Below are positions 1 to 64,000 of a DNA stretch of 64,000 nt, in pieces. Within the stretch, counting starts at the first letter, position 1, and every line of letters starts with the position of its first letter. The notes beneath the pieces were generated by a model. It worked only from the letters and a program-made list of their open reading frames with translations, was not told the DNA's origin and ran no database searches. The stretch is from NCBI GenBank assembly GCA_024278955.1, contig JAJRSE010000071.1, forward strand, positions 1-64,000, given 5' to 3'. A program made the position numbers and the translations under genes. Source of the stretch: Planctomycetota bacterium. Its GTDB lineage: Bacteria; Planctomycetota; Planctomycetia; Pirellulales; Lacipirellulaceae.

Positions 1-549
1 AGCCACGCAAGCCGAATGCGTGGTACAACAAACGTGTGGACATGCTGATACCTTCCTGGAAGAAGTCGTTCAATCACTTCTTACTGGAACAGCATGTCCA
101 CCTTTTTGTAAGCCATGTACGCTTTAGTCGGATGAACCTTAAATATAGCTCCTGAAATGCCAGGGAGAGCGAAAGCTGGCAAACGCGGTTAGTCGCTGGA
201 ATAGCAGGGTATTCCGGAGATATCTCATGCCTACGGGCAAATCGCGATCCCGAGTAGGTGGAAAAGCCCCTAGGATTTCCACTAGGCTATTTCAGCAGTA
301 AGCACAAAGTTGTTGGCTTGGGGTGAAAAATCTCCGGAGGCTGTTGTGTGCTGAAAAATGCCTGCGAAAAAATTGTGGCTTAGGCGCGTAGAAAGGTTTA
401 GGCGGCGCTGTGGGATAGGGAGAATTCTTTATCACAATAACCGTAGCCTGCGGCTTTCTTAAAGCAACCTGTTGGTACGGATGCGGTTCACCGATATTAG
501 TATCAGCGACAAACCTTTAACGTCATCTTGCTCAGGAGGTAAATTGACC

Positions 550-894
550 ATGTCCTTTGAAATGTTACCCTCGCTCTCTGGAAAGCTTGCTCTTGCACAT
601 AGGGTTCTTGAAACGATTGTACTTCGCACGAGCGAGGGTGCCGTTTTCACGATCTCGATCGGCAAGTCGATGTTACCTGGCGATCGTAGTTCGATTGGGG
701 CAAAGGTTACTTTGCTGTCGAATCCTGATATTCATATTGGCATCTGCGTAGGAGAGACACCCGAACAAGTGTGCATCGCTGCTCAGCAAATGGTAGAGAA
801 AACCATGCGCCAAGGCGAAGCGGTTCAGAAAAAGTCTCTGGTGCCAAAACCACACATCTCATTAGGCTTGAAGCAGTCGCTTCCGTCCAACTAA
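550..894 (+). CDS. hypothetical protein
   Basis: ORF 472..894; internal ATG at 550 follows a strong AGGAGGT ribosome-binding site. No family recognised. Confidence 0.55.
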   Translation: MSFEMLPSLSGKLALAHRVLETIVLRTSEGAVFTISIGKSMLPGDRSSIGAKVTLLSNPDIHIGICVGETPEQVCIAAQQMVEKTMRQGEAVQKKSLVPKPHISLGLKQSLPSN

Positions 895-946
895 ACACGA
901 ACCAAAAAAATCTTTCCTGCTGTCCAACGGACTCACAAACGCTGGA

Positions 947-1056
947 GCATTTCCTTAAAAAGCATGGCCACTGAGGTCTCCGAGAAAATACTGAAGTGAA
1001 TAACTTTCTCTCGGTGTTCTCTGTGAACTCTGTGGCTACACAATTAAAAGAACTGC
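947..1056. repeat. CACAGAG-type palindromic repeat, copy A (inverted relative to copy B at 3072..3196)
   Basis: Reverse complement (gcagttcttttaattgtgtagccacagagttcacagagaacaccgagagaa...cacttcagtattttctc...ttaaggaa) closely matches 3072..3196. Confidence 0.8.
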
Positions 1057-1145
1057 TCTAGGCTTTGTGTGCTTCGTGCTTTGTGGTTGAAAATCCCCGA
1101 CCTTTCTTGTGAACGGTTGCGATTCAAGTTCGGAGAGTTTGCGAG

Positions 1146-2273
1146 ATGGCAAGAGGAAATATACGAGTGCTGGTGGTAGACGACTCGGCGGTGATTCGAG
1201 AAATCCTTTCTGATGCGCTCGCAAATGCCGACGGAATCGAGGTCGTTGCAACTGCTGGCGGAGGAAAAGAAGCCTTGGCTCTTATCCAGAAGGATCCGCC
1301 TGACGTTGTGACTCTCGATATTCAAATGCCAGGGATGGATGGCCTTGAAACGCTGAGCGGGATCCTCAAGTGTAGCCCTTTGCCTGTGATTATGGTTAGC
1401 GCGCTGGCCAAACGAGAGGCCGATATTACGCTCCAATCGCTGGAACTGGGTGCGCTCGACTACGTAACCAAACCCAATAGCGAAATTGTCTGTCATGAAG
1501 ATTGGCGAGAAGCCCTGATACGAAAAATCCGCACGGTGGCCCCGACCGATGTCCGTCGCGTACTAAAGATCCGCGAAGAACGTAAACAACGCATGGCAGC
1601 CCGGCGTAAAGAGGCGGCCTTGCGGCCTCCGGTGCCAAATAGCTCCTGTGGAGATTTCGAGGAGGCTTGCATTGCGATTGGCATTTCTACAGGCGGCCCG
1701 CCGGCCCTCAATGCCTTGATGTCTTCTCTTCAGCCTCCTCTCCCGCCGATTGTAATTGTTCAGCATATGCCTGCCCAATTCACGCTGCCCTTTGCAGCGA
1801 GGTTAGATTCGGTGTCAGAACTCTCGGTCAAGGAAGCTGCCACGGGCGATGTATTGGAATCGAATAAGGTCTATGTCGCACCAGGCGGCCGGCATCTTTA
1901 CCTGCGGCGCAGAGGGACCCAAGTGGACATTCGGATTCGCGATGAGGAGCCCGTCTGCGGCCATAAGCCCTCGGTCGATGTCATGATGAAAACAGCCGCG
2001 AAGGCGTTTTCGGAGCGTTGTCTTGGCGTAATTATGACCGGCATGGGGCATGACGGTGCAAACGGTTGTAGCGAAATTCGAGCAGCAGGCGGATACGTGT
2101 TGGGACAAGACCAAGCCAGCTCGGATGTCTACGGAATGAATAAAGTCGCCTTTACTCAAGGCCATGTCGACAAGCAGGTTTCGCTCGAAGAAATGCACTC
2201 TGCCATCACTCGGCAATGTCGACGATTGTTTCGTTTGAAAAAAGACAGATCGAGTACTACCGCGTTAGGTTGA
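1146..2273 (+). CDS. cheB: chemotaxis response regulator protein-glutamate methylesterase CheB
   Basis: N-terminal receiver (VLVVDDSAVIREIL, VVTLDIQMPGMDGLE) plus methylesterase motifs IGISTGGP, VQHMP, MTGMGHDG. Confidence 0.93.
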   Translation: MARGNIRVLVVDDSAVIREILSDALANADGIEVVATAGGGKEALALIQKDPPDVVTLDIQMPGMDGLETLSGILKCSPLPVIMVSALAKREADITLQSLELGALDYVTKPNSEIVCHEDWREALIRKIRTVAPTDVRRVLKIREERKQRMAARRKEAALRPPVPNSSCGDFEEACIAIGISTGGPPALNALMSSLQPPLPPIVIVQHMPAQFTLPFAARLDSVSELSVKEAATGDVLESNKVYVAPGGRHLYLRRRGTQVDIRIRDEEPVCGHKPSVDVMMKTAAKAFSERCLGVIMTGMGHDGANGCSEIRAAGGYVLGQDQASSDVYGMNKVAFTQGHVDKQVSLEEMHSAITRQCRRLFRLKKDRSSTTALG

Positions 2274-2580
2274 ACCACAACGACTTAGCGATGTTGTGCT
2301 AGGGGCTAAACAGCTATTCTCGGGCCAGACGTAGCGATTATTCCTGGCCAATCTCGAAAGTTGCGAGTGAAAGCGAATTGGTCGAATCTTTCTCGTGCTA
2401 ACCAGAGGTCTCGTTCCGGTTTTTTTGACAAGCCTAGTGTCTGTACCCCAGCTATCGCTTGGATGCCGGCGGCTCGCTCCTTATTGTGGCGTACGATTTG
2501 ACACAGAATTGTCAGTGCTACATGAATCATTTAGCGAGTCGGCCTTCGGGCTAAATTGGAATCTTACTGGAGGAAGCCCT

Positions 2581-3036
2581 GTGAGCCAAAAGAAACATTT
2601 GTCGACACTTTTGCTTGTCGACGACGACCCTAGCATGGTGCGTCTCCTGGCAAAAGTTATCGAAAGATCCTTGGGCGACCAGGTAAAAATCGAAACGCTT
2701 ACCGATCCGGTCGAGGCGCTGTCCCGGATTGAATCGGGAGGTGTAGAGATCCTTCTCACCGATTTAGAAATGCCAGGAGTCGATGGACTCGACTTGTTAA
2801 AAAGTGCAAAAAGCCGCAATGCCTATACCCAAGTGTTGCTCCTCACGGGGCACTCAACTCGGGATGCTCTACTCGAGGCGCTCGAGTCGGGGGCTACCGA
2901 CTACTTGCTGAAACCGGTCGATCAGGAGCAGTTGCTCGAATTGGTCAGCCAAGCCTACAGTCGCCTTCAGCGATGGCAGCTCGTGTTGGCTGAAACTTGG
3001 CGGAAAAAACGCACCCAACCGGTAGCAGCCGAATAG
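2581..3036 (+). CDS. response regulator (receiver domain)
   Basis: GTG start after a GGAGGA ribosome-binding site; LLLVDDDPSMVRLL, ILLTDLEMPGVDGLDLL, LLKPVD receiver motifs. Confidence 0.85.
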   Translation: MSQKKHLSTLLLVDDDPSMVRLLAKVIERSLGDQVKIETLTDPVEALSRIESGGVEILLTDLEMPGVDGLDLLKSAKSRNAYTQVLLLTGHSTRDALLEALESGATDYLLKPVDQEQLLELVSQAYSRLQRWQLVLAETWRKKRTQPVAAE

Positions 3037-3071
3037 TGCGTGTCGCACGGACATATTCCAGTCAATTTAGT

Positions 3072-3196
3072 GCAGTTCCTTTAATTGTGTAGCCACAGAG
3101 TTCACAGAGAGCACCGAGAGAATGTGGTTCACTTCAGTATTTTCTCTGTGCTCTCTGTGTGCTCGGTTGAGGTGGCTATGTTTTTTAAGGAAGTGC
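3072..3196. repeat. CACAGAG-type palindromic repeat, copy B
   Basis: gccacagagttcacagagagcaccgagagaa ... ttctctgtgctctctgtgtgctcgg...ggtggc; internally palindromic and inverted relative to 947..1056. Confidence 0.8.
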
Positions 3197-3326
3197 TTAG
3201 TGCTATCAGCGGAACACCCGCCTGGGGCTTGCTCTAAAAGACGAACGACCCAGAAGAATGCGAACGATGGCGAGTCGTGTATTGGGATCGAATAATTTTA
3301 TAACTCAAGCTATGAGGAGAAATGAA

Positions 3327-3659
3327 ATGACTTTAACAACGAACGAAAAAAGTGCCGTCTATTCGACGCTTGGAGATGATCCCGATCTGGGAGAATTGGT
3401 CGAAATGTACGTCGACGAGATGCCTGAGCGTATTGCTGCCTTGGAAGAGGCTTTCCAAAGCAGCGATCAAGAGTCGCTACAGCGGGCGGCCCATCAGCTT
3501 AAAGGAGCAGGTCAAAGCTATGGCTTCGATCCGCTAACTCCCTTGGCAGCGGCAGTCGAGTATGCCGCTCGCGACAAAGAACCCGAAGAGAACATCCGAA
3601 AGGTTCTGGACGAATTGCTAGACGTTTGCAGTCGAGTTCGGGCAGGAGTTCCAGACTGA
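3327..3659 (+). CDS. Hpt (histidine phosphotransfer) domain protein
   Basis: ATG at 3327 after GAGGAG; AAHQLKGAGQSYGF Hpt motif. Confidence 0.85.
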   Translation: MTLTTNEKSAVYSTLGDDPDLGELVEMYVDEMPERIAALEEAFQSSDQESLQRAAHQLKGAGQSYGFDPLTPLAAAVEYAARDKEPEENIRKVLDELLDVCSRVRAGVPD

Positions 3660-3699
3660 CCGCGTGTCAATCGCATGCGGCAGCTCAAATTCGACGACA

Positions 3700-4041
3700 C
3701 TACCCTGGCGGCCAGCTCAACGCTCGACCTCCAAGCAAATGGAAATGCAGGTGGTCAACCGTTTGCCCGCCATCCTCACCACAGTTGACGACCACACGGT
3801 AACCGTTTGCTAGCCCCAGCTCTTTTGCGAGGCGACGAATCGTGAGCCAAAGATGGCCCAGCAGCTCGGCATCCTCGTCGGCCAATTGGTCGATCGAGGC
3901 GATTGGTTTTTTGGGAATCAGCAACACATGTGTCGGCGCCTGCGGCTGAACATCGCGAAATGCCAAACAGCGATCGTCCTCGTAAACAATCTCGGCGGGG
4001 ATTTCACGGTCGATGATTTTTTGAAAAATCGTGCTAGCCAT
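3700..4041 (-). CDS. HIT (histidine triad) family protein
   Basis: [43 protein letters not shown] and [10 protein letters not shown]. Confidence 0.95.
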
Positions 4042-4046
4042 AATCG

Positions 4047-4310
4047 CTAATTATTTCGCAGTTGAGAAAGGTCCACGGCTTCGTCCGCTAGCATCACAGG
4101 AATGGCATCGATTACCGGATAGAGCATATCGCCAGCTTCTCGCACCAAACCCGCGTCCAGAAGGCGGTCGAGTGGGTGTCCTGCCACATTAACGATTTGT
4201 CCCGCCTTGATTCCTTGGTTAATTTGCTCGACAAGCTTCTCATCAGCAAGCGTCAGCAACGATTGGCTCAGGGGACACCGTAATACGTTAAAAAGTTCTT
4301 GATCAAACAC
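4047..4310 (-). CDS. Trm112-like small protein
   Basis: Short Trm112/YcaR-like start ([27 protein letters not shown]) and [12 protein letters not shown] end. Confidence 0.75.
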
Positions 4311-4633
4311 GTTGTATTTTGTCGCTGGTAGCTACTCTGAGCCACTCCCAACCAGGGCCGGGCGGCTGCGTCTGAAACGAAATATCGGAGCATCTATTGT
4401 ACGAAGAGATGCCATTTTCTGCTAGCATCCCCCCAAGCGGGCGAGCAGGCAGAGCGCAAGCTTCCTAGTTTACTGCGTTGCTAGCGTCCCGGCGAGGCGA
4501 AATTGATGAAGTCGTTCGGATCGTGCCGATGAATAATCCAAGAGACTCTAGTACACCACTTTGGACGAGCAGGCAGATTTTGCTCGCACCTTGGGTGTTC
4601 GTTATCTTCCGTTGATTTCTGAGGGATTAGAAA

Positions 4634-5266
4634 ATGACGATAGCTCGACTTGGGGCATTTGTTGTACTGTTGCTTGCCTTGGGGATTTTTCCCAAAATTG
4701 CCGGCGCGCAGAACGTCACCTACGAAAACGGGGCGGATGGAGTTCGCTACCAAGTGACCACCCGGGTGATCAAGCGACAAGTTCCTGTGACCGTTATGCA
4801 AGATCGGCAACAGACCGTCTACGCTCAGCAGGTCACGACCAAAAACCTTGCCCACCAACAGCTCTATTGCGTGCCTACAACTCAATATCAGTGGCAGTCG
4901 CAACTCCGCGGGCGCTGGAATCCTTTTGTGACACCCTACTGGACCCACAACCTGCAACCGGTAACCACTTGGCAACAGCAGGTGGCAAACGTCCAAATTC
5001 CAGTAAGCTCGGTAGCTTGGGTGCCACAAACCAAGACCGTCCAGGTTCCGGTTACGCAGTACCGCACAGCCGAAGAGACGGTCACAACTCGAGTCGCAAT
5101 GAACGAGTCCCGTCGTTTGAGCAGCACGCAACCAAGCGGTGGGAGCACGGCAACCATCGCAGCTCGTCCCAGCACGGCACCTATCGGCGGGGTACGAATG
5201 GATAACGACCCCCCTCGCCAGTCAACCGGCGCCTGGCAATCGCCATCCGACTCTCGCTACCGCTAA
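4634..5266 (+). CDS. secreted hypothetical protein, Val/Thr/Gln-rich repeats
   Basis: Signal peptide, then repeated V(P/Q)V(T/P)..Y/T..VTT units (RQVPVTVMQDRQQTVYAQQVTTK, TKTVQVPVTQYRTAEETVTT). Confidence 0.7.
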   Translation: MTIARLGAFVVLLLALGIFPKIAGAQNVTYENGADGVRYQVTTRVIKRQVPVTVMQDRQQTVYAQQVTTKNLAHQQLYCVPTTQYQWQSQLRGRWNPFVTPYWTHNLQPVTTWQQQVANVQIPVSSVAWVPQTKTVQVPVTQYRTAEETVTTRVAMNESRRLSSTQPSGGSTATIAARPSTAPIGGVRMDNDPPRQSTGAWQSPSDSRYR

Positions 5267-5297
5267 ACAAAAAGTCCAGCGAGCGATAACGGCAAAC

Positions 5298-5337
5298 AAA
5301 AAAGGAGTCGAACCCGTAGGTTCGACTCCTTTTTTTA
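5298..5337. terminator. rho-independent terminator (bidirectional look)
   Basis: aaaaaaggagtcgaacc cgta ggttcgactccttttttt: long perfect stem with A/T tracts on both sides, between convergent genes. Confidence 0.92.
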
Positions 5338-5397
5338 ATCTCGCTGTGCTGGCGTGAGGTGGACGGAGGTGTGCCAACACAACGTAAGACGGTTACT

Positions 5398-5694
5398 TTA
5401 TCTTTGAGCGGCCCGTCGTCGCGGCTTCCGCTTCGTCGGTGTGGCACCCCATTCCTTCGTCAAGCTTTCAAAAACCTCGGGAGCTTCGTAACGCACAACC
5501 TCTTTCGACTCAGGCATCGGGCCAATCAACCCCCGAAAGACAGGCAAGCCTCGCAGACTCAGGTCGGTGCTGCAGTCGTCGATGCCAATTTGAGTATGCA
5601 TCTTCAGTACCGTTTCTTCGTGGGCGTAATCGCGAGTACGTAACTCGCCATTCTTGCCGCGAGTGACGATGCGAATCGTTTTCTGGGAAGTCAT
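5398..5694 (-). CDS. hypothetical protein
   Basis: ORF 5398..5922; start at MTSQKTIRIVTRGKNGELRTRDY (5694) is more plausible. No family recognised. Confidence 0.5.
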   Translation of the reverse strand: MTSQKTIRIVTRGKNGELRTRDYAHEETVLKMHTQIGIDDCSTDLSLRGLPVFRGLIGPMPESKEVVRYEAPEVFESLTKEWGATPTKRKPRRRAAQR

Positions 5695-6175
5695 ACGATT
5701 CCTCTGAGTTGGGGAGGGGACGGGGAAGGAGTGCTTCAGGATAAAAAAGATATCGACCGAGTCGGCGGGACTAGCGAAGGTTTTATCAACCACGCTTACA
5801 CTCAGAACAGCACGAGAAATCCGCAAATCTGTTCCTGCTCGGCAGGTCCCGCACAACCTGAGCCCACTCAGATCGGGTGGGCCGGTTGTATTGCCTAAGA
5901 GCCCATCGACCCTGCGGAGCATACGGTTTGGGCTCTGCTTAGCGTCTCGGGTTTGAGATCCTACGAAAGTCGGGCTGAAACAGCTTGTAACTGCCAGGCA
6001 AGATCTGCGGGCAGACGCCCCTGAAGCCCTTCAAAGTGATATTAGCCAGAGCCGAAAGAGATCGAGCCACAACGGCCCATCGTGGCCTGTGGCAAAAAAA
6101 GACCTGACTTGGCGATCTGCCTTGGCAGACGTCATTGCTAGATTGCCGCGCTCGTATTAGATTAGTAGCCCATCC

Positions 6176-6257
6176 GGAGGGTAAGCGAATGGCTAGCAGA
6201 CTGATTCGAAATCAGTTGCCCCGCAAGGGGTTGAGGGTTCGAGTCCCTTGCCCTCCG
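6176..6257 (+). tRNA. tRNA-Ser (anticodon CGA)
   Basis: Acceptor GGAGGGT/GCCCTCC, anticodon arm ACTGA-TTCGAAA-TCAGT, long variable arm, GGGTTCGAGTCCC T-arm. Confidence 0.93.
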
Positions 6258-6566
6258 CTTTTTAAGTCGTCGACTCCGCGTTAGTTGCAAGTTCTTTGGC
6301 AAGCTGGAGAGAGAAAACGCGGAGAGCGATGAGGCAGGTGGATGTCGTTGGTGAAAACGTGCAAGGGCATTGGAGCGTATCGTTGTCGCGTCGTGCCGGT
6401 TATCGGTGTGGGTGGAATGAGAGGGACGCCACGAGGATGAAACTGGCGAGTATTTCCTGGAAATCGAGCGAGGCTTAGAGGAAAATGGAAGGCTGAGCGG
6501 TTCGTTTGTCTGCGCCGGCAGACTTGCGGCAACCGTGCCTTCTCTTCTCGATTTTCTCCTCTTGCC

Positions 6567-7460
6567 ATGTTCCGTGCAATTTTTTTTCGGCAGCTTCTAG
6601 GTGCAGCGAGTCTCTGTTGCTTCGTGGCAGCGTTTGCTGTGGGTGAGCTTCGAGCAGCGGTAACGATTCAAATAGCCGAGGGCCGAGTCCTTCGCGGCGA
6701 GGTGGACGCAAGAACTACCGAGCAGCATCTTTGGATTCGTCAGGAAGAAAACCGCATCACGCTGGCAACCCAGGTTAGTTGGTCTTCGGTTACAGCAGCA
6801 GCTATCGACGGAAAGAATGTTGAGGTTTCAGAGTTGCTCGAAAGATGGCCTCAGCTGGCAAGCAGCGGCTCGGCGAACAATTTAGTCGAGGCAATGAATC
6901 TCGACGCAGGTCTAGATGAGCCTTGCCTTGCTCCTAGACACGCTCCCAGGCGGATCGTAGCGATCGAGATAGAAGCGTATTTGGTCAATCTCGACCGGGA
7001 CGTAGAGCCCGACGGCCTAGAGCTGGCGATCGCGGCGTTTGACGATCGCGGAGATTCGGTGCCTGTGCGTGGAAGCCTCACTGCCCGGCTGGTCGGTGAG
7101 CGCGACGAAAAGCGATCTGGAAAAATTCGTTTTGAAGAACTACAGCGTTGGAGCCAACCGGTTGAGCTCGACGATTTCCAGGAAGGCATTGCCAGCTACC
7201 CGTTGCGATTTCGCTTGGTTCGCCCCGAGTTTGATTTCGAGCTGATTCCTTACGCATTACTCAACGTGCGGTTGGGAATCAGCGGAGAAGGGAATTTTGA
7301 AGCGAGCATCCCGGTCATGATTCGGCATTTCAATCCGTTCCGCGACCAGCTTCAGAAGTACGTCCGGAGCCGATTTTTACCCGAGGAATTGACCGGAGAA
7401 GTGAGACGCCGAAAAGTCGCTTACCCGGGCTCCGGTCTTGGGGCTTGGTCTCGCCATTAG
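6567..7460 (+). CDS. secreted hypothetical protein
   Basis: 297 aa ORF with an N-terminal signal-like hydrophobic segment; no family recognised. Confidence 0.7.
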   Translation: MFRAIFFRQLLGAASLCCFVAAFAVGELRAAVTIQIAEGRVLRGEVDARTTEQHLWIRQEENRITLATQVSWSSVTAAAIDGKNVEVSELLERWPQLASSGSANNLVEAMNLDAGLDEPCLAPRHAPRRIVAIEIEAYLVNLDRDVEPDGLELAIAAFDDRGDSVPVRGSLTARLVGERDEKRSGKIRFEELQRWSQPVELDDFQEGIASYPLRFRLVRPEFDFELIPYALLNVRLGISGEGNFEASIPVMIRHFNPFRDQLQKYVRSRFLPEELTGEVRRRKVAYPGSGLGAWSRH

Positions 7461-7485
7461 GGGAGAGCGGGTAAGCTGAGAACTC

Positions 7486-7683
7486 TTAGGATTGGGGCGT
7501 TGGTGGCTGTTGTTCGCTGCGGCGGTCGCAGCCGGTGCGTCGCTCTGGGTGCTCTTCTGATTTGCCCTGCTGGGCAGCTTGTTCTTGGCGGCGTTCTTCT
7601 AGCTCTCGTTTTTCGATCAGAGAGTTTAACTCGGACGGTAAGTTGAGTCGGTCGGTCATCGGTCGCACCTCAGCGAGTGTCAA
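7486..7683 (-). CDS. small hypothetical protein
   Basis: 65 aa charged ORF; weak support. Confidence 0.35.
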   Translation of the reverse strand: MTLAEVRPMTDRLNLPSELNSLIEKRELEERRQEQAAQQGKSEEHPERRTGCDRRSEQQPPTPQS

Positions 7684-7833
7684 AGGGTTTCAGAATGCTT
7701 CAGTAGCATAAAGAAGAATAGTACGCGGAGGAACGCAAATCTCAACATCTGCGTTCATCCGCATCTCATTCTTACTGCCGCTGACTGAAAATAGTATAGG
7801 GGGCTGTGTTTGGTGGTAGCTTCAACCCTACGA

Positions 7834-7924
7834 GTAGTCTAACGCAGCTCAACATTCGAGTTGGGTGCCACTGCTGGCTTGCCCAGCAGTGGCACCCGAA
7901 AACCAAGCTGCGATGGAATACTAG
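7834..7924. repeat. MITE/REP-like palindromic element, family 1 copy 1
   Basis: Core gggtgccactgctggcttgcccagcagtggcaccc plus flanks; imperfect terminal inverted repeat tagtctaacgcagct / agctgcgatggaata. Confidence 0.75.
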
Positions 7925-8029
7925 TGCTTTGTCATAGCTGAAAATTGGGGTGCTGGCTGTCAGAACAACCTACTGGATAACAACTTCTGTCAGCCAGCAC
8001 TCCAATTCTAAGAGTTGTCAAAACACTAG
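7921..8029. repeat. MITE-like palindromic element, family 2
   Basis: ctagtgctttgtcatagctgaaaattggggtgctggctgtcagaa ... ttctgtcagccagcactccaattctaagagttgtcaaaacactag; about 45 nt imperfect inverted arms. Confidence 0.8.
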
Positions 8030-8080
8030 GGGGTGGTGTTTGTCGTGTCGTTGTGGTTCCAACGACTCAGCGCTGTCGTA

Positions 8081-9832
8081 TTAGTTGAGGTTATTGATAG
8101 GCAGAGTTGTCGGTTTGGCAGAGAGAGGCTGTTCGAGCAGGGGAAAGTCTTGGGAGGCTTCCGTTGGTGGCAATGAGATAAGTTCATGGCTGCTTGATTC
8201 GATTGGCATGAAGAAATGTCGTCGTGCTAGTCGAACAGGTCGAGGGTTGGTGATGGCGTCGTAAAGACGCGGTTCGTAGATGCGTGGAGTACGGTTTAAG
8301 GGCCCTTGGGTGAGTGACTCTTGGGTTCGCATCAATTCCACCGACTCGCGGCATGCTACGATAGGCGTGTAGGGCTGGATATGTGGGACCAGCGTGACGA
8401 TGATTTCGGTTCTCGATTTAATAGCTCGTCGCTTCTGGAAGAGCACCCCTAGGTAAGGGAGGTCGCCGAGCCAGGGAACTTTGCTTTGGATGATGCTGTC
8501 TTCTTCTTGAATGAGTCCTCCGATAACCATGCCTTGGCCATCGTTGAGAAAGATGTCGGTTTCGACTTCGGTAGTTTCTTCTGAGGGGAGCTCGGTAACG
8601 GGATCGATTTGTCCGGTCGAGACTTCGGGTTTGATATGCATCAGGATGCGACCATCGCGTGTGATGCGTGGCTCGACCGTGAGCACGACGCCGACGTCGA
8701 GAAATTCGACGGTTTCTAGCGAGCTGGTTTGGGTGGTGGTCGTGACTCGAAAGCCAAGCTGTTCGCCGACTTGAATACGTGCCTCTTGGCCGCTGACGAC
8801 TAGTAGACGCGGCGAAGCGAGGGTTTTGGCGTCGGTTGTGTTTTTGAGCAGCTCGACGAGGTTAGTGAGTGCCGCGCCGGTGGTTTCTAGGAAAAAAGCA
8901 GAAGTTGCAGCGGGATTGGCTAAGCCAATAGTGTTGAGCTTGATCTCGTTTCCTCGAAAGCTGGTGAGCGATTCAAAATTCACACCGTTGCGACAGTCGT
9001 CTCTCAAATCGACTTGAAGGATATGGACTTCGATGAGCACCTGACGCGGTGGCTGATCGATTTGTAGGACGTAGTCCTGGACTCGAAGTAACTGAGTTGG
9101 GTAGTCGAAAACAACGAGCGACTCGCGGCTCCGCCGATTGTCGGTCGGGCTGCTTTCCATAATCCACGATTTCCCGCCCGGGGAGAGGAACCCTTTGACC
9201 GCTTGGTCGGCATCGACGGCCGAGGCAAAGTCGAGTTCAAAGATTTGTGTCTTCCGGCCTCCTGCATTTGGCGACATGAAGTTGGCTGTTTCTAAACTAA
9301 CAATAAAAATAATGCCGTTGTTGCTCGACCACGTGTAACCCGAGGCAGCTAACAGCGAATCGAGGGCCGTTTGCCAGGGCACTTTGGTCAGCGAGGCAGT
9401 GACTCCGATGTCGGCAGGGGCGGAGAAAACAATGTTCAGGCCTTGTGCCTCTGCAATCATTGTGATTGTATGACGAAGCGAACCATCGCGAACGGTCAAC
9501 GAAATGAGGCCGTCTTTGCCTTGGAAGATAATTTCGGCTTTGGGGTCGGGTTTCGCAAATGGAATGAGGTGTTGGGTCGTAGGGCTTGCCGCTGGAGGGG
9601 CAGGCAACGACTCGGGAATTTGACCTGCGACCGAGGCGCCGAGTGCCTTGATGGTCTCCCAGGAATCGTTAGCCATGTTTTGGGCAACTCGTGGCTCGCT
9701 GCGGAAGCGAGACGTTCGCGAGTCTTGGGCGACGGCAACTGGCGCGCAGGCAAAAAGCAGCAGCAAAACGCTTAGACGAATCGCCCAGCGTCGCAGGCTC
9801 GCACCTTCGTGTTGCCGCTTGCAGCAGGTCAT
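8081..9832 (-). CDS. pilQ: type IV pilus/type II secretion secretin (PilQ-like)
   Basis: Secretin/TonB short domain and C-terminal secretin (VGEQLGFRVTTTTQ...VGVVLTVEPRITRDGRILMHIKPEVS, MVIGGLIQEEDSIIQSKVPWLGDLPYLGVLFQKR). Confidence 0.92.
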   Translation of the reverse strand: MTCCKRQHEGASLRRWAIRLSVLLLLFACAPVAVAQDSRTSRFRSEPRVAQNMANDSWETIKALGASVAGQIPESLPAPPAASPTTQHLIPFAKPDPKAEIIFQGKDGLISLTVRDGSLRHTITMIAEAQGLNIVFSAPADIGVTASLTKVPWQTALDSLLAASGYTWSSNNGIIFIVSLETANFMSPNAGGRKTQIFELDFASAVDADQAVKGFLSPGGKSWIMESSPTDNRRSRESLVVFDYPTQLLRVQDYVLQIDQPPRQVLIEVHILQVDLRDDCRNGVNFESLTSFRGNEIKLNTIGLANPAATSAFFLETTGAALTNLVELLKNTTDAKTLASPRLLVVSGQEARIQVGEQLGFRVTTTTQTSSLETVEFLDVGVVLTVEPRITRDGRILMHIKPEVSTGQIDPVTELPSEETTEVETDIFLNDGQGMVIGGLIQEEDSIIQSKVPWLGDLPYLGVLFQKRRAIKSRTEIIVTLVPHIQPYTPIVACRESVELMRTQESLTQGPLNRTPRIYEPRLYDAITNPRPVRLARRHFFMPIESSSHELISLPPTEASQDFPLLEQPLSAKPTTLPINNLN

Positions 9833-9872
9833 TTTTTGTCGTTAGTCCCAGACAGGGTCGAAGAGAAGAGGG

Positions 9873-10430
9873 TTAGCGTTGTTCGAGCTCAGAAAGCACG
9901 ACGCCTTGTTTGGTGATGTCGGTAATTTCAAATCCTTCAAATTGGTCGCCAATGCGAACTTGCTGTTCGCCGATGGTTGCCCGTTTTTCTCCCGAGGAGA
10001 TGACGACTATTTTTGTTCCTTCTTGCATCAGTTGCTTGAGCACGGCTGCCTTTTTTGCTTCACGTTGCGATTTATCAGAAAAGGTGTCTTCGCTGCCGTC
10101 GACTAAAGATGCTTCTGCGGTGATGAGCCAATCAGGCTTTGCCAACGGGTCGAATGCGACAATGCTTTCGACCGTCATCTCGGTCCATATACGAGGTGCA
10201 GCTTTCGTTTTTTCTAGCGTTCCTTCGGTTTGCTTTTTTGTTTGAGCAAGTTTTGGTCTCTTGGATTGCTCGTTGCTTTGGGTGGTTTGTCTGCTTGCAA
10301 TTTCGGAGGGAGCCTGGCTTGTCGGTAGCTGGCCGACGATGACGACAAGCAGCACCACGGCAAGCACACCAATCAACGCTAGCTTAGCCGGCGTGGCACC
10401 TATTTTTTTCATCCTATTGGGTTCGTTCAT
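9873..10430 (-). CDS. pilus assembly-associated protein (PilP-like position)
   Basis: 185 aa with an N-terminal TM; lies between the pilO-like gene and the secretin; assignment is positional. Confidence 0.55.
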   Translation of the reverse strand: MNEPNRMKKIGATPAKLALIGVLAVVLLVVIVGQLPTSQAPSEIASRQTTQSNEQSKRPKLAQTKKQTEGTLEKTKAAPRIWTEMTVESIVAFDPLAKPDWLITAEASLVDGSEDTFSDKSQREAKKAAVLKQLMQEGTKIVVISSGEKRATIGEQQVRIGDQFEGFEITDITKQGVVLSELEQR

Positions 10431-11017
10431 AGGACTTCCCCTGTCTTATTTGTATCGTTTGATTCGATGCCATAAACCAATACAAATGTCACTTCGAGAG
10501 GGTAGCTTCCAGATTCTTGGTTGGTTGCTAGCTCTAAGTTGATGATCTTAGTAATCCTGGCAAGCTGGTGAACTTTGTCGAGAAATCCGCAGATGCTAGC
10601 GAAGCTTCCTCGTCCACTGACAGTGACCTCAACTCGCGAGTGAGTTGGAGTTGATTCCGGGGTATCCCAGGCGGCTTCTTGAAGCCGAAACTTTGCGGCA
10701 TGGGCTGCCAATCGGACGGAAGACTCAAACTGTTCCTTTTCCAGATCCTGTGGCAGACGCTTCCGCATCGAGGCTGTCTCTTGCTCCAACTGGTCAAGCT
10801 CATCACGTAACGAGTGGTGCTTTAGTCGGATACTCTTTCCATTAGAAAGCAGTTGCTCAAGCTGCTTGGTTCGCTCGCAATGTGCCTCGCATTGATCGGC
10901 CATCTGCGCATAACTCAGTTGGTAGAACGCAGTCAGCATCGCGACGACCGCAAGCAACCCGGCCGCATGGAACGACCAGCCGATGGCTTTTCGATTGTGA
11001 TGATGGGAGTTTTTCAT
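10427..11017 (-). CDS. pilO: PilO-like pilus assembly protein
   Basis: Single N-terminal TM followed by coiled coil; syntenic position after the pilN-like gene. Confidence 0.65.
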   Translation of the reverse strand: MKNSHHHNRKAIGWSFHAAGLLAVVAMLTAFYQLSYAQMADQCEAHCERTKQLEQLLSNGKSIRLKHHSLRDELDQLEQETASMRKRLPQDLEKEQFESSVRLAAHAAKFRLQEAAWDTPESTPTHSRVEVTVSGRGSFASICGFLDKVHQLARITKIINLELATNQESGSYPLEVTFVLVYGIESNDTNKTGEVL

Positions 11018-11035
11018 ACTTGGCTCGTGATTCGA

Positions 11036-11617
11036 TCAGAACGAACTTTGCAGTAGAAATTTTTCGATCTGTTGTTGATTGATAAATTCGGGTTTTGAAG
11101 TTCGCAGTTTGACGTCAGCGAACGGCAGGGCCGTTTTCAAGTTTTTTCTCAGGCGGATTACCGATTTCTTGCTGATGCCTCGTCCTGCGACCGAGATCGC
11201 CCTGCTCGTTTCGCTTTCTTGTTCCGAAAGAAGCGACGCCGATTGCTGAAACTCAAGCTTTTCAAGGTAAACCTGCCCTTGGCTTTCGGCGACCGTTTTC
11301 CCTACGATGCCGAGCAAGGTGACGACCGGGGTATCGATTTTTGCTAGCGCCAACGAAATTTTCTCCTGGGCTTGTACCAGCTCAATTCGCTTTTTGAATT
11401 CTTTACTGGCTTTGTTCATCTGTCGGAAAGGCTCGTAGCGAGCTTCAAGAGCGGCGACTTCCTCGCCCTGCTGATGGACAGGCAGCCAAATAGCAAACCA
11501 AGTGGGGATGAATAAAAACCCTAGCACCGTCAAAACGACAGTCCACTGGCGGAGTCGTTTACGAGCACACGTTTGAACACGCGAGCGATTCGACATCAAG
11601 TTGAGATGGCGTTTCAT
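11036..11617 (-). CDS. pilN: PilN-like pilus assembly protein
   Basis: MKRHLNLMSNRSRV...TM...coiled coil; ATGA overlap with the pilM stop. Confidence 0.75.
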   Translation of the reverse strand: MKRHLNLMSNRSRVQTCARKRLRQWTVVLTVLGFLFIPTWFAIWLPVHQQGEEVAALEARYEPFRQMNKASKEFKKRIELVQAQEKISLALAKIDTPVVTLLGIVGKTVAESQGQVYLEKLEFQQSASLLSEQESETSRAISVAGRGISKKSVIRLRKNLKTALPFADVKLRTSKPEFINQQQIEKFLLQSSF

Positions 11618-12690
11618 GGCTTCTCCCATGCGAGTGCCGAGAGGGCGATAGCGGGACCGAATAAGCAGCTTGGCATTTCCGGCGTATCGAGGAGGGCCGG
11701 TTGCTCTTCGCCGAGTTGCCACGTTTCGACTTTGGTTTCTAAGTCCTGGGCAAGGTGCCCCGCGAGGCCGCGAATTGTGGCTCCGCCTCCGAAGAGATAG
11801 AGACTCTCGGGGAGAATGGACCGTCGTTGAAACTGAAGGTGCGAAAAGGTCCGCCGGATCTCGTCTGCCAGGCGAGCCAGGGGTTCAGCGATAATTTCTT
11901 CGACTAATTTTCCCGCCGGCGAGGAGGTCGAACTGGCAGATCCCCCGAGCCCGTACTCTTGCAGCAGACGTTGCGATTCTTCTCTGGTGACGCCGAGTTC
12001 TTCAACCAATCTGTCGATCAGGCGGTGCAAGCCGCAATTTTTGAGATTGCGAACATAAACGGGTCGACCTTCGACAACCACACACAAGGTGGCTTTTGCA
12101 AAACCCCAGTCGAGGGCAGCGGTTGGCACAGTCGAGTCCGCTGGTTCGACGAGAGCAACTGCTCGTGCGAGCGACAGGGGCAAACCGTCGATCGTTTGGC
12201 ACGACCATCCCGACTCGGTCAGGTCGTCGAACAACTGGTCGGACCAGCGCGTGGCAACGGTCAGGATATTTAGTTTCTTAGCGATGCCATTTTCTTCTTC
12301 TGGCTCGGCGTCCCAAACGTCAAATTGCAATCCTTCGGCGGAACGCTGAGTTGCCATCTCGATAGCACCACGTACTTGGTGGCTCTCGATTTCTCCGCCA
12401 GAGGGGCGGTCAAGCGTATGCACACCGCAAATCGCCATCGGAAACGTCGCTGCGGCTTGCTTGCCGCGGAAGCTGGGATGCAGAGAAACGGCAGCACACA
12501 TTTCGTCGGCAGAAGAAAGCGGATTGAGCTCGGCAAGTTCGGCAATTGGCCACGCCACGCGACGTGGCACGATCGCTAGACCGGTCACCCGAAGGCCTTT
12601 CTTGCTGCGAGTTAGCTGGGCAAGTTTTACGGTGGAAGTGCCAACGTCGACGCCGACCCATCCTGTTTTTTGAATACCAATCATGGGCAA
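11614..12690 (-). CDS. pilM: type IV pilus assembly protein PilM
   Basis: Actin-like fold motifs (WVGVDVGTSTVKLAQL, LYLFGGGATIRGLAGHLAQDL). Confidence 0.88.
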   Translation of the reverse strand: MPMIGIQKTGWVGVDVGTSTVKLAQLTRSKKGLRVTGLAIVPRRVAWPIAELAELNPLSSADEMCAAVSLHPSFRGKQAAATFPMAICGVHTLDRPSGGEIESHQVRGAIEMATQRSAEGLQFDVWDAEPEEENGIAKKLNILTVATRWSDQLFDDLTESGWSCQTIDGLPLSLARAVALVEPADSTVPTAALDWGFAKATLCVVVEGRPVYVRNLKNCGLHRLIDRLVEELGVTREESQRLLQEYGLGGSASSTSSPAGKLVEEIIAEPLARLADEIRRTFSHLQFQRRSILPESLYLFGGGATIRGLAGHLAQDLETKVETWQLGEEQPALLDTPEMPSCLFGPAIALSALAWEKP

Positions 12691-12776
12691 TAAAAACTTT
12701 TGTGTACGTTCTAGTAATCGATTTCTTTACTAACTTTGCTAAAATATCTGGATGCTGAAATTGGCTTTAAGGATCG

Positions 12777-12841
12777 TAACCCGACGCGTAAGCGAGGGAG
12801 AAGCGGGGCTCCGCAGCATCCCTCGCTTACGCGTCGGGTTA
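12777..12841. repeat. palindromic repeat (perfect ~23 bp arms)
   Basis: taacccgacgcgtaagcgaggga gaagcggggctccgcagca tccctcgcttacgcgtcgggtta. Confidence 0.92.
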
Positions 12842-12884
12842 TGATTTGTTTTATTCCCTAACCTCCAACCTCCAACCCCTTCCC

Positions 12885-14072
12885 TTAATGCCTGTTTGCG
12901 AGTGTCGAAAGATCGAAGACCGGCAGCATGACCGCCAGCACAACTCCTGCGATGATGATTCCCATACCGACCGTAATGATCGGTTCGAGCATGCCGATCA
13001 ACTGTCGCATGCCTGCTTCGGCTTCTTCTTCGTAGTACTCGCCTAAGAGCTGAGTCACCTCTCCCATTTTGCCTGTTGTCTCGGCGGTAATAATCATCTC
13101 TCGAGCCGATTGAGGAATCACCTCGGTATCGGGCAGAGCGCTTTCTAAGTTTTGACCATTGACGACCGCATCTTCGAGCTTGGCGAGTAGCTCTTTGTAG
13201 AGCGTGTTTTCGATCGCTTGGCGTGTGAGTCGCAAAGTTTCGAGCAATGGGACACCACTTTGAAGCATCAAACCCATCAGTCGACACATGCGCCCTACCA
13301 ACTGCGTGCGGCAGACGTCGCGAATCACTGGGGCATGGATCCAGAGCGTGTCGAGCGCGCGACGACCTTGCTCGGTCTTTCGCCACTCGCTAAATCCGAC
13401 CAAGCTTCCGACCACTAGCGGGGTCCACAACCACCAACGGGCCCACATTTCATCGGCAACGGCGATTAGAAGTCGGGTTATCGCTGGCAGCGGGACGTCG
13501 TACTGTTCAAAAATCGTTGCGAAACGAGGCAGCACAAAAAGCACCAAGGCAACCAACACGGCGCTGGATACCAACATCAGCAGCACAGGATAGGTCATCA
13601 ATGCACGCATCGTTCGCCGAGTACGTAGCAAGCTTCGCTGCATATCGGCAAGCTGTGCAAGGACTTCCGACATCTTGCCGGTAGCTTCTCCTGCCGCAAC
13701 GGTTGCGATATAGCTCGGATCGAAAACACGAGGGTGCTGTCTTAGGGCGTCTGAAAGCGTGTTGCCGGCAAGTACGGCTTCGTGTACTTCGTAGAGCACC
13801 TGAGCCAAAGCGGGCCGCTTGCATTGCGACGCCAAGCTTCCGAGAGCCGACGAAACGTCGACGCCCGAGCGAGTCATGATTGCCAGTTGCGAAGTAATTT
13901 CTGCCACATCTTGTTGACGAACGGCACTGCCACGGCCTTTTTGCGAGTTTGCCTGGGTGCTTTGCGAATTCCAGACCGCTCCTTCTCCGCCAAAGTGAGA
14001 TCCCGCTTCTTGAGACGCACGAGGGGCGCTGGTTGGCGCGAGCATCGATTTTTCAAAACTGGTGGCACTCAT
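12885..14072 (-). CDS. pilC: type II secretion F/type IV pilus inner membrane protein PilC
   Basis: GspF domains (ITSQLAIMTRSGVDVSSALGSLASQ..., GVPLLETLRLTRQAIEN, MIITAETTGKMGEV, EPIITVGMGIIIAGVVLAVMLPVFDLS). Confidence 0.93.
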   Translation of the reverse strand: MSATSFEKSMLAPTSAPRASQEAGSHFGGEGAVWNSQSTQANSQKGRGSAVRQQDVAEITSQLAIMTRSGVDVSSALGSLASQCKRPALAQVLYEVHEAVLAGNTLSDALRQHPRVFDPSYIATVAAGEATGKMSEVLAQLADMQRSLLRTRRTMRALMTYPVLLMLVSSAVLVALVLFVLPRFATIFEQYDVPLPAITRLLIAVADEMWARWWLWTPLVVGSLVGFSEWRKTEQGRRALDTLWIHAPVIRDVCRTQLVGRMCRLMGLMLQSGVPLLETLRLTRQAIENTLYKELLAKLEDAVVNGQNLESALPDTEVIPQSAREMIITAETTGKMGEVTQLLGEYYEEEAEAGMRQLIGMLEPIITVGMGIIIAGVVLAVMLPVFDLSTLANRH

Positions 14073-14126
14073 TTTTCTTATCGCGTAAGGTGTTTTTTTG
14101 TTGAAGGAAGTGGCAATAGCTGGTGT

Positions 14127-15923
14127 TTATTCGACAAACGCAATGCGTCCGATCTCTTCAAGGCTTGTCTCTTCACGCTCGGCTAGCTGCAAACCGCAAT
14201 CAAGCAGTGTGGCATAATTTTGGTCGCTAAACCATTTCCGTACCGCTTCTAAGCTTGATTGATCGGAGATCAGCTGTCGCAATTCGGCGGTCGCGGGAAG
14301 TACTTCGTAGATGCCGGTCCGTCCTCGAAATCCCGTATCAAAACATTCACGACAACCTTCCCCTTTTGCAAAGCTGCGGCGCATGTCACCTTGGTAATGA
14401 AGCATTTTCAGATACTCGGCCGAAGGGTAATACGAAGTTTGGCAATGGGGACAAATCGTCCGAACAAGCCGTTGTGCGACCACCCCCGCCAGCGCTGCTG
14501 CGAGCTTATAGCTTTCGATGCCCATGTCCATCATTCGCGTGATGGCGCTTGCGCTGTCGTTGGTATGTAGTGTGCTAAGCACGAGGTGACCTGTGAGAGC
14601 CGCTTGAACGGCAACCTGGGCCGTTTCGGCATCGCGAATTTCGCCGACCATAATCACATCGGGGTCTTGTCGCAAAATCGAACGTAAAGCAGTTGCAAAA
14701 TTTACGCCGCGGTTCGAGTCGACTTGCACTTGGTTGATCAGTTCCACTTGGTACTCGACCGGATCTTCGACGGTAACGATATTGCGATGGACCGATTTGA
14801 TAAGTTCGAGGGCCGAATAAAGAGTCGTAGTTTTTCCGCTACCCGTTGGGCCGGTGACAAGTACCAACCCATAGGGCTTGTTGAGCAAGTCTTTGATATG
14901 GCTTAGGGTGACATGCGGGATACCAAGCTGATCGAGATCGAAAGTCAATCGTTGCTTGTCGAGAACGCGGATGACGATCTTCTCGCCCAAGACGGTTGGC
15001 AAGGTAGAAATACGCAAATCCACTTCTTTACCATCGGCGATCACCTGGCAACGACCATCTTGTGGGACCCGTTGCTCGGCAATGTCGAGCTTCGCCATGA
15101 CTTTGATACGAGACACAATCGCAGGGAAAATATCTCGACGTGGCCGAAGCATTTCGACCAATTGTCCGTCGATTCGGAACCGGACGGTACCAAACTTGCG
15201 GCTTGGTTCAATATGGATATCGCTCGCCGACTTACGTATCGCCTGGAGGATAAGGTAGTTCACCAGATTGACCACTGGGCTACCGTCGACCAAGTCGTGG
15301 ACCGAAGCCACGTCCATGTCGGTTTCGTCAAGCTGCAATTCAACCGCCGCATCGTCCAGGTCGGCAGTGACGGCATCGACGCGAAAATCTTCTTCGTACG
15401 CTCTTTTTTGCATCCGCTCGATCGCCGCCTGGAAGGCGAACACAGGGCGAACGTTCAGACCTGTCAGACTCTCGATTTGGTCGAGCATGTCGAGATCTTG
15501 CGGATCGGAGGTCGCTACAACAAGCTCGTCGCGGATGCGGAACAGCGAGAGGAGATTTAATTTTTCGGCCAGCGGACGTGGAATCAGCCGCACAGCAAGC
15601 GGATCGAGTAAGCCCTCTCGAAGGCGTACCCCTGGCACGCCGAGTTGTGTTTCGATAAATGGCAGGAGTTGTTCTTCGCTGGCAAACCCAAGTTCGAGCA
15701 ACGACTCGCCCAGCTTCTGCCCTTTCTCGGCATGGTGGTTGAGCGCGACTTCCAGGTCGTCTTCTCCAATGAGATTGGCGCTAAGCAAGCGTTGCCCAAG
15801 TGGCCCACGGAGAGCCGCTTCGTTCTCAACGTCTTCCCTGTCCTGGGCAAGCGGGAGATTTTGAGACTCGGTTTCTTCGGGCAGCGTGCTATTTTCGATT
15901 GATATTTCTGCGACAGGAGTCAT
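14127..15923 (-). CDS. pilB: type IV pilus extension ATPase PilB/GspE
   Basis: Walker A GPTGSGKTTT, VEDPVE, DPDVIMVGEIRD, STLHTND, CPHC...CREC zinc motif. Confidence 0.95.
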   Translation of the reverse strand: MTPVAEISIENSTLPEETESQNLPLAQDREDVENEAALRGPLGQRLLSANLIGEDDLEVALNHHAEKGQKLGESLLELGFASEEQLLPFIETQLGVPGVRLREGLLDPLAVRLIPRPLAEKLNLLSLFRIRDELVVATSDPQDLDMLDQIESLTGLNVRPVFAFQAAIERMQKRAYEEDFRVDAVTADLDDAAVELQLDETDMDVASVHDLVDGSPVVNLVNYLILQAIRKSASDIHIEPSRKFGTVRFRIDGQLVEMLRPRRDIFPAIVSRIKVMAKLDIAEQRVPQDGRCQVIADGKEVDLRISTLPTVLGEKIVIRVLDKQRLTFDLDQLGIPHVTLSHIKDLLNKPYGLVLVTGPTGSGKTTTLYSALELIKSVHRNIVTVEDPVEYQVELINQVQVDSNRGVNFATALRSILRQDPDVIMVGEIRDAETAQVAVQAALTGHLVLSTLHTNDSASAITRMMDMGIESYKLAAALAGVVAQRLVRTICPHCQTSYYPSAEYLKMLHYQGDMRRSFAKGEGCRECFDTGFRGRTGIYEVLPATAELRQLISDQSSLEAVRKWFSDQNYATLLDCGLQLAEREETSLEEIGRIAFVE

Positions 15924-16255
15924 TGGACATAGCTCCCGACCGCAGTCTTGGTGTCGAAGTGGCTTTCAAATCGTTGGTCGACGCCCGTGATGCGTAGAAC
16001 TTCTTTGCATAGCTGCGGGATCGCCGCAAGTTTCATTGCCCCGCCGCGTAGTTGGAGCGACTCCTGGACGTCGAGCAGTGAGTCCAGTCCTGCACTATCA
16101 ATCAGCGCAACTTCGCTCATGTCGAGAACAACCATTGGTTGGCCTTTGCTCAGGCGGCTCTCGATCGTTTCTAAGAAGTCGGCAGCGTTTTCATGGCTTA
16201 ATGGCGCCAAGGGTTTGACAACGTCAACCGCTCCTCGAGATTCAACTTGAAACAT
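15920..16255 (-). CDS. STAS domain protein (anti-sigma factor antagonist-like)
   Basis: VVLDMSEVALIDSAGLDSLLDVQESL STAS motif; ATGA overlap with pilB. Confidence 0.85.
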   Translation of the reverse strand: MFQVESRGAVDVVKPLAPLSHENAADFLETIESRLSKGQPMVVLDMSEVALIDSAGLDSLLDVQESLQLRGGAMKLAAIPQLCKEVLRITGVDQRFESHFDTKTAVGSYVQ

Positions 16256-16261
16256 AGCGGG

Positions 16262-18088
16262 TTACTCCAAGGGAATCGTGATCAAGAAGGTGCTTCCCTT
16301 GTCGAGCTGACTTTCGACCGTCAGCTCGCCACTATGCATACGTACGACTTCACGTGCCAAGGAGAGCCCTAGCCCGGTACCAACCTCTGCTTGAACTCGC
16401 GGATCGGCACTACGGAAGAACTTTTCAAAGACCTTGGGCAGCTCTTCTGCCGAGATGCCGACGCCCGAGTCTTCGATAGCAATCTGTAGCTGTTGTTCGT
16501 CGATCTTTACTTTCAGAGAGACATGCCCCCCCTCGGGCGTGTACTTCGCGGCGTTGCCAAGCAGGTTGACCATCACCGCGACCATCTTCTCTTTGTCGAG
16601 TTGAAGTTCGGGCATTTTTGCAGGGAGCCGCGACTCGAAGACGATATTCTTTTGTTTCATCACCGGCATGACTTTCGCCTCGACTTCTGCGAAGAGACGA
16701 GCCGTTTCTACTTTTTGACGTTCCGCCGAGAGCGAACCGACTTCCATACTGCTGATGCTCAGCAAATCGTCGACGAATCGAGCCAACCGAGTCGTTTCGC
16801 TATTAATGATGTTGAAAAATTCTTTCTGCTCCTCGACATCAATGTTATCGCAAGTTGCTAGGGTTTCGGCATACGCTTTGATGTTTGAAAGTGGTGTTCG
16901 CAACTCGTGGGTGGCGGTATCGATGAACTGATCTCGCATTTTTGCTGCCAACTTTTGCTGAGTCACATCTCGCAGAGTCCACACTTGGCCCGCTTGCTTA
17001 ACGCCTTGCAAAGGTTGACGAGCAATGCGTAGCACCCGATTGGTCTTGCCCGTGTCGAAATCTGATTCAGAGACGACCGCCCGATTGGCTGACTGAGGAT
17101 CTAATAGCGGCGATTTCTTGAGGGAAGGTATTTCCTCAAGAAGACGCGACTGCAAAAGAGTGCCGTTGAGATTGCCCTCGTTCTCGTCAGCATCAAGCAA
17201 CGCCGTGACGGCTCGGTTGGCAAACGTGATACGGCCTTCCATGTCCGTTACGGCAACGCCATCGGATAAATTCTGAAGGATGTTTGTCAGGTCGTTTTCT
17301 TGTCGCGAGGCAACCGCTTGAGAGAGTCGACTGTCGAGGTCGCCTTCGCCCGAGCTGTTTTGTAAGTTTTTGACGAGGTCGGCTAACCGATTCCACCCTA
17401 GTGTCGTGGCGTCGCGTGCGGCCAGAGGTTCGATGCTTAACTCGCTGCCGGCAGGTGCGAGCGCCAGCTTGCGAAGCTGCTGGTCTACCAAATCCATTTG
17501 CTTGGAAAGACGAGACAGAATAACTGCCCCGCCAATCACGAGCACCAAAGGAACCAGAACCGCGAGGGGTGCCATGTGGGCAACTTCGGCAAGGGTTCCT
17601 AACAAACTAGGTTCGACGACTTCGATTTGCAGCGAACCGAACGGTACCTTACTGGCTACCAAAGGCACCCGATATTGCCGGCGCCCCTGCCCTTCTTGAT
17701 CGAGATACCGAACCCCCGAGACATCGCCCCAGCGTAGTGAAGTACCAGACGGGGTCTCGGCGGTTTGGCCCACTCGTCGGGGGTCGGTATGCGCCAAGAT
17801 GGTGCCGTCGGAAGCAACCACACTTGCGTAGGCGAGCCTCGCTTCAGATTTAGCACGGTCTAGGATTTTGAAGAAGTGATTCGACCCATGTCGAACATAT
17901 TCGATTTCGATCGCCGCTGCTGTTTTGCCGAGTCGTGAGATGCAGGAATTGATCGTACGCGAGCTTAACACTCGATGCGAAGTGACTAGCAGCCCAATCG
18001 ATAGCCAGCAGACAGCACCCAAGCAAAAGAGCAGGTAGCAGGCAACCACCTTACGTGGAAAGCCCAGTTGCGGACGACGACGAAACAT
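16262..18088 (-). CDS. membrane sensor histidine kinase (PAS-HisKA-HATPase)
   Basis: H-box THELRTPLSNIKAYAE, N-box NLLGNAAKYTPEGG, G-boxes EDSGVGIS and GTGLGLSLAREVV. Confidence 0.93.
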   Translation of the reverse strand: MFRRRPQLGFPRKVVACYLLFCLGAVCWLSIGLLVTSHRVLSSRTINSCISRLGKTAAAIEIEYVRHGSNHFFKILDRAKSEARLAYASVVASDGTILAHTDPRRVGQTAETPSGTSLRWGDVSGVRYLDQEGQGRRQYRVPLVASKVPFGSLQIEVVEPSLLGTLAEVAHMAPLAVLVPLVLVIGGAVILSRLSKQMDLVDQQLRKLALAPAGSELSIEPLAARDATTLGWNRLADLVKNLQNSSGEGDLDSRLSQAVASRQENDLTNILQNLSDGVAVTDMEGRITFANRAVTALLDADENEGNLNGTLLQSRLLEEIPSLKKSPLLDPQSANRAVVSESDFDTGKTNRVLRIARQPLQGVKQAGQVWTLRDVTQQKLAAKMRDQFIDTATHELRTPLSNIKAYAETLATCDNIDVEEQKEFFNIINSETTRLARFVDDLLSISSMEVGSLSAERQKVETARLFAEVEAKVMPVMKQKNIVFESRLPAKMPELQLDKEKMVAVMVNLLGNAAKYTPEGGHVSLKVKIDEQQLQIAIEDSGVGISAEELPKVFEKFFRSADPRVQAEVGTGLGLSLAREVVRMHSGELTVESQLDKGSTFLITIPLE

Positions 18089-18131
18089 GTTTTACCTGTC
18101 GTTTGCTGCACGGTTGTTTTCGGTCTTGTCA

Positions 18132-18518
18132 TTAAGCGGGCTGTGCTAGTAATTCGCTAACTGACTTGACAATGGCGGATGGGCTGAATGGTTTGGCAAA
18201 TGTCGCGGAGATACCTAGCTCTTCTCGCAATCGGTGAAGTTCTAACTCCAAGCCCTTAGCAGTAAGCAAGATGATAGGACAATGGGCGTACGCGGGTTCT
18301 TCGCGTAGCCGCTGGCACAACTCAACCCCGGTCATCTCGGGCATCTGCTGGTCCGTGATCACGATATCAAAATGCGATTCTAAGGCGAGCTCGAATGCGA
18401 CTCGACCGTTGCAGGCTGTTTCGGTTTCTAGCCCAGCGCCTTTGAGAGCAAACTGAGTTATCCGAGCCAGTGCAATGTTGTCGTCGACAATCAGCGCCCT
18501 TTTAACACGTTCTTCCAT
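18132..18518 (-). CDS. response regulator (receiver only)
   Basis: ALIVDDNIALARI, VITDQQMPEMTGVELC, ILLTAKG motifs. Confidence 0.9.
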   Translation of the reverse strand: MEERVKRALIVDDNIALARITQFALKGAGLETETACNGRVAFELALESHFDIVITDQQMPEMTGVELCQRLREEPAYAHCPIILLTAKGLELELHRLREELGISATFAKPFSPSAIVKSVSELLAQPA

Positions 18519-18551
18519 TCTTTTCTTGCCCCTACTTATGCTTTGTAAAAA

Positions 18552-19001
18552 TTAAAGCGCGTCGTAGTTGACGGCCGCATCACTTGAAGTTGCTGCCCCG
18601 TAGTTGCAAATGAAGGTGCCATCGGCGGTGTTAAACTTCCAACCGGCGCTCGATGGATTATCAGCGACTGTGGCCCCCGCACCTGTTGGCACGACGTTGA
18701 AATTCTTGTTCGCTACAAGGCCAACCGGACAGATGGGAAAAGCCCCACGAACGAAAGGCGCGATCGCAGTTCGGAAGTCGGCTCCTGTGCTCGTGCAAGG
18801 AGGCAGAGCACCACCGTTTTCGGAAGCATAGAGCTCTATGGCATCGCGAACGATAGACAGAGTTTGCTTAAGGCCGTTGTCCGTGGCGTCGCTCGAGACG
18901 CTCAACAGCTTAGGTGCAGCTACTCCAGCGAGTATGCCCAAAATCATGATTACGACAACCAATTCGATCAACGTAAAACCAGTTTTCATATTCTTCTTCA
19001 T
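18552..19001 (-). CDS. type IV pilin/pseudopilin, prepilin-type N-terminus (GspG-like)
   Basis: MKTGFTLIELVVVIMILGILAGVAAPKLL class III signal. Confidence 0.9.
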   Translation of the reverse strand: MKKNMKTGFTLIELVVVIMILGILAGVAAPKLLSVSSDATDNGLKQTLSIVRDAIELYASENGGALPPCTSTGADFRTAIAPFVRGAFPICPVGLVANKNFNVVPTGAGATVADNPSSAGWKFNTADGTFICNYGAATSSDAAVNYDAL

Positions 19002-19429
19002 TATTACTGTCCTCAATAAGTGGCCCAGGTTTATTAGGCGGGTATTCAGTTGCATGAAGCTTTCTATCCAATGGTGTCTATCTGCCAAACAGTAGCTTTC
19101 GGTTATTTGCTTTGCCGAAATGTACAGGAGCCTAAGGGAAGATTTGAAGCTTTTTACCTGGGTACGTGCTCTTTGAGGGGGTTACGTCGATTGTGGCGTT
19201 TACAGGTTTTTCGGTGGTTTACCGTCCTGCGGTCAAATTACTTGTTTGCCCAATAAGAAGAAGAGAAGGTGTTTTCGTACCAATCTCTTATTCAATTGCT
19301 GCGGTGAGCTACTCTTGTTCTGAGAAGCTCCTGGCCGAGACTGCGCAGATCTCGCTCCAGTAGCTTTGTCCGTTCCCCGTGAAACCCGTTCCCCGTGAAA
19401 ATCTTCCGCCGCCGAGTAGGAATAAGGCA

Positions 19430-21070
19430 ATGTCTGTTGACGTAGCTAAAACAGTAAACAAAGTGCTTTCCCCGCACCAAAAGGCCGTCGCTGCCCTCGA
19501 ACAGGCATTCGACGCTACTTTTGTCCTGTGGACTCGCGAGGAGTATGCCGTTTGGGTGTCCTCGTCTCCTCCTGCCATCAATCCGTCGACAAGCGATCCT
19601 AGCTTGCCGGGCCTCATGCTGCTGCTTGAAGAGACCATCGACACAGAGAAGCCAAATCACATCGAAACATTTCCTGGACAGCACCTGCTTGCTGTCCCTT
19701 TGAAAGGGCTTCGTCACGATCCCCGTTGCTGTGCCGTCGCTTGCTTGACGACCAACTCGCCCGAGCTGCTTTTGCAACTGGCGGAAGCCAAACTGCAAGA
19801 AATCCAGCACGCAAAGGACCTAGCTAGTATCCACGAAGAGAACGCCTTCTTTCTCAAACAAGTCAGCGAAGATTTCGAGGAGCTTGCATTTCTCCGCACC
19901 ATGGCAGAACGACTCGTCTTAGAAGACTGCTCGAGCGGGACCGACGAACTGGTCGCCTTTATGCTGCCGATGCTAGGGCAAACAATTTCAGTAGAAGAGT
20001 TTTATTACCTAGACGCAGAGTCAGGACCACAGCCGCGCGTCGATCAGCAGTGGTTTGCGAACGCAGAGCAGGCTTCAAGATTTTCGCATCTGCAGCTAGA
20101 GAACCTTGTCCGCCACTACAACGACGTCGCTCAGAAGAGACCGGTCGTCAAAAACCAAATTGCAGAACTAGGCCTTCACTCAGAGCTTCCCGACTTGCAT
20201 GAGTTCGTGTTGGTCGCGGTGTTCTCTGCGGTGGGACCCATTGGTTGGCTTCTTGGGGTGAACAAAGTTCAACCGGAAATCTCGACCGAAGAAGAGCCTC
20301 TCTGGCAGCTTGGTCAAGACGAATTTGGCACTTCGGAAGCTTCGTTCATTAGCACCGCAGCCACGATGCTGGCGTCTTACGCCCATAATGTAGCGTTTAT
20401 CAAAGAACGCGAACGTCTGCTGATGAGTGTGGTCAGCACCTTGGTCTCGGCAATCGAATCAAAAGACAACTACACTTGCGGCCACAGCGAACGAGTGGCT
20501 CGTTACGGAAAACGATTGGCCGCAGAAGTAGGCTACGACGAAGATGCCTGCGAGAGGCTCTATCTAACCGGGCTTCTGCATGATGTCGGAAAAATCGGAG
20601 TCAGTGATGCGGTTCTCAAAAAAGAGGGCTCCCTGACCGACGAAGAGTTTGCCGAGGTACAGAAACACCCCGATCTTGGCTGGGCTATTCTACGAGAGCT
20701 TGAGCCGCTCTCGTACGTTTTACCTGGCGTACTGCACCATCACGAACGAGTCGATGGCAAAGGATACCCCGATCGACTTGAAAGAAACGAAATTCCGTAC
20801 GATGGCCAGCTTCTGGCCGTGGTCGATGCGTTTGACGCAATGACAAGCGATCGCCCATACCGTCAAGGGATGGCGGTCGAGAAGGCCGTGCAAATTTTCA
20901 AGGAGGGGGCGGGAACTCAATGGAATGCAGCCTTAGTGGGTGCCTTCCTAAAGATTCTTCCAGACATCCTTGAGATTAAAGACAACTACGTTCGCCCCCC
21001 TCTCCCAATACGGTCGAAAACCAACCACGGACTGAAAATTATTGCTAACCCTAACACCGCAAACCTCTAG
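19430..21070 (+). CDS. HD-GYP domain protein (putative c-di-GMP phosphodiesterase)
   Basis: LLHDVGKIG and HHHERVDGKGYPD motifs; start chosen at ATG 19430 after an AGGAATAAGG-type ribosome-binding site. Confidence 0.9.
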   Translation: MSVDVAKTVNKVLSPHQKAVAALEQAFDATFVLWTREEYAVWVSSSPPAINPSTSDPSLPGLMLLLEETIDTEKPNHIETFPGQHLLAVPLKGLRHDPRCCAVACLTTNSPELLLQLAEAKLQEIQHAKDLASIHEENAFFLKQVSEDFEELAFLRTMAERLVLEDCSSGTDELVAFMLPMLGQTISVEEFYYLDAESGPQPRVDQQWFANAEQASRFSHLQLENLVRHYNDVAQKRPVVKNQIAELGLHSELPDLHEFVLVAVFSAVGPIGWLLGVNKVQPEISTEEEPLWQLGQDEFGTSEASFISTAATMLASYAHNVAFIKERERLLMSVVSTLVSAIESKDNYTCGHSERVARYGKRLAAEVGYDEDACERLYLTGLLHDVGKIGVSDAVLKKEGSLTDEEFAEVQKHPDLGWAILRELEPLSYVLPGVLHHHERVDGKGYPDRLERNEIPYDGQLLAVVDAFDAMTSDRPYRQGMAVEKAVQIFKEGAGTQWNAALVGAFLKILPDILEIKDNYVRPPLPIRSKTNHGLKIIANPNTANL

Positions 21071-21165
21071 CTCGTCATCTAAACCCGCTGAACAAGGCCA
21101 CGCATACGTCTTGTTTTGAATAAATCGAATCGCGTTTCTACTTATCTCAAATTCGAGAGGATCTT

Positions 21166-21438
21166 ATGGATAATTTTGTTGAACTCACCACACTATTTCG
21201 TCTGCCTTTCATCTGGTGCGCAATCGTTCTCTTTGTTGGCGGAGGGGTCTTAGGACTTGCTAGCCCGCGTACGATTAAAAAAATCAATTCCGCTTTTGCT
21301 TCTTCGGTCGACCCGGACCAAAAAGTTGGGATCCTCGACCGAGTGGTCGACACCGATCGAGTCTTGCTAAAGTATGCTCGCGTTCTCGGAATGTCCTCCT
21401 TGGCAACCGCTACCGTCCTGATCTACCAGCTTTTCTAG
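21166..21438 (+). CDS. small membrane protein
   Basis: 90 aa ORF with two hydrophobic segments; gagagg ribosome-binding site. Confidence 0.6.
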   Translation: MDNFVELTTLFRLPFIWCAIVLFVGGGVLGLASPRTIKKINSAFASSVDPDQKVGILDRVVDTDRVLLKYARVLGMSSLATATVLIYQLF

Positions 21439-21477
21439 CCACCTTGGTAATTTTTGGTAGAACAGCGAGGCACTACG

Positions 21478-21990
21478 ATGCTGAGAACTTCTCGAACAGG
21501 CTACACGATGATAGAAGTCGTGCTCGTGATGCTCGTCATGGGCATCATGGCCGCGGCTGCTGCGCCCCGTTATAGCCGCATGGTTTCTCGATTTCGTGTG
21601 GAAGCAGCGGCCAGACGAATTGTTGCCGATCTCAGCCAAGTGCGTGCCCGCGCTATGACAATTGGGGCTGCAGCAGGGGAGGAAGTAAGCTTCTACTCGG
21701 CGACCGATCGATATCAAATGCGCGGCGATCCCGACCCCAACCACCCGAATCGAGAGTACTGGGTTGAATTTTCAAAGACGGCTTACCCGGTCGACCTTGT
21801 TTCGGCGACCTTTACGAACATCGAGGGCGACACCAGCTCTGAATTGGTGAGATACAACATGTACGGTTCCCCAGAGTCCGGTTCCTCGGCAGCTGTACCT
21901 TTGGCCAGCGGAGAGATCGTTGTCGCCTCGGGAGGCCAGCTGCGTACGGTAGTGATCAACTCGGTTACCGGCAAGGCGAGCGTCCAATGA
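21478..21990 (+). CDS. prepilin-type N-terminal cleavage protein (GspH/FimT-like)
   Basis: GYTMIEVVLVMLVMGIMAAAAAPRYSRMV. Confidence 0.85.
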   Translation: MLRTSRTGYTMIEVVLVMLVMGIMAAAAAPRYSRMVSRFRVEAAARRIVADLSQVRARAMTIGAAAGEEVSFYSATDRYQMRGDPDPNHPNREYWVEFSKTAYPVDLVSATFTNIEGDTSSELVRYNMYGSPESGSSAAVPLASGEIVVASGGQLRTVVINSVTGKASVQ

Positions 21991-23093
21991 GCGGGAACAA
22001 TCGAGTCAATCGAAAATTTGCTCGAAAGCAAACACGGCGAGAGCATTCTCGTCGTGGGCATACGCTACTAGAGCTTATTGTGAGCACCGCGGCGGGAGCG
22101 GCCTTGGTGGCGGGACTTTTTGGCAGCCTTTACATTGCTAGCCAAAGTTTCGACCGAGGAACTCGTGCGATTGATCAGTCGGCAGCGCAAGAGATTCTAA
22201 GCGACTTTCTCAGAGACCTGGGCCAAGCCCTCCGTTTTACCGAACGCACGGCCAAGGCGGTCACGTTCACTGTCCCCGATCGCACGGGAGACCGCTTGCC
22301 CGAAACGATTCGCTATGCCTGGGGCGGCACTGCCGGCGACTCGTTGACCTATCAATACAATGGTTCGGCGGTTGTAACGCTCGTCGCCGGCGTGCAAAAC
22401 TTCGACTTGAGCTATATGACTCGAACAGTAACAGGCATGGATGTCGGTGAGCCAACACCTATCGCTGGCGTAATGCTCGAAGAATTCACCGAGATGAAAG
22501 AGGGTTCGGGCAACCAGTCAACCACGATCGACACCCCGCCCAGTACCAACGCCGGCGACCTGTTGATAGCCGTGCTTGTTACGGATGGGAACGACACAAT
22601 CTTACCGCCGGCAGGTTGGAACGAAGTTTCGCTAGGAGTGAGCTCAAATAGAGTTGCGGTTGGCGTGTGGTGGAAACTGGCCGGAAGTTCGGAACCCGCA
22701 TCCAGCACTTTTACTTGGACCGATTTCGAGCAATCCTACGGTTGGATTATGCGATTCACCGGTCACGATGCCGCCAATCCAATCGACGTAAGCGCCGACA
22801 ACAGCGGCAGCTCCTCAAGCCCTGTTTCGCCAGCAATCACGACATCGATCGATAATGCGATGATCCTCCGAATCGGGGGATTTGACGATGACGATATCAC
22901 GCTCGGCGACACGGGATTGAGCGGACATCAAACAGTCGTGATGGATGAAAGCAAGAATGGCAATGGCACCCTATCGGGAGGAGCGGGGCACACCGCGCAA
23001 GCAACGGCGGGCGACTCAGGTACTGCAAACTTCAGCCTAACTAACAGCGAAGAGTGGTGGACGGTCACCCTCGGCATCGCGCCCGCTCCCTGA
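21987..23093 (+). CDS. minor pilin (PilW-like N-terminus) with a large C-terminal beta-rich domain
   Basis: GHTLLELIVSTAAGAALVAGLFGSLYIASQ prepilin N-terminus, then about 200 aa Ser/Thr/Gly/Asp-rich domain; ATGA overlap with the preceding gene. Confidence 0.8.
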   Translation: MSGNNRVNRKFARKQTRREHSRRGHTLLELIVSTAAGAALVAGLFGSLYIASQSFDRGTRAIDQSAAQEILSDFLRDLGQALRFTERTAKAVTFTVPDRTGDRLPETIRYAWGGTAGDSLTYQYNGSAVVTLVAGVQNFDLSYMTRTVTGMDVGEPTPIAGVMLEEFTEMKEGSGNQSTTIDTPPSTNAGDLLIAVLVTDGNDTILPPAGWNEVSLGVSSNRVAVGVWWKLAGSSEPASSTFTWTDFEQSYGWIMRFTGHDAANPIDVSADNSGSSSSPVSPAITTSIDNAMILRIGGFDDDDITLGDTGLSGHQTVVMDESKNGNGTLSGGAGHTAQATAGDSGTANFSLTNSEEWWTVTLGIAPAP

Positions 23094-23137
23094 GATCCCC
23101 GCTCCTTGAGATCCCCGTCCTTTGAGATCAAAGTCCA

Positions 23138-23770
23138 ATGAATTTTTGCAACCACCAAATTACGCGGCACGGAACAAGCATGGTCGAGGTCGTCGTCGCG
23201 ACGTTGCTCTCGGGAATTGTGATTATCGGTTCACTCGAAGTGATGGGCGGTGCGATCAAGACTCGAACTGCGAGTTCGCAGTATGCTTTGGGACCCATGC
23301 TAGCCAGCGAATTGCTTGCCGAGGTGATGTCGAAATCGTATGAAGATCCCGAGGCACCGGGAACCGGCTCGCTATTCGGAGTTGGTAAAGAGTCTGGGGA
23401 GTCGGCCCGTAGTACCTTCGACGACGTCGACGACTATTGGAACTACAGCGAGTCGCCGCCGCTAGACAGCAACGATCAGGAGATGACGCAATACTCGGGT
23501 TGGTCGCGTGCCGTTTCTTGGAGGTACGCAAAGACTGGCGACACGAGTTTTTCGTTTTTTCCAACTGGATTGACGAAGGTCACCGTCACGGTGACTGCTC
23601 CTGACGGAAGCGTGACTAGACGATACGGAATTCGTAGTAAAGATGGGGCTTTGGAGCAGCCTGTCGCGATCGACTCCGAGATCGTGACTTGGGTAGGGGC
23701 GGAACTTCAGATTGGCGCTCAGGGGATTGCCCGGGCAGGAATCAATCTGACAAACGCTGCAACAGATTGA
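23138..23770 (+). CDS. minor pilin (PilV-like)
   Basis: HGTSMVEVVVATLLSGIVIIGSLEVMGGA. Confidence 0.75.
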   Translation: MNFCNHQITRHGTSMVEVVVATLLSGIVIIGSLEVMGGAIKTRTASSQYALGPMLASELLAEVMSKSYEDPEAPGTGSLFGVGKESGESARSTFDDVDDYWNYSESPPLDSNDQEMTQYSGWSRAVSWRYAKTGDTSFSFFPTGLTKVTVTVTAPDGSVTRRYGIRSKDGALEQPVAIDSEIVTWVGAELQIGAQGIARAGINLTNAATD

Positions 23771-23794
23771 AATGAGTACTTTTGAGATTTAACC

Positions 23795-25078
23795 ATGACT
23801 CGTTCTTCAAAAAATCAACGTATTGCCAATCGCGTCGCGTCGCGCCGTGGAAGCATCTATCTGGCCGTGCTCGGCGTGGCGATGGTGGTTTCGATTATCG
23901 GCATGGCCTCCATGTCGATTGCCCGGTTGCAGCTCAGGTCGACTCGAAACCTTCAAGACTTAGAAGAAGCGCGGCTGCTGTCGCAATCGGGGGTTGACTT
24001 TGGTTTGTCCAATATGCAATCGCTAGGAGATTGGCGAACCGATCGCACGCATGCGGTCGAATTTGCTCCGCTTGCCCTTGGGAACGGCACAATGACCTAT
24101 GTGCTTCTCGACGACGACGGCGACCTGGAGGACGATCCAACCGACACCGTACATCTTCGAGGCATCGGCCGAGTCGGCGACGCCGTTTTTGCGACCAGCG
24201 TCCTGCTAGAACCGGGAGGAGAGGGATTGACCTCGTTAGAAAGCTCGTTGCACTCCGACGAAGGGTTGGACCAGGACCAGGACGGGAGCATTACGACGAA
24301 CCAAACCGTAAGTACCAACGGCGATATCGAGAAAACCAATGGCAACCCGACGATTACGGGAGACGCTTGGGCCGCCGGGGATATCGATCTAGGGGTCTCA
24401 GGGACCGCCTTGGCAAACCAAACCCCCGGCAAGGAGATGCCCGCCGAAGCAACTGTTTTTGACTATTATCTTTCCAAAGGAACTCGGGTCAACATCGGCA
24501 GCATCCCTTTGCAGACGATAAGCGATCTGGTCATGAGCCCCACGAACAACCCCTACGGAACGGAGACCAATCCGCTCGGGATCTACGTCATCGACTGCCA
24601 AGAAAGCGATCTGCTTATCCAAGACGCGAGAATCCATGGAACCCTAGTCATCTTAAACGCCGGATCAGGCACAAGAATCGACAAAGACATCCACTGGGAA
24701 CCAGCGGTAGCGAACTACCCTGCCCTAATGGTGCAAGGCAATCTTGAGATGAGGTGGCATGCCGAACATCTATTGAGCGAGAACCTACGAGGCGTCAATT
24801 TCAATCCGGCACACTCTCCGTACCAAGGAGTCAGCGACTCGGATATGACAGACGAGTACACAGCTGTCATCAAAGGGCTTATCTACATTTCAGGGGACCT
24901 GGCCATCACATACACATGCAATCTCGAAGGCATGGTGCTTGTGGGAGGTACAGCTGAAGTCACCAAGGGACTCACACTTACCTACGACTCGAAATTTCTC
25001 AACTATCCCCCTCCAGGGTTTGCTAAGGGTGCGGTTATGCAGATTGTGCCGGGCACATGGACACGGGTCTCATATTAA
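23795..25078 (+). CDS. PilX-like pilus-associated protein with beta-rich domain
   Basis: RRGSIYLAVLGVAMVVSIIGMASMSIARLQLR N-terminus; follows three prepilin genes. Confidence 0.65.
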   Translation: MTRSSKNQRIANRVASRRGSIYLAVLGVAMVVSIIGMASMSIARLQLRSTRNLQDLEEARLLSQSGVDFGLSNMQSLGDWRTDRTHAVEFAPLALGNGTMTYVLLDDDGDLEDDPTDTVHLRGIGRVGDAVFATSVLLEPGGEGLTSLESSLHSDEGLDQDQDGSITTNQTVSTNGDIEKTNGNPTITGDAWAAGDIDLGVSGTALANQTPGKEMPAEATVFDYYLSKGTRVNIGSIPLQTISDLVMSPTNNPYGTETNPLGIYVIDCQESDLLIQDARIHGTLVILNAGSGTRIDKDIHWEPAVANYPALMVQGNLEMRWHAEHLLSENLRGVNFNPAHSPYQGVSDSDMTDEYTAVIKGLIYISGDLAITYTCNLEGMVLVGGTAEVTKGLTLTYDSKFLNYPPPGFAKGAVMQIVPGTWTRVSY

Positions 25079-25166
25079 TACAAGTGCGGCAATTTGCAGA
25101 GGGGTGATGCCCTGTAGGTAACCTAGCCTTGAGAAAGACCTTCTCGCGACCTGCGTATCGCAGTGT

Positions 25167-26735
25167 TTGCGAGCAATCCCTTCCACTCGATTCCATACAA
25201 AACTTGCCTGCAACGCTATGACAAATGCCGGAGCAAATCTGAAAATGGCTTCCTTTGCTCAAGAGGTGATGGAGGTCCACAAGTATTTAGAAGCATTGTT
25301 AGTTGCGGCAGTTTTTGGGATTACGGTTTTCATGCTGACCTCCGAAGTCGAAAACCCCGTCGTTTTACATTTGTACTACGTTCCCGTCATATTAACGGGT
25401 TTCTTTCGCGGGGCGTACCACGCCCGACTGATGTCGCTTTTTTGTATCCTGACCGCGACGACCGTATTTCTTCCCGCCATGTACGATGCCTCCGTTGAGC
25501 CCACCTCACTCGGGCCAGTTTTCGCCTTCATGCTTTGGGGAGCAACTCTGGTGCTGATCGCCATGCTCGTGGGAACTCTGAGCGACGGATGGCGCAGCGC
25601 TATGAGCGAGCTTTGCGTTGCCCACGAGCGGGATGTCCTCACCGATTCTCTGACCGATGCTGCCAATCGTCGGGCATTCGAGTATGAACTCAACCGGCGT
25701 TTGGCCCAATGGAATCGCGATCAAACACCCCTTTATCTCGTTCTTCTCGACATCGACCACTTCAAGAAATTCAACGACCGCTATGGCCATCAGGCAGGAG
25801 ATGCCGTCCTCAAGTCAGTTGCCAAGGTTCTGCAACAAACGGTGCGCGAAGTCGATCTCGTTGCCCGATACGGAGGCGAAGAATTTGCTCTTGTGATCTC
25901 CGGAACCGAAGCGGACGATGTCAAAGACATTGCCGAACGAGCTCGCAGCCTGATCGAGTCTTCTCGTTTTCCTCACCGAGGGTTGATGCTACGGGTCACG
26001 GCAAGCCTTGGCGTTGCTCAGATCAGCAACGGAGAAGACATTACTTCGCTTATCCAACGCTCTGATGCCGCGTTATATTGCTCAAAGGAAGCAGGTCGTA
26101 ACTGCATTCATTTCCACGATGGAACCACGTGCCAGCGATTTGGTCTGGGCATGGCTACCGAAACAGTCGATTCGCTAAATGAAAGTTCCACGCCCAACTC
26201 GCCTGACGTCTACACGGATGAAACAACGGGATTACCCGCTCAAAAGGTTTTCCTCGAAGAGTTCCGACGACGCACTTTAGAAACACGCCGCTACAGTGGC
26301 GATCTAGCGATTGCCATCGTTGCCATTGACGGGCTCATGAAAGACACGGACCGTGATGTGCGGACACAAAAAGTTCTCCTCGCAACCATCTCCCAACTGG
26401 CTGCTTCGGTGCTTCGCGAAACCGATATGATTGCACGCTACGACGCCAATTGTTTCAGCATACTGTTTCCCACGACGTCGATGGAGATGGCGTTGGTCCC
26501 GCTAAAACGGTTGAGCCGTGATGCATCGCAATATTCCAATGCACACTGCCCCTCGCTTTCCTTTTCGGTCAGCATCGGCGTCGCAGAAGTGTTGACTGCA
26601 GAACCCCCCGGTTTAATCTTGCAGCGAGCCGAGCTGGCTCTCGCCGCCTCAATCGCGGCAGGGGGCGACTCACTTCATGTACACGATGGCGTCGATTGCA
26701 ACTTGGTTCACGTCGATGGCCTAGTCGCCAAATAA
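25167..26735 (+). CDS. diguanylate cyclase-like protein with tandem GGDEF domains (second degenerate)
   Basis: N-terminal TM region, first domain REVDLVARYGGEEF, second domain RETDMIARYDANCF. Confidence 0.88.
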   Translation: MRAIPSTRFHTKLACNAMTNAGANLKMASFAQEVMEVHKYLEALLVAAVFGITVFMLTSEVENPVVLHLYYVPVILTGFFRGAYHARLMSLFCILTATTVFLPAMYDASVEPTSLGPVFAFMLWGATLVLIAMLVGTLSDGWRSAMSELCVAHERDVLTDSLTDAANRRAFEYELNRRLAQWNRDQTPLYLVLLDIDHFKKFNDRYGHQAGDAVLKSVAKVLQQTVREVDLVARYGGEEFALVISGTEADDVKDIAERARSLIESSRFPHRGLMLRVTASLGVAQISNGEDITSLIQRSDAALYCSKEAGRNCIHFHDGTTCQRFGLGMATETVDSLNESSTPNSPDVYTDETTGLPAQKVFLEEFRRRTLETRRYSGDLAIAIVAIDGLMKDTDRDVRTQKVLLATISQLAASVLRETDMIARYDANCFSILFPTTSMEMALVPLKRLSRDASQYSNAHCPSLSFSVSIGVAEVLTAEPPGLILQRAELALAASIAAGGDSLHVHDGVDCNLVHVDGLVAK

Positions 26736-26772
26736 CCTGGAAACAAGCGAAACCTGGCTCTTGAACTGCTCT

Positions 26773-27513
26773 TTAGAGCCATCTGCGAAGCCAACGCGGC
26801 AGATAATCGCGATGCCGATTCAACAGCGCTCCCGTAACCAATACGCCATCTTCTTCAAGACGTCGCAGGGCGCGTTGGGCTTCTTGACGCTTGGTCGCTT
26901 CGCTTCGAGCAACCAGCAAGACGGTATCCAACTCTCTCGCCAAAGGCAAAGCCTTGCTTAACGCCTCGGCTACCGGGAGGTCGACGATTACCAGCCCATA
27001 CTCGGCCTGGAAATATTCGAGCATCTCTGCCACCATGTGGCTTTGCATCTCCAGCCCGTTCGAGTCCGAGAGGTTGCCTAGAGGAAGCAGGTCGACGTTT
27101 TCGCCAATGGGTTTCGGTTCGCACTCTCGCGGCGAAAGTTCTCCCGACAAAACATCCAAAAGCCCCCCCTCATTGGCAACACGAAAAACCTTTTGCAACG
27201 AGGGCGATCGCCAATTGGCGTCGATGAGCAACACGCGCTCAGCAAGCTGCGATCCCGCGTGCAATGCGAGGTTCGCTGCGAGGGTCGTAGACCCCACACC
27301 AGCTTGACATCCCGAAAATCCCACCGTCATCGTTTTGCCAGCAGACGGTAGCGAATTGAGACGCCAGAGGAGCGCGTCGTAGTTCGCTTGCCGCGAACTT
27401 AGCGCTCGCGGCTTACGCCGGCGAGGTTCGGAGTAACGTGGAGCCTTTTGAGGACGATTTTCAACGTCTTCGCGGGCATTCGCATTTTGCTGTACGGTGG
27501 TATTGTTGTTCAT
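26773..27513 (-). CDS. CpsD/CapB-like exopolysaccharide ATPase (degenerate P-loop)
   Basis: VGFSGCQAGVGSTTLAANLAL, VLLIDANWRSPSLQKVF, LVIVDLPVAEA. Confidence 0.8.
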   Translation of the reverse strand: MNNNTTVQQNANAREDVENRPQKAPRYSEPRRRKPRALSSRQANYDALLWRLNSLPSAGKTMTVGFSGCQAGVGSTTLAANLALHAGSQLAERVLLIDANWRSPSLQKVFRVANEGGLLDVLSGELSPRECEPKPIGENVDLLPLGNLSDSNGLEMQSHMVAEMLEYFQAEYGLVIVDLPVAEALSKALPLARELDTVLLVARSEATKRQEAQRALRRLEEDGVLVTGALLNRHRDYLPRWLRRWL

Positions 27514-27552
27514 CGGTATCGACCTTTAAGGAAGATGCTCTTGTTTTTTTAC

Positions 27553-29115
27553 TTAGGCGGAGACTTTGGCATAGCTTCGTTTGTTGGGAATTGTTCCCAA
27601 CACGGGAAGTTGCAGCGATTCTTCGAGCTGCTGTTCGGTGTAGATGTTTTCGTTAAGTTTCTCGCAGAGAAATACCATCGAAATCGTTGACGCAAACGCA
27701 AGGATCAGCGTAAGTGCTCCTACAAGCAATTTGTTTGGGTTCACCGGCTTTTTCGACAAGGTCGAAGCTTGAGCGACAATCACATTCGAGATCCGCTCGT
27801 TGTCGAGTTCTTGATCGGTACGGGCTTTCTCTAGGTTCTCTGCCGATCGAAAGAAATCGGTTTGAGCCATTTGAGTTGCGCGTTGCAGGCTATCGATTTC
27901 AATTTCATAGTCGTTTAGCTCGTTCATTTGGGCGAGTACCAGCTCGCGATGCTCATCAAGCTTGGCCACCCGAGCCTCAATACCGGCCAAACTGCTTTCC
28001 TCTACCGCGAGCGAAAGGGAAATCGACCGATGGTTGGGGTTCACATCGCTGGTGGTCTCGTGTCGGGCAGGATCTTCTTTCGCAAGCATCGCTTCTGCCT
28101 TCTTGAGCTGCTTACGAGTCGCTTGAAGCGAAGGGTGATCTTCAGCGAACTTGGCCTCTTGGTCGAGCATCAGCACTTGCAGGTCGTAGAGCTGCGAACG
28201 CAAAAGGTCCGTACCGGTATTCGGGAGCGTGACTTCCATCGAAACCATACGCTCGGGCACAGCAGACAGTTGTTTCTTCATGTCGGCAATCTGAGCAAGA
28301 GAAGCCGACCGTTGCTGGAGCGATTCGTAGCGGCTGTTTTCGATCGCACTAAGTCGATTTTCCAAGGAACCGCGGCGCGACCCGATAGAAACGATATGCA
28401 TGCGATTCTTCGCTTCTCGCAACTTGTTGACGGTCTGGTCCAAATGCTCGCTTAGCGACGCATGCTGCTGTTCAAAAAATGCCTTCGATCCGCTAGTCTG
28501 GTGAATCCGAAGATGTTCGAGACGATAAACTTCGACCAGTGTTTGAGCGACCCGTTGAGCCAGCTCCGGGGTCTTGGCATCGTAGCCTACGGCAATCAGA
28601 GTTGAGTTATGTTCTGCCTGGACGTTGAGATTGCGTCCGATCGTAATGATCGCTTTCTCGCGATCTGAAATCGGATCGATGCTTCTCACAAGTTGCACCA
28701 ATCGGCCAACCGTGTTGCTTACAAAATCAGAGAAAAAATTACTCGTGTCGTCCCCCACGCCGCCCTTTCCCAGCACCACATCTTCGCCCAAGCGGTCGAC
28801 GACGCCCTCTATCACGCCGCGGCTTCTGAGCATGTCAATCGCAGTCACAATTTCATTTACGCGACCGCTCGATTGCAACGAAATCGTGTCGCCCGTGGTA
28901 GCCGTGGGGTCGAGGTTTACCGATTCACGGCCCACCTGCATGAAAAGCTTCGCTTCCGAACGATAAGTGCGCGGAGCGAACAGGAGTACTAACGTACCCA
29001 TCGCGAAAATACAAAGAGGGAGTAGCACGGCCTTTTTCTTATGCCGAAACAGCGTGGCGACAAAATCACCCAGGCGATAGCTCCCCTCGCCGGATTCAAA
29101 GGAATTAGTATTCAT
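27553..29115 (-). CDS. Wzz/GumC-like polysaccharide chain-length/export protein
   Basis: Two terminal TMs flanking long coiled coil; YRSEAKLFMQVGRESVNLDP and KPVNPNKLLVGALTLILA. Confidence 0.88.
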   Translation of the reverse strand: MNTNSFESGEGSYRLGDFVATLFRHKKKAVLLPLCIFAMGTLVLLFAPRTYRSEAKLFMQVGRESVNLDPTATTGDTISLQSSGRVNEIVTAIDMLRSRGVIEGVVDRLGEDVVLGKGGVGDDTSNFFSDFVSNTVGRLVQLVRSIDPISDREKAIITIGRNLNVQAEHNSTLIAVGYDAKTPELAQRVAQTLVEVYRLEHLRIHQTSGSKAFFEQQHASLSEHLDQTVNKLREAKNRMHIVSIGSRRGSLENRLSAIENSRYESLQQRSASLAQIADMKKQLSAVPERMVSMEVTLPNTGTDLLRSQLYDLQVLMLDQEAKFAEDHPSLQATRKQLKKAEAMLAKEDPARHETTSDVNPNHRSISLSLAVEESSLAGIEARVAKLDEHRELVLAQMNELNDYEIEIDSLQRATQMAQTDFFRSAENLEKARTDQELDNERISNVIVAQASTLSKKPVNPNKLLVGALTLILAFASTISMVFLCEKLNENIYTEQQLEESLQLPVLGTIPNKRSYAKVSA

Positions 29116-29404
29116 CGTTCAATCGTTCTTTGTGCAATTTGCGAGGCAATCTGGGGGCGGCATCGTCCTACAGGGACTAAACCCGGCGCGAAACGCCTAA
29201 TCCTCTATCTTAAACAGCCCGCTAGAAAATCACACTCGCTGAGACGCTCATTTCTTCCCTTTTTCCGGTTTCTTTAGGAAAAGGCCGGGGCTTGGAGATT
29301 CGCGACTAGCCAAAAAAGAGCCAATACGAGTGCTTTGTCAGGATTGACTGCCGCAAGGAGACTCGCCGACGACGCGGCAAGAAAAGATGACGTACGTTCT
29401 AGCA

Positions 29405-29436
29405 AAGCCCGGGGATTGCAATCCCCGGGCTTTTCA
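29405..29436 (-). terminator. rho-independent terminator-like hairpin
   Basis: aagcccggggattgcaatccccgggctttt, downstream of the 29467..30426 minus-strand gene. Confidence 0.75.
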
Positions 29437-29466
29437 TGATGAGAAAGTGCACTCTGAGAGAAAAGA

Positions 29467-30426
29467 TCAGTCACCGGCCGGCGGGTCGTACTCAAAATCT
29501 TTCCACTTCATCGCTCGGCGGAAAGGTTCGATGCGGAGCATAACCTCGCCATTCTGAAAGAGCCGTACCGTGCCGTTCGACTCGCTAACCGTGATCGCAA
29601 TCGCGCTTGTTGCACGGCTGATCGCGGCCCCAGCCCAGTGTCTTGCACCCAAGCCTTTGCTTAGGCTTATTTCCGCCGCAGGAGAAGAAACATACTGACA
29701 CGCTGCGACCACCGTGCCGTCTGACGAGACGACCAACGCACCATCGAGCTGCGAAATCTCTTTGATCGACTCTCGCACTTTCGGATCGCCAAGCCGACGG
29801 TCGCTCGGACTGTATCCACGCACCGGGTCGAAGCCTAACGGGTAACAATGCTTCATCACCTTGCGATGATCACCAACAATAAACAAGGTTCCGACCGGCT
29901 TGCCTTCGCGACCTTCGCGGCCAATAGACACCGCGAGATCGACGACTGCCTTTAAGGTCTCGATCGGGATACGAGTTTCCAGCTTACGAAGGTCGTGTAC
30001 GGTGAGGCGTCCCAGGTGCTCATCAAGGCGAATCAGGCTCAACGAATCGATCGTGCCCGATTCAAAGCCGCTATAAAGAGCAACTACCCCAGCACCAGGC
30101 GCAAGCAAATCGTCTGCTACGCTTTCCAAAATAGCTTGCGTCAGCCGCTCGTATACCGGGCTGTCCGGGATATTCAGCTCGACCGTGTCGAATCCGAAGT
30201 CATCAGCCTTAGCCAAGTGTTGGCGGCGGTCGCTAGCCAACAAAACGTGCATCTTGCCTGTCGCAGCGCGAAGCTTTTCCCAATCGATCGAGCCTTCGAG
30301 TACAAACAAGAGAGCATCGGCATCTTCGAGTTCTGCCAATCGAGTGGCAACGCCACAGAAGGCTTCGAGCTGATCAGTAAACTTGATCGAAGGGGCCATC
30401 TTGCTACCGCACGTTCCTAGGAGCAA
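29467..30426 (-). CDS. diadenylate cyclase (DAC/DisA_N) domain protein, DacZ-like
   Basis: DAC motifs LDGALVVSSDGTVV and [24 protein letters not shown]-terminal domain resembles a PK_C-like fold. Start could be 30399. Confidence 0.78.
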   Translation of the reverse strand: MLLGTCGSKMAPSIKFTDQLEAFCGVATRLAELEDADALLFVLEGSIDWEKLRAATGKMHVLLASDRRQHLAKADDFGFDTVELNIPDSPVYERLTQAILESVADDLLAPGAGVVALYSGFESGTIDSLSLIRLDEHLGRLTVHDLRKLETRIPIETLKAVVDLAVSIGREGREGKPVGTLFIVGDHRKVMKHCYPLGFDPVRGYSPSDRRLGDPKVRESIKEISQLDGALVVSSDGTVVAACQYVSSPAAEISLSKGLGARHWAGAAISRATSAIAITVSESNGTVRLFQNGEVMLRIEPFRRAMKWKDFEYDPPAGD

Positions 30427-30607
30427 TTCGGAGTAAGAAATCGCTGCCTAGCGGCATACGAGAAATGTAATGTAGTGGAACCCCGCAAGGACTTCAATGG
30501 AGAATCGAGAAATGGCGACTCCTTCAAAGGGCTCTCTCTGGGAACTTTGAGATGCCCTACTCGGTTTCGTTATTCATCATTCAACCTTCACCACGACTCC
30601 CTATTCG

Positions 30608-32335
30608 CTACCTTTTCGATCTGGCACGATCCGATCGAGGCGATTTCCCCGCCACGGGCATGTTCTCTATTTTGTCGTAGGGAGAAAATACCAAGCGATC
30701 GTAGACTAGCAGTGCATGGATCGCATGCCCCAGCGGGCCCGTTTCCCAGTCTTTGTTACTGTTGTTGTACATAATCGTTGCCAAGTAATTCGCAGCTCGG
30801 GTGGTCTTCGACGATTTCAACTCTTTCTCGCTTGCTGCGTAAAGGAGCCACTCGAGCAGATGCCCAGTCGTTTTGAACTTTCGATCAATGCTTTTTTCGT
30901 TGCCGGGCCCGCGAAACCATTCGGTGCTAAAACTGCCGTCGCGATTCTGCAAACGATAAGCATACTGCTGATAACGCTGTACAAACTTCTTGGCTTTGAG
31001 GTACTGCCCATCCACAGGCTCCCCTCGCTGTTGCCGCGTTTTGTAGGCAAGAGTGAGACCGCTTAGTCGATGCGTACCGCCACAGGCGGCTCCGCGAACC
31101 GGTTGGCGGAGCTCTTCGGAAATCAGCCGCGAGATATTCCACTGCATCCCCTGGTCATTCATCCATGTGGCGTCCGAGTCGAGATAGTGCATCAGACCGA
31201 TCAATTTGAACGTCAGTTCGGTACGAGGGTAGCACGTTCTCATTTCCATTTTCACAAGGTCGCCAATCGTAAAATCGTGACCTTCGATGCGCATCGGATA
31301 ATCTTTACTCACCTTCGCTTGGGCCAGCATTGCAAGCAACTGACCTCGATGTCCCTGCAATGCGGGGCCAACTCGTACACGCATTTCGCCCTCATCGCTC
31401 ACATACATCAGCGTACGTCGCTTACACGATTGATTGAAACAGAGCCAGCCGACCGCCGAGGTCGACTTACCCCGCGGGCCGCCGACTAGCAACTTGCTGT
31501 CAACTTCGTAGGCCAAAAGTGCGTGCATCATTTCCCAAGGGCTACGATCGCGAGTGTTCAGCGGCCGTCCATGGTAGTAGGTCAGAACTCGACGTATTTT
31601 CTTTCGCAGATTCTTTTGCGATGTCGTGAGGGGCGGCAAGTTTGCCAAATTCACTCGCATCGGTTCCGAAGTAAGTTCCGCCTTGGGGGTCGGAAAACTC
31701 TTGACCACCAGCGGCTTGGCCTTGGCGGTCCTACGACTGGTCGTCGATTTCTTTGCCGACTTCTTCTTGGATTGCTTCGCTTGATGGTTGGTGTTGGATT
31801 TTGATTGCGAGGTGCTACTTTTTTTCGTCGATTGGCTTCTCGATCGAGTCGAAGTCCGAATCCGACGCGCCACTTTCTGAGGGGCGACCAACTGAGGGCC
31901 AACCAAGCGGTCGGTTGCCGTCGTAGCTTTCGAGGTCGTAGCTTTCGTTTTCGTTTTTAGTGCGGTCCCCGGTTTTTTCGCCAGAGACTTCGTGCTGCTG
32001 GTTTTAGGAGAAATCCATTTCGTGAATGGCGAATCCACAAGTTGCGGTTTGTGACTCGAAGCAGAACGAGCTATCCGGCGAGCTTTTGGAGCTGGTTTCG
32101 CAGGCCAAAGAAGTCGGGATTCGACGATCGTTTCCTGGCCGAGCACATCCAAAATCGAGGGCGGAGTCCCAAACTCTTGAGGCGCAATCTGCGCGCCCAA
32201 CGTCGAGCGAGATTCCATGGCGTTGGGATCCCAGTCGGATTCCGCGCCTTGAACAATCAGATTCATCTGTGTCGAAAAAACGATCAAAGCGAGCACACCT
32301 AGAGCGCCGCTAGAAGATGGCAACAAGCGTTGCAT
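30608..32335 (-). CDS. secreted hypothetical protein: Lys/Ser/Thr-rich linker plus possible alpha/alpha-toroid domain
   Basis: N-terminal hydrophobic segment; KSTTSRRTAKAK-type low complexity; C-terminal NRDGSFSTEWFRG...GHLLEWLLYA...WETGPLGHAIHALLVYDR. Confidence 0.7.
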   Translation of the reverse strand: MQRLLPSSSGALGVLALIVFSTQMNLIVQGAESDWDPNAMESRSTLGAQIAPQEFGTPPSILDVLGQETIVESRLLWPAKPAPKARRIARSASSHKPQLVDSPFTKWISPKTSSTKSLAKKPGTALKTKTKATTSKATTATDRLVGPQLVAPQKVARRIRTSTRSRSQSTKKSSTSQSKSNTNHQAKQSKKKSAKKSTTSRRTAKAKPLVVKSFPTPKAELTSEPMRVNLANLPPLTTSQKNLRKKIRRVLTYYHGRPLNTRDRSPWEMMHALLAYEVDSKLLVGGPRGKSTSAVGWLCFNQSCKRRTLMYVSDEGEMRVRVGPALQGHRGQLLAMLAQAKVSKDYPMRIEGHDFTIGDLVKMEMRTCYPRTELTFKLIGLMHYLDSDATWMNDQGMQWNISRLISEELRQPVRGAACGGTHRLSGLTLAYKTRQQRGEPVDGQYLKAKKFVQRYQQYAYRLQNRDGSFSTEWFRGPGNEKSIDRKFKTTGHLLEWLLYAASEKELKSSKTTRAANYLATIMYNNSNKDWETGPLGHAIHALLVYDRLVFSPYDKIENMPVAGKSPRSDRARSKR

Positions 32336-32660
32336 CGAACCCCTCCCCTTAGTTTCCCTACTTCTGGCTCGGAAAATTTATCGTCCCAGAAGGCCCCACC
32401 TGTCCTGTCGGCATCTGCCGATACGCCACCCTTGCTGGACATAGAAAAGCACGCCCATGCAGTTCATATCGGGCAACAGCGCGCAGGAATCCACAGAGAA
32501 GCCTGACTTTTCGTTCGCTACCACGAAGTCCGAGACGTGAGCAAAACTAGTCAGACAGGGCGAGAATTGTGGCAAGCCTCAGATGCGCGTTCCGCGCATA
32601 GCATGGCTTGACGCTGAAATGCCAGTGCGGCAACTGGAAAACGTCCGCGCGACACGCACC

Positions 32661-32753
32661 AATATTCCATCGCTGCTTGGTTTTCGGGTGCCACTGCTGG
32701 CTTGCCTAGCAGTGGCGCCCAACTCGAAAGTTGAGTGCAATGGGATACTATTG
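32661..32753. repeat. MITE/REP-like palindromic element, family 1 copy 2
   Basis: aatattccatcgctgcttggttttcgggtgccactgctggcttgcctagcagtggcgcccaactcgaaagttgagtgcaatgggatactatt; flanks match copy 1 in inverted orientation. Confidence 0.75.
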
Positions 32754-32802
32754 GAGTAGTTCGAGAGAGAAGCTACGTTGCACTGGGTGCTAGCACGGAA
32801 CG

Positions 32803-33546
32803 CTAGAACGGCGAATACGATTTAATTCGTTCGGCAACCGAAACCTTAGCCTGGGGTGATACTTGAGGCTGCTTCCCAGCCGCGTAGTCTCGCCAAGCTT
32901 GGACATCGTTGCCAAGGTCCAAACCGCTAACCGCCCGCAGCGACTGAATTGCCGCATACTGCATTGCCGGATCACGATCGTTCACCGCAATTGACAGAGC
33001 CGACACGCTTTCGGGCGAAGCGATATTTCCCAAGGCGTCGACCGCGGCCAGACGTGCGTCAAGTTCATCGTCGTTTTCGATCACAATTTTCAGCTTTGCG
33101 ATCGAAGTGACTTCGGCCCGTTGCCCCAGTTTCTGGCAACAAGCAAGCCGTACGTCGAGATCGTCGTCGCTCAAACCGGCCAGCAAAACTTGGCCAGCCA
33201 AGGGAGTCGAGTACTCGGCAATCGCCTCTTGAATCGCCTTACGAACCAGGGGGTCTGGCTCGGTTTGGATTTGTGTTGCAAGCTGTTCGGCAAGCCTTGC
33301 CTGCTCGGTCGCGTCAATTCCCTCAGCCCGAGCCCCCATCTCCTGAATCGCCGACATTCGCATACCGGGCGTCAGTATTGAGGTGCGTTCTTTCGCATGA
33401 AAAGGCCAGCTAGCACATCCCATCGCAACGAGAGAAACGATCGCTACCAAAGACATCGCTGTCAGAGACGTTGCCGGCGAGGTCACACGTCGACTAAATG
33501 TTTGTAAGGCCATGGGCAAAGTGCTTGTCGTGAACCGGCGCGGCAA
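32803..33546 (-). CDS. HEAT-repeat lipoprotein-like protein
   Basis: Repeated DVRLACCQKLG, DELDARLAAVDALGNIAS, DPAMQYAAIQSLRAVSG; N-terminal hydrophobic segment with MGCAS. Confidence 0.75.
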   Translation of the reverse strand: MPRRFTTSTLPMALQTFSRRVTSPATSLTAMSLVAIVSLVAMGCASWPFHAKERTSILTPGMRMSAIQEMGARAEGIDATEQARLAEQLATQIQTEPDPLVRKAIQEAIAEYSTPLAGQVLLAGLSDDDLDVRLACCQKLGQRAEVTSIAKLKIVIENDDELDARLAAVDALGNIASPESVSALSIAVNDRDPAMQYAAIQSLRAVSGLDLGNDVQAWRDYAAGKQPQVSPQAKVSVAERIKSYSPF

Positions 33547-33728
33547 GAAACCTTGCCAGCAGGGACGGGAGATACAGATAAGTGCCGCGAAACATTAGCA
33601 AACCCCCAATCTGCCGGCCATGCCAACTTTTTACTGCCAGCAGAGGGCGATATCAGCCCAAGCAAGCGGCTGGTAGAATAAACGGTCGGCTGTGCTAGCA
33701 CCCTAAGGTTCCTATAATCGCGAAGCGT

Positions 33729-35333
33729 ATGAAGTCTCCAAGCCCTGCTTACTCATTGCTTGCGGCCAGCCTTGCTGGGCTGCTAATTTGCTTCGCGCTA
33801 GCAGGCACACGATTAAGCGGACTCCTGATCAACTCGGCTTGGCTCGCCGCGGGGACGCTCGCCGTGAGCCTCCCACCAGGAATTTTTCTCGCGGTTCTCA
33901 CCGCCAAGACCTCGCTCGCCGGACGCCGTTTTGTTCAACATCTGCTCATTGCGCTGCTGTTCGTACCCCTCTACGTGCAAGCCGCTGCTTGGCAAACTTT
34001 GCTTGGGCCCACGGGTTGGCTAACGGGAGAATTGCCTTGGCTTGTTGGTTGGCGCGGTGCTATTTGGGTCCACGGCCTCGCCGCCATTCCTTGGGTGACT
34101 TTAGCCGTTGGCGTTGCGCTGCGAAACATTCCTCGCGAACTGGAGGAAGAAGCCCTGCTCAGCTCCACCCCTTGGCAAGTTCTTATCCGCGTCAGCCTCC
34201 GCCGCGCGGTTCCCGGCATCCTGGCTGCCAGCCTTTGGATCGCAGTGATCTGCTTCGGCGAAATCGCCGTGACCGATCTCTTCCAAATACGCACCTTCGC
34301 CGAAGAAATTTACACGGCTGCCAATCTCGGCACCTTGGGCCAAAACCTTACCTCCTGGGAGGACGTCCCGCAGCTCGCTGCAAACGACCTCTGGCTTGGC
34401 ACTGCCGCTGTGCTGATGTTGGTCTTAGCAACGCTTGCCGCAATCTGGTCCTGGCTACCAAACTCCGAACAAGCCTCCGAGAACGAACCTTGGATTTGGC
34501 AAATCCGAGCAGGCCGTTTTTTCGCAGCCCCTGTCATGTGGCTTTTGGTTGCAATCATGATCGGAGTGCCGGTCGCAAGTCTCATGAACAAGGCCGGAAT
34601 GCAAACTCGCCGCGTCGATCAGGCGATCGTCCGAGAGTGGTCCGCCCCTAAGGCCGTAAGCATGGTTCTCGAAAGCCCCTGGGAGCACCGCCGCGAATGG
34701 CGTTGGTCTTTCACTCTCGGCAGCGTGGCTGCATGTGCCGCGACGTCTCTCGGGCTTCTTATTGCATGGTCGCTACGAACACGTTGCTTACCAACTTGGC
34801 CGGTAGCATTTCTATTAGCCCTAGGGTTTTCGATTCCAGGACCTTTGCTCTCGGTCTGGCTGATTCAACTCCTGAACCATCCTCTCGATTCCTTCTGGTC
34901 GCCGCTCACTTGGTGCTACGACCATACTATTCTGGCCCCCGTCTTGGTTCAATTTCTACGGGCGTTGCCGCTGTCGACCCTCGTTCTTTGGTCTCAGCTA
35001 GCCACGGTGCCCCAAGAGGTACTCGACAGCGCCACCAGCGAAGGGGCCGGCTGGTGGCGGCGACTGCTTTTGGTCGTCGTGCCGATGCGATGGCCAGCAG
35101 TTGCGGCCGCGGCGTGCATGTCGTTGATCGTCGCAATCAGCGACTTGGCGGCCACACTCCTGGTCGCACCTCCCGGCGTGGCAACCCTTTCGATGCGTAT
35201 CTTCGGGCTCTTACATTACGGAACCGAAGACCGCGTCTCGGCCCTCTGCCTCGCGCTGGCAATCTCGATCGGCCTCCTCACAACAATCGCCTGGAGTGTC
35301 TTGACCAGAAAATCGACAAAGTCTCACTTGTAA
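33729..35333 (+). CDS. ABC transporter permease, two fused permease halves (FbpB-like)
   Basis: Many TMs; EAA-like loops (ELEEEALLSSTPWQVLIRVSLRRAVPGILAA; EVLDSATSEGAGWWRRLLLVVVPMRWPAV). Confidence 0.85.
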   Translation: MKSPSPAYSLLAASLAGLLICFALAGTRLSGLLINSAWLAAGTLAVSLPPGIFLAVLTAKTSLAGRRFVQHLLIALLFVPLYVQAAAWQTLLGPTGWLTGELPWLVGWRGAIWVHGLAAIPWVTLAVGVALRNIPRELEEEALLSSTPWQVLIRVSLRRAVPGILAASLWIAVICFGEIAVTDLFQIRTFAEEIYTAANLGTLGQNLTSWEDVPQLAANDLWLGTAAVLMLVLATLAAIWSWLPNSEQASENEPWIWQIRAGRFFAAPVMWLLVAIMIGVPVASLMNKAGMQTRRVDQAIVREWSAPKAVSMVLESPWEHRREWRWSFTLGSVAACAATSLGLLIAWSLRTRCLPTWPVAFLLALGFSIPGPLLSVWLIQLLNHPLDSFWSPLTWCYDHTILAPVLVQFLRALPLSTLVLWSQLATVPQEVLDSATSEGAGWWRRLLLVVVPMRWPAVAAAACMSLIVAISDLAATLLVAPPGVATLSMRIFGLLHYGTEDRVSALCLALAISIGLLTTIAWSVLTRKSTKSHL

Positions 35334-35393
35334 TGTCGAGATTCACTCCGTGAATCTCTCCTCTGGTGATTCGCAGAGCGAATCTCGACATAA
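35333..35393. repeat. palindromic repeat with nested hairpins
   Basis: atgtcgagattcactccgtgaatctctcctctggtgattcgcagagcgaatctcgacat. Confidence 0.75.
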
Positions 35394-35534
35394 CACCCCA
35401 ATCGGCTAGAATGATTGGGCCGTATCCTGCTAAGCAAGCCCGCTTGATTTCTACGGAACAAACTTTTCATGCCTGTGCGACTTCGCCGCTCTCGATCGAC
35501 CAAGCTTCTGCCTGCCTCCTGGGCAAAAATCGCC

Positions 35535-38048
35535 ATGCGCCGCACGGCTTGGTTACTGCTGATGATCGCGGTCGTAACAACCACGGGTTGCAGCGGCTGC
35601 AATTCCAAAAACGCCGCCCAACAAGCAAGCGAAGAGGAAGAAGCAGAGAAAAAGAAAAAAGAAGCCGAAGAAAACAAGAAAAAAGCTCCGATAGAAATTG
35701 GTCCCTTGCTATCTCAACTCGGCCAGGACGAAGCCGCCGACCCAACCATCGCAAGCGGCAACCCAAAAGAGGGATCGCCCATTCTCGTTAAGCCGGGGCA
35801 TTGGACTCCAACCGTCCGGCGTATGAAAGCCAATTACGAAGACTTCGTCGGACGCACCTCGACAGGGCTATTTGACCGACGCAACCAGCCCTCGGTACTT
35901 CGCTATACTCGCTACACCTACGAAACCACCAGGCCGGTACTCTTGGCCAAAGGACGCGAAAAAATTATCACCGGCGAACTCTTTGTTCCCGAATACACCA
36001 CAGGCAAGCGAATACATTCGCGACTCTTCGAGCAAGAAAGCGGACGCGAAACGCCAACCTCGCCTCTCCCACTGCAAAAGATGCCTTCCTATCAGTATTT
36101 TCTCGTCGTCCTGGCCAAGGAAGCCTCTCGATACACTTACCTCAAAGTTACCGATGCCGTGCGCGCACCGTGGGAAGAAGAGCTAGAAGAAACCTCTTCC
36201 CCTCACTATCGAGTCGTTCTCGCCGATGCCGATCGCCCGCTCCCCCTTTCAACAAACTCCCTTGCTTGGACAAGCATTTCGACCCTCATCTGGGACGAAG
36301 TCGACCCAAGTCGCATGTCGGCAGAGCAGCAAACTGCACTCCTCGATTGGCTCCACTGGGGGGGGCGAATACTTATTAACGGACCCGACTCGCTCGACAC
36401 GCTTCGCGGCAGCTTTCTCGATCCTTATCTCCCTGCCGAGAGCGAAGGGCCACGTAAGTTCGACGCCTCCGACCTAGCCGCTTGGTCAAGCCTCTGGGCT
36501 CGCCGCAGCCAAGGCGCCGACTTGCCCCCGCTCGTCCCCAAGCAACCCTGGTCAGGCATTCGCCTCAAACCACGCGAGGGGGCTCGCGAGTTGCTAGGCG
36601 GCGCCAAATTGTTCTTTGAACGCAACGTAGGCCGCGGCACGGTCGTCGTATCGGCCTTTCAATTGGCCGAACGCGATTTTATCAATTGGCCCGGCTACGA
36701 TTGCTTCCTAAACTCGGCCCTGCTAAGTAGACCCCGTCGGCGATTCTCTGCCGGCGAGTACGGCGGGCCGCGCGTGACTTGGCAAGATTTCTCGCCGCAA
36801 CGACTCGATGCGCACTTCATCACCGGCCTTCGCCTTTTTGCACGAGATACCGCTCTCAAGGCAAATTGGCAACGCGTTGCCACGACCAGTAACAATCAAT
36901 TCGGAGTACTCGACGAAATCGTCACCGAAAAAGTCGATCGCCCCGGAGGCATCGCCGCCTGGAGCGAAGATAGCCCCGTCTCGCTTGCCGCACGCGAGGC
37001 CCTCGACGAAGCCGCTGCCGTCCGAATCCCTAGCGCAGGCTTTGTTCTTACCTGCCTGGGGCTCTATCTCATCGTCTTGGTGCCGCTCAACTGGATTGTC
37101 TTCCGCAGTATGGGCCGAGTCGAATGGGCATGGATCGCCGCCCCTGTGATCGCGCTGCTCGGAACCTGGACCCTAGTCCGACTTGTCCAGCTCGACATTG
37201 GTTTTGTGCGAGCCCACACCGAAATCGCCTTGCTCGAATTACAAGGAACCTACGAGCGTGGCCTGCTCACCCGCTACACCGGCCTCTATTCTTCGCTCTC
37301 GACCACTTACGAAATCGCTTACGATGAACCCACCACCATGGCCCTTCCATTTCCGGCCAAAGAAAAAGACGTCCTCAAAGTCGGCGATCGCAGCTCGCCC
37401 GTCGTCTTCGAGAAGCTCCGCAAGACCAGTTTGCAAGGCTTAACGGTTTCCTCCGCATCGCGTCGCGCGGTCCACAGCGAGCAACTCGTCTCGCTTGATG
37501 GCTCCCTACGCTTGGGCACTTCATCACGCGGGAGCACGCAAATCGAAAACCGATCGGGCTACAACCTTCGCGACGTCGTCGTTGTCCGGCGGACATTCGT
37601 CAAAGGCAAGGAAGGAGATTCGCTCGCAAGTCAGCCCCAAATCATGGGCTCTTGGGTTGGCGAGCTTCGCAACAACGGCACCGCGGTACTTGGCCCCGTT
37701 CCGATCGACCTCGCCGCAGATCGCATCCCCTTCGAGCAAGAACGTACCCAAGCAGCCCTTGTAAGCAGTACCCCGAGGATTAATGTCAACGCACTCATGA
37801 AGCTCGCCTTCCAATTTCCCGGAGACAACGACCCCAGGCAAAAAAACCGCGAAGAGGTCCGTCTCGTCGGAGTCATCGACCACATGCTTTCCGGCACCAA
37901 AACCACGCCCATGGCGTCGCAAATCCGGGGAGCGACCGTCGTACTAGCTCACCTAAAATACGCCGCCCCGCCCGAACCTCAACCCGACGTCAACAGCCGT
38001 CCCGACGTCATTACCGAAAAACCCATCCCAACCAACAGCACCAAGTAA
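35535..38048 (+). CDS. lipoprotein/membrane protein, large hypothetical
   Basis: Lipobox-like VVTTTGCSGCN after MRRTAWLLLMIA; Glu/Lys-rich linker; central TM segment LVLTCLGLYLIVLVPLNWIVF region. Confidence 0.75.
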   Translation: MRRTAWLLLMIAVVTTTGCSGCNSKNAAQQASEEEEAEKKKKEAEENKKKAPIEIGPLLSQLGQDEAADPTIASGNPKEGSPILVKPGHWTPTVRRMKANYEDFVGRTSTGLFDRRNQPSVLRYTRYTYETTRPVLLAKGREKIITGELFVPEYTTGKRIHSRLFEQESGRETPTSPLPLQKMPSYQYFLVVLAKEASRYTYLKVTDAVRAPWEEELEETSSPHYRVVLADADRPLPLSTNSLAWTSISTLIWDEVDPSRMSAEQQTALLDWLHWGGRILINGPDSLDTLRGSFLDPYLPAESEGPRKFDASDLAAWSSLWARRSQGADLPPLVPKQPWSGIRLKPREGARELLGGAKLFFERNVGRGTVVVSAFQLAERDFINWPGYDCFLNSALLSRPRRRFSAGEYGGPRVTWQDFSPQRLDAHFITGLRLFARDTALKANWQRVATTSNNQFGVLDEIVTEKVDRPGGIAAWSEDSPVSLAAREALDEAAAVRIPSAGFVLTCLGLYLIVLVPLNWIVFRSMGRVEWAWIAAPVIALLGTWTLVRLVQLDIGFVRAHTEIALLELQGTYERGLLTRYTGLYSSLSTTYEIAYDEPTTMALPFPAKEKDVLKVGDRSSPVVFEKLRKTSLQGLTVSSASRRAVHSEQLVSLDGSLRLGTSSRGSTQIENRSGYNLRDVVVVRRTFVKGKEGDSLASQPQIMGSWVGELRNNGTAVLGPVPIDLAADRIPFEQERTQAALVSSTPRINVNALMKLAFQFPGDNDPRQKNREEVRLVGVIDHMLSGTKTTPMASQIRGATVVLAHLKYAAPPEPQPDVNSRPDVITEKPIPTNSTK

Positions 38049-38168
38049 ATAGACAGGGGAAGGAAATTTGAATCACAACGACACAACGCATATTTTTCGT
38101 CCTGTTCGTCGTGCCGTCGTGGTTCATCCTCTCGCAGCCCACAACTCGCAACTCAAAACTCTCCTCCC

Positions 38169-39095
38169 ATGATCGAACTAAAAAACTTCGGCAAACATTA
38201 CGGCGATTTCGTGGCCGTTCAGAATTTGAATCTCAAGATCGAAGCCGGCGAAATGTTTGGCTTCATCGGACCCAACGGTGCCGGCAAAAGCACGACCATC
38301 CGTTTCCTCGCAACCCTACTACGAGCAACCCACGGCGAAGGCTTCGTCAATGGGCATAGCGTCACCGGCGACCCGATTGGCGTACGCCGAAGCGTCGGCT
38401 ACATGCCCGACAATTTCGGCGTCTACGACGGCATGAAAGTTTGGGAGTTCCTCGACTTCTTCGCCGTCGCCTACCAGGTGCCCAAGGCCCGCCGTAAAAC
38501 GGTGCTCTCCGATGTCCTTGAGCTACTCGACCTCACCCATAAACGCGACGATTTTGTCAACGGCCTCTCCCGCGGCATGAAACAGCGGCTCTGCCTCGCC
38601 AAAACCCTGGTCCACGACCCCCCGGTACTCATCCTCGACGAGCCGGCCAGCGGCCTCGACCCGCGCGCTCGCTTAGAAGTAAAAGCCCTACTCAAAGAAC
38701 TGCGCAACATGGGTAAGACGATTCTCATCTCAAGCCATATCCTCACCGAGCTCGCCGATTGCTGCACCTCGATCGGAATCGTCGAACGCGGTCAGCTGCT
38801 ACTCCACGGGCCAATCGACAAGGTCTACCGCAAGATCGCAAAAAACCGCCGCATCGAAGCTCGCTTCACCGGCAACCCCGCACAGGGCATCAGCCTCATC
38901 CGAAGCGACCCGAACGTAACCAGCCTCGAACTCGACCCCCGCGGCTGCACGCTTGAGATGAAGGGAAAAGACCCCGAGGTCCAGCGACTCCTGCGGCAAC
39001 TCGTCGCCGCCGACTGCGGCCTACTCTCGTTCGGCGAAAAAGAACCGACGCTCGAAGATGTGTTTATGATGGTTACCAAGGGGCTGGTGACGTAA
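38169..39095 (+). CDS. ABC transporter ATP-binding protein (ABC-2/CcmA type)
   Basis: Walker A GPNGAGKSTT, signature LSRGMKQRL, Walker B PVLILDEPASGLDP. Confidence 0.93.
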   Translation: MIELKNFGKHYGDFVAVQNLNLKIEAGEMFGFIGPNGAGKSTTIRFLATLLRATHGEGFVNGHSVTGDPIGVRRSVGYMPDNFGVYDGMKVWEFLDFFAVAYQVPKARRKTVLSDVLELLDLTHKRDDFVNGLSRGMKQRLCLAKTLVHDPPVLILDEPASGLDPRARLEVKALLKELRNMGKTILISSHILTELADCCTSIGIVERGQLLLHGPIDKVYRKIAKNRRIEARFTGNPAQGISLIRSDPNVTSLELDPRGCTLEMKGKDPEVQRLLRQLVAADCGLLSFGEKEPTLEDVFMMVTKGLVT

Positions 39096-39299
39096 AGATC
39101 CCTGTTTAAAGCACGGTAATGATGTCCCCTAGCTGGAAATCAGTCACGCCTTTAGGACACTTTCCGGCTAAGGTCGATGCTTCCCGGGTCGCGAAGCCTC
39201 CGCTGTGTAAAGGCTTGCAGAGGAGAACAGTTTTGGTACGTTACCAAGCTACAAGATATTTCCTTCCACTGTACCACATTCACCTTGCAGAGAGCTGCG

Positions 39300-39737
39300 A
39301 TGGAAACAACTGTTCAACTCGTTATCGTTTCAGCAGCTGCCAGTGTCATCGTCGCTGTGATTACTTCAGCACTAACCAAGCGGGCGGAACGCCGTGATGA
39401 TCTGCACCGTCGTGAACTCAAACATTATCGCGAGCTTCTGTCAGCAATTTCCGAGTTAGCAGTTGATGGAACTGACAAGAATAAGGCTAATGTCCGATTT
39501 GCTCACGCAGCCAATACGATTGCACTTGTTGCACCTCAGCCAGTAATAAATGCCTTGATGGATTTTCACGAGGAGGTTCGAATATCAAATACTAATCGAA
39601 CTTTGAAAGGCCATGATGCCAAGTTAAAAGCTTTACTGTTGCAGATTCGCAAGAGCCTCCAGATGCCATTTTCCGATATCCCAGAATCGTTTCATTTTCA
39701 CCTCATTGGCTCATCCACTCCAAACGAATTGACCTGA
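39300..39737 (+). CDS. small hypothetical protein with N-terminal TM
   Basis: ATG at 39300; METTVQLVIVSAAASVIVAVITSALTKRAERRDDLHRRELKHY. Confidence 0.55.
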   Translation: METTVQLVIVSAAASVIVAVITSALTKRAERRDDLHRRELKHYRELLSAISELAVDGTDKNKANVRFAHAANTIALVAPQPVINALMDFHEEVRISNTNRTLKGHDAKLKALLLQIRKSLQMPFSDIPESFHFHLIGSSTPNELT

Positions 39738-39767
39738 CATAAACGTATCTCACTCCGCAGTCCGTAT

Positions 39768-39796
39768 GATGGGCCAAAGCGAAGCGGCGGCCCATC
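39768..39796. repeat. short palindrome
   Basis: gatgggcc aaagcgaagcggc ggcccatc; the CGATGGGCC half recurs near 39820. Confidence 0.6.
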
Positions 39797-39931
39797 GATT
39801 CTATCGACGTAGACCTTCTCGAAACGATGGGCCTATCGGCACCATCCTACCTCGGTTTTGGTACGTTGGCCACTTCGGCAACCTGACTCAGGATGAGTTT
39901 GAATTCACAATTCTTCATAAGGCAATCTTTC

Positions 39932-40474
39932 CTACCCCAACAACAACGGCGCATCGCCCTCCGCGTCGCGTTCTTCCCACTGCTTACGAATCTCGCCCAA
40001 GCCGTAGACGCACAAATCAAAATTTTCGCTTAGCCGCTCTAGCACCTGGTCAGGCGCCGATTTTTTATCAGCGGGTAACCGACTCGCCAGCAGGTAGTTG
40101 CGTTTGCCCTGGTCTTGATAGTCGAGCAGGCTATCTTTTTTTCCTTCGCGTTGCCGCTTCGAAATTTCGGGATACAGCCCCGTCCAGAAAAGCGTGTAGT
40201 CGCCGATGTGCCGATGCACCCGGCGCCGCGCCACGCCTTGTCGTGCCTGGGCCTCGGCCAACATGTCGGCCACTTGCGAAAGCCGTTCGCCGGTCGGAGT
40301 ACGGACGCCATAGATGGCATCGGTCCGAACGAAGTAGACGAGCATCTCGGACAAGTAATCGACCAACGGAGGGTCCGCCACTCCGAGACGCGTTGTGAAC
40401 GTGTACTCAGTCAGACCGGCAAAGAAACGCCGTAACAATTCGTTACGCGAAGAATGAGGTGAACTCGCTGTCAT
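39932..40474 (-). CDS. hypothetical protein
   Basis: Start MTASSPHSSRNELLRRFFAGLTEYTF preceded by a GGAGG ribosome-binding site. Confidence 0.7.
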   Translation of the reverse strand: MTASSPHSSRNELLRRFFAGLTEYTFTTRLGVADPPLVDYLSEMLVYFVRTDAIYGVRTPTGERLSQVADMLAEAQARQGVARRRVHRHIGDYTLFWTGLYPEISKRQREGKKDSLLDYQDQGKRNYLLASRLPADKKSAPDQVLERLSENFDLCVYGLGEIRKQWEERDAEGDAPLLLG

Positions 40475-40856
40475 AGACGACCTCCAAGTGAACGGGGGTC
40501 GGTTGGGCCGCAACCGTTTGCGACTCAACCCGTTCAATTTTACCTTGCCAACCGAGGGAAGGTCAAATCGAGTCTGTCGGTAATAACGCCTATTCTATCT
40601 TCGGCAAGGCTTTTACCGGCACACCAGGAAAAATCGTGCAAGCAAGAAACTCTCGCACGCTAAGCAAAAAGAACCCTCCAGAGAAGAATCAAGCGAACCA
40701 CAACGGGCATGGAGGACACCAAGTTTTTTTAATTGATTTTGTCGAGAAACCCCTGGGCCTTTCTTCATCGAAACGGATGAAATTGCTTCTTCCTCAGTGT
40801 TCTCTGTGTCTCGGTGGTAATTTTTCTTCTTTGAACCGTGAACAGTTACGTACAGC

Positions 40857-41654
40857 CTAACCAAGCTCGGCCACCAGCGACGCGACATACTCACCGATTT
40901 CCCGCAACGTGCCGCCACGATCGGTTTCGGCAGTCTCCATCCGCCGGACAATGGCCGAACCAACAATCAAACCATCTGCTACCGGTGCAAGCAGTCGCAC
41001 ATGCTCGGGCTGGCTAATCCCGAAACCTATGCAGACGGGTAGCGGACTGTTTTCGCGTAGCCAGCCCACTCGCTCGACCAGCTCGTCGGGCAACTCGGTT
41101 CGCTCTCCCGTGATGCCCGCAATCGACACGTAGTACAAAAACCCGCTCGACGTTTCGGCAATTCGCAGCGCCCGATCGCGAGGCGTTAGCGGCGTGACCA
41201 ATTGAATAAGGCTCAAATCTCGCGATTTACAAACTTCGGCAAGTCGCGGCGATTCCTCAAGTGGCAAGTCAGGAACAATCATTCCCGCCACACCATGCCG
41301 GACCAGCGCGTCCGCATATTTCTCGACGCCATGGCGATAGATAATCGCGTAGCTCCCCATCGTGACAAGCGGAGTTTCCACTTGCGGCGTCACAGCCCCA
41401 AGAGTTTTCAAAATCTCGGCAAGCTTCACCTTCTTGTTTAGCGCTCGTGTATACGAAGCCTGAATCACCGGCCCGTCGGCAATCGGATCGCTATATGGAA
41501 TACCGACTTCGCACATCGAAGCCCCGCGAGCAGCCAGCTCCCGGATCATCGCAGCCGTAAACTCCAAATCCGGATCGCCAGCCGTCAAGAAAGGCATCAA
41601 CGCCTTACGGTTTTCCTTGCGAAGTCGAGTAAATAAATCGTCGATAGCGGACAT
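40857..41654 (-). CDS. trpA: tryptophan synthase alpha subunit
   Basis: LMPFLTAGDPDLEFT, EVGIPYSDPIADGPVIQ, GFLYYVSIAGITGER, CIGFGISQPEH. Confidence 0.97.
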   Translation of the reverse strand: MSAIDDLFTRLRKENRKALMPFLTAGDPDLEFTAAMIRELAARGASMCEVGIPYSDPIADGPVIQASYTRALNKKVKLAEILKTLGAVTPQVETPLVTMGSYAIIYRHGVEKYADALVRHGVAGMIVPDLPLEESPRLAEVCKSRDLSLIQLVTPLTPRDRALRIAETSSGFLYYVSIAGITGERTELPDELVERVGWLRENSPLPVCIGFGISQPEHVRLLAPVADGLIVGSAIVRRMETAETDRGGTLREIGEYVASLVAELG

Positions 41655-41720
41655 GAGTTGAGAGGTAGGAAGTTGGAGGTCAGGGAGGAGAAGAAAAAAT
41701 CAACAATCAAACATCACACA

Positions 41721-42944
41721 TCAACCATTCCCCTTCAGCCGAGCAATCTCCGCAGCATCCTTATCGCCGCGACCCGAAAGGCATACCACCACGCGATCGC
41801 TGCGATCTCGCCCGCTCGCAATTTTCATGGCCTGAGCAACCGCATGAGACGACTCCAGCGCCGGCAAAATGCCTTCCAAACGGGCCATCAAATCAAAAGC
41901 CTTCATCGCATTGTCGTCGGTGCAGCTGGTGTAGGTCGCACGGCCCGTCGATTTCCAATAGCTATGCTCCGGGCCCACGCCAGGATAGTCGAGCCCTGCC
42001 GACATCGAATGCACATCGCAGGTTTGCCCGTCCTCGTCCTGCATGACATAAGAAAAGCTCCCGTGCAGCACGCCCGGCTCGCCGTAAGTTAGCGGCGACG
42101 CATGGTCGCCCGGCTGATCGCCGCGCCCGCCGGCTTCGACGCCCACCAACGAAACTCCCGTATGTTCGACAAGCGGGTAAAACATCCCCGCCGCATTGCT
42201 ACCGCCGCCGACGCAAGCAACCACCACCTCGGGCAAGCCGCCCAGCTGCTGGCGGCTTTGCTCGATCGTTTCGCGACCGATGACCGATTGGAAATCGCGC
42301 ACAATTTTCGGAAACGGATGCGGGCCAACCACCGAACCTAGAATATAGTGCGTCGTTTCCACACACGACATCCATTCTCGCATCGCTTCGTTCACGGCAT
42401 CGCGAAGCGTACGCGAGCCGCTGGTCACAGGCCGCACCTCGGCGCCGAGCAACTTCATCGAAAAAACATTCGGCGCCTGACGACGAATATCTTCCTCGCC
42501 CATAAAGACAATACACTCAAGCCCAAAGTGAGCACACGCCGTAGCCGTTGCCACGCCGTGCTGCCCGGCACCCGTTTCGGCAATCACCCGGCGTTTACCC
42601 ATTCGCATCGTAAGCAGCGCCTGGCCTACCGTATTGTTGATCTTATGCGCGCCTGTGTGATTCAGATCTTCCCGCTTGAGCCAAATCTCGGCACCGCCAC
42701 AATGCTCGGTCAATCGCTTAGCAAAATACAACGGCGAAGGGCGACCGACGTAGTTTTTCAGCAGATCATCGTACTCTGCCTGAAAGCTCGCATCCTGACG
42801 AGCAGCCTCATACTGCTCCGCAAGCTGGTCGAGCGCATAGATAAGCGTCTCAGGGACATACCGACCGCCAAAATCCCCAAACCGTCCGGCAGCGTCGGGA
42901 ACCTCAGCCGAGCACGACGCGTCGGTAGGTGGGGTAGTAGCCAT
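41721..42944 (-). CDS. trpB: tryptophan synthase beta subunit
   Basis: [55 protein letters not shown]. Confidence 0.97.
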
Positions 42945-43074
42945 AAGTGTCTCCGGGTCAAACCCTCAATTCTCGATACCCACGCCCCAAGGGTCAAGGG
43001 CCTGCCCTCGTAATCCCCACGCAGCAACCGGCCCGCCACGCGGTCCGCGAAAGCGAAGCAATCCAGCCGCCGCC

Positions 43075-44085
43075 CTACCCCTCCGCTATCGACTCAAACG
43101 CCTGGCTACGGAAGTCGCGCAGCGCGTCGATCATCTCTTGCATCGACTGATAACGATTCAAGGGGTCTTTTGCTAACGCCTTCATAACGATGGCCGCTAG
43201 CTCCGGAGGGATGGGTCTTTGGGGCACAAGCTCCTGAGGCGGCACAGGCACCTGATTAACAATCATATCAAACGTTTCGCTCACTTGCTTACCGCGCAAT
43301 GGCTCTTTGAGAGTTAGAATCTCGTAAAGCACCACTCCGATGCTGTCAACATCGGTCCGGGCGTCAATCGCTTCGCCTCCGCCACGCACCTGCTCGGGCG
43401 ACATGTACAGCGGCGTGCCAGGACGCTGGCCCATGGAGGTCAGCTCCTCGTGTTCCATCATGGCATGTTGCGTGTCGTCTCCGCCAGAAGCCCAAACTTT
43501 GGCAACGCCCCAATCAAGTAACATCACTTCGCCAAAGGAGCCAATAATCACATTCTCTGGTTTCACATCCCGATGCACGACCCCATGGGCATGAGCATAA
43601 GAAAGGGCATTGCAAACTTGAATCATCAGCCCCAACATGCGGTCGAGGTTGTACGTTTGGATCGCTAACAAGTCGCCTGCTATCTGTCGTTCCAAAATAT
43701 CGCGAATGGTTTCGCCTTCTACCTTCTTCATCGTAAAGTAGAGACGCCCCTCCGTATCGTGACCAATTTCGTAAACAGGCACGGTGTTCGGATGCTGTAA
43801 CTGGGAGGTGACTCGAGCCTCACGCAGAAAACGTGCTCGCATAGATTCGTTGTTCGCCAAATGCGGGTGGATCGTTTTCATGACGACCATCCGCCCCAAG
43901 TTATTGTCCAAGCAGGTGCGCAGCTGGGCAGCCCCTCCTTTGGCAAAAGGGACAAAGTCGGAGTAGCGGTTGAAGCTGTTCGAGAAATATTTCGACAGCT
44001 GCTTGTCCGTCACCTTGGCATCAATCCGAGGGTAAGCATCGTCTCCGGAAGCGTCTTTCGATTTTTCAGTCATAGCAAGCATCAA
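43075..44085 (-). CDS. serine/threonine protein kinase, soluble
   Basis: HRDVKPENVIIG, LDWGVAKV, GTPLYMSPEQ; no C-terminal TM. Confidence 0.93.
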   Translation of the reverse strand: MMLAMTEKSKDASGDDAYPRIDAKVTDKQLSKYFSNSFNRYSDFVPFAKGGAAQLRTCLDNNLGRMVVMKTIHPHLANNESMRARFLREARVTSQLQHPNTVPVYEIGHDTEGRLYFTMKKVEGETIRDILERQIAGDLLAIQTYNLDRMLGLMIQVCNALSYAHAHGVVHRDVKPENVIIGSFGEVMLLDWGVAKVWASGGDDTQHAMMEHEELTSMGQRPGTPLYMSPEQVRGGGEAIDARTDVDSIGVVLYEILTLKEPLRGKQVSETFDMIVNQVPVPPQELVPQRPIPPELAAIVMKALAKDPLNRYQSMQEMIDALRDFRSQAFESIAEG

Positions 44086-44219
44086 AAAAGTAATAGAAAC
44101 AAAGGCAGTCCAGCATACTCTCCAAATACCATTTTAGTACCAAATCGTAGAATACCAAAGGGCACTGATCGACGACCAAGGCAAAATGCAAAGTCAAAAC
44201 AAGTGCCCAAAAGGAATTT

Positions 44220-44292
44220 GCCACAAAGATTACAGAGGACACAGAGAACCCCTTATTTCTAGCACTCGGTGATCTCTGTGATCTCTGTGGCA
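44220..44292. repeat. CACAGAG-type palindromic repeat
   Basis: gccacaaagattacagaggacacagagaa ... ctcggtgatctctgtgatctctgtggc; same style as 947 and 3072. Confidence 0.65.
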
Positions 44293-44444
44293 AAACTTTT
44301 CTGCTTTAATATGCGACCTTGCAATCCTCCTGACTGACTGAACGAAATTTGCAATTCCCAGTCGCCTAGAGTCTAATGACCGTTCGGCTCGCCGCGTAAG
44401 GCGATTGGCCGTTGCCCTTTCAGAGAAACTCAGGGAGGTAGATC

Positions 44445-45494
44445 ATGGGTTCCGAGAACCTTGGCTTGGGAAACGAGAAGAACAACCCCGTTGCGCGTCG
44501 CACTTTTTTAGAATTCGCCGGCAAATCGACCCTCGCCGCAAGCGCAGCCCTGTGCCTGCCCGCACACCCAGCCCTCGCCAAACCGGCCGTGGCAGCTCCA
44601 CAATCGGAATCGATTGTGAAGCAACTCTTCGAGACCCTCTCGCCCAAACAACGCGAGACCATCTGCTTTCCTTGGAACCACCAAGACCCCGATCGCGGAT
44701 TGCTGCGCACTCGCGTGGCTGCCAATTGGGAAATTACCGAGCAAACCATCAACGGGGGATTTTATACCAAAGACCAACAGGCAATGATTCGCCTGATATT
44801 CGAGGGGCTTTTTCAACCCGAGTGGCATGAAAAAATCGACCAACAGCTCGCAGACGATTCCGGCGGATATGGCCAGTCGAATACGATCGCAATTTTCGGC
44901 GACCCAGACAGCGACCAATTTGAATTCGTCATGACCGGTCGTCACATGACCCTTCGTTGCGACGGCAACTCGGCCGAACACGTCGCCTTCGGCGGACCGA
45001 TCTTCTACGGCCATTCCGGCGAAAATTTTGACGAAGAACCAGACCACCCCGGAAACGTCTTCTGGGGCCAAGGCCTCGAAGCCAACAAACTCTACCAAGC
45101 CCTCGATGGCAAACAGCAGCAAATGGCTTTGGTCAAAACCGGATTGCCCGACGAAGACCGCGTCGGCCTACAAGGCGCCGAGGGGCAGTTCCAAGGAATC
45201 CCCATCACCGAATTATCATCCGACCAGCGGGGACGCGTCCAAGAAGTGCTCAGCAAGCTCGTCGAACCTTACCGGCAAACCGATCGCGACGAAGTCATCG
45301 CTTGCCTCAAAGCCCAAGGCGGCCTCGACGCTTGCCACCTCGCCTTCTACAAACAAGACGACCTCGGCAACGATGGCGTTTGGGACAACTGGCGCCTCGA
45401 AGGCCCTTCGTTCGTCTGGCACTACCGCGGGGCGCCCCACGTCCACGTCTGGGTAAACGTCGCAGCCGACCCGTCGGTAAAGCTCAACGCCTAG
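44445..45494 (+). CDS. DUF3500-like protein with Tat signal
   Basis: Twin-arginine start VARRTFLEFAGKSTLAASAAL; FVMTGRHMTLRCDGN...VAFGGPIFYGH pattern recalled for this family. Confidence 0.75.
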   Translation: MGSENLGLGNEKNNPVARRTFLEFAGKSTLAASAALCLPAHPALAKPAVAAPQSESIVKQLFETLSPKQRETICFPWNHQDPDRGLLRTRVAANWEITEQTINGGFYTKDQQAMIRLIFEGLFQPEWHEKIDQQLADDSGGYGQSNTIAIFGDPDSDQFEFVMTGRHMTLRCDGNSAEHVAFGGPIFYGHSGENFDEEPDHPGNVFWGQGLEANKLYQALDGKQQQMALVKTGLPDEDRVGLQGAEGQFQGIPITELSSDQRGRVQEVLSKLVEPYRQTDRDEVIACLKAQGGLDACHLAFYKQDDLGNDGVWDNWRLEGPSFVWHYRGAPHVHVWVNVAADPSVKLNA

Positions 45495-45527
45495 CTCGCT
45501 AGCGTGGCTGCCGAAATTCTGCGTTGT

Positions 45528-45560
<33 letters not shown>

Positions 45561-46087
45561 CTGCGGTAAGTCTCCACCCCGATTTCGGCCTGAGTCGAAT
45601 TTCCACCGGAGACGAAAAACGGGGGCAGGTCCAATTTAAGTCTTCTTCGGCCTTCCCGGTCGTTGCATTGTAACCACTTGCCACTGCTGGCTGTAATGAA
45701 AATGACGGAGGTTGCCGCTGCCACCCCTCTCGTTCCGAACAACCAACCGGTTGAGACCTCGAACCGGCCAAAAACAACCTTCGCATTGCCATCCCCAAAA
45801 TGCGATAATCTCCTCTGCAAACCAGTTGCCCACCACCTCCGCAGTCCTCTCCGAACTCTGCGTTAAAATTTCCTTGAAGCCTCGCCAATAATATTGTCCC
45901 AACAAGGAGGCCCCAAAAATCCTAAATCGGGCCCATTTTGTCCCCCTCGCCATGCAGCAAACCCTACGATTCTCGAACCAATCGAAAATCCCAAGGGACA
46001 AAACCACCGAATTAAGTCCCAAAACATGGGACCCCTACGCATGGGACAAAACCCCAAGAGAGGGGGGAAAACAAACCGCAACTACCC

Positions 46088-46130
46088 AAAAAAACCGGGG
46101 GCCAACCTGTAATCAGGTCGACCCCCGGTG
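46088..46130 (-). terminator. rho-independent terminator for the porin gene
   Basis: Minus strand ccgggggtcgacctgattacaggttggcccccggttttttt just downstream of the 46174 stop. Confidence 0.88.
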
Positions 46131-46173
46131 GGAAAACTATTATCGAAAACTGGTCGAAGTCGACCCGCTCCGA

Positions 46174-47418
46174 CTAGTAGGTCAGAATCATGTCGCAGCC
46201 GACCATGTCTTCGTCGAACCCAGTCGAAGGAACCCAGTCCTTACGGACTTCAGGACGCATCACCAGGTTATCGAGCAACTTGATGTTGACGCCTGTCGTC
46301 AGCACGTTGTTCGACACGCCATCGTTACGCCACCACTCCAAACGAGTACCAAGTTTAACAATGTCGTTGTAGTCGTAGAACAGATACTGGTTCACACCAA
46401 GCGATTCCGTGATGCCAACACCACCGGGACCTTGAATACCCAAGTAGTCTGTCTGGAAGACGTAGTTGAGACGATCTGTCATCGTGACATCGAAGACCAC
46501 GCTATGCGAATAGTCGCTATCGGCATTGACAGCCGAAATAGCACCGAAGTTGCCATAAGTATTGATGACTGTCATCGTGACCGAGTCGAGCAAGTTTACC
46601 GAGAAACCGCCCAAGTAGCTATTGCCGCTATTCACTTGATCAAAACCAGTATCCCAACCAAGAGTCCAACCACCGTACAGCGTCATGTTCTCGAAGCCGT
46701 TGTACGTAGCCAACACACCCGTGTGGGTAAAGGGCTCGCTGTTGAACATCGTCAAAGCATGGCTGTAGAAAAAGTTACCCGTAGCAGCAACGGTTTCGTA
46801 CCCGGCCAGGGTAAAGAAACGACCAACTTTGACATTCAGGTCGTTGATAGCCACTTCGCCATACAACTGAGGCAAAGCCCAACCATACACGCCATTGTCC
46901 CAACCTTCGTCGAAGCTACCTGCAGGGTTGCTAAAAGCTTGGGTCTTCTGAGCATCGGTACCGTAAACAAAATCGGCACGGAAACCAAAGTCCAAACCAC
47001 GAGAGCCATCGGCTTCTCTACCAAAGTAGAACCATTGTTGCTGAAGGTTCATGTTTTTTGGTACGTCGTTGAACGCTCCCAGATCGCCACGGGCGGTCGA
47101 CAGGGGCGTCTGTTGATCGTGGTAACCAATCTGAGTCCAGCCACCAACATCGAAGTTATCAACACCCAAAATCGAAGAGAGAGACAATCCTTCGAGACCA
47201 CCAAGCATGGTGCCGCTAAGAAGACCTCCTCCTCCACACACGCCGCTGCCACAACCGTAGCAGCTGTCGTCATAACAACTGTCGCCACAACAACTATCGC
47301 AACCTACCGGGACCACAAGTTGATCGAGGTCAAACTGCCCCGATCCTGTTTCCGCAAATGCGGGAGTCGCGGCTAATGCTAGAACAGCAATACCGACTTT
47401 CCATGTCTTATTTTTCAC
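46174..47418 (-). CDS. outer-membrane beta-barrel porin-like protein (OmpL/BBP2-like) with Cys-rich N-terminal segment
   Basis: GTG start at 47418 after AGGAGC; signal peptide; alternating beta pattern; GCDSCCGDSCYDDSCYGCGSGVCGGGG. Confidence 0.78.
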   Translation of the reverse strand: MKNKTWKVGIAVLALAATPAFAETGSGQFDLDQLVVPVGCDSCCGDSCYDDSCYGCGSGVCGGGGLLSGTMLGGLEGLSLSSILGVDNFDVGGWTQIGYHDQQTPLSTARGDLGAFNDVPKNMNLQQQWFYFGREADGSRGLDFGFRADFVYGTDAQKTQAFSNPAGSFDEGWDNGVYGWALPQLYGEVAINDLNVKVGRFFTLAGYETVAATGNFFYSHALTMFNSEPFTHTGVLATYNGFENMTLYGGWTLGWDTGFDQVNSGNSYLGGFSVNLLDSVTMTVINTYGNFGAISAVNADSDYSHSVVFDVTMTDRLNYVFQTDYLGIQGPGGVGITESLGVNQYLFYDYNDIVKLGTRLEWWRNDGVSNNVLTTGVNIKLLDNLVMRPEVRKDWVPSTGFDEDMVGCDMILTY

Positions 47419-47826
47419 CTGACAGCTCCTTCTGTAATGCGATGCCGCACACCTGGTTCCGACCAGAAAACAGCAACGCAAGGTCTATTCAGCGAATCTC
47501 GGTCCAAAAAATTGATCGGTCCGAACAGCTCGTCCACAACGAAACCAAATCCGCAAAATTTCCGTCCACCTTGATGTCACTTATCGTCCCAGTTCCGATA
47601 GATGGGAGAGCCTGCCAACACGAAATACGCCGGAATTTGCTCGCAAACCCTCAATCGCTGACAAACCTTGCTGGTTGTATCACCTCGCCGGCGCAGTTCT
47701 GCGATCGGACCACGGAAGGACTCACCAAAGGGCTGCAAAAGAAGATCGAAATTATCCGAAGAACCCGCAAAGCTTACCGACACGCTATGATTCTTCGGGA
47801 AGTCCTTGGCTTCGGGAAAATCTCGC

Positions 47827-48531
47827 TCAGTGGCTACCGTCGCCAACTTGCCACCTATCGATCAACCAAACCGAGGGACTATGAAGTCCTTTTGTCTTAG
47901 AAAGAACCAACAGAAACGAGGAGACCTCAGCTTCGGCGTCCAGAACATCGTAAACAAAGACCGCCCTCGGCTGGCTCAGTTTGGAGTCAACTTGCGTCTC
48001 ACGGAGAACTCGCGATTTATTCCCACTCTCATGCATCTTACGCAATGCCAGAACGAGCGGGTCTTGAAGAAGCTGCGCGTTTTCTATTGCTTCCGAAAAA
48101 ATTGGGACCGCCCCGATGTTACTTCCAGAAGATTGGAGGCGAATAACCGCAGCACGTGTCATCAAACCCATCGCCTCTTCCGATTCGCCCCGAGCAACCT
48201 TCGCCATCCAAAGCTCAGCTGTCGCTTTTGCCTCTCGACGCAAAAGCACAGTACGTACCTCAACCCGGGCAACTGCCGAGACGCCAAAAATAATTGCAAA
48301 CGCCAACCCACCATAAGCCAGCCGAGTTCCCAGCAGGCCTCCTTCCGATCGTTTGATCCTTGCCAAAGCCCACAACGCAACCGCAACCGCAAACAGCGGC
48401 ACAACCAACAGAAGGGGAGCCGCAAAAGCCACCACCGAAAGCAAGCCAAGCACCAAAGCCACCACAGCCGAAGTGCTCAACGACTGATACTGCCCAAGCT
48501 CATCTGCGCTGTAATTACTATCGGATTCCAT
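47827..48531 (-). CDS. DUF4190-like membrane protein
   Basis: N-terminal STSAVVALVLGLLSVVAFAAPLLLVVPLFAVAVALWALARIKRSEGGLLGTRLAYGGL. Confidence 0.7.
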   Translation of the reverse strand: MESDSNYSADELGQYQSLSTSAVVALVLGLLSVVAFAAPLLLVVPLFAVAVALWALARIKRSEGGLLGTRLAYGGLAFAIIFGVSAVARVEVRTVLLRREAKATAELWMAKVARGESEEAMGLMTRAAVIRLQSSGSNIGAVPIFSEAIENAQLLQDPLVLALRKMHESGNKSRVLRETQVDSKLSQPRAVFVYDVLDAEAEVSSFLLVLSKTKGLHSPSVWLIDRWQVGDGSH

Positions 48532-48602
48532 TGCTGGCCTGAGTCAAAGAGTAGAAGTGGCGGGCGAATAGAAATCGGCCCTTCCATACAAGATACGCCG
48601 AA

Positions 48603-49127
48603 TCACTTCCCCAGGAAAGGATGGTCTGATTTCTCGCTCTCAGCAAAGTTCTTCACCACACCACGAAAAGGGGCCCGAGCATATTTGAACGTCGATTGCT
48701 GCCATTCCGAGGCATCCTTGAAAGACCACTCACCCGAATTGATCGGCACCCGCTCCAGGGTATATGCCGTAAAGCTAGTCAACATCACCGCCACGACAAG
48801 CCCCACGATAGGACCCGCTATTTTATCCAGCAAAGGAAAGAATCTTACTCTTACCTCCGAAGAATTCCTCGCAGCCAAGTGCATTACGGTTACCGTCGCG
48901 GCGAAGACGACCCAAACTCCGGCGAAGACAAAGTACCAAGCCGACTCAGGCGGCTTGCCCGACTTGTCTAGCAAGAAATTTCCCAACGGTACGCCCCCGA
49001 AAACACTAACCAATCCTGCCAGAATGATATTCAACAAAGCGACCATATTATTCCAAAGCCCTTCGTTAACCGTCATAGCGACCGCGGCGAAGAACAAGAA
49101 TCCTAGCATGACCGTGAGATATAGCAT
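48603..49127 (-). CDS. CvpA-like membrane protein
   Basis: Four TM segments with spacing resembling CvpA; weak family assignment. Confidence 0.55.
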   Translation of the reverse strand: MLYLTVMLGFLFFAAVAMTVNEGLWNNMVALLNIILAGLVSVFGGVPLGNFLLDKSGKPPESAWYFVFAGVWVVFAATVTVMHLAARNSSEVRVRFFPLLDKIAGPIVGLVVAVMLTSFTAYTLERVPINSGEWSFKDASEWQQSTFKYARAPFRGVVKNFAESEKSDHPFLGK

Positions 49128-49212
49128 GATATTTTGGCTTGAGATGTTTGGATTTTGGGAGCAAGCAACAGGCGATCAATCCCGACGAACGACGAACTAC
49201 CAACCACTGTTT

Positions 49213-51123
49213 CTACTGCTTGAGTACTCTCATCAATTCAGGGACCGAGGTGATTCCCTTAGCAACCAGCAAAATGCCTTCTTCCTGAAGCGACCGCTGC
49301 CGAGAAGCTCGGGCGGCTTTTTTCAGAAGGGAGAGCTTAGGTTGTTTGACAAGGATCTCTCGCATCTGATCGGTAACCGTAAGCAACTCGAAAACACCTG
49401 TCCGCCCCTTGTATCCAAGGCCTTGGCAAGTGGTACACGGTTTATTGATTTCCTCGCCCTTGGGGGGACGATATAATTGTTCGATTTTCCCGCTAGGAAT
49501 TCCAAGCTTTCGCAGAACCTCTCCCGGAGGAGTGTACGCTACTTTGCAATCGGGGCAGAGCAAACGTATCAACCGCTGATAAAGGACCGCCTTGGCAGTC
49601 GAGGCCAACTCTTTTGCTGGAATTTTCATTTGCAGCAACCTCAGCAGTGCTTCTGCCGACTCGCGAGCGCGTACGTTGGTTACCACCAAGTGCTCGTCTC
49701 TTACCTCGCCAAGCAGAATCGAAGCAGAATCGACATTGACGAAGTCGCGGCAGACGTAAACATTGGGATAGGTGCGGATAAGTCTTGGGAGAATCGTTGC
49801 AGGCGACTCTCCCGCAGCGCCATCAAAGGTTGTGACTTGCAGGTTTTGAATTTCTTCTTCCGGATGGGCAACGTCCTCAATCGCAGAAAAATCTCGCATC
49901 AAACGATCCGTCTCGCCGACCGAGATATTGGTAATCGTTGTCAATCCGTCGCCCGGCAAAGTCGCCAAAATGACCAACCCTTGGTCGGCAGCCATTTGGT
50001 CGGCCCACTGTTTTTGAAGTCCCTCGCGCATACCAAGGTCATCGTAGCTGCGAAGCTTTTTCTTTTCTCCCAGGAGCGTAAGAATCACTCGTTCGCCTGT
50101 GGTGACCCCTTGCGAAACCAAAAGGCATGTAAAAGACTTGCCTTGGTACTTGGCTCCAAATTCTCCCGACTGCTTCTTCTTGCGTTCTTTCGCATTAAGA
50201 TTTGCAAGTGTTTTCAGCACGGCAAGCATGACGTCGTTCGGCTCACGCTCGCGCGCTTCGCCGCTGTGCCACACTCCATCGATTTCGTGCCGCACGTTGA
50301 CCGCTTGCTTCGTAAAATCGAGCAACATCCGATCGCTTCGTTTCCCGTCCATCTCGACGATCAAATCTTTCGCGAGCAAATAGCCAGGGGAATGCCTCGC
50401 GGAAAGCAAGTTGGCGTTATTGGAATTTTGGTCATCTGCACCCATTGCCAGCAGATCGACCGGAGCGCCCTTCTCGTACTCGGCCTTTCGCTCCGCATCG
50501 ACTTTGATCCCCACCTTGCCGCCCAAACTTGCAAAAACATATCGCCACCAAGGCCCCGTAAGCACGGTCTCGTGAGGCTCGACATTCTTGTTATGAACAA
50601 GAACGTAGGGAATCCATGTCGCGAGGAAAACAACAAACAAGATCGGCAAACGAATGAGAGTCGCCACTGGCAAGAAGAAAAACAACAGGCAAAGCAGTGC
50701 AAACGGAAAAAACAAAATCGGATTCCACTTTTGCCAGCCGAGCCGGTAAGTTTGTGTATCGCGATTGACCCAGTCGACTGCTCGAACCCAAATCAGCAAG
50801 ACCAAGAACGCAGCCAACAGTTTCAACAAAAGCGAAATTTTGAATGGAAAAGACTTAACACGCTTGGCAAAAACATTGACCGATTGGTCACCGGCAGCCT
50901 GTTCTGGATTCGCTGGAGAGGCACTCTCCGTATTTTCTTGCTGCGGATCTCCATTCTCCCTGCGAGTCCCGTCGCCAGCTATTTCGCCTTGAGCTTCGGA
51001 GACCGCCCCTAACTCAGTAAGACTTACCTGAGCCCAGCAACCGCTTGGTTCAAGACATAACGCCGCAAACGCCAGCACTATTGCCGTGAAAATCGAAACT
51101 TGTAAACCCGTCATATGCCGCAT
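49213..51123 (-). CDS. membrane-anchored GspE/PilB-like pseudo-ATPase
   Basis: Signal peptide and TM segments, then a GspE-like C-terminus (LYQRLIRLLCPDCKVAYTPP...CTTCQGLGYKGRTGVFELL); P-loop region is ATLPGDGLTTI with no Walker A Lys. Confidence 0.8.
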   Translation of the reverse strand: MRHMTGLQVSIFTAIVLAFAALCLEPSGCWAQVSLTELGAVSEAQGEIAGDGTRRENGDPQQENTESASPANPEQAAGDQSVNVFAKRVKSFPFKISLLLKLLAAFLVLLIWVRAVDWVNRDTQTYRLGWQKWNPILFFPFALLCLLFFFLPVATLIRLPILFVVFLATWIPYVLVHNKNVEPHETVLTGPWWRYVFASLGGKVGIKVDAERKAEYEKGAPVDLLAMGADDQNSNNANLLSARHSPGYLLAKDLIVEMDGKRSDRMLLDFTKQAVNVRHEIDGVWHSGEAREREPNDVMLAVLKTLANLNAKERKKKQSGEFGAKYQGKSFTCLLVSQGVTTGERVILTLLGEKKKLRSYDDLGMREGLQKQWADQMAADQGLVILATLPGDGLTTITNISVGETDRLMRDFSAIEDVAHPEEEIQNLQVTTFDGAAGESPATILPRLIRTYPNVYVCRDFVNVDSASILLGEVRDEHLVVTNVRARESAEALLRLLQMKIPAKELASTAKAVLYQRLIRLLCPDCKVAYTPPGEVLRKLGIPSGKIEQLYRPPKGEEINKPCTTCQGLGYKGRTGVFELLTVTDQMREILVKQPKLSLLKKAARASRQRSLQEEGILLVAKGITSVPELMRVLKQ

Positions 51124-52277
51124 CAGATAATACCGCCTTGCGAAACATCGATTCCTTTGAGTGACATCTTCAGTGCCTCGCGGTTCGGAGCTACTTCCAT
51201 CGCGGTCTCGCGATCGATCATCTCTTCGTCGACAAGTTTTTTCAAACTCTGCGTAAAATCTTGCATGCCATCTTCAGCACCAACACGAATGGCATCGCCC
51301 AGTTTATGGTCTTCTTCTTCCAAAATTAGTTTCCGAACCGTTGGAGTAAACAACATGATCTCGCAGACTGGAACACGACCAACACCTGGTTTAATCGACT
51401 TGAGCAACTTTTGCGCAATAATGCCCTTCATGTTCATCGCCATAGCGCTGCGAAGGGCACCGTGCATTTCCTGGGGGAACAAGTCGAGAATACGTCCAAC
51501 CGTCGAGGCGGCGGTACTGGCATGGATGGTTCCAAAAACCAAATGGCCCGTCTCGGCAGCATGGATAGCCGTCATGAAAGTTTCACGATCACGCATTTCG
51601 CCCACAAGCATCACGTCGGGATCTTCACGCACTGCGTGTTTCATACCGATCTCAAAATCAACCACATCAAGGCCAATTTCACGTTGGTTAATGAGACACT
51701 TCTGCTCGGTGAACACAAACTCGATCGGATCCTCAAGCGTGAGAATATGCTTTCGGTATCTTGCATTGATCCAATTGAGCATCGACGCAATGGTTGTACT
51801 TTTACCCGAGCCTGTCACCCCGGCTAGTAAGACCATCCCCTGGTCGTACGTGCAAAGCCGCTCGATCGAAGGCGGGAGGTTCAAACCCTCGAAGTCGGGA
51901 ATCCAACTACTAACGCGTCGGGCTACCAAACCGATATGTCCCAGCTGCTGCAACAGGTTCACGCGGAAACGCCAGTTGGTGCCATCGACCTCGCACATAT
52001 GTGCAAAGTCTGCCCCGCCATCTTTGTCGAAAATTTTACGGCTCCGCTCGTTCATCAGCGGAAAGCAAAGGCGTACCATTTCTTCGTCGTCGATCGGATC
52101 GCGATCCATCGGTCTCAACGAGCCATCAACACGAAGCATCGGCGGTCGTCCGACCTTGAGATGCAGATCGCTCGCCTCGTGCTTCACGCATGCGCGAAAC
52201 ATTTTGTTAATCTCAAGTTCTTGATGTCGGGCGACAAAACTGTCGTAGTCCGATTCATTGATCGAAGATTTGGACAT
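51123..52277 (-). CDS. pilT: type IV pilus retraction ATPase PilT
   Basis: GVTGSGKSTT, LEDPIE, REDPDVMLVGEMRD, GTIHASTAAST. Confidence 0.93.
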   Translation of the reverse strand: MSKSSINESDYDSFVARHQELEINKMFRACVKHEASDLHLKVGRPPMLRVDGSLRPMDRDPIDDEEMVRLCFPLMNERSRKIFDKDGGADFAHMCEVDGTNWRFRVNLLQQLGHIGLVARRVSSWIPDFEGLNLPPSIERLCTYDQGMVLLAGVTGSGKSTTIASMLNWINARYRKHILTLEDPIEFVFTEQKCLINQREIGLDVVDFEIGMKHAVREDPDVMLVGEMRDRETFMTAIHAAETGHLVFGTIHASTAASTVGRILDLFPQEMHGALRSAMAMNMKGIIAQKLLKSIKPGVGRVPVCEIMLFTPTVRKLILEEEDHKLGDAIRVGAEDGMQDFTQSLKKLVDEEMIDRETAMEVAPNREALKMSLKGIDVSQGGII

Positions 52278-52304
52278 TGATTATTTACTCTTAGCTCAGG
52301 ACTT

Positions 52305-53078
52305 TTAAGCTACCATTCGCACGTGAACGCCATAGTCGGCCATGATTTGCTTAGTTTCTTGAATTGTATACTCGCCGAAGTGAAAAATACTGGCCGCAAG
52401 CGCCGCGTCGGCTTTGCCTTTGGTCACCGCCTCGGCAAGATGTTTGGGGCACCCTGCCCCGCCGCTCGCTACGACCGGAATCGAGACGGCTTCGCTGACG
52501 GCTGCGGTGATCTCCAGATCGTAGCCATTTTTTGTTCCATCGGCGTCCATGCAGGTAAGTACGATCTCGCCTGCTCCCATTTGTTCGACCTGCCGAGCCC
52601 AAGCAACCGCTTCAAGCCCTGTGGCAATGCGACCCCCGTTGATAAAAACTTCCCATACCTCGCAGCCATCTCGCTGGACGCGTTTTGGATCGATGTTCAC
52701 GACAATGCACTGGCTGCCAAATCTTTTTGCCGCTGCGCTGACGAACTCAGGATCGGTTACCGCCGAAGAGTTGATCGAAACTTTGTCGCAACCTGCTTTT
52801 AACAATTGCCGCACATCATCGACGGTACGAATTCCGCCCCCCACTGTGAGCGGCATGAACACTTGCTCGGCGGTGCGCCGCACCATATCGGCCATGATGT
52901 CTCGGCCTTCGTGGCTGGCACAAATATCAAGGAAGACCAACTCGTCGGCTCCTTCTCGCTCGTAGCGAGCGGCCACCTCGACCGGGTCGCCGGCATCGCG
53001 AAGATTCACAAAGTTGGTACCCTTCACCACGCGACCATGGTCAACATCGAGACAGGGAATGACACGTTTGGCAAGCAT
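52305..53078 (-). CDS. hisF: imidazole glycerol phosphate synthase subunit HisF
   Basis: [55 protein letters not shown]. Confidence 0.97.
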
Positions 53079-53341
53079 GGCTTTGGGAAAACAGAGGCAA
53101 CGGGAAAGGAGTCTGGGGACGCCGAGAAGGTAAAGCGGTGTCCTTGCGGAATAACCTATTCCGACGGTCTCAAGCCTACAGCCCAGTACCTAACACCCGC
53201 GACTACTTCCGAAGTTCCCAAGACTTCAGTCTAAATAGGGCTAAGGCGGGGGTCAACTAGTGAGAGGGCTCTTCAAGCCCGAATTACCGGGCAAATCGTC
53301 CTGGGAAAGCCTCTTAAGATGCCTCTTGCCTCAATCGTCGG

Positions 53342-55366
53342 TTAGCTCGTCTTCTGAAGCGACGCACAGTCGATCTCGGTCTGTCGGCAGTTTGGTAGCG
53401 ATTCTAAGAAAACCCTGCCGTAGGATTTTGTGTGGATGCGTGGGTCTAAAATCACGACCCGGCCCTTATCGCTACGGGTGCGGATCAACCGACCAAAGCC
53501 TTGTTTGAGCTTCAGCACGGCCTCGGGTAACTGATACTGGCGAAATGGCTCGCCTCCGGACTCGCGAATCGCTTCGACCCGTGCTTCGGTTAGCGGGCGG
53601 TCGGGCACGCTGAATGGCAGCTTGGTGATGATAACTGTCTGAAGCGCGTCGCCGGGGACGTCGACGCCTTGCCAGAAACTGTCGGTCCCGAGTAATACCG
53701 ACCGAGGATCTTTCTTGAACAGCTCGATCATCTGCGTCCGCGGGGTGCCATCGGCTTGGCTCAGTAAGTTGAGATTGTTTGCCCGTAGCCACGGCGCCAA
53801 TCGGGCCGCCACACGGCGCATCATCTCGTAGCTTGTAAACAACACAAAAGTGTGGCCATCGGACTCGCGAATATAACGCTGCATTACTTCTACGCCGGCG
53901 CGTTCAAACTCGTTACGTTGCGAACCAGGGTCGGGCATACCGCGTACGGTGATCAGCTCGGCCTGTTCTTGGTAGTCGAAGGGGCTATCGAGCTTGAGGG
54001 TATTGCTTTTGATGAGCCCGAGTCTTTCGCGGAAGAAATCGAACGACTCTTGTTTACCAATGGCAAGCGTTGCGCTGGTGAGGATAACGGTCGGCGTGGA
54101 ATTGAAGAGTTGATCGCGGAGGACTGGGCCTACGTCGATTGGGGCGGCTGAGAGGGTTAGACGCGGCAAGCCGCGGCGCGTCTTGTAGGAATCCATCCAG
54201 TAGACGGCCGAGGAGTCGAGTTGTTGATTGAGCCAACTGTTGAGCTCGTTTGCTAAGCTCGAAAGTCGATCGTGGGCTGCGATAAAATCTTGGCGGTCGG
54301 AGTCTTCGATCTGCGCATCGCCGGCCTTTTTTGTTTCACGAGCCAAGACCTGCAATTCACCACCCAGGTGGTTGGTAATCTTAATCGGCTCACTTACCCG
54401 ACCATTGGGCGGAGCCTTCGATTCGCGCCAATCAAATAAGTCGCCGAAGAAATCGTCGGCCGCAACCCGGCACTTATCAACCTGCTGTTGTAATTCTCGC
54501 AACTGATGATGGACAAGCAGCCCTTTTTGCGTGCGATCGTTGTACAACCGGCTCAGTGTGTACTCGACTTGTCCGCTGGTCAGCCGGATGCCCATGTGGT
54601 CGGCGGCTACCGATTCGATGTTGTGTGCTTCGTCGAGCACGACGACATCGTAATCGGGAAGGATGCTTGCTCCATGGCGGCGTAGTGCTAAGTCGCTAAA
54701 GAACAAGGCATGATTGACGATCATCAACTGGGCGTGCTGCACTCGTCGACGATCTTGATAGTAAAAACACTTTTTGAACGTCGGACAACGTCGACCCAGG
54801 CAATTGCCATGGTCGCTGGCAATCTCTTCCCAAACCTGCGGCATCGGCTGGTAGGGTAAATCGCTCAGGGTACCATCATTGGTCGCTTCGCTCCAAGTGC
54901 GTAGATCGCTTAACTGCTGGTACGCATCGTGGTTATCAAACAAGCTCTTGCTGCGAGATAGCGCACCTTCCAGACGCCGCAGGCTAAGATAGTTGCGGCG
55001 TCCTTTGACTAGTACTGCCGAAAATTCGCGGGGAATCACGCTGTTGAGTAGCGGCAAGTCCTTGCGGATGAGCTGCTCTTGCAAGCTGATTGTATGCGTG
55101 GCAATCACCACTCGAAGAGGTTTTTCGGGTTTATTAGGGTCTGCCGACGGCTTGGTCGCCGCGAGGATTGCCGGCACCAGATAAGAAAAACTTTTTCCGA
55201 CGCCCGTGCCCGCCTCGACGACTAAATGCTCCTTGGCGTGAATCGCCGCAGCTACAGCCTCGGCCATTGCCATTTGCTGAGGTCGCATTTCGTACTTTGG
55301 CAACCGACGTGCGATTGAACCTTCGGGACCGAGGATATCGGCGACGGTGAGATTAGCGTTTTCCAT
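53342..55366 (-). CDS. dinG: ATP-dependent helicase, DinG/XPD-like
   Basis: VEAGTGVGKSFSYLVPAI, VLDEAHNI, GTDSFWQGVDVPGDAL, QGFGRLIRT; Cys spacing C..RCPTFKKC. Confidence 0.88.
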   Translation of the reverse strand: MENANLTVADILGPEGSIARRLPKYEMRPQQMAMAEAVAAAIHAKEHLVVEAGTGVGKSFSYLVPAILAATKPSADPNKPEKPLRVVIATHTISLQEQLIRKDLPLLNSVIPREFSAVLVKGRRNYLSLRRLEGALSRSKSLFDNHDAYQQLSDLRTWSEATNDGTLSDLPYQPMPQVWEEIASDHGNCLGRRCPTFKKCFYYQDRRRVQHAQLMIVNHALFFSDLALRRHGASILPDYDVVVLDEAHNIESVAADHMGIRLTSGQVEYTLSRLYNDRTQKGLLVHHQLRELQQQVDKCRVAADDFFGDLFDWRESKAPPNGRVSEPIKITNHLGGELQVLARETKKAGDAQIEDSDRQDFIAAHDRLSSLANELNSWLNQQLDSSAVYWMDSYKTRRGLPRLTLSAAPIDVGPVLRDQLFNSTPTVILTSATLAIGKQESFDFFRERLGLIKSNTLKLDSPFDYQEQAELITVRGMPDPGSQRNEFERAGVEVMQRYIRESDGHTFVLFTSYEMMRRVAARLAPWLRANNLNLLSQADGTPRTQMIELFKKDPRSVLLGTDSFWQGVDVPGDALQTVIITKLPFSVPDRPLTEARVEAIRESGGEPFRQYQLPEAVLKLKQGFGRLIRTRSDKGRVVILDPRIHTKSYGRVFLESLPNCRQTEIDCASLQKTS

Positions 55367-55375
55367 GCTGTCGTT

Positions 55376-55945
55376 TTACTCATCCTGACACGATTGCCAT
55401 AGCCGTTCAAGTTGGTCGAGTGTTTCTGGCGATTCTTTGAGTTCGCACAAGGGAGCAAGCTCCTGGCGAATAAGGTTCATATTGAGTGAAGCCAACTGTC
55501 GATTGAAAATTCCTTCTACATCAAACCAATCCTGTGGGCGTCCGGCAAAGGCTTTAAAGACAACAAGGTCTTCTGCGGACACGGTCAGCAACTCGACACC
55601 TTCATGAAAACGAAACAACGAACTGCGCATGATAGCACTTCGCTCAAAATTAAAGGCACCGAGCGATATATCGACACCAAATCCTTTCTTCGATGTTAAC
55701 AATACAACACGATTCAACAAAGCGAACTCTTTCGCATCTGCTCGTCTCGGAGTAAATTTTTCTAGCAAGGCATCAACAAAGGAAGCTTCGTTACCGAAAT
55801 CCGTGAACAAACAAAGGTCTGCGTCGTTGGTCATTCGGGCGCGTCCCCAACGATTGACAGCGATGCCTCCGATGAACGCGAAACTCCATTCACGCTGCTC
55901 CAAGAAGTCTTGTACCTCACGAGCAGCCTGCAGCACTTCGATCAT
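55376..55945 (-). CDS. nucleotidyltransferase, AbiEii/DUF6036-like
   Basis: FIGGIAVNRWGRARMTNDADLCLF NTase motif; overlaps the upstream small gene by ATGA. Confidence 0.7.
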   Translation of the reverse strand: MIEVLQAAREVQDFLEQREWSFAFIGGIAVNRWGRARMTNDADLCLFTDFGNEASFVDALLEKFTPRRADAKEFALLNRVVLLTSKKGFGVDISLGAFNFERSAIMRSSLFRFHEGVELLTVSAEDLVVFKAFAGRPQDWFDVEGIFNRQLASLNMNLIRQELAPLCELKESPETLDQLERLWQSCQDE

Positions 55946-56169
55946 TTTCGCCCTTTCAAGAAGAGACGCTGTTGCTCGACCAGACCGCTAGTTTTGCTGG
56001 GAGAAGCATCGGGTTTGGCAGGCTCCAAAACGTTGGCGACCGCCTGAAGATGCTGCTCTTCGGTGAGCTGACGCTGCTCTTGTCGAGTCACCTGAGCCAA
56101 CAGAGGCCCTACGCGTGCCCAGTGTGCGACAAACGCTGCTGCGTCCGAGTCATGCGTAGTTTCAGACAT
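55942..56169 (-). CDS. small protein, putative partner of the nucleotidyltransferase
   Basis: 75 aa MSETTHDSDAAAFVAHWARVGPLL...; GGAGG ribosome-binding site; 4-nt overlap with the downstream NTase. Confidence 0.6.
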   Translation of the reverse strand: MSETTHDSDAAAFVAHWARVGPLLAQVTRQEQRQLTEEQHLQAVANVLEPAKPDASPSKTSGLVEQQRLFLKGRK

Positions 56170-56203
56170 GATGCCTCCAGGAATCTTCACAGTGCGTATG
56201 CAA

Positions 56204-57041
56204 TCACCTTGGCTTAGCCGTAATGAGACCTTCATCAGGGCTGCTTGCTGTGGCGTAAAGTTTTTTGGGAATCCGGCCTGCAAGGTACGAAAGCCTTCCT
56301 GACTCGGTGCCGAGGCGCATCGCGTCGGCCATTCGTAGCGGGTCGGCAGCGTGGGCGATGCCCGTATTGAGCAGCACCCCGTCGACGCCGAGTTCCATTG
56401 CAATCGAAACGTCGCTCGCCGAGCCGACCCCGGCGTCGACGATCACGGGATAATCGGGATCGCCGTCTTTGAGATATTCGAGACAAATGCGAATGTTGTT
56501 TGGGTTGAGTACGCCTTGTCCCGAGCCGATTGGGCTGCCGGCTGGCATGACGCTGGTGGCCCCTGCTTCTTTGAGTCGTCGGGCGATGACGGGATCGTCG
56601 CTCGAGTAGCACAGCACCTGGAATCCGTCGGCAACCAACCGCTCGGTCGCTTCGATCGTTGCAACCGGGTCGGGTAGCAGAGTTTTGGTATCGCTCAAAA
56701 CTTCGAGCTTGACCCAGTCGGCACCTGGGTTTTCGAGACCTAGGAGAATCTCTCGACCTAGTCGTGCAACGCGCACGGCATCGTCGGCATTAAAACAACC
56801 GGCCGTGTTGGGTAGCAGCGTGTAGCGATCGGTGTCGATAAAGTCGAGCAGATTGTTGCCGTCGGCGTCGATCAAGCGTTCGCGCCGGATGGCGACCGTG
56901 ATGCAATCGGCACCGCTACGTTCGAGCGATTCGCCCATCAGGGCATAGTTGGCGTACTTCCCGGTGCCGACAATTAACCGGCTTTTGAGGGTGTGGGTGC
57001 CGATCGTTAGGGCGGCGTCGTTGCAGGTTTCTGTGCTCATG
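56204..57041 (-). CDS. thiG: thiazole synthase ThiG
   Basis: [58 protein letters not shown]. Confidence 0.95.
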
Positions 57042-57137
57042 GTTAGGGAGGGATACAAGATTAAGGGGCTATTGAAATTTAACTTAACTTTAACGCTTCT
57101 ACTTTCCGAATTCTGCAATCCAAATTCCGGTTTTAAT

Positions 57138-57338
57138 TCATCCGCCGCCGACGAGCGTGACGACTTCTAGTTGATCGCCTTCGGCAAGTTGCGTTTCGTG
57201 ATGATTGGCGCGCGGCACGAGTTGCAGGTTGAGCTCCACGGCCAAAGATCGCGGGTCGAGTCGCAGTTGGTCGAGTAGCTGGCCAACCGAGGCGCCGGCT
57301 TCGACTTCGCGGCTTTCTCCGTTGACTTGAATCTGCAT
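57138..57338 (-). CDS. thiS: sulfur carrier protein ThiS
   Basis: [25 protein letters not shown]...[13 protein letters not shown] (C-terminal GG). Confidence 0.9.
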
Positions 57339-57354
57339 GAAACGTTTCCTTGCG

Positions 57355-57879
57355 TTACTCTTGATCACGCACAAAGGTGGTACGGAACGATCCCCCGGCC
57401 ATGTGAATGAAGCTGGCCCGCTGCGACTTGCCAGCGGCGTTCAAGTTGGCGTTGAACGGTAAAGCATAAGCGTTGACCTGTCCGGTCGTCGCTTCGGCAA
57501 TGTAGATCAAGCTGTTGCCAAGCTGGATATTGCCCGAGCCGCGGGGCAGGTTGGCTTGGCCTGTGACCATGAGGTATTTGGGGTTTTTGGTCGGCTCGAA
57601 ATCGTTCTGAATGTTGTATTCGAAGAAGGCGGTGAAATCGCCTCTGCGTCGGCTGACCACTGCGGCACGAAGGTCGCCGGTCAGAAAATCGAGAAAGTAA
57701 AACGCCTCGATGCCGTTGTCGGCGGGACCGGTGGCAATCGCGAAATTTCCTTCGCCGTGGGTAGCGGTCGCGTGGACAACTTGCCCCGTGCCGATACCAA
57801 ACCAGCTGGCCATCAGGGCCGCCCCCAGAAATATGCCAAGCACCATCAACGCCGCGTGATTGCACAGTCGCTGCACCAT
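57355..57879 (-). CDS. hypothetical protein, membrane-anchored
   Basis: N-terminal TM, conserved-looking beta domain; located between thiS and a metallopeptidase gene. Confidence 0.65.
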   Translation of the reverse strand: MVQRLCNHAALMVLGIFLGAALMASWFGIGTGQVVHATATHGEGNFAIATGPADNGIEAFYFLDFLTGDLRAAVVSRRRGDFTAFFEYNIQNDFEPTKNPKYLMVTGQANLPRGSGNIQLGNSLIYIAEATTGQVNAYALPFNANLNAAGKSQRASFIHMAGGSFRTTFVRDQE

Positions 57880-58106
57880 GACTCTTCTCCCGTTGCCTAG
57901 ATACGAAGAACGCTCACCGCGACCGAAAGGGTCCGACAGAAGCGATGGCCGGCGGACGCCTGCCGGCCAATATCGTCTTCTATCCTAGCGGTTCAGGGCG
58001 AGAGAATCCAGGAGGGAGCGGGCGGGGCGAATGATGAATTTGGAATGGCGAGCGCAGGAGGCACCTGAGAGGGTGCTCATTGCGTTATGGAGCTTCCTGT
58101 CTCGAC

Positions 58107-58802
58107 TCAGTCTCGGCTGCCGTAGAATCTCATGATGTAGTACAGCAAGGTCAACACTGCCTGCAGAGTGCCGGCAACGTAGGTCCAGGCAGCCGCATTG
58201 AGTACTCGATTAACGTAGACCATGTCGTGGTCTGTAACGATTCCGTGATCTACTAGCAACCGCTTGGCTCGCGAGCTGGCATCGAATTCTACTGGGAGAT
58301 TGATAAGCTGAAAAACGACAACACACGCGAACGCCGCAATGCCCAGTGGTACCAAAAAACCCATCGCCGGAAATCTCGACGAGAGCAACATTCCACCTAT
58401 CAACATCCACATGCTGGCATTACCGCCAAATGTTGCGGCAGGCACGGCCGCATTGCGAAGAACAAGTGGCACGTATTTCTCGGCATCCTGCAATGCATGC
58501 CCAGCTTCGTGAGCAGCAATACCAACAGCGGCAGCCGTACGCGCTCCGTAAACCGAGGGGCTAAGCCGTAGCACTTTATCGCGAGGGTCGTAATGGTCGC
58601 TGAGCTGGCCGGGGATTTGCTCGATCGTAACATTCTGCAAGCCCGCCGCGTCAAGAATGTGGCGTGCTGCGCCAGCACCACTTAAATGGGCTGGTACTTG
58701 TTGAGCTTGTGCAAAAGTCGACTTAACTCTCCTCTGTGCCCAGAATGCCAGCAACAGAGCAGGCGCGATGTACAGAAAATACATGGGGTCAAACATCATC
58801 AT
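58107..58802 (-). CDS. zinc metallopeptidase (YugP-like)
   Basis: VGIAAHEAGHALQDAEKY HExxH-like motif AHEAGH with several TMs. Confidence 0.88.
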   Translation of the reverse strand: MMMFDPMYFLYIAPALLLAFWAQRRVKSTFAQAQQVPAHLSGAGAARHILDAAGLQNVTIEQIPGQLSDHYDPRDKVLRLSPSVYGARTAAAVGIAAHEAGHALQDAEKYVPLVLRNAAVPAATFGGNASMWMLIGGMLLSSRFPAMGFLVPLGIAAFACVVVFQLINLPVEFDASSRAKRLLVDHGIVTDHDMVYVNRVLNAAAWTYVAGTLQAVLTLLYYIMRFYGSRD

Positions 58803-58957
58803 AGCTATTTACCTCGTCGCCTCTCGTGGAGAACGTGTATTCAAAACTGCATTAAACTATTCCGGCATTACTACTACGCAGAATGCTACCGCCCGGTTCG
58901 TGTGGCGGCAAGCCGAGTGTTTATCTCCTGAAAACAGGGAGTTTTTAGCCTCGCGAA

Positions 58958-60109
58958 TCAGGCTTGGACCGCGATCGGCTCGCCGGCTCGCCACTGGGTC
59001 CCCTCACGCTCTACCCGGCGATAAAGCGTGTCGCGTTCGACTGGCTCGCGGCCTGTCTCTTCGATGAGGCTGCGGATTGCCTCGACGCTTAGCGCCTCGG
59101 GCGTCTCGGCTCCGGCATCGTGGTAAATCAGCTCGTGCCGTACGGTGCCATCAATGTCGTCGGCGCCGTAGGCGAGCGCCACCTGGGCCGTGCCTACGCC
59201 GAGCATGATCCAGTAGGCCTTGATGTGCGGCACATTATCGAGCATCAGGCGGCTAATGGCCATGGTTCGTAGGTCCATCAGACCGGTCGCCTTGGGGATG
59301 TGGCTCAGGCCTGTGTTCTCAGGATGAAACGCCAAGGGGATAAATGTCTGGAACCCGCCCCAGCCTTCCTGCAACACGGCGTCTTGCAACTCACGCAGGC
59401 GAATCAGGTGATCGATCCGGTGGTAGGCTTTTTCGATATGCCCGTAGAGCATGGTGCAGTTCGTACGAAGGTCCAGCTCGTGGGCCGTGCGATGTGTGTC
59501 GAACCAGCGGCTGGAATCGGCTTTGTGTTCGCAAATTTTGTTGCGTACTTCAGGATGAAAAATCTCGGCCCCGCCACCCGGCATACTGCCCAGGCCTGCT
59601 TGCTTCATGTCTTCGAGGACCCAACGCGTTGATTTGTTCGTAAGCCGGCAAAACCAATCGATCTCGACCGGGGTCCAAGCTTTGAGGTGGAGTGACGGGT
59701 AAGCCTCGTGCAGCAGGCTCACGACCCGGCGGTAGTCGTCGTACTTGGCTTGATGATGCAGGCCTCCGACGATGTGCATCTCGGTCGACCCGATGCTAAC
59801 GGCTTCCTGACCGCGAGCAAGAATTTGCTCGTCTGTCATCCAGTAGCCCTTCTCGTCGCGAAGGTCTGCGCGAAAAGCGCAGAACGTGCATCGATAGACG
59901 CAGATGTTGGTCGGGTTTAGATGGGTGTTGATATTGTAGTAGGCGTAGTTGCCGTTTTTGCGTTCGCGCACTAGGTTGGCCAGCTCGCCCAATTCGGGCA
60001 GCGGCACTTCGTCGGAATAGAGCAAGACGCCCTCTTCAAGCGAAAGCCGCTCGCCGGCTTCGACTTTTTCTCGGATGGGTTTGAGAATGGGTGAAGAAGT
60101 GCGGAGCAT
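58958..60109 (-). CDS. mqnE: aminofutalosine synthase MqnE (radical SAM)
   Basis: NICVYRCTFCAFRAD CxxxCxxC; IVGGLHHQAKYDDY; FIPLAFHPENTGLSH. Confidence 0.9.
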   Translation of the reverse strand: MLRTSSPILKPIREKVEAGERLSLEEGVLLYSDEVPLPELGELANLVRERKNGNYAYYNINTHLNPTNICVYRCTFCAFRADLRDEKGYWMTDEQILARGQEAVSIGSTEMHIVGGLHHQAKYDDYRRVVSLLHEAYPSLHLKAWTPVEIDWFCRLTNKSTRWVLEDMKQAGLGSMPGGGAEIFHPEVRNKICEHKADSSRWFDTHRTAHELDLRTNCTMLYGHIEKAYHRIDHLIRLRELQDAVLQEGWGGFQTFIPLAFHPENTGLSHIPKATGLMDLRTMAISRLMLDNVPHIKAYWIMLGVGTAQVALAYGADDIDGTVRHELIYHDAGAETPEALSVEAIRSLIEETGREPVERDTLYRRVEREGTQWRAGEPIAVQA

Positions 60110-60135
60110 GGGATTGCAGTTCGTATCTCAAAGCG

Positions 60136-60170
60136 ATCAAAAAAAATAGTCGCGATCTGACAGATCGCCG
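60136..60170 (-). terminator. rho-independent terminator for the hepT/mntA pair
   Basis: Minus strand gcgatctgtcagatcgcgactatttttttt downstream of the 60184 stop. Confidence 0.75.
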
Positions 60171-60183
60171 GAGGGAAATCGCC

Positions 60184-60522
60184 CTACTCTTCCAGGAGCG
60201 ATTCGATTTGCTGAACAAGAGGATCCAACTTAACCTGAATCACTTCCCAAATCACGTTCATATTCAGCGAATCGTACCCATGCACCAAGACATGACGAAA
60301 GTAAATAATCTTGTTCCATGAATCAATTTGCTCTGCTATTTCAGGAAACTGCCGATGCAATTGGTACATGGCTTCACCTAGCACCATCAATTCGCGTTCT
60401 ATCGCAGAGCGAATAGGACGATTGTTAACCAAATCATCAAGCGACTTATCTTCCATGTACTGTCGCACAAATCGAGCGCGATCAAGCATGTCGCCAAGAA
60501 ACTTTTTCGCTTCAAGCTGCAT
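60184..60522 (-). CDS. hepT: HepT-like protein (DUF86)
   Basis: IYFRHVLVHGYDSLNMNVIWEVIQ (RX4HXY motif RHVLVHGY). Confidence 0.9.
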   Translation of the reverse strand: MQLEAKKFLGDMLDRARFVRQYMEDKSLDDLVNNRPIRSAIERELMVLGEAMYQLHRQFPEIAEQIDSWNKIIYFRHVLVHGYDSLNMNVIWEVIQVKLDPLVQQIESLLEE

Positions 60523-60820
60523 ACACTAACTCTCTCGACTGGTTCACCGATTCAATGAAATAAGGATTTTTCATTGCTGTCGGATCCACCAAATCGATGG
60601 ACCGTCCGTAAAGCTCTTCCAAGGCGATCTGAAAGCCAAAAAATTGATCGAAGGCATTCATCGACTCCAGCCTCTGAAACTCGACAAGAAAATCGAGATC
60701 GCTCTTCGCCTCGTCAAAATTTCCCGTAGCTGCCGAACCAAACAATTCGAGCTTGATCACGCCGAACTTGTTGCATAGCGACCGGAGCTCTTCGATTTTT
60801 TCGTTGACCATTGCCACCAT
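60512..60820 (-). CDS. mntA: MntA-like minimal nucleotidyltransferase
   Basis: LFGSAATGNFDEAKSDLDFLVEF (GSX10DXD); overlaps hepT. Confidence 0.9.
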   Translation of the reverse strand: MVAMVNEKIEELRSLCNKFGVIKLELFGSAATGNFDEAKSDLDFLVEFQRLESMNAFDQFFGFQIALEELYGRSIDLVDPTAMKNPYFIESVNQSRELVYAA

Positions 60821-60864
60821 ATTTTCACCTGCGATTCTTCTTGAAAAACCTCTACCGCCCATTA

Positions 60865-61878
60865 TCACCCGACACCGAGCCACAGGTCTAGGGTCCCAAC
60901 CGCAAAGAGTCCCAGGCTAATCACTGCATTGACGTTGAAAAAGGCGATATTCACGCGGTCGAGGTCGTCGGGACGCACTTGAGCGTGCTCGTAGACCAAC
61001 AAACCGGCCACAACGACAACCGCTGACCAGTAAATGAGCCCCAACGGCGGGTATACCAGCGGCAGCACCGCCAGCAGGACCACGGCCATGGCGTGGCAGG
61101 CAGCGGCCAAACGAAGGGCTCCCGCGATGCCAAGCCTCGCAGGAATGCTTTTCAAGCCGGCCTCGCGGTCGAACTGGTAGTCCTGGCAAGCATAAATCAT
61201 ATCGAAACCCGAGACCCAGGCGAGCACGGCACTGCCAAGCACGATCGCAGGCAACAAGTCTCTGGGATGATCGAGCACGATCTCGCCTCGGATTGCGATC
61301 CATGCCGCCACAGGCGAGAGGGCCAGGGCCGCTCCCAACCAAAAGTGGGCCAGCGAGGTAAATCGTTTGGTGTAGCTGTAGCCGCAAAGAAAGGCGAGTA
61401 CCGGGATGCTGAGATAGAGGGGCAATCGATTGGGGAAGAATAGCAGTGTGCTTGCGATGAAGGCGAAACCGCAAGCGGCGGCGAACGCGGATACCTGGGC
61501 GACGCTGAGGATTCCTGCGGGGAGATGCCGCCCCGCAGTGCGCGGGTTTCCGGCATCGATCTTGCGATCGGCCAATCGGTTAAACGCCATTGCGGCACTT
61601 CGGGCGGCGACCATGCAAAGCAAGATGCCGAGGAGTTCTTGCCATCGAATTTGAAATCTTGCGGCGAAGAGCCAATCTACATTGATTTCGCGACCAGCAA
61701 TTTTTACGTAGGAATCGTGAATCAGATTATCGCCCCACATGAAACTATCGAAATCGCCGAACTCCTCGACCGTCCGCAAACGCCAGGCCATCATTGCTGC
61801 GAGCATCGCAAACGGCAGCGCGAATAGTGTGTGGCTGAAGCGGATGAGCGAAAGGAGGTGGCGGACGGTTGTTAGCAT
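60865..61878 (-). CDS. mqnP: UbiA-family prenyltransferase (MqnP-like)
   Basis: NRLADRKIDAGNPRTAGRHLPAG, DMIYACQDYQFDREAGLKSIPARLG. Confidence 0.87.
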   Translation of the reverse strand: MLTTVRHLLSLIRFSHTLFALPFAMLAAMMAWRLRTVEEFGDFDSFMWGDNLIHDSYVKIAGREINVDWLFAARFQIRWQELLGILLCMVAARSAAMAFNRLADRKIDAGNPRTAGRHLPAGILSVAQVSAFAAACGFAFIASTLLFFPNRLPLYLSIPVLAFLCGYSYTKRFTSLAHFWLGAALALSPVAAWIAIRGEIVLDHPRDLLPAIVLGSAVLAWVSGFDMIYACQDYQFDREAGLKSIPARLGIAGALRLAAACHAMAVVLLAVLPLVYPPLGLIYWSAVVVVAGLLVYEHAQVRPDDLDRVNIAFFNVNAVISLGLFAVGTLDLWLGVG

Positions 61879-61956
61879 GGTGGTGTGCGTTGGAGGAGTA
61901 CTCCGGCAATCTGTCTGTTGAAATTTATTCCGAAATCCGAAATCAAAATTCCGCAA

Positions 61957-62646
61957 TCATTTCTCTCCCCAACGCTTTATGAGGCCGTTCTCTATGCCGA
62001 GTTGGTCGCAGATTCTTGAGACCACGAAGTCGACTAAATCGCGGATCGTTGTCGCACCATGATACCAACCCGGCGAGGCCGGCATGACCACGGCTCCGGC
62101 TTCGGTCACGCGGCGCATGTTGTCGATATGGGGTAGCGATAACGGCATCTCGCGCGGAACGATGATTAACCGGCGGCGTTCTTTCAAATGCACTTCGGCG
62201 GCTCGTTGGATGAGATTGCTTGCCGCCCCCTGGGCAATTGCGCTGAGTGTCGTGCCCGAGCAAGGGCAAACAACCATTCCCTGGGTGAGAAATGAACCGC
62301 TGGCAATGGGAGCGTGAAAATCTTGGTAGTGATAATATTGCAACTCGCCCAGCCTTCCCTGCTCGACGGAAAGTACGTTGCTATCGGCCGAGCCGATGCC
62401 TGCGTTGGTCTGAAGTAGCTGGATTTTGCTGTCGCCCGAGGAGTCAATCTCGTCGAGCATCAGGTCCGAGGGTTTGAACTTTTTCAGGTTCACCTTGAGG
62501 CTCATTTCCTGACGAATCACCTCGGCACCGCTCGCGCTGATCGAAAGATGGACGTCGTAGCCGGTGGCCAAGAGAACTTCGATCAGTCGAACCGAGTAGA
62601 GCGCTCCGCTGGCTCCGGTGATTCCTAGGCAGATATTTTTTGGCAT
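61957..62646 (-). CDS. ubiX: UbiX-family flavin prenyltransferase
   Basis: LGITGASGALYSVRLIEVLL, ASGSFLTQGMVVCPCSGTTLSAIAQG, VPREMPLSLPHIDNM. Confidence 0.93.
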   Translation of the reverse strand: MPKNICLGITGASGALYSVRLIEVLLATGYDVHLSISASGAEVIRQEMSLKVNLKKFKPSDLMLDEIDSSGDSKIQLLQTNAGIGSADSNVLSVEQGRLGELQYYHYQDFHAPIASGSFLTQGMVVCPCSGTTLSAIAQGAASNLIQRAAEVHLKERRRLIIVPREMPLSLPHIDNMRRVTEAGAVVMPASPGWYHGATTIRDLVDFVVSRICDQLGIENGLIKRWGEK

Positions 62647-62659
62647 TTTTTGATTTTCG

Positions 62660-63397
62660 CTATTCTTCCGATTTCGGCTGAGGCTTCATTCCAACATAAA
62701 GAGTCGCGACCCCCAGGGTAAGTCCTTGATGGGTGACCTCGGCTAGGCCTGCTGCTCTCATGCGATCGGCCAGCTGCTCGCCTTGCGGGAACTCGCCGAC
62801 GCTGTTGGGAAGATAATTGTACGCATCGGCAGCACTGCCTGAGAACAACTGGCCGATACGTGGCAAGACGTTGCGAAAGTACCAGCCGTAAATGGCTTTG
62901 AACGGTTGCCAGGTTGGGGTCGAGAACTCGAGCACGGCGACCTTGCCGCCGGGAGCACAAACGCGGACCATCTCGGATAGTCCCGCATCGGTGTCGGCAA
63001 CATTCCGAAGGCCGAAGGCGACGCAGACGATCTCGAACTGGTCGCTTTCCAGCGGCACCTGCTGGGCATCGGCCTCGATGAACGTGACCGCACGGTCTGC
63101 GCCCGACTTCGCGGCCTTTTTCCTACCGATTTCGAGCATCTCGTGGCAAAAGTCGGCTCCGATGATCTGAGCTTTGCCGCCGGTCGCCCGATAGTAGGCG
63201 AGCGCCAAGTCGCCGGTCCCGGTACAGAGGTCAAGAATCTTCGATTCTGGCCCTGCCGGCACGCGGCGCACCGTCTGCCAGCGCCAGTAACGATCGACGT
63301 TTAGCGAGAGCAGATGGTTGAGAAAATCGTACCGACCGGCGATCTCGCCAAACATTTTTTGGACGCGGGGCCCCGATTTGTCGACAGCGGTGGGCAT
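62660..63397 (-). CDS. ubiE: demethylmenaquinone/ubiquinone methyltransferase UbiE/MenG
   Basis: RYDFLNHLLSLNVDRYWRW, LDLCTGTGDLALAY, VAFGLRNVADTDAGLSEMVRV, EFSTP. Confidence 0.93.
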   Translation of the reverse strand: MPTAVDKSGPRVQKMFGEIAGRYDFLNHLLSLNVDRYWRWQTVRRVPAGPESKILDLCTGTGDLALAYYRATGGKAQIIGADFCHEMLEIGRKKAAKSGADRAVTFIEADAQQVPLESDQFEIVCVAFGLRNVADTDAGLSEMVRVCAPGGKVAVLEFSTPTWQPFKAIYGWYFRNVLPRIGQLFSGSAADAYNYLPNSVGEFPQGEQLADRMRAAGLAEVTHQGLTLGVATLYVGMKPQPKSEE

Positions 63398-63505
63398 TGT
63401 GGGTCAGAGGTCAGAGGTTGGGGGTTGGGGGTTGGGGAAACAATCTGCAATCCCCATTCCGAGTTCCGGATTCAAGAGTATCGCAGTAGAATGATGTTTC
63501 CGCTA

Positions 63506-63547
63506 GCGTTAACCGGCGTTTGTCGCCCAGGGTTAACGCGTTTTTTT
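63506..63547 (+). terminator. terminator-like hairpin upstream of comB
   Basis: gcgttaacc ggcgtttgtcgcccag ggttaacgc g ttttttt: 9-bp stem plus T tract. Confidence 0.6.
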
Positions 63548-63628
63548 GCTTTCGCTTGGCAAAAAAGACGGCCTAGCGATCGGCGCTAACGCCCAACTTC
63601 CAATCCGAAATCCCCGTTCCGAATTCCT

Positions 63629-64000
63629 ATGAATCTCGCCGTCCACTATCTGCCCCAATTTGTGTCTGAGTCGGAACTTGCCGGCAGCGTGGTCGTGGTG
63701 GTCGATCTGCTCCGAGCCTCGACGACCATCTGCCAAGCGTTGGCCTCGGGAGCCCAAGGTGTTGTGCCTTGTCTGGAAGTCGACGAAACCTGGACCCGGG
63801 CCAAACAGTTCTCGCGGGAAGAGATTCTGCTGGGCGGCGAACGAGGGGGCAAGCGGATCGAGGGCTTTGACCTTGGCAACTCGCCCGCCGATTACACGGC
63901 AGACCAAGTCTTTGGGCGAACCGTCCTGTTTACCACCACCAACGGCACCAAGGCCTTGGCCCATGCTCGGCTAGCTAGCCGGGTACTCATCGGGGCAGCC
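63629..64000 (+). CDS. comB: 2-phosphosulfolactate phosphatase-like ComB (3' truncated by window end)
   Basis: MNLAVHYLPQFVSESELAGSVVVVVDLLRASTTICQALASGAQGVVPCLEVDETW...LLGGERGGKRIEGFDLGNSPADYT...TTTNGTKAL. Confidence 0.88.
   Translation, partial: MNLAVHYLPQFVSESELAGSVVVVVDLLRASTTICQALASGAQGVVPCLEVDETWTRAKQFSREEILLGGERGGKRIEGFDLGNSPADYTADQVFGRTVLFTTTNGTKALAHARLASRVLIGAA

Follow-up and report, generated by a model that had tools for sequence, protein, structure and literature searches.

A predicted membrane-anchored PilB/GspE-type pseudo-ATPase encoded beside a second PilT paralogue in Planctomycetota

Descriptions of type IV filament motors present the family as one of active hexameric ATPases. 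For Geobacter PilB, seven ATPase positions have been defined (PMC5424180): the Walker A Lys, the ASP-box Glu, the catalytic Glu, two arginine fingers (R271 and R286 in GmPilB) and two His of the HIS region. These are the positions scored below. PilU, for which a hexamer beneath PilT has been proposed, acts in a PilT-dependent manner, and in V. cholerae an AIRNLIRE motif was suggested to matter for the PilT-PilU coupling (PMC6762196). The locus described here resembles that pair in having a second motor-family gene directly 3' of pilT in the operon, the product of which plausibly acts through PilT. PilU, however, belongs to the PilT type of ATPase, has its Walker motifs intact and lacks a membrane anchor, whereas the protein studied here is of the PilB/GspE type, anchored and degenerate. 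In the recruitment of GspE by GspL or of PilB by PilM/PilC a cytoplasmic motor is likewise held at the inner membrane, but in the present protein anchor and ATPase-like core form one polypeptide. In the open-access literature searched, we found no description of such a pair with a second PilT (PilT2) or of a conserved PilB/GspE pseudo-ATPase. A clade-wide dead and anchored family member with its own PilT would show a non-enzymatic use of this fold, and the family would offer a natural separation of the structural from the catalytic roles of the ring.

Domain structure and membrane anchor

The window, that is, the complete stretch of 64,000 nt that was analysed, holds the features listed in Table 1. 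T2SSE (PF00437) is the sole Pfam domain of the 636 aa protein (E=1.6e-41, residues 252–632), which stays below the cut-offs of the NCBIfam equivalogs for GspE (174.9 versus 617 bits) and PilB (140.8 versus 675.65 bits). In an AF2 model built from 24 orthologues the core has a pLDDT of about 90, and Foldseek matches it to PilF, PilB and GspE structures at ~1e-32. The core is of the PilB/GspE type. It shares with PilB, GspE and PilF the N2 domain and RecA-like C-terminal core, the IDG motif, the four Cys and an inter-chain Arg, but lacks the Walker A Lys, the catalytic Glu, the HIS box and the arginine fingers, and membrane helices replace the N-terminal domain of the GspE/MshEN type.

Hydropathy indicates a signal-like helix and TM segments at about residues 98–116 and 136–154, with a weaker third one. 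The AF2 model concurs in the signal-like N-terminal helix and in helices within residues 96–180, the linker being of low confidence. Three Trp of the membrane-helix region (W112, W118, W133) are invariant across 24 alignment rows. The core presumably lies in the cytoplasm. A first-pass annotation of this DNA had proposed a membrane-anchored, PilB/GspE-derived protein, and domain match, structural matches, hydropathy and modelled helices all bear this out. Short pseudo forms without a TM segment exist in families f15 and f9, thus the anchor was lost and is dispensable there.

Table 1. Coordinates of the pseudo-ATPase, its parts and other features of the window
Feature	Positions	Strand	Remarks
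Membrane-anchored PilB/GspE-derived pseudo-ATPase (predicted)	49213..51123	(-)	636 aa, ATG start
N-terminal signal peptide or TM1	51031..51123	(-)	residues 1-31; hydropathy, AF2 helix 2-29
Three predicted membrane helices	50584..50838	(-)	residues 96-180; AF2 helices 96-126, 130-150, 155-180; hydropathy
N2 domain with conserved IDG	50044..50403	(-)	residues 241-360
Positions of the two arginine fingers	50077..50124	(-)	residues 334, 349; here Leu, Thr
Degenerate Walker A TLPGDGLTTI	49933..49962	(-)	residues 388-397; Lys to Leu
ASP-box region, E416 retained	49867..49884	(-)	residues 414-419
Degenerate Walker B and catalytic Glu segment YPNVYVCRDFVN	49735..49770	(-)	residues 452-463
Degenerate HIS box TNVRARES	49657..49680	(-)	residues 482-489
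Intact tetracysteine zinc module CPDC...CTTC	49426..49557	(-)	residues 523-566
PilT2, second PilT paralogue	51123..52277	(-)	intact ATPase motifs; TIGR01420 399.8 versus cut-off 319.1 bits
hisF	52305..53078	(-)	syntenic neighbour upstream of pilT2
CvpA-like (Colicin_V) membrane protein	48603..49127	(-)	Pfam 5.2e-11; frequent downstream neighbour in the order
DUF4190-like membrane protein	47827..48531	(-)	Pfam 6.5e-05, below gathering score; frequent downstream neighbour in the order
Canonical pilus/secretion cluster	8081-15923	(-)	secretin, PilO, PilM, PilC, intact PilB with MshEN domain
AbiEii-like nucleotidyltransferase	55376-55945	(-)	weak Pfam match, 1.9e-05; same gene run

Catalytic and structural residues

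At each of the altered motifs the protein aligns with the PilB of the window, and no gap is needed: GPTGSGKTTT is opposed by TLPGDGLTTI in Walker A, DPDVIMVGEIRD by YPNVYVCRDFVN in the Walker B segment and STLHTNDS by TNVRARES in the HIS box. These are exactly the changes that had been noted before, together with the tetracysteine motif, which is indeed intact. In the window protein Asp stands for the catalytic Glu and Arg485 for the HIS-box His; the GH-type His (H478) is kept. Both arginine fingers, which act in trans and had escaped the first reading, are lost as well (Leu334, Thr349). Their columns were found by counting along a GspE alignment from EpsE R210 and R225, which we take to be the arginine fingers, and the placement is supported by Arg at both columns in 22 out of 22 canonical rows.

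These canonical relatives (six from the own genome, nine membrane-anchored ones from f21 and seven membrane-anchored ones from elsewhere) keep seven out of seven ATPase residues in all 22 cases, whereas the 57 sequences from the order Pirellulales keep 0 to 4, and 48 of them two or fewer; the description as catalytically degenerate thus holds for the order. The Walker A Lys is absent from 56 of the 57. Its sole keeper is the second tandem copy in genome G111, the site of which is otherwise degenerate. At the catalytic position 12 sequences have Glu and most have Asp, so that an acid is usually retained; both arginine fingers are present in a single sequence, and the His at positions 478 and 485 in five and two, respectively. 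The ASP-box Glu E416 is found in 51. Other residues are nearly or fully invariant: C526, C563, C566, D282 and R520 occur in 57 out of 57, C523 in 56, and the IDG motif and K304 are also retained. R520 aligns with the inter-chain Arg R455 of GmPilB.

Two findings could have spoken against this picture, another Lys in the P-loop or orthologues with a canonical one. No Lys occurs at residues 388–396 in 39 out of 44 members of the order's TM-type set, and where Lys does occur it is sporadic and at no conserved position; a compensating P-loop Lys is rejected. Apart from the Lys in the degenerate site of G111, the orthologues within the order are likewise without a canonical P-loop. Judged from these alignments, the cis- and trans-acting catalytic residues are gone and structural and inter-chain features are kept. 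Such a core would be expected to be devoid of ATPase activity.

The pilT2 locus and possible roles of the pair

PilT2 is 37% identical to the canonical PilT of its own genome; the latter is encoded on a different contig (C36), within a pilB-pilT-pilC cluster. The ATPase motifs of PilT2 are also intact in all sampled loci covering them, and its AIRNLIRE motif has diverged to TVRKLILEEED. The ATG of the pseudo-ATPase gene and the pilT2 stop codon overlap by 1 nt (TGATG, 51125–51121), as first described, and an overlap of -1 or -4 nt is found in most loci. In 130 out of 139 genomes of the order for which both best hits could be compared, pilT2 immediately precedes the pseudo gene on the same strand; in the remaining nine, mainly f8 and f9, the two are on different contigs, which draft contig breaks may partly explain. 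In most f21 genomes both genes are apart. The coupling to a pilT gene claimed in the first-pass annotation therefore extends across the order. Its partner is adjacent and of the PilT family, but it is a dedicated second paralogue and not the PilT of the canonical cluster.

The two membrane proteins reported downstream on the same strand, CvpA-like and DUF4190-like, have Pfam matches, and the array hisF-pilT2-pseudo gene-cvpA-DUF4190 recurs in the order, as does hisF-pilT2-(pseudo)GspE in other classes. However, hisF, a gene of unrelated function, shows a linkage to pilT2 about as tight as that of the pseudo gene; thus adjacency alone proves little. Pairwise distances of the pseudo-ATPase and PilT2 correlate beyond those of HisF (partial r 0.57, permutation p 0.0005, 29 loci with HisF as the one control gene). 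The divergence of the two proteins is correlated, which is modest evidence for functional pairing. Pili and appendages of Planctomycetota are poorly understood, and the conserved locus provides a practical entry point.

Several loci deviate from the common arrangement. In G046 (L136) the pseudo-ATPase follows hisF directly and PilT2 was not found in this genome. Tandem pseudo copies follow pilT2 in G111 (L094:2753-6101; one long and one short, the short one with GDGKST) and in G154 (L095:2814-7133; two long ones). An in-frame stop splits pilT2 in G202 (L131:813-1946), beside an intact anchored GspE, and in several pilT2 genes of f7 an in-frame TGA or TAA was flagged in the aligned stretch, which may be an early C-terminal stop. 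G028 (99% complete) has PilT2 and the pseudo-ATPase and gave no match to a canonical PilT.

We tentatively favour, as the likeliest reading but at slightly less than even odds, that the membrane-tethered pseudo-ATPase is a scaffold or regulator for the PilT2 motor. Its own N-terminal helices would fix the protein in the inner membrane, and the ATPase-like core would face the cytoplasm. Normal ATP binding and hydrolysis as well as the supply of an arginine finger to the neighbour would be lost, with fold, zinc module and inter-subunit Arg kept. The dead core might then stack on PilT2 or form a ring with it, and the tethered ring or part-ring would dock, place or gate PilT2 at a membrane target. 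This may be likened to PilU working through PilT, with an anchor in place of the engine. The contrast in catalytic residues to the canonical relatives, the invariant R520 and the frequent adjacency of PilT2 speak for this scaffold; the splitting of the pair in some lineages, G046 without PilT2 and the anchorless forms of f15 and f9 speak against it. We infer that the protein may form oligomers, bind PilT2 and function at type IV pili, and the role of dock, regulator or adaptor for PilT/PilB hexamers that had been suggested from the outset may be seen in the same way. A mixed ring in which the pseudo-ATPase lends arginine fingers to PilT2 is improbable, since both fingers are lost.

Alternatively, the pseudo-ATPase could regulate the canonical pilus or secretion motors (PilB, PilT1, PilC) instead of PilT2, acting either as a docking ring or as a brake of the dominant-negative kind. 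Descent from the PilB/GspE side and not from PilT, as well as the retained inter-chain Arg, would fit, and at least two PilT-family proteins are present in 67 out of 70 sampled genomes of the order. Furthermore, a signalling role in Myxococcus has been suggested for PilB that carries a Walker A mutation and is nucleotide-free (review PMC11656802). Yet the pseudo gene is conserved beside PilT2, outside the pilB-pilT-pilC cluster, and G028 has both proteins with no canonical PilT match; therefore we regard this as unlikely. Since nearly all genomes of the order carry a canonical PilT, co-occurrence with pilus loss cannot separate the readings. Rather unlikely, too, is a separate two-part machine that is no part of a type IV pilus. 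In it, an active cytoplasmic PilT2 ring would act on a membrane-embedded ring of dead ATPase replacing PilC/GspL, with the CvpA-like and DUF4190-like proteins as envelope parts, and its ancestor would be an anchored, still active GspE encoded at this locus.

The degenerate site might also have been repurposed for another ligand, a nucleotide or second messenger, which would make the protein a membrane sensor. The Gly-rich loop with an invariant G393, the frequent E416, an acid at position 460 in most sequences and the conserved, order-specific R407 and E491 are compatible with a remaining pocket function, but the P-loop has no conserved replacement Lys, the arginine fingers are lost and the motif positions differ among families, so that we hold a sensor to be improbable. 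The same degree of doubt applies to the view that PilT2 and the pseudo-ATPase are neighbours by mere genome inertia, the latter having an independent role in the envelope. hisF has been retained as a neighbour in the same way, the two genes have come apart in several lineages and G046 appears to do without PilT2; against this stand the overlapping start and stop codons in most loci, the partial correlation beyond HisF and the fact that nearly every genome of the order has both.

Conservation and descent of the family

Orthologues with open frames were found in 39 out of the 40 nearest genomes searched; among these 40, only G002 (79% complete) yielded just the canonical paralogue. All 148 genomes sampled from the order have a match to the family profile, of which the weakest rows may be canonical ATPases, and the motif losses are common to some 20 families. 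For the whole protein, dN/dS among close relatives is about 0.1 or lower, which is an indication only as dS is saturated; values peak in the linker and reach their minimum in the zinc/C-terminal part. These comparisons establish the predicted pseudo-ATPase as a fixed family under purifying selection, a pseudoenzyme of PilB/GspE by its residues. A decaying pseudogene, a one-off mutation, chance or an assembly error, for which nothing speaks except the motif losses themselves, is rejected as hardly credible by the open frames of the relatives, the low dN/dS and the spread of the losses over so many families and assemblies, single-contig genomes included.

GspE proteins that are membrane-anchored and have intact motifs occur in f21, f43, f29 and f7 (L113, L116, L120, L131, L132, L045). 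They have a similar TM N-terminus and a homologous core but, unlike the pseudo-ATPase, retain all seven residues. In three genomes (G180, G202, G165; L120, L131, L132) such an intact form occupies the hisF-pilT2 site, and others, in f21 and f7, are encoded elsewhere. Given the three at this site, the dead form is probably the derived one. In the other-class families f72, f53, f69, f57 and f65 the protein after pilT2 is also without the Lys and most other residues. In a tree built without the motif columns, one branch separates every pseudo form from the canonical ones (support 94, and 98 in a thinned set). An alternative topology uniting the order's pseudo forms with the active forms of f21 is not rejected (p-AU 0.247). 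The tree would be compatible with a single loss of the catalytic residues, bearing in mind that long branches may attract each other. Rooting with the own non-anchored PilB/GspE sequences suggests that the active anchored form is ancestral. The intact anchored relatives within the phylum, three of them at the hisF-pilT2 site, make a transition from motor to scaffold testable. Two f21 loci (L114, L115) come from genomes that hold a separate short pseudo-GspE (GPPNSGLTTT) in addition to the active anchored form.
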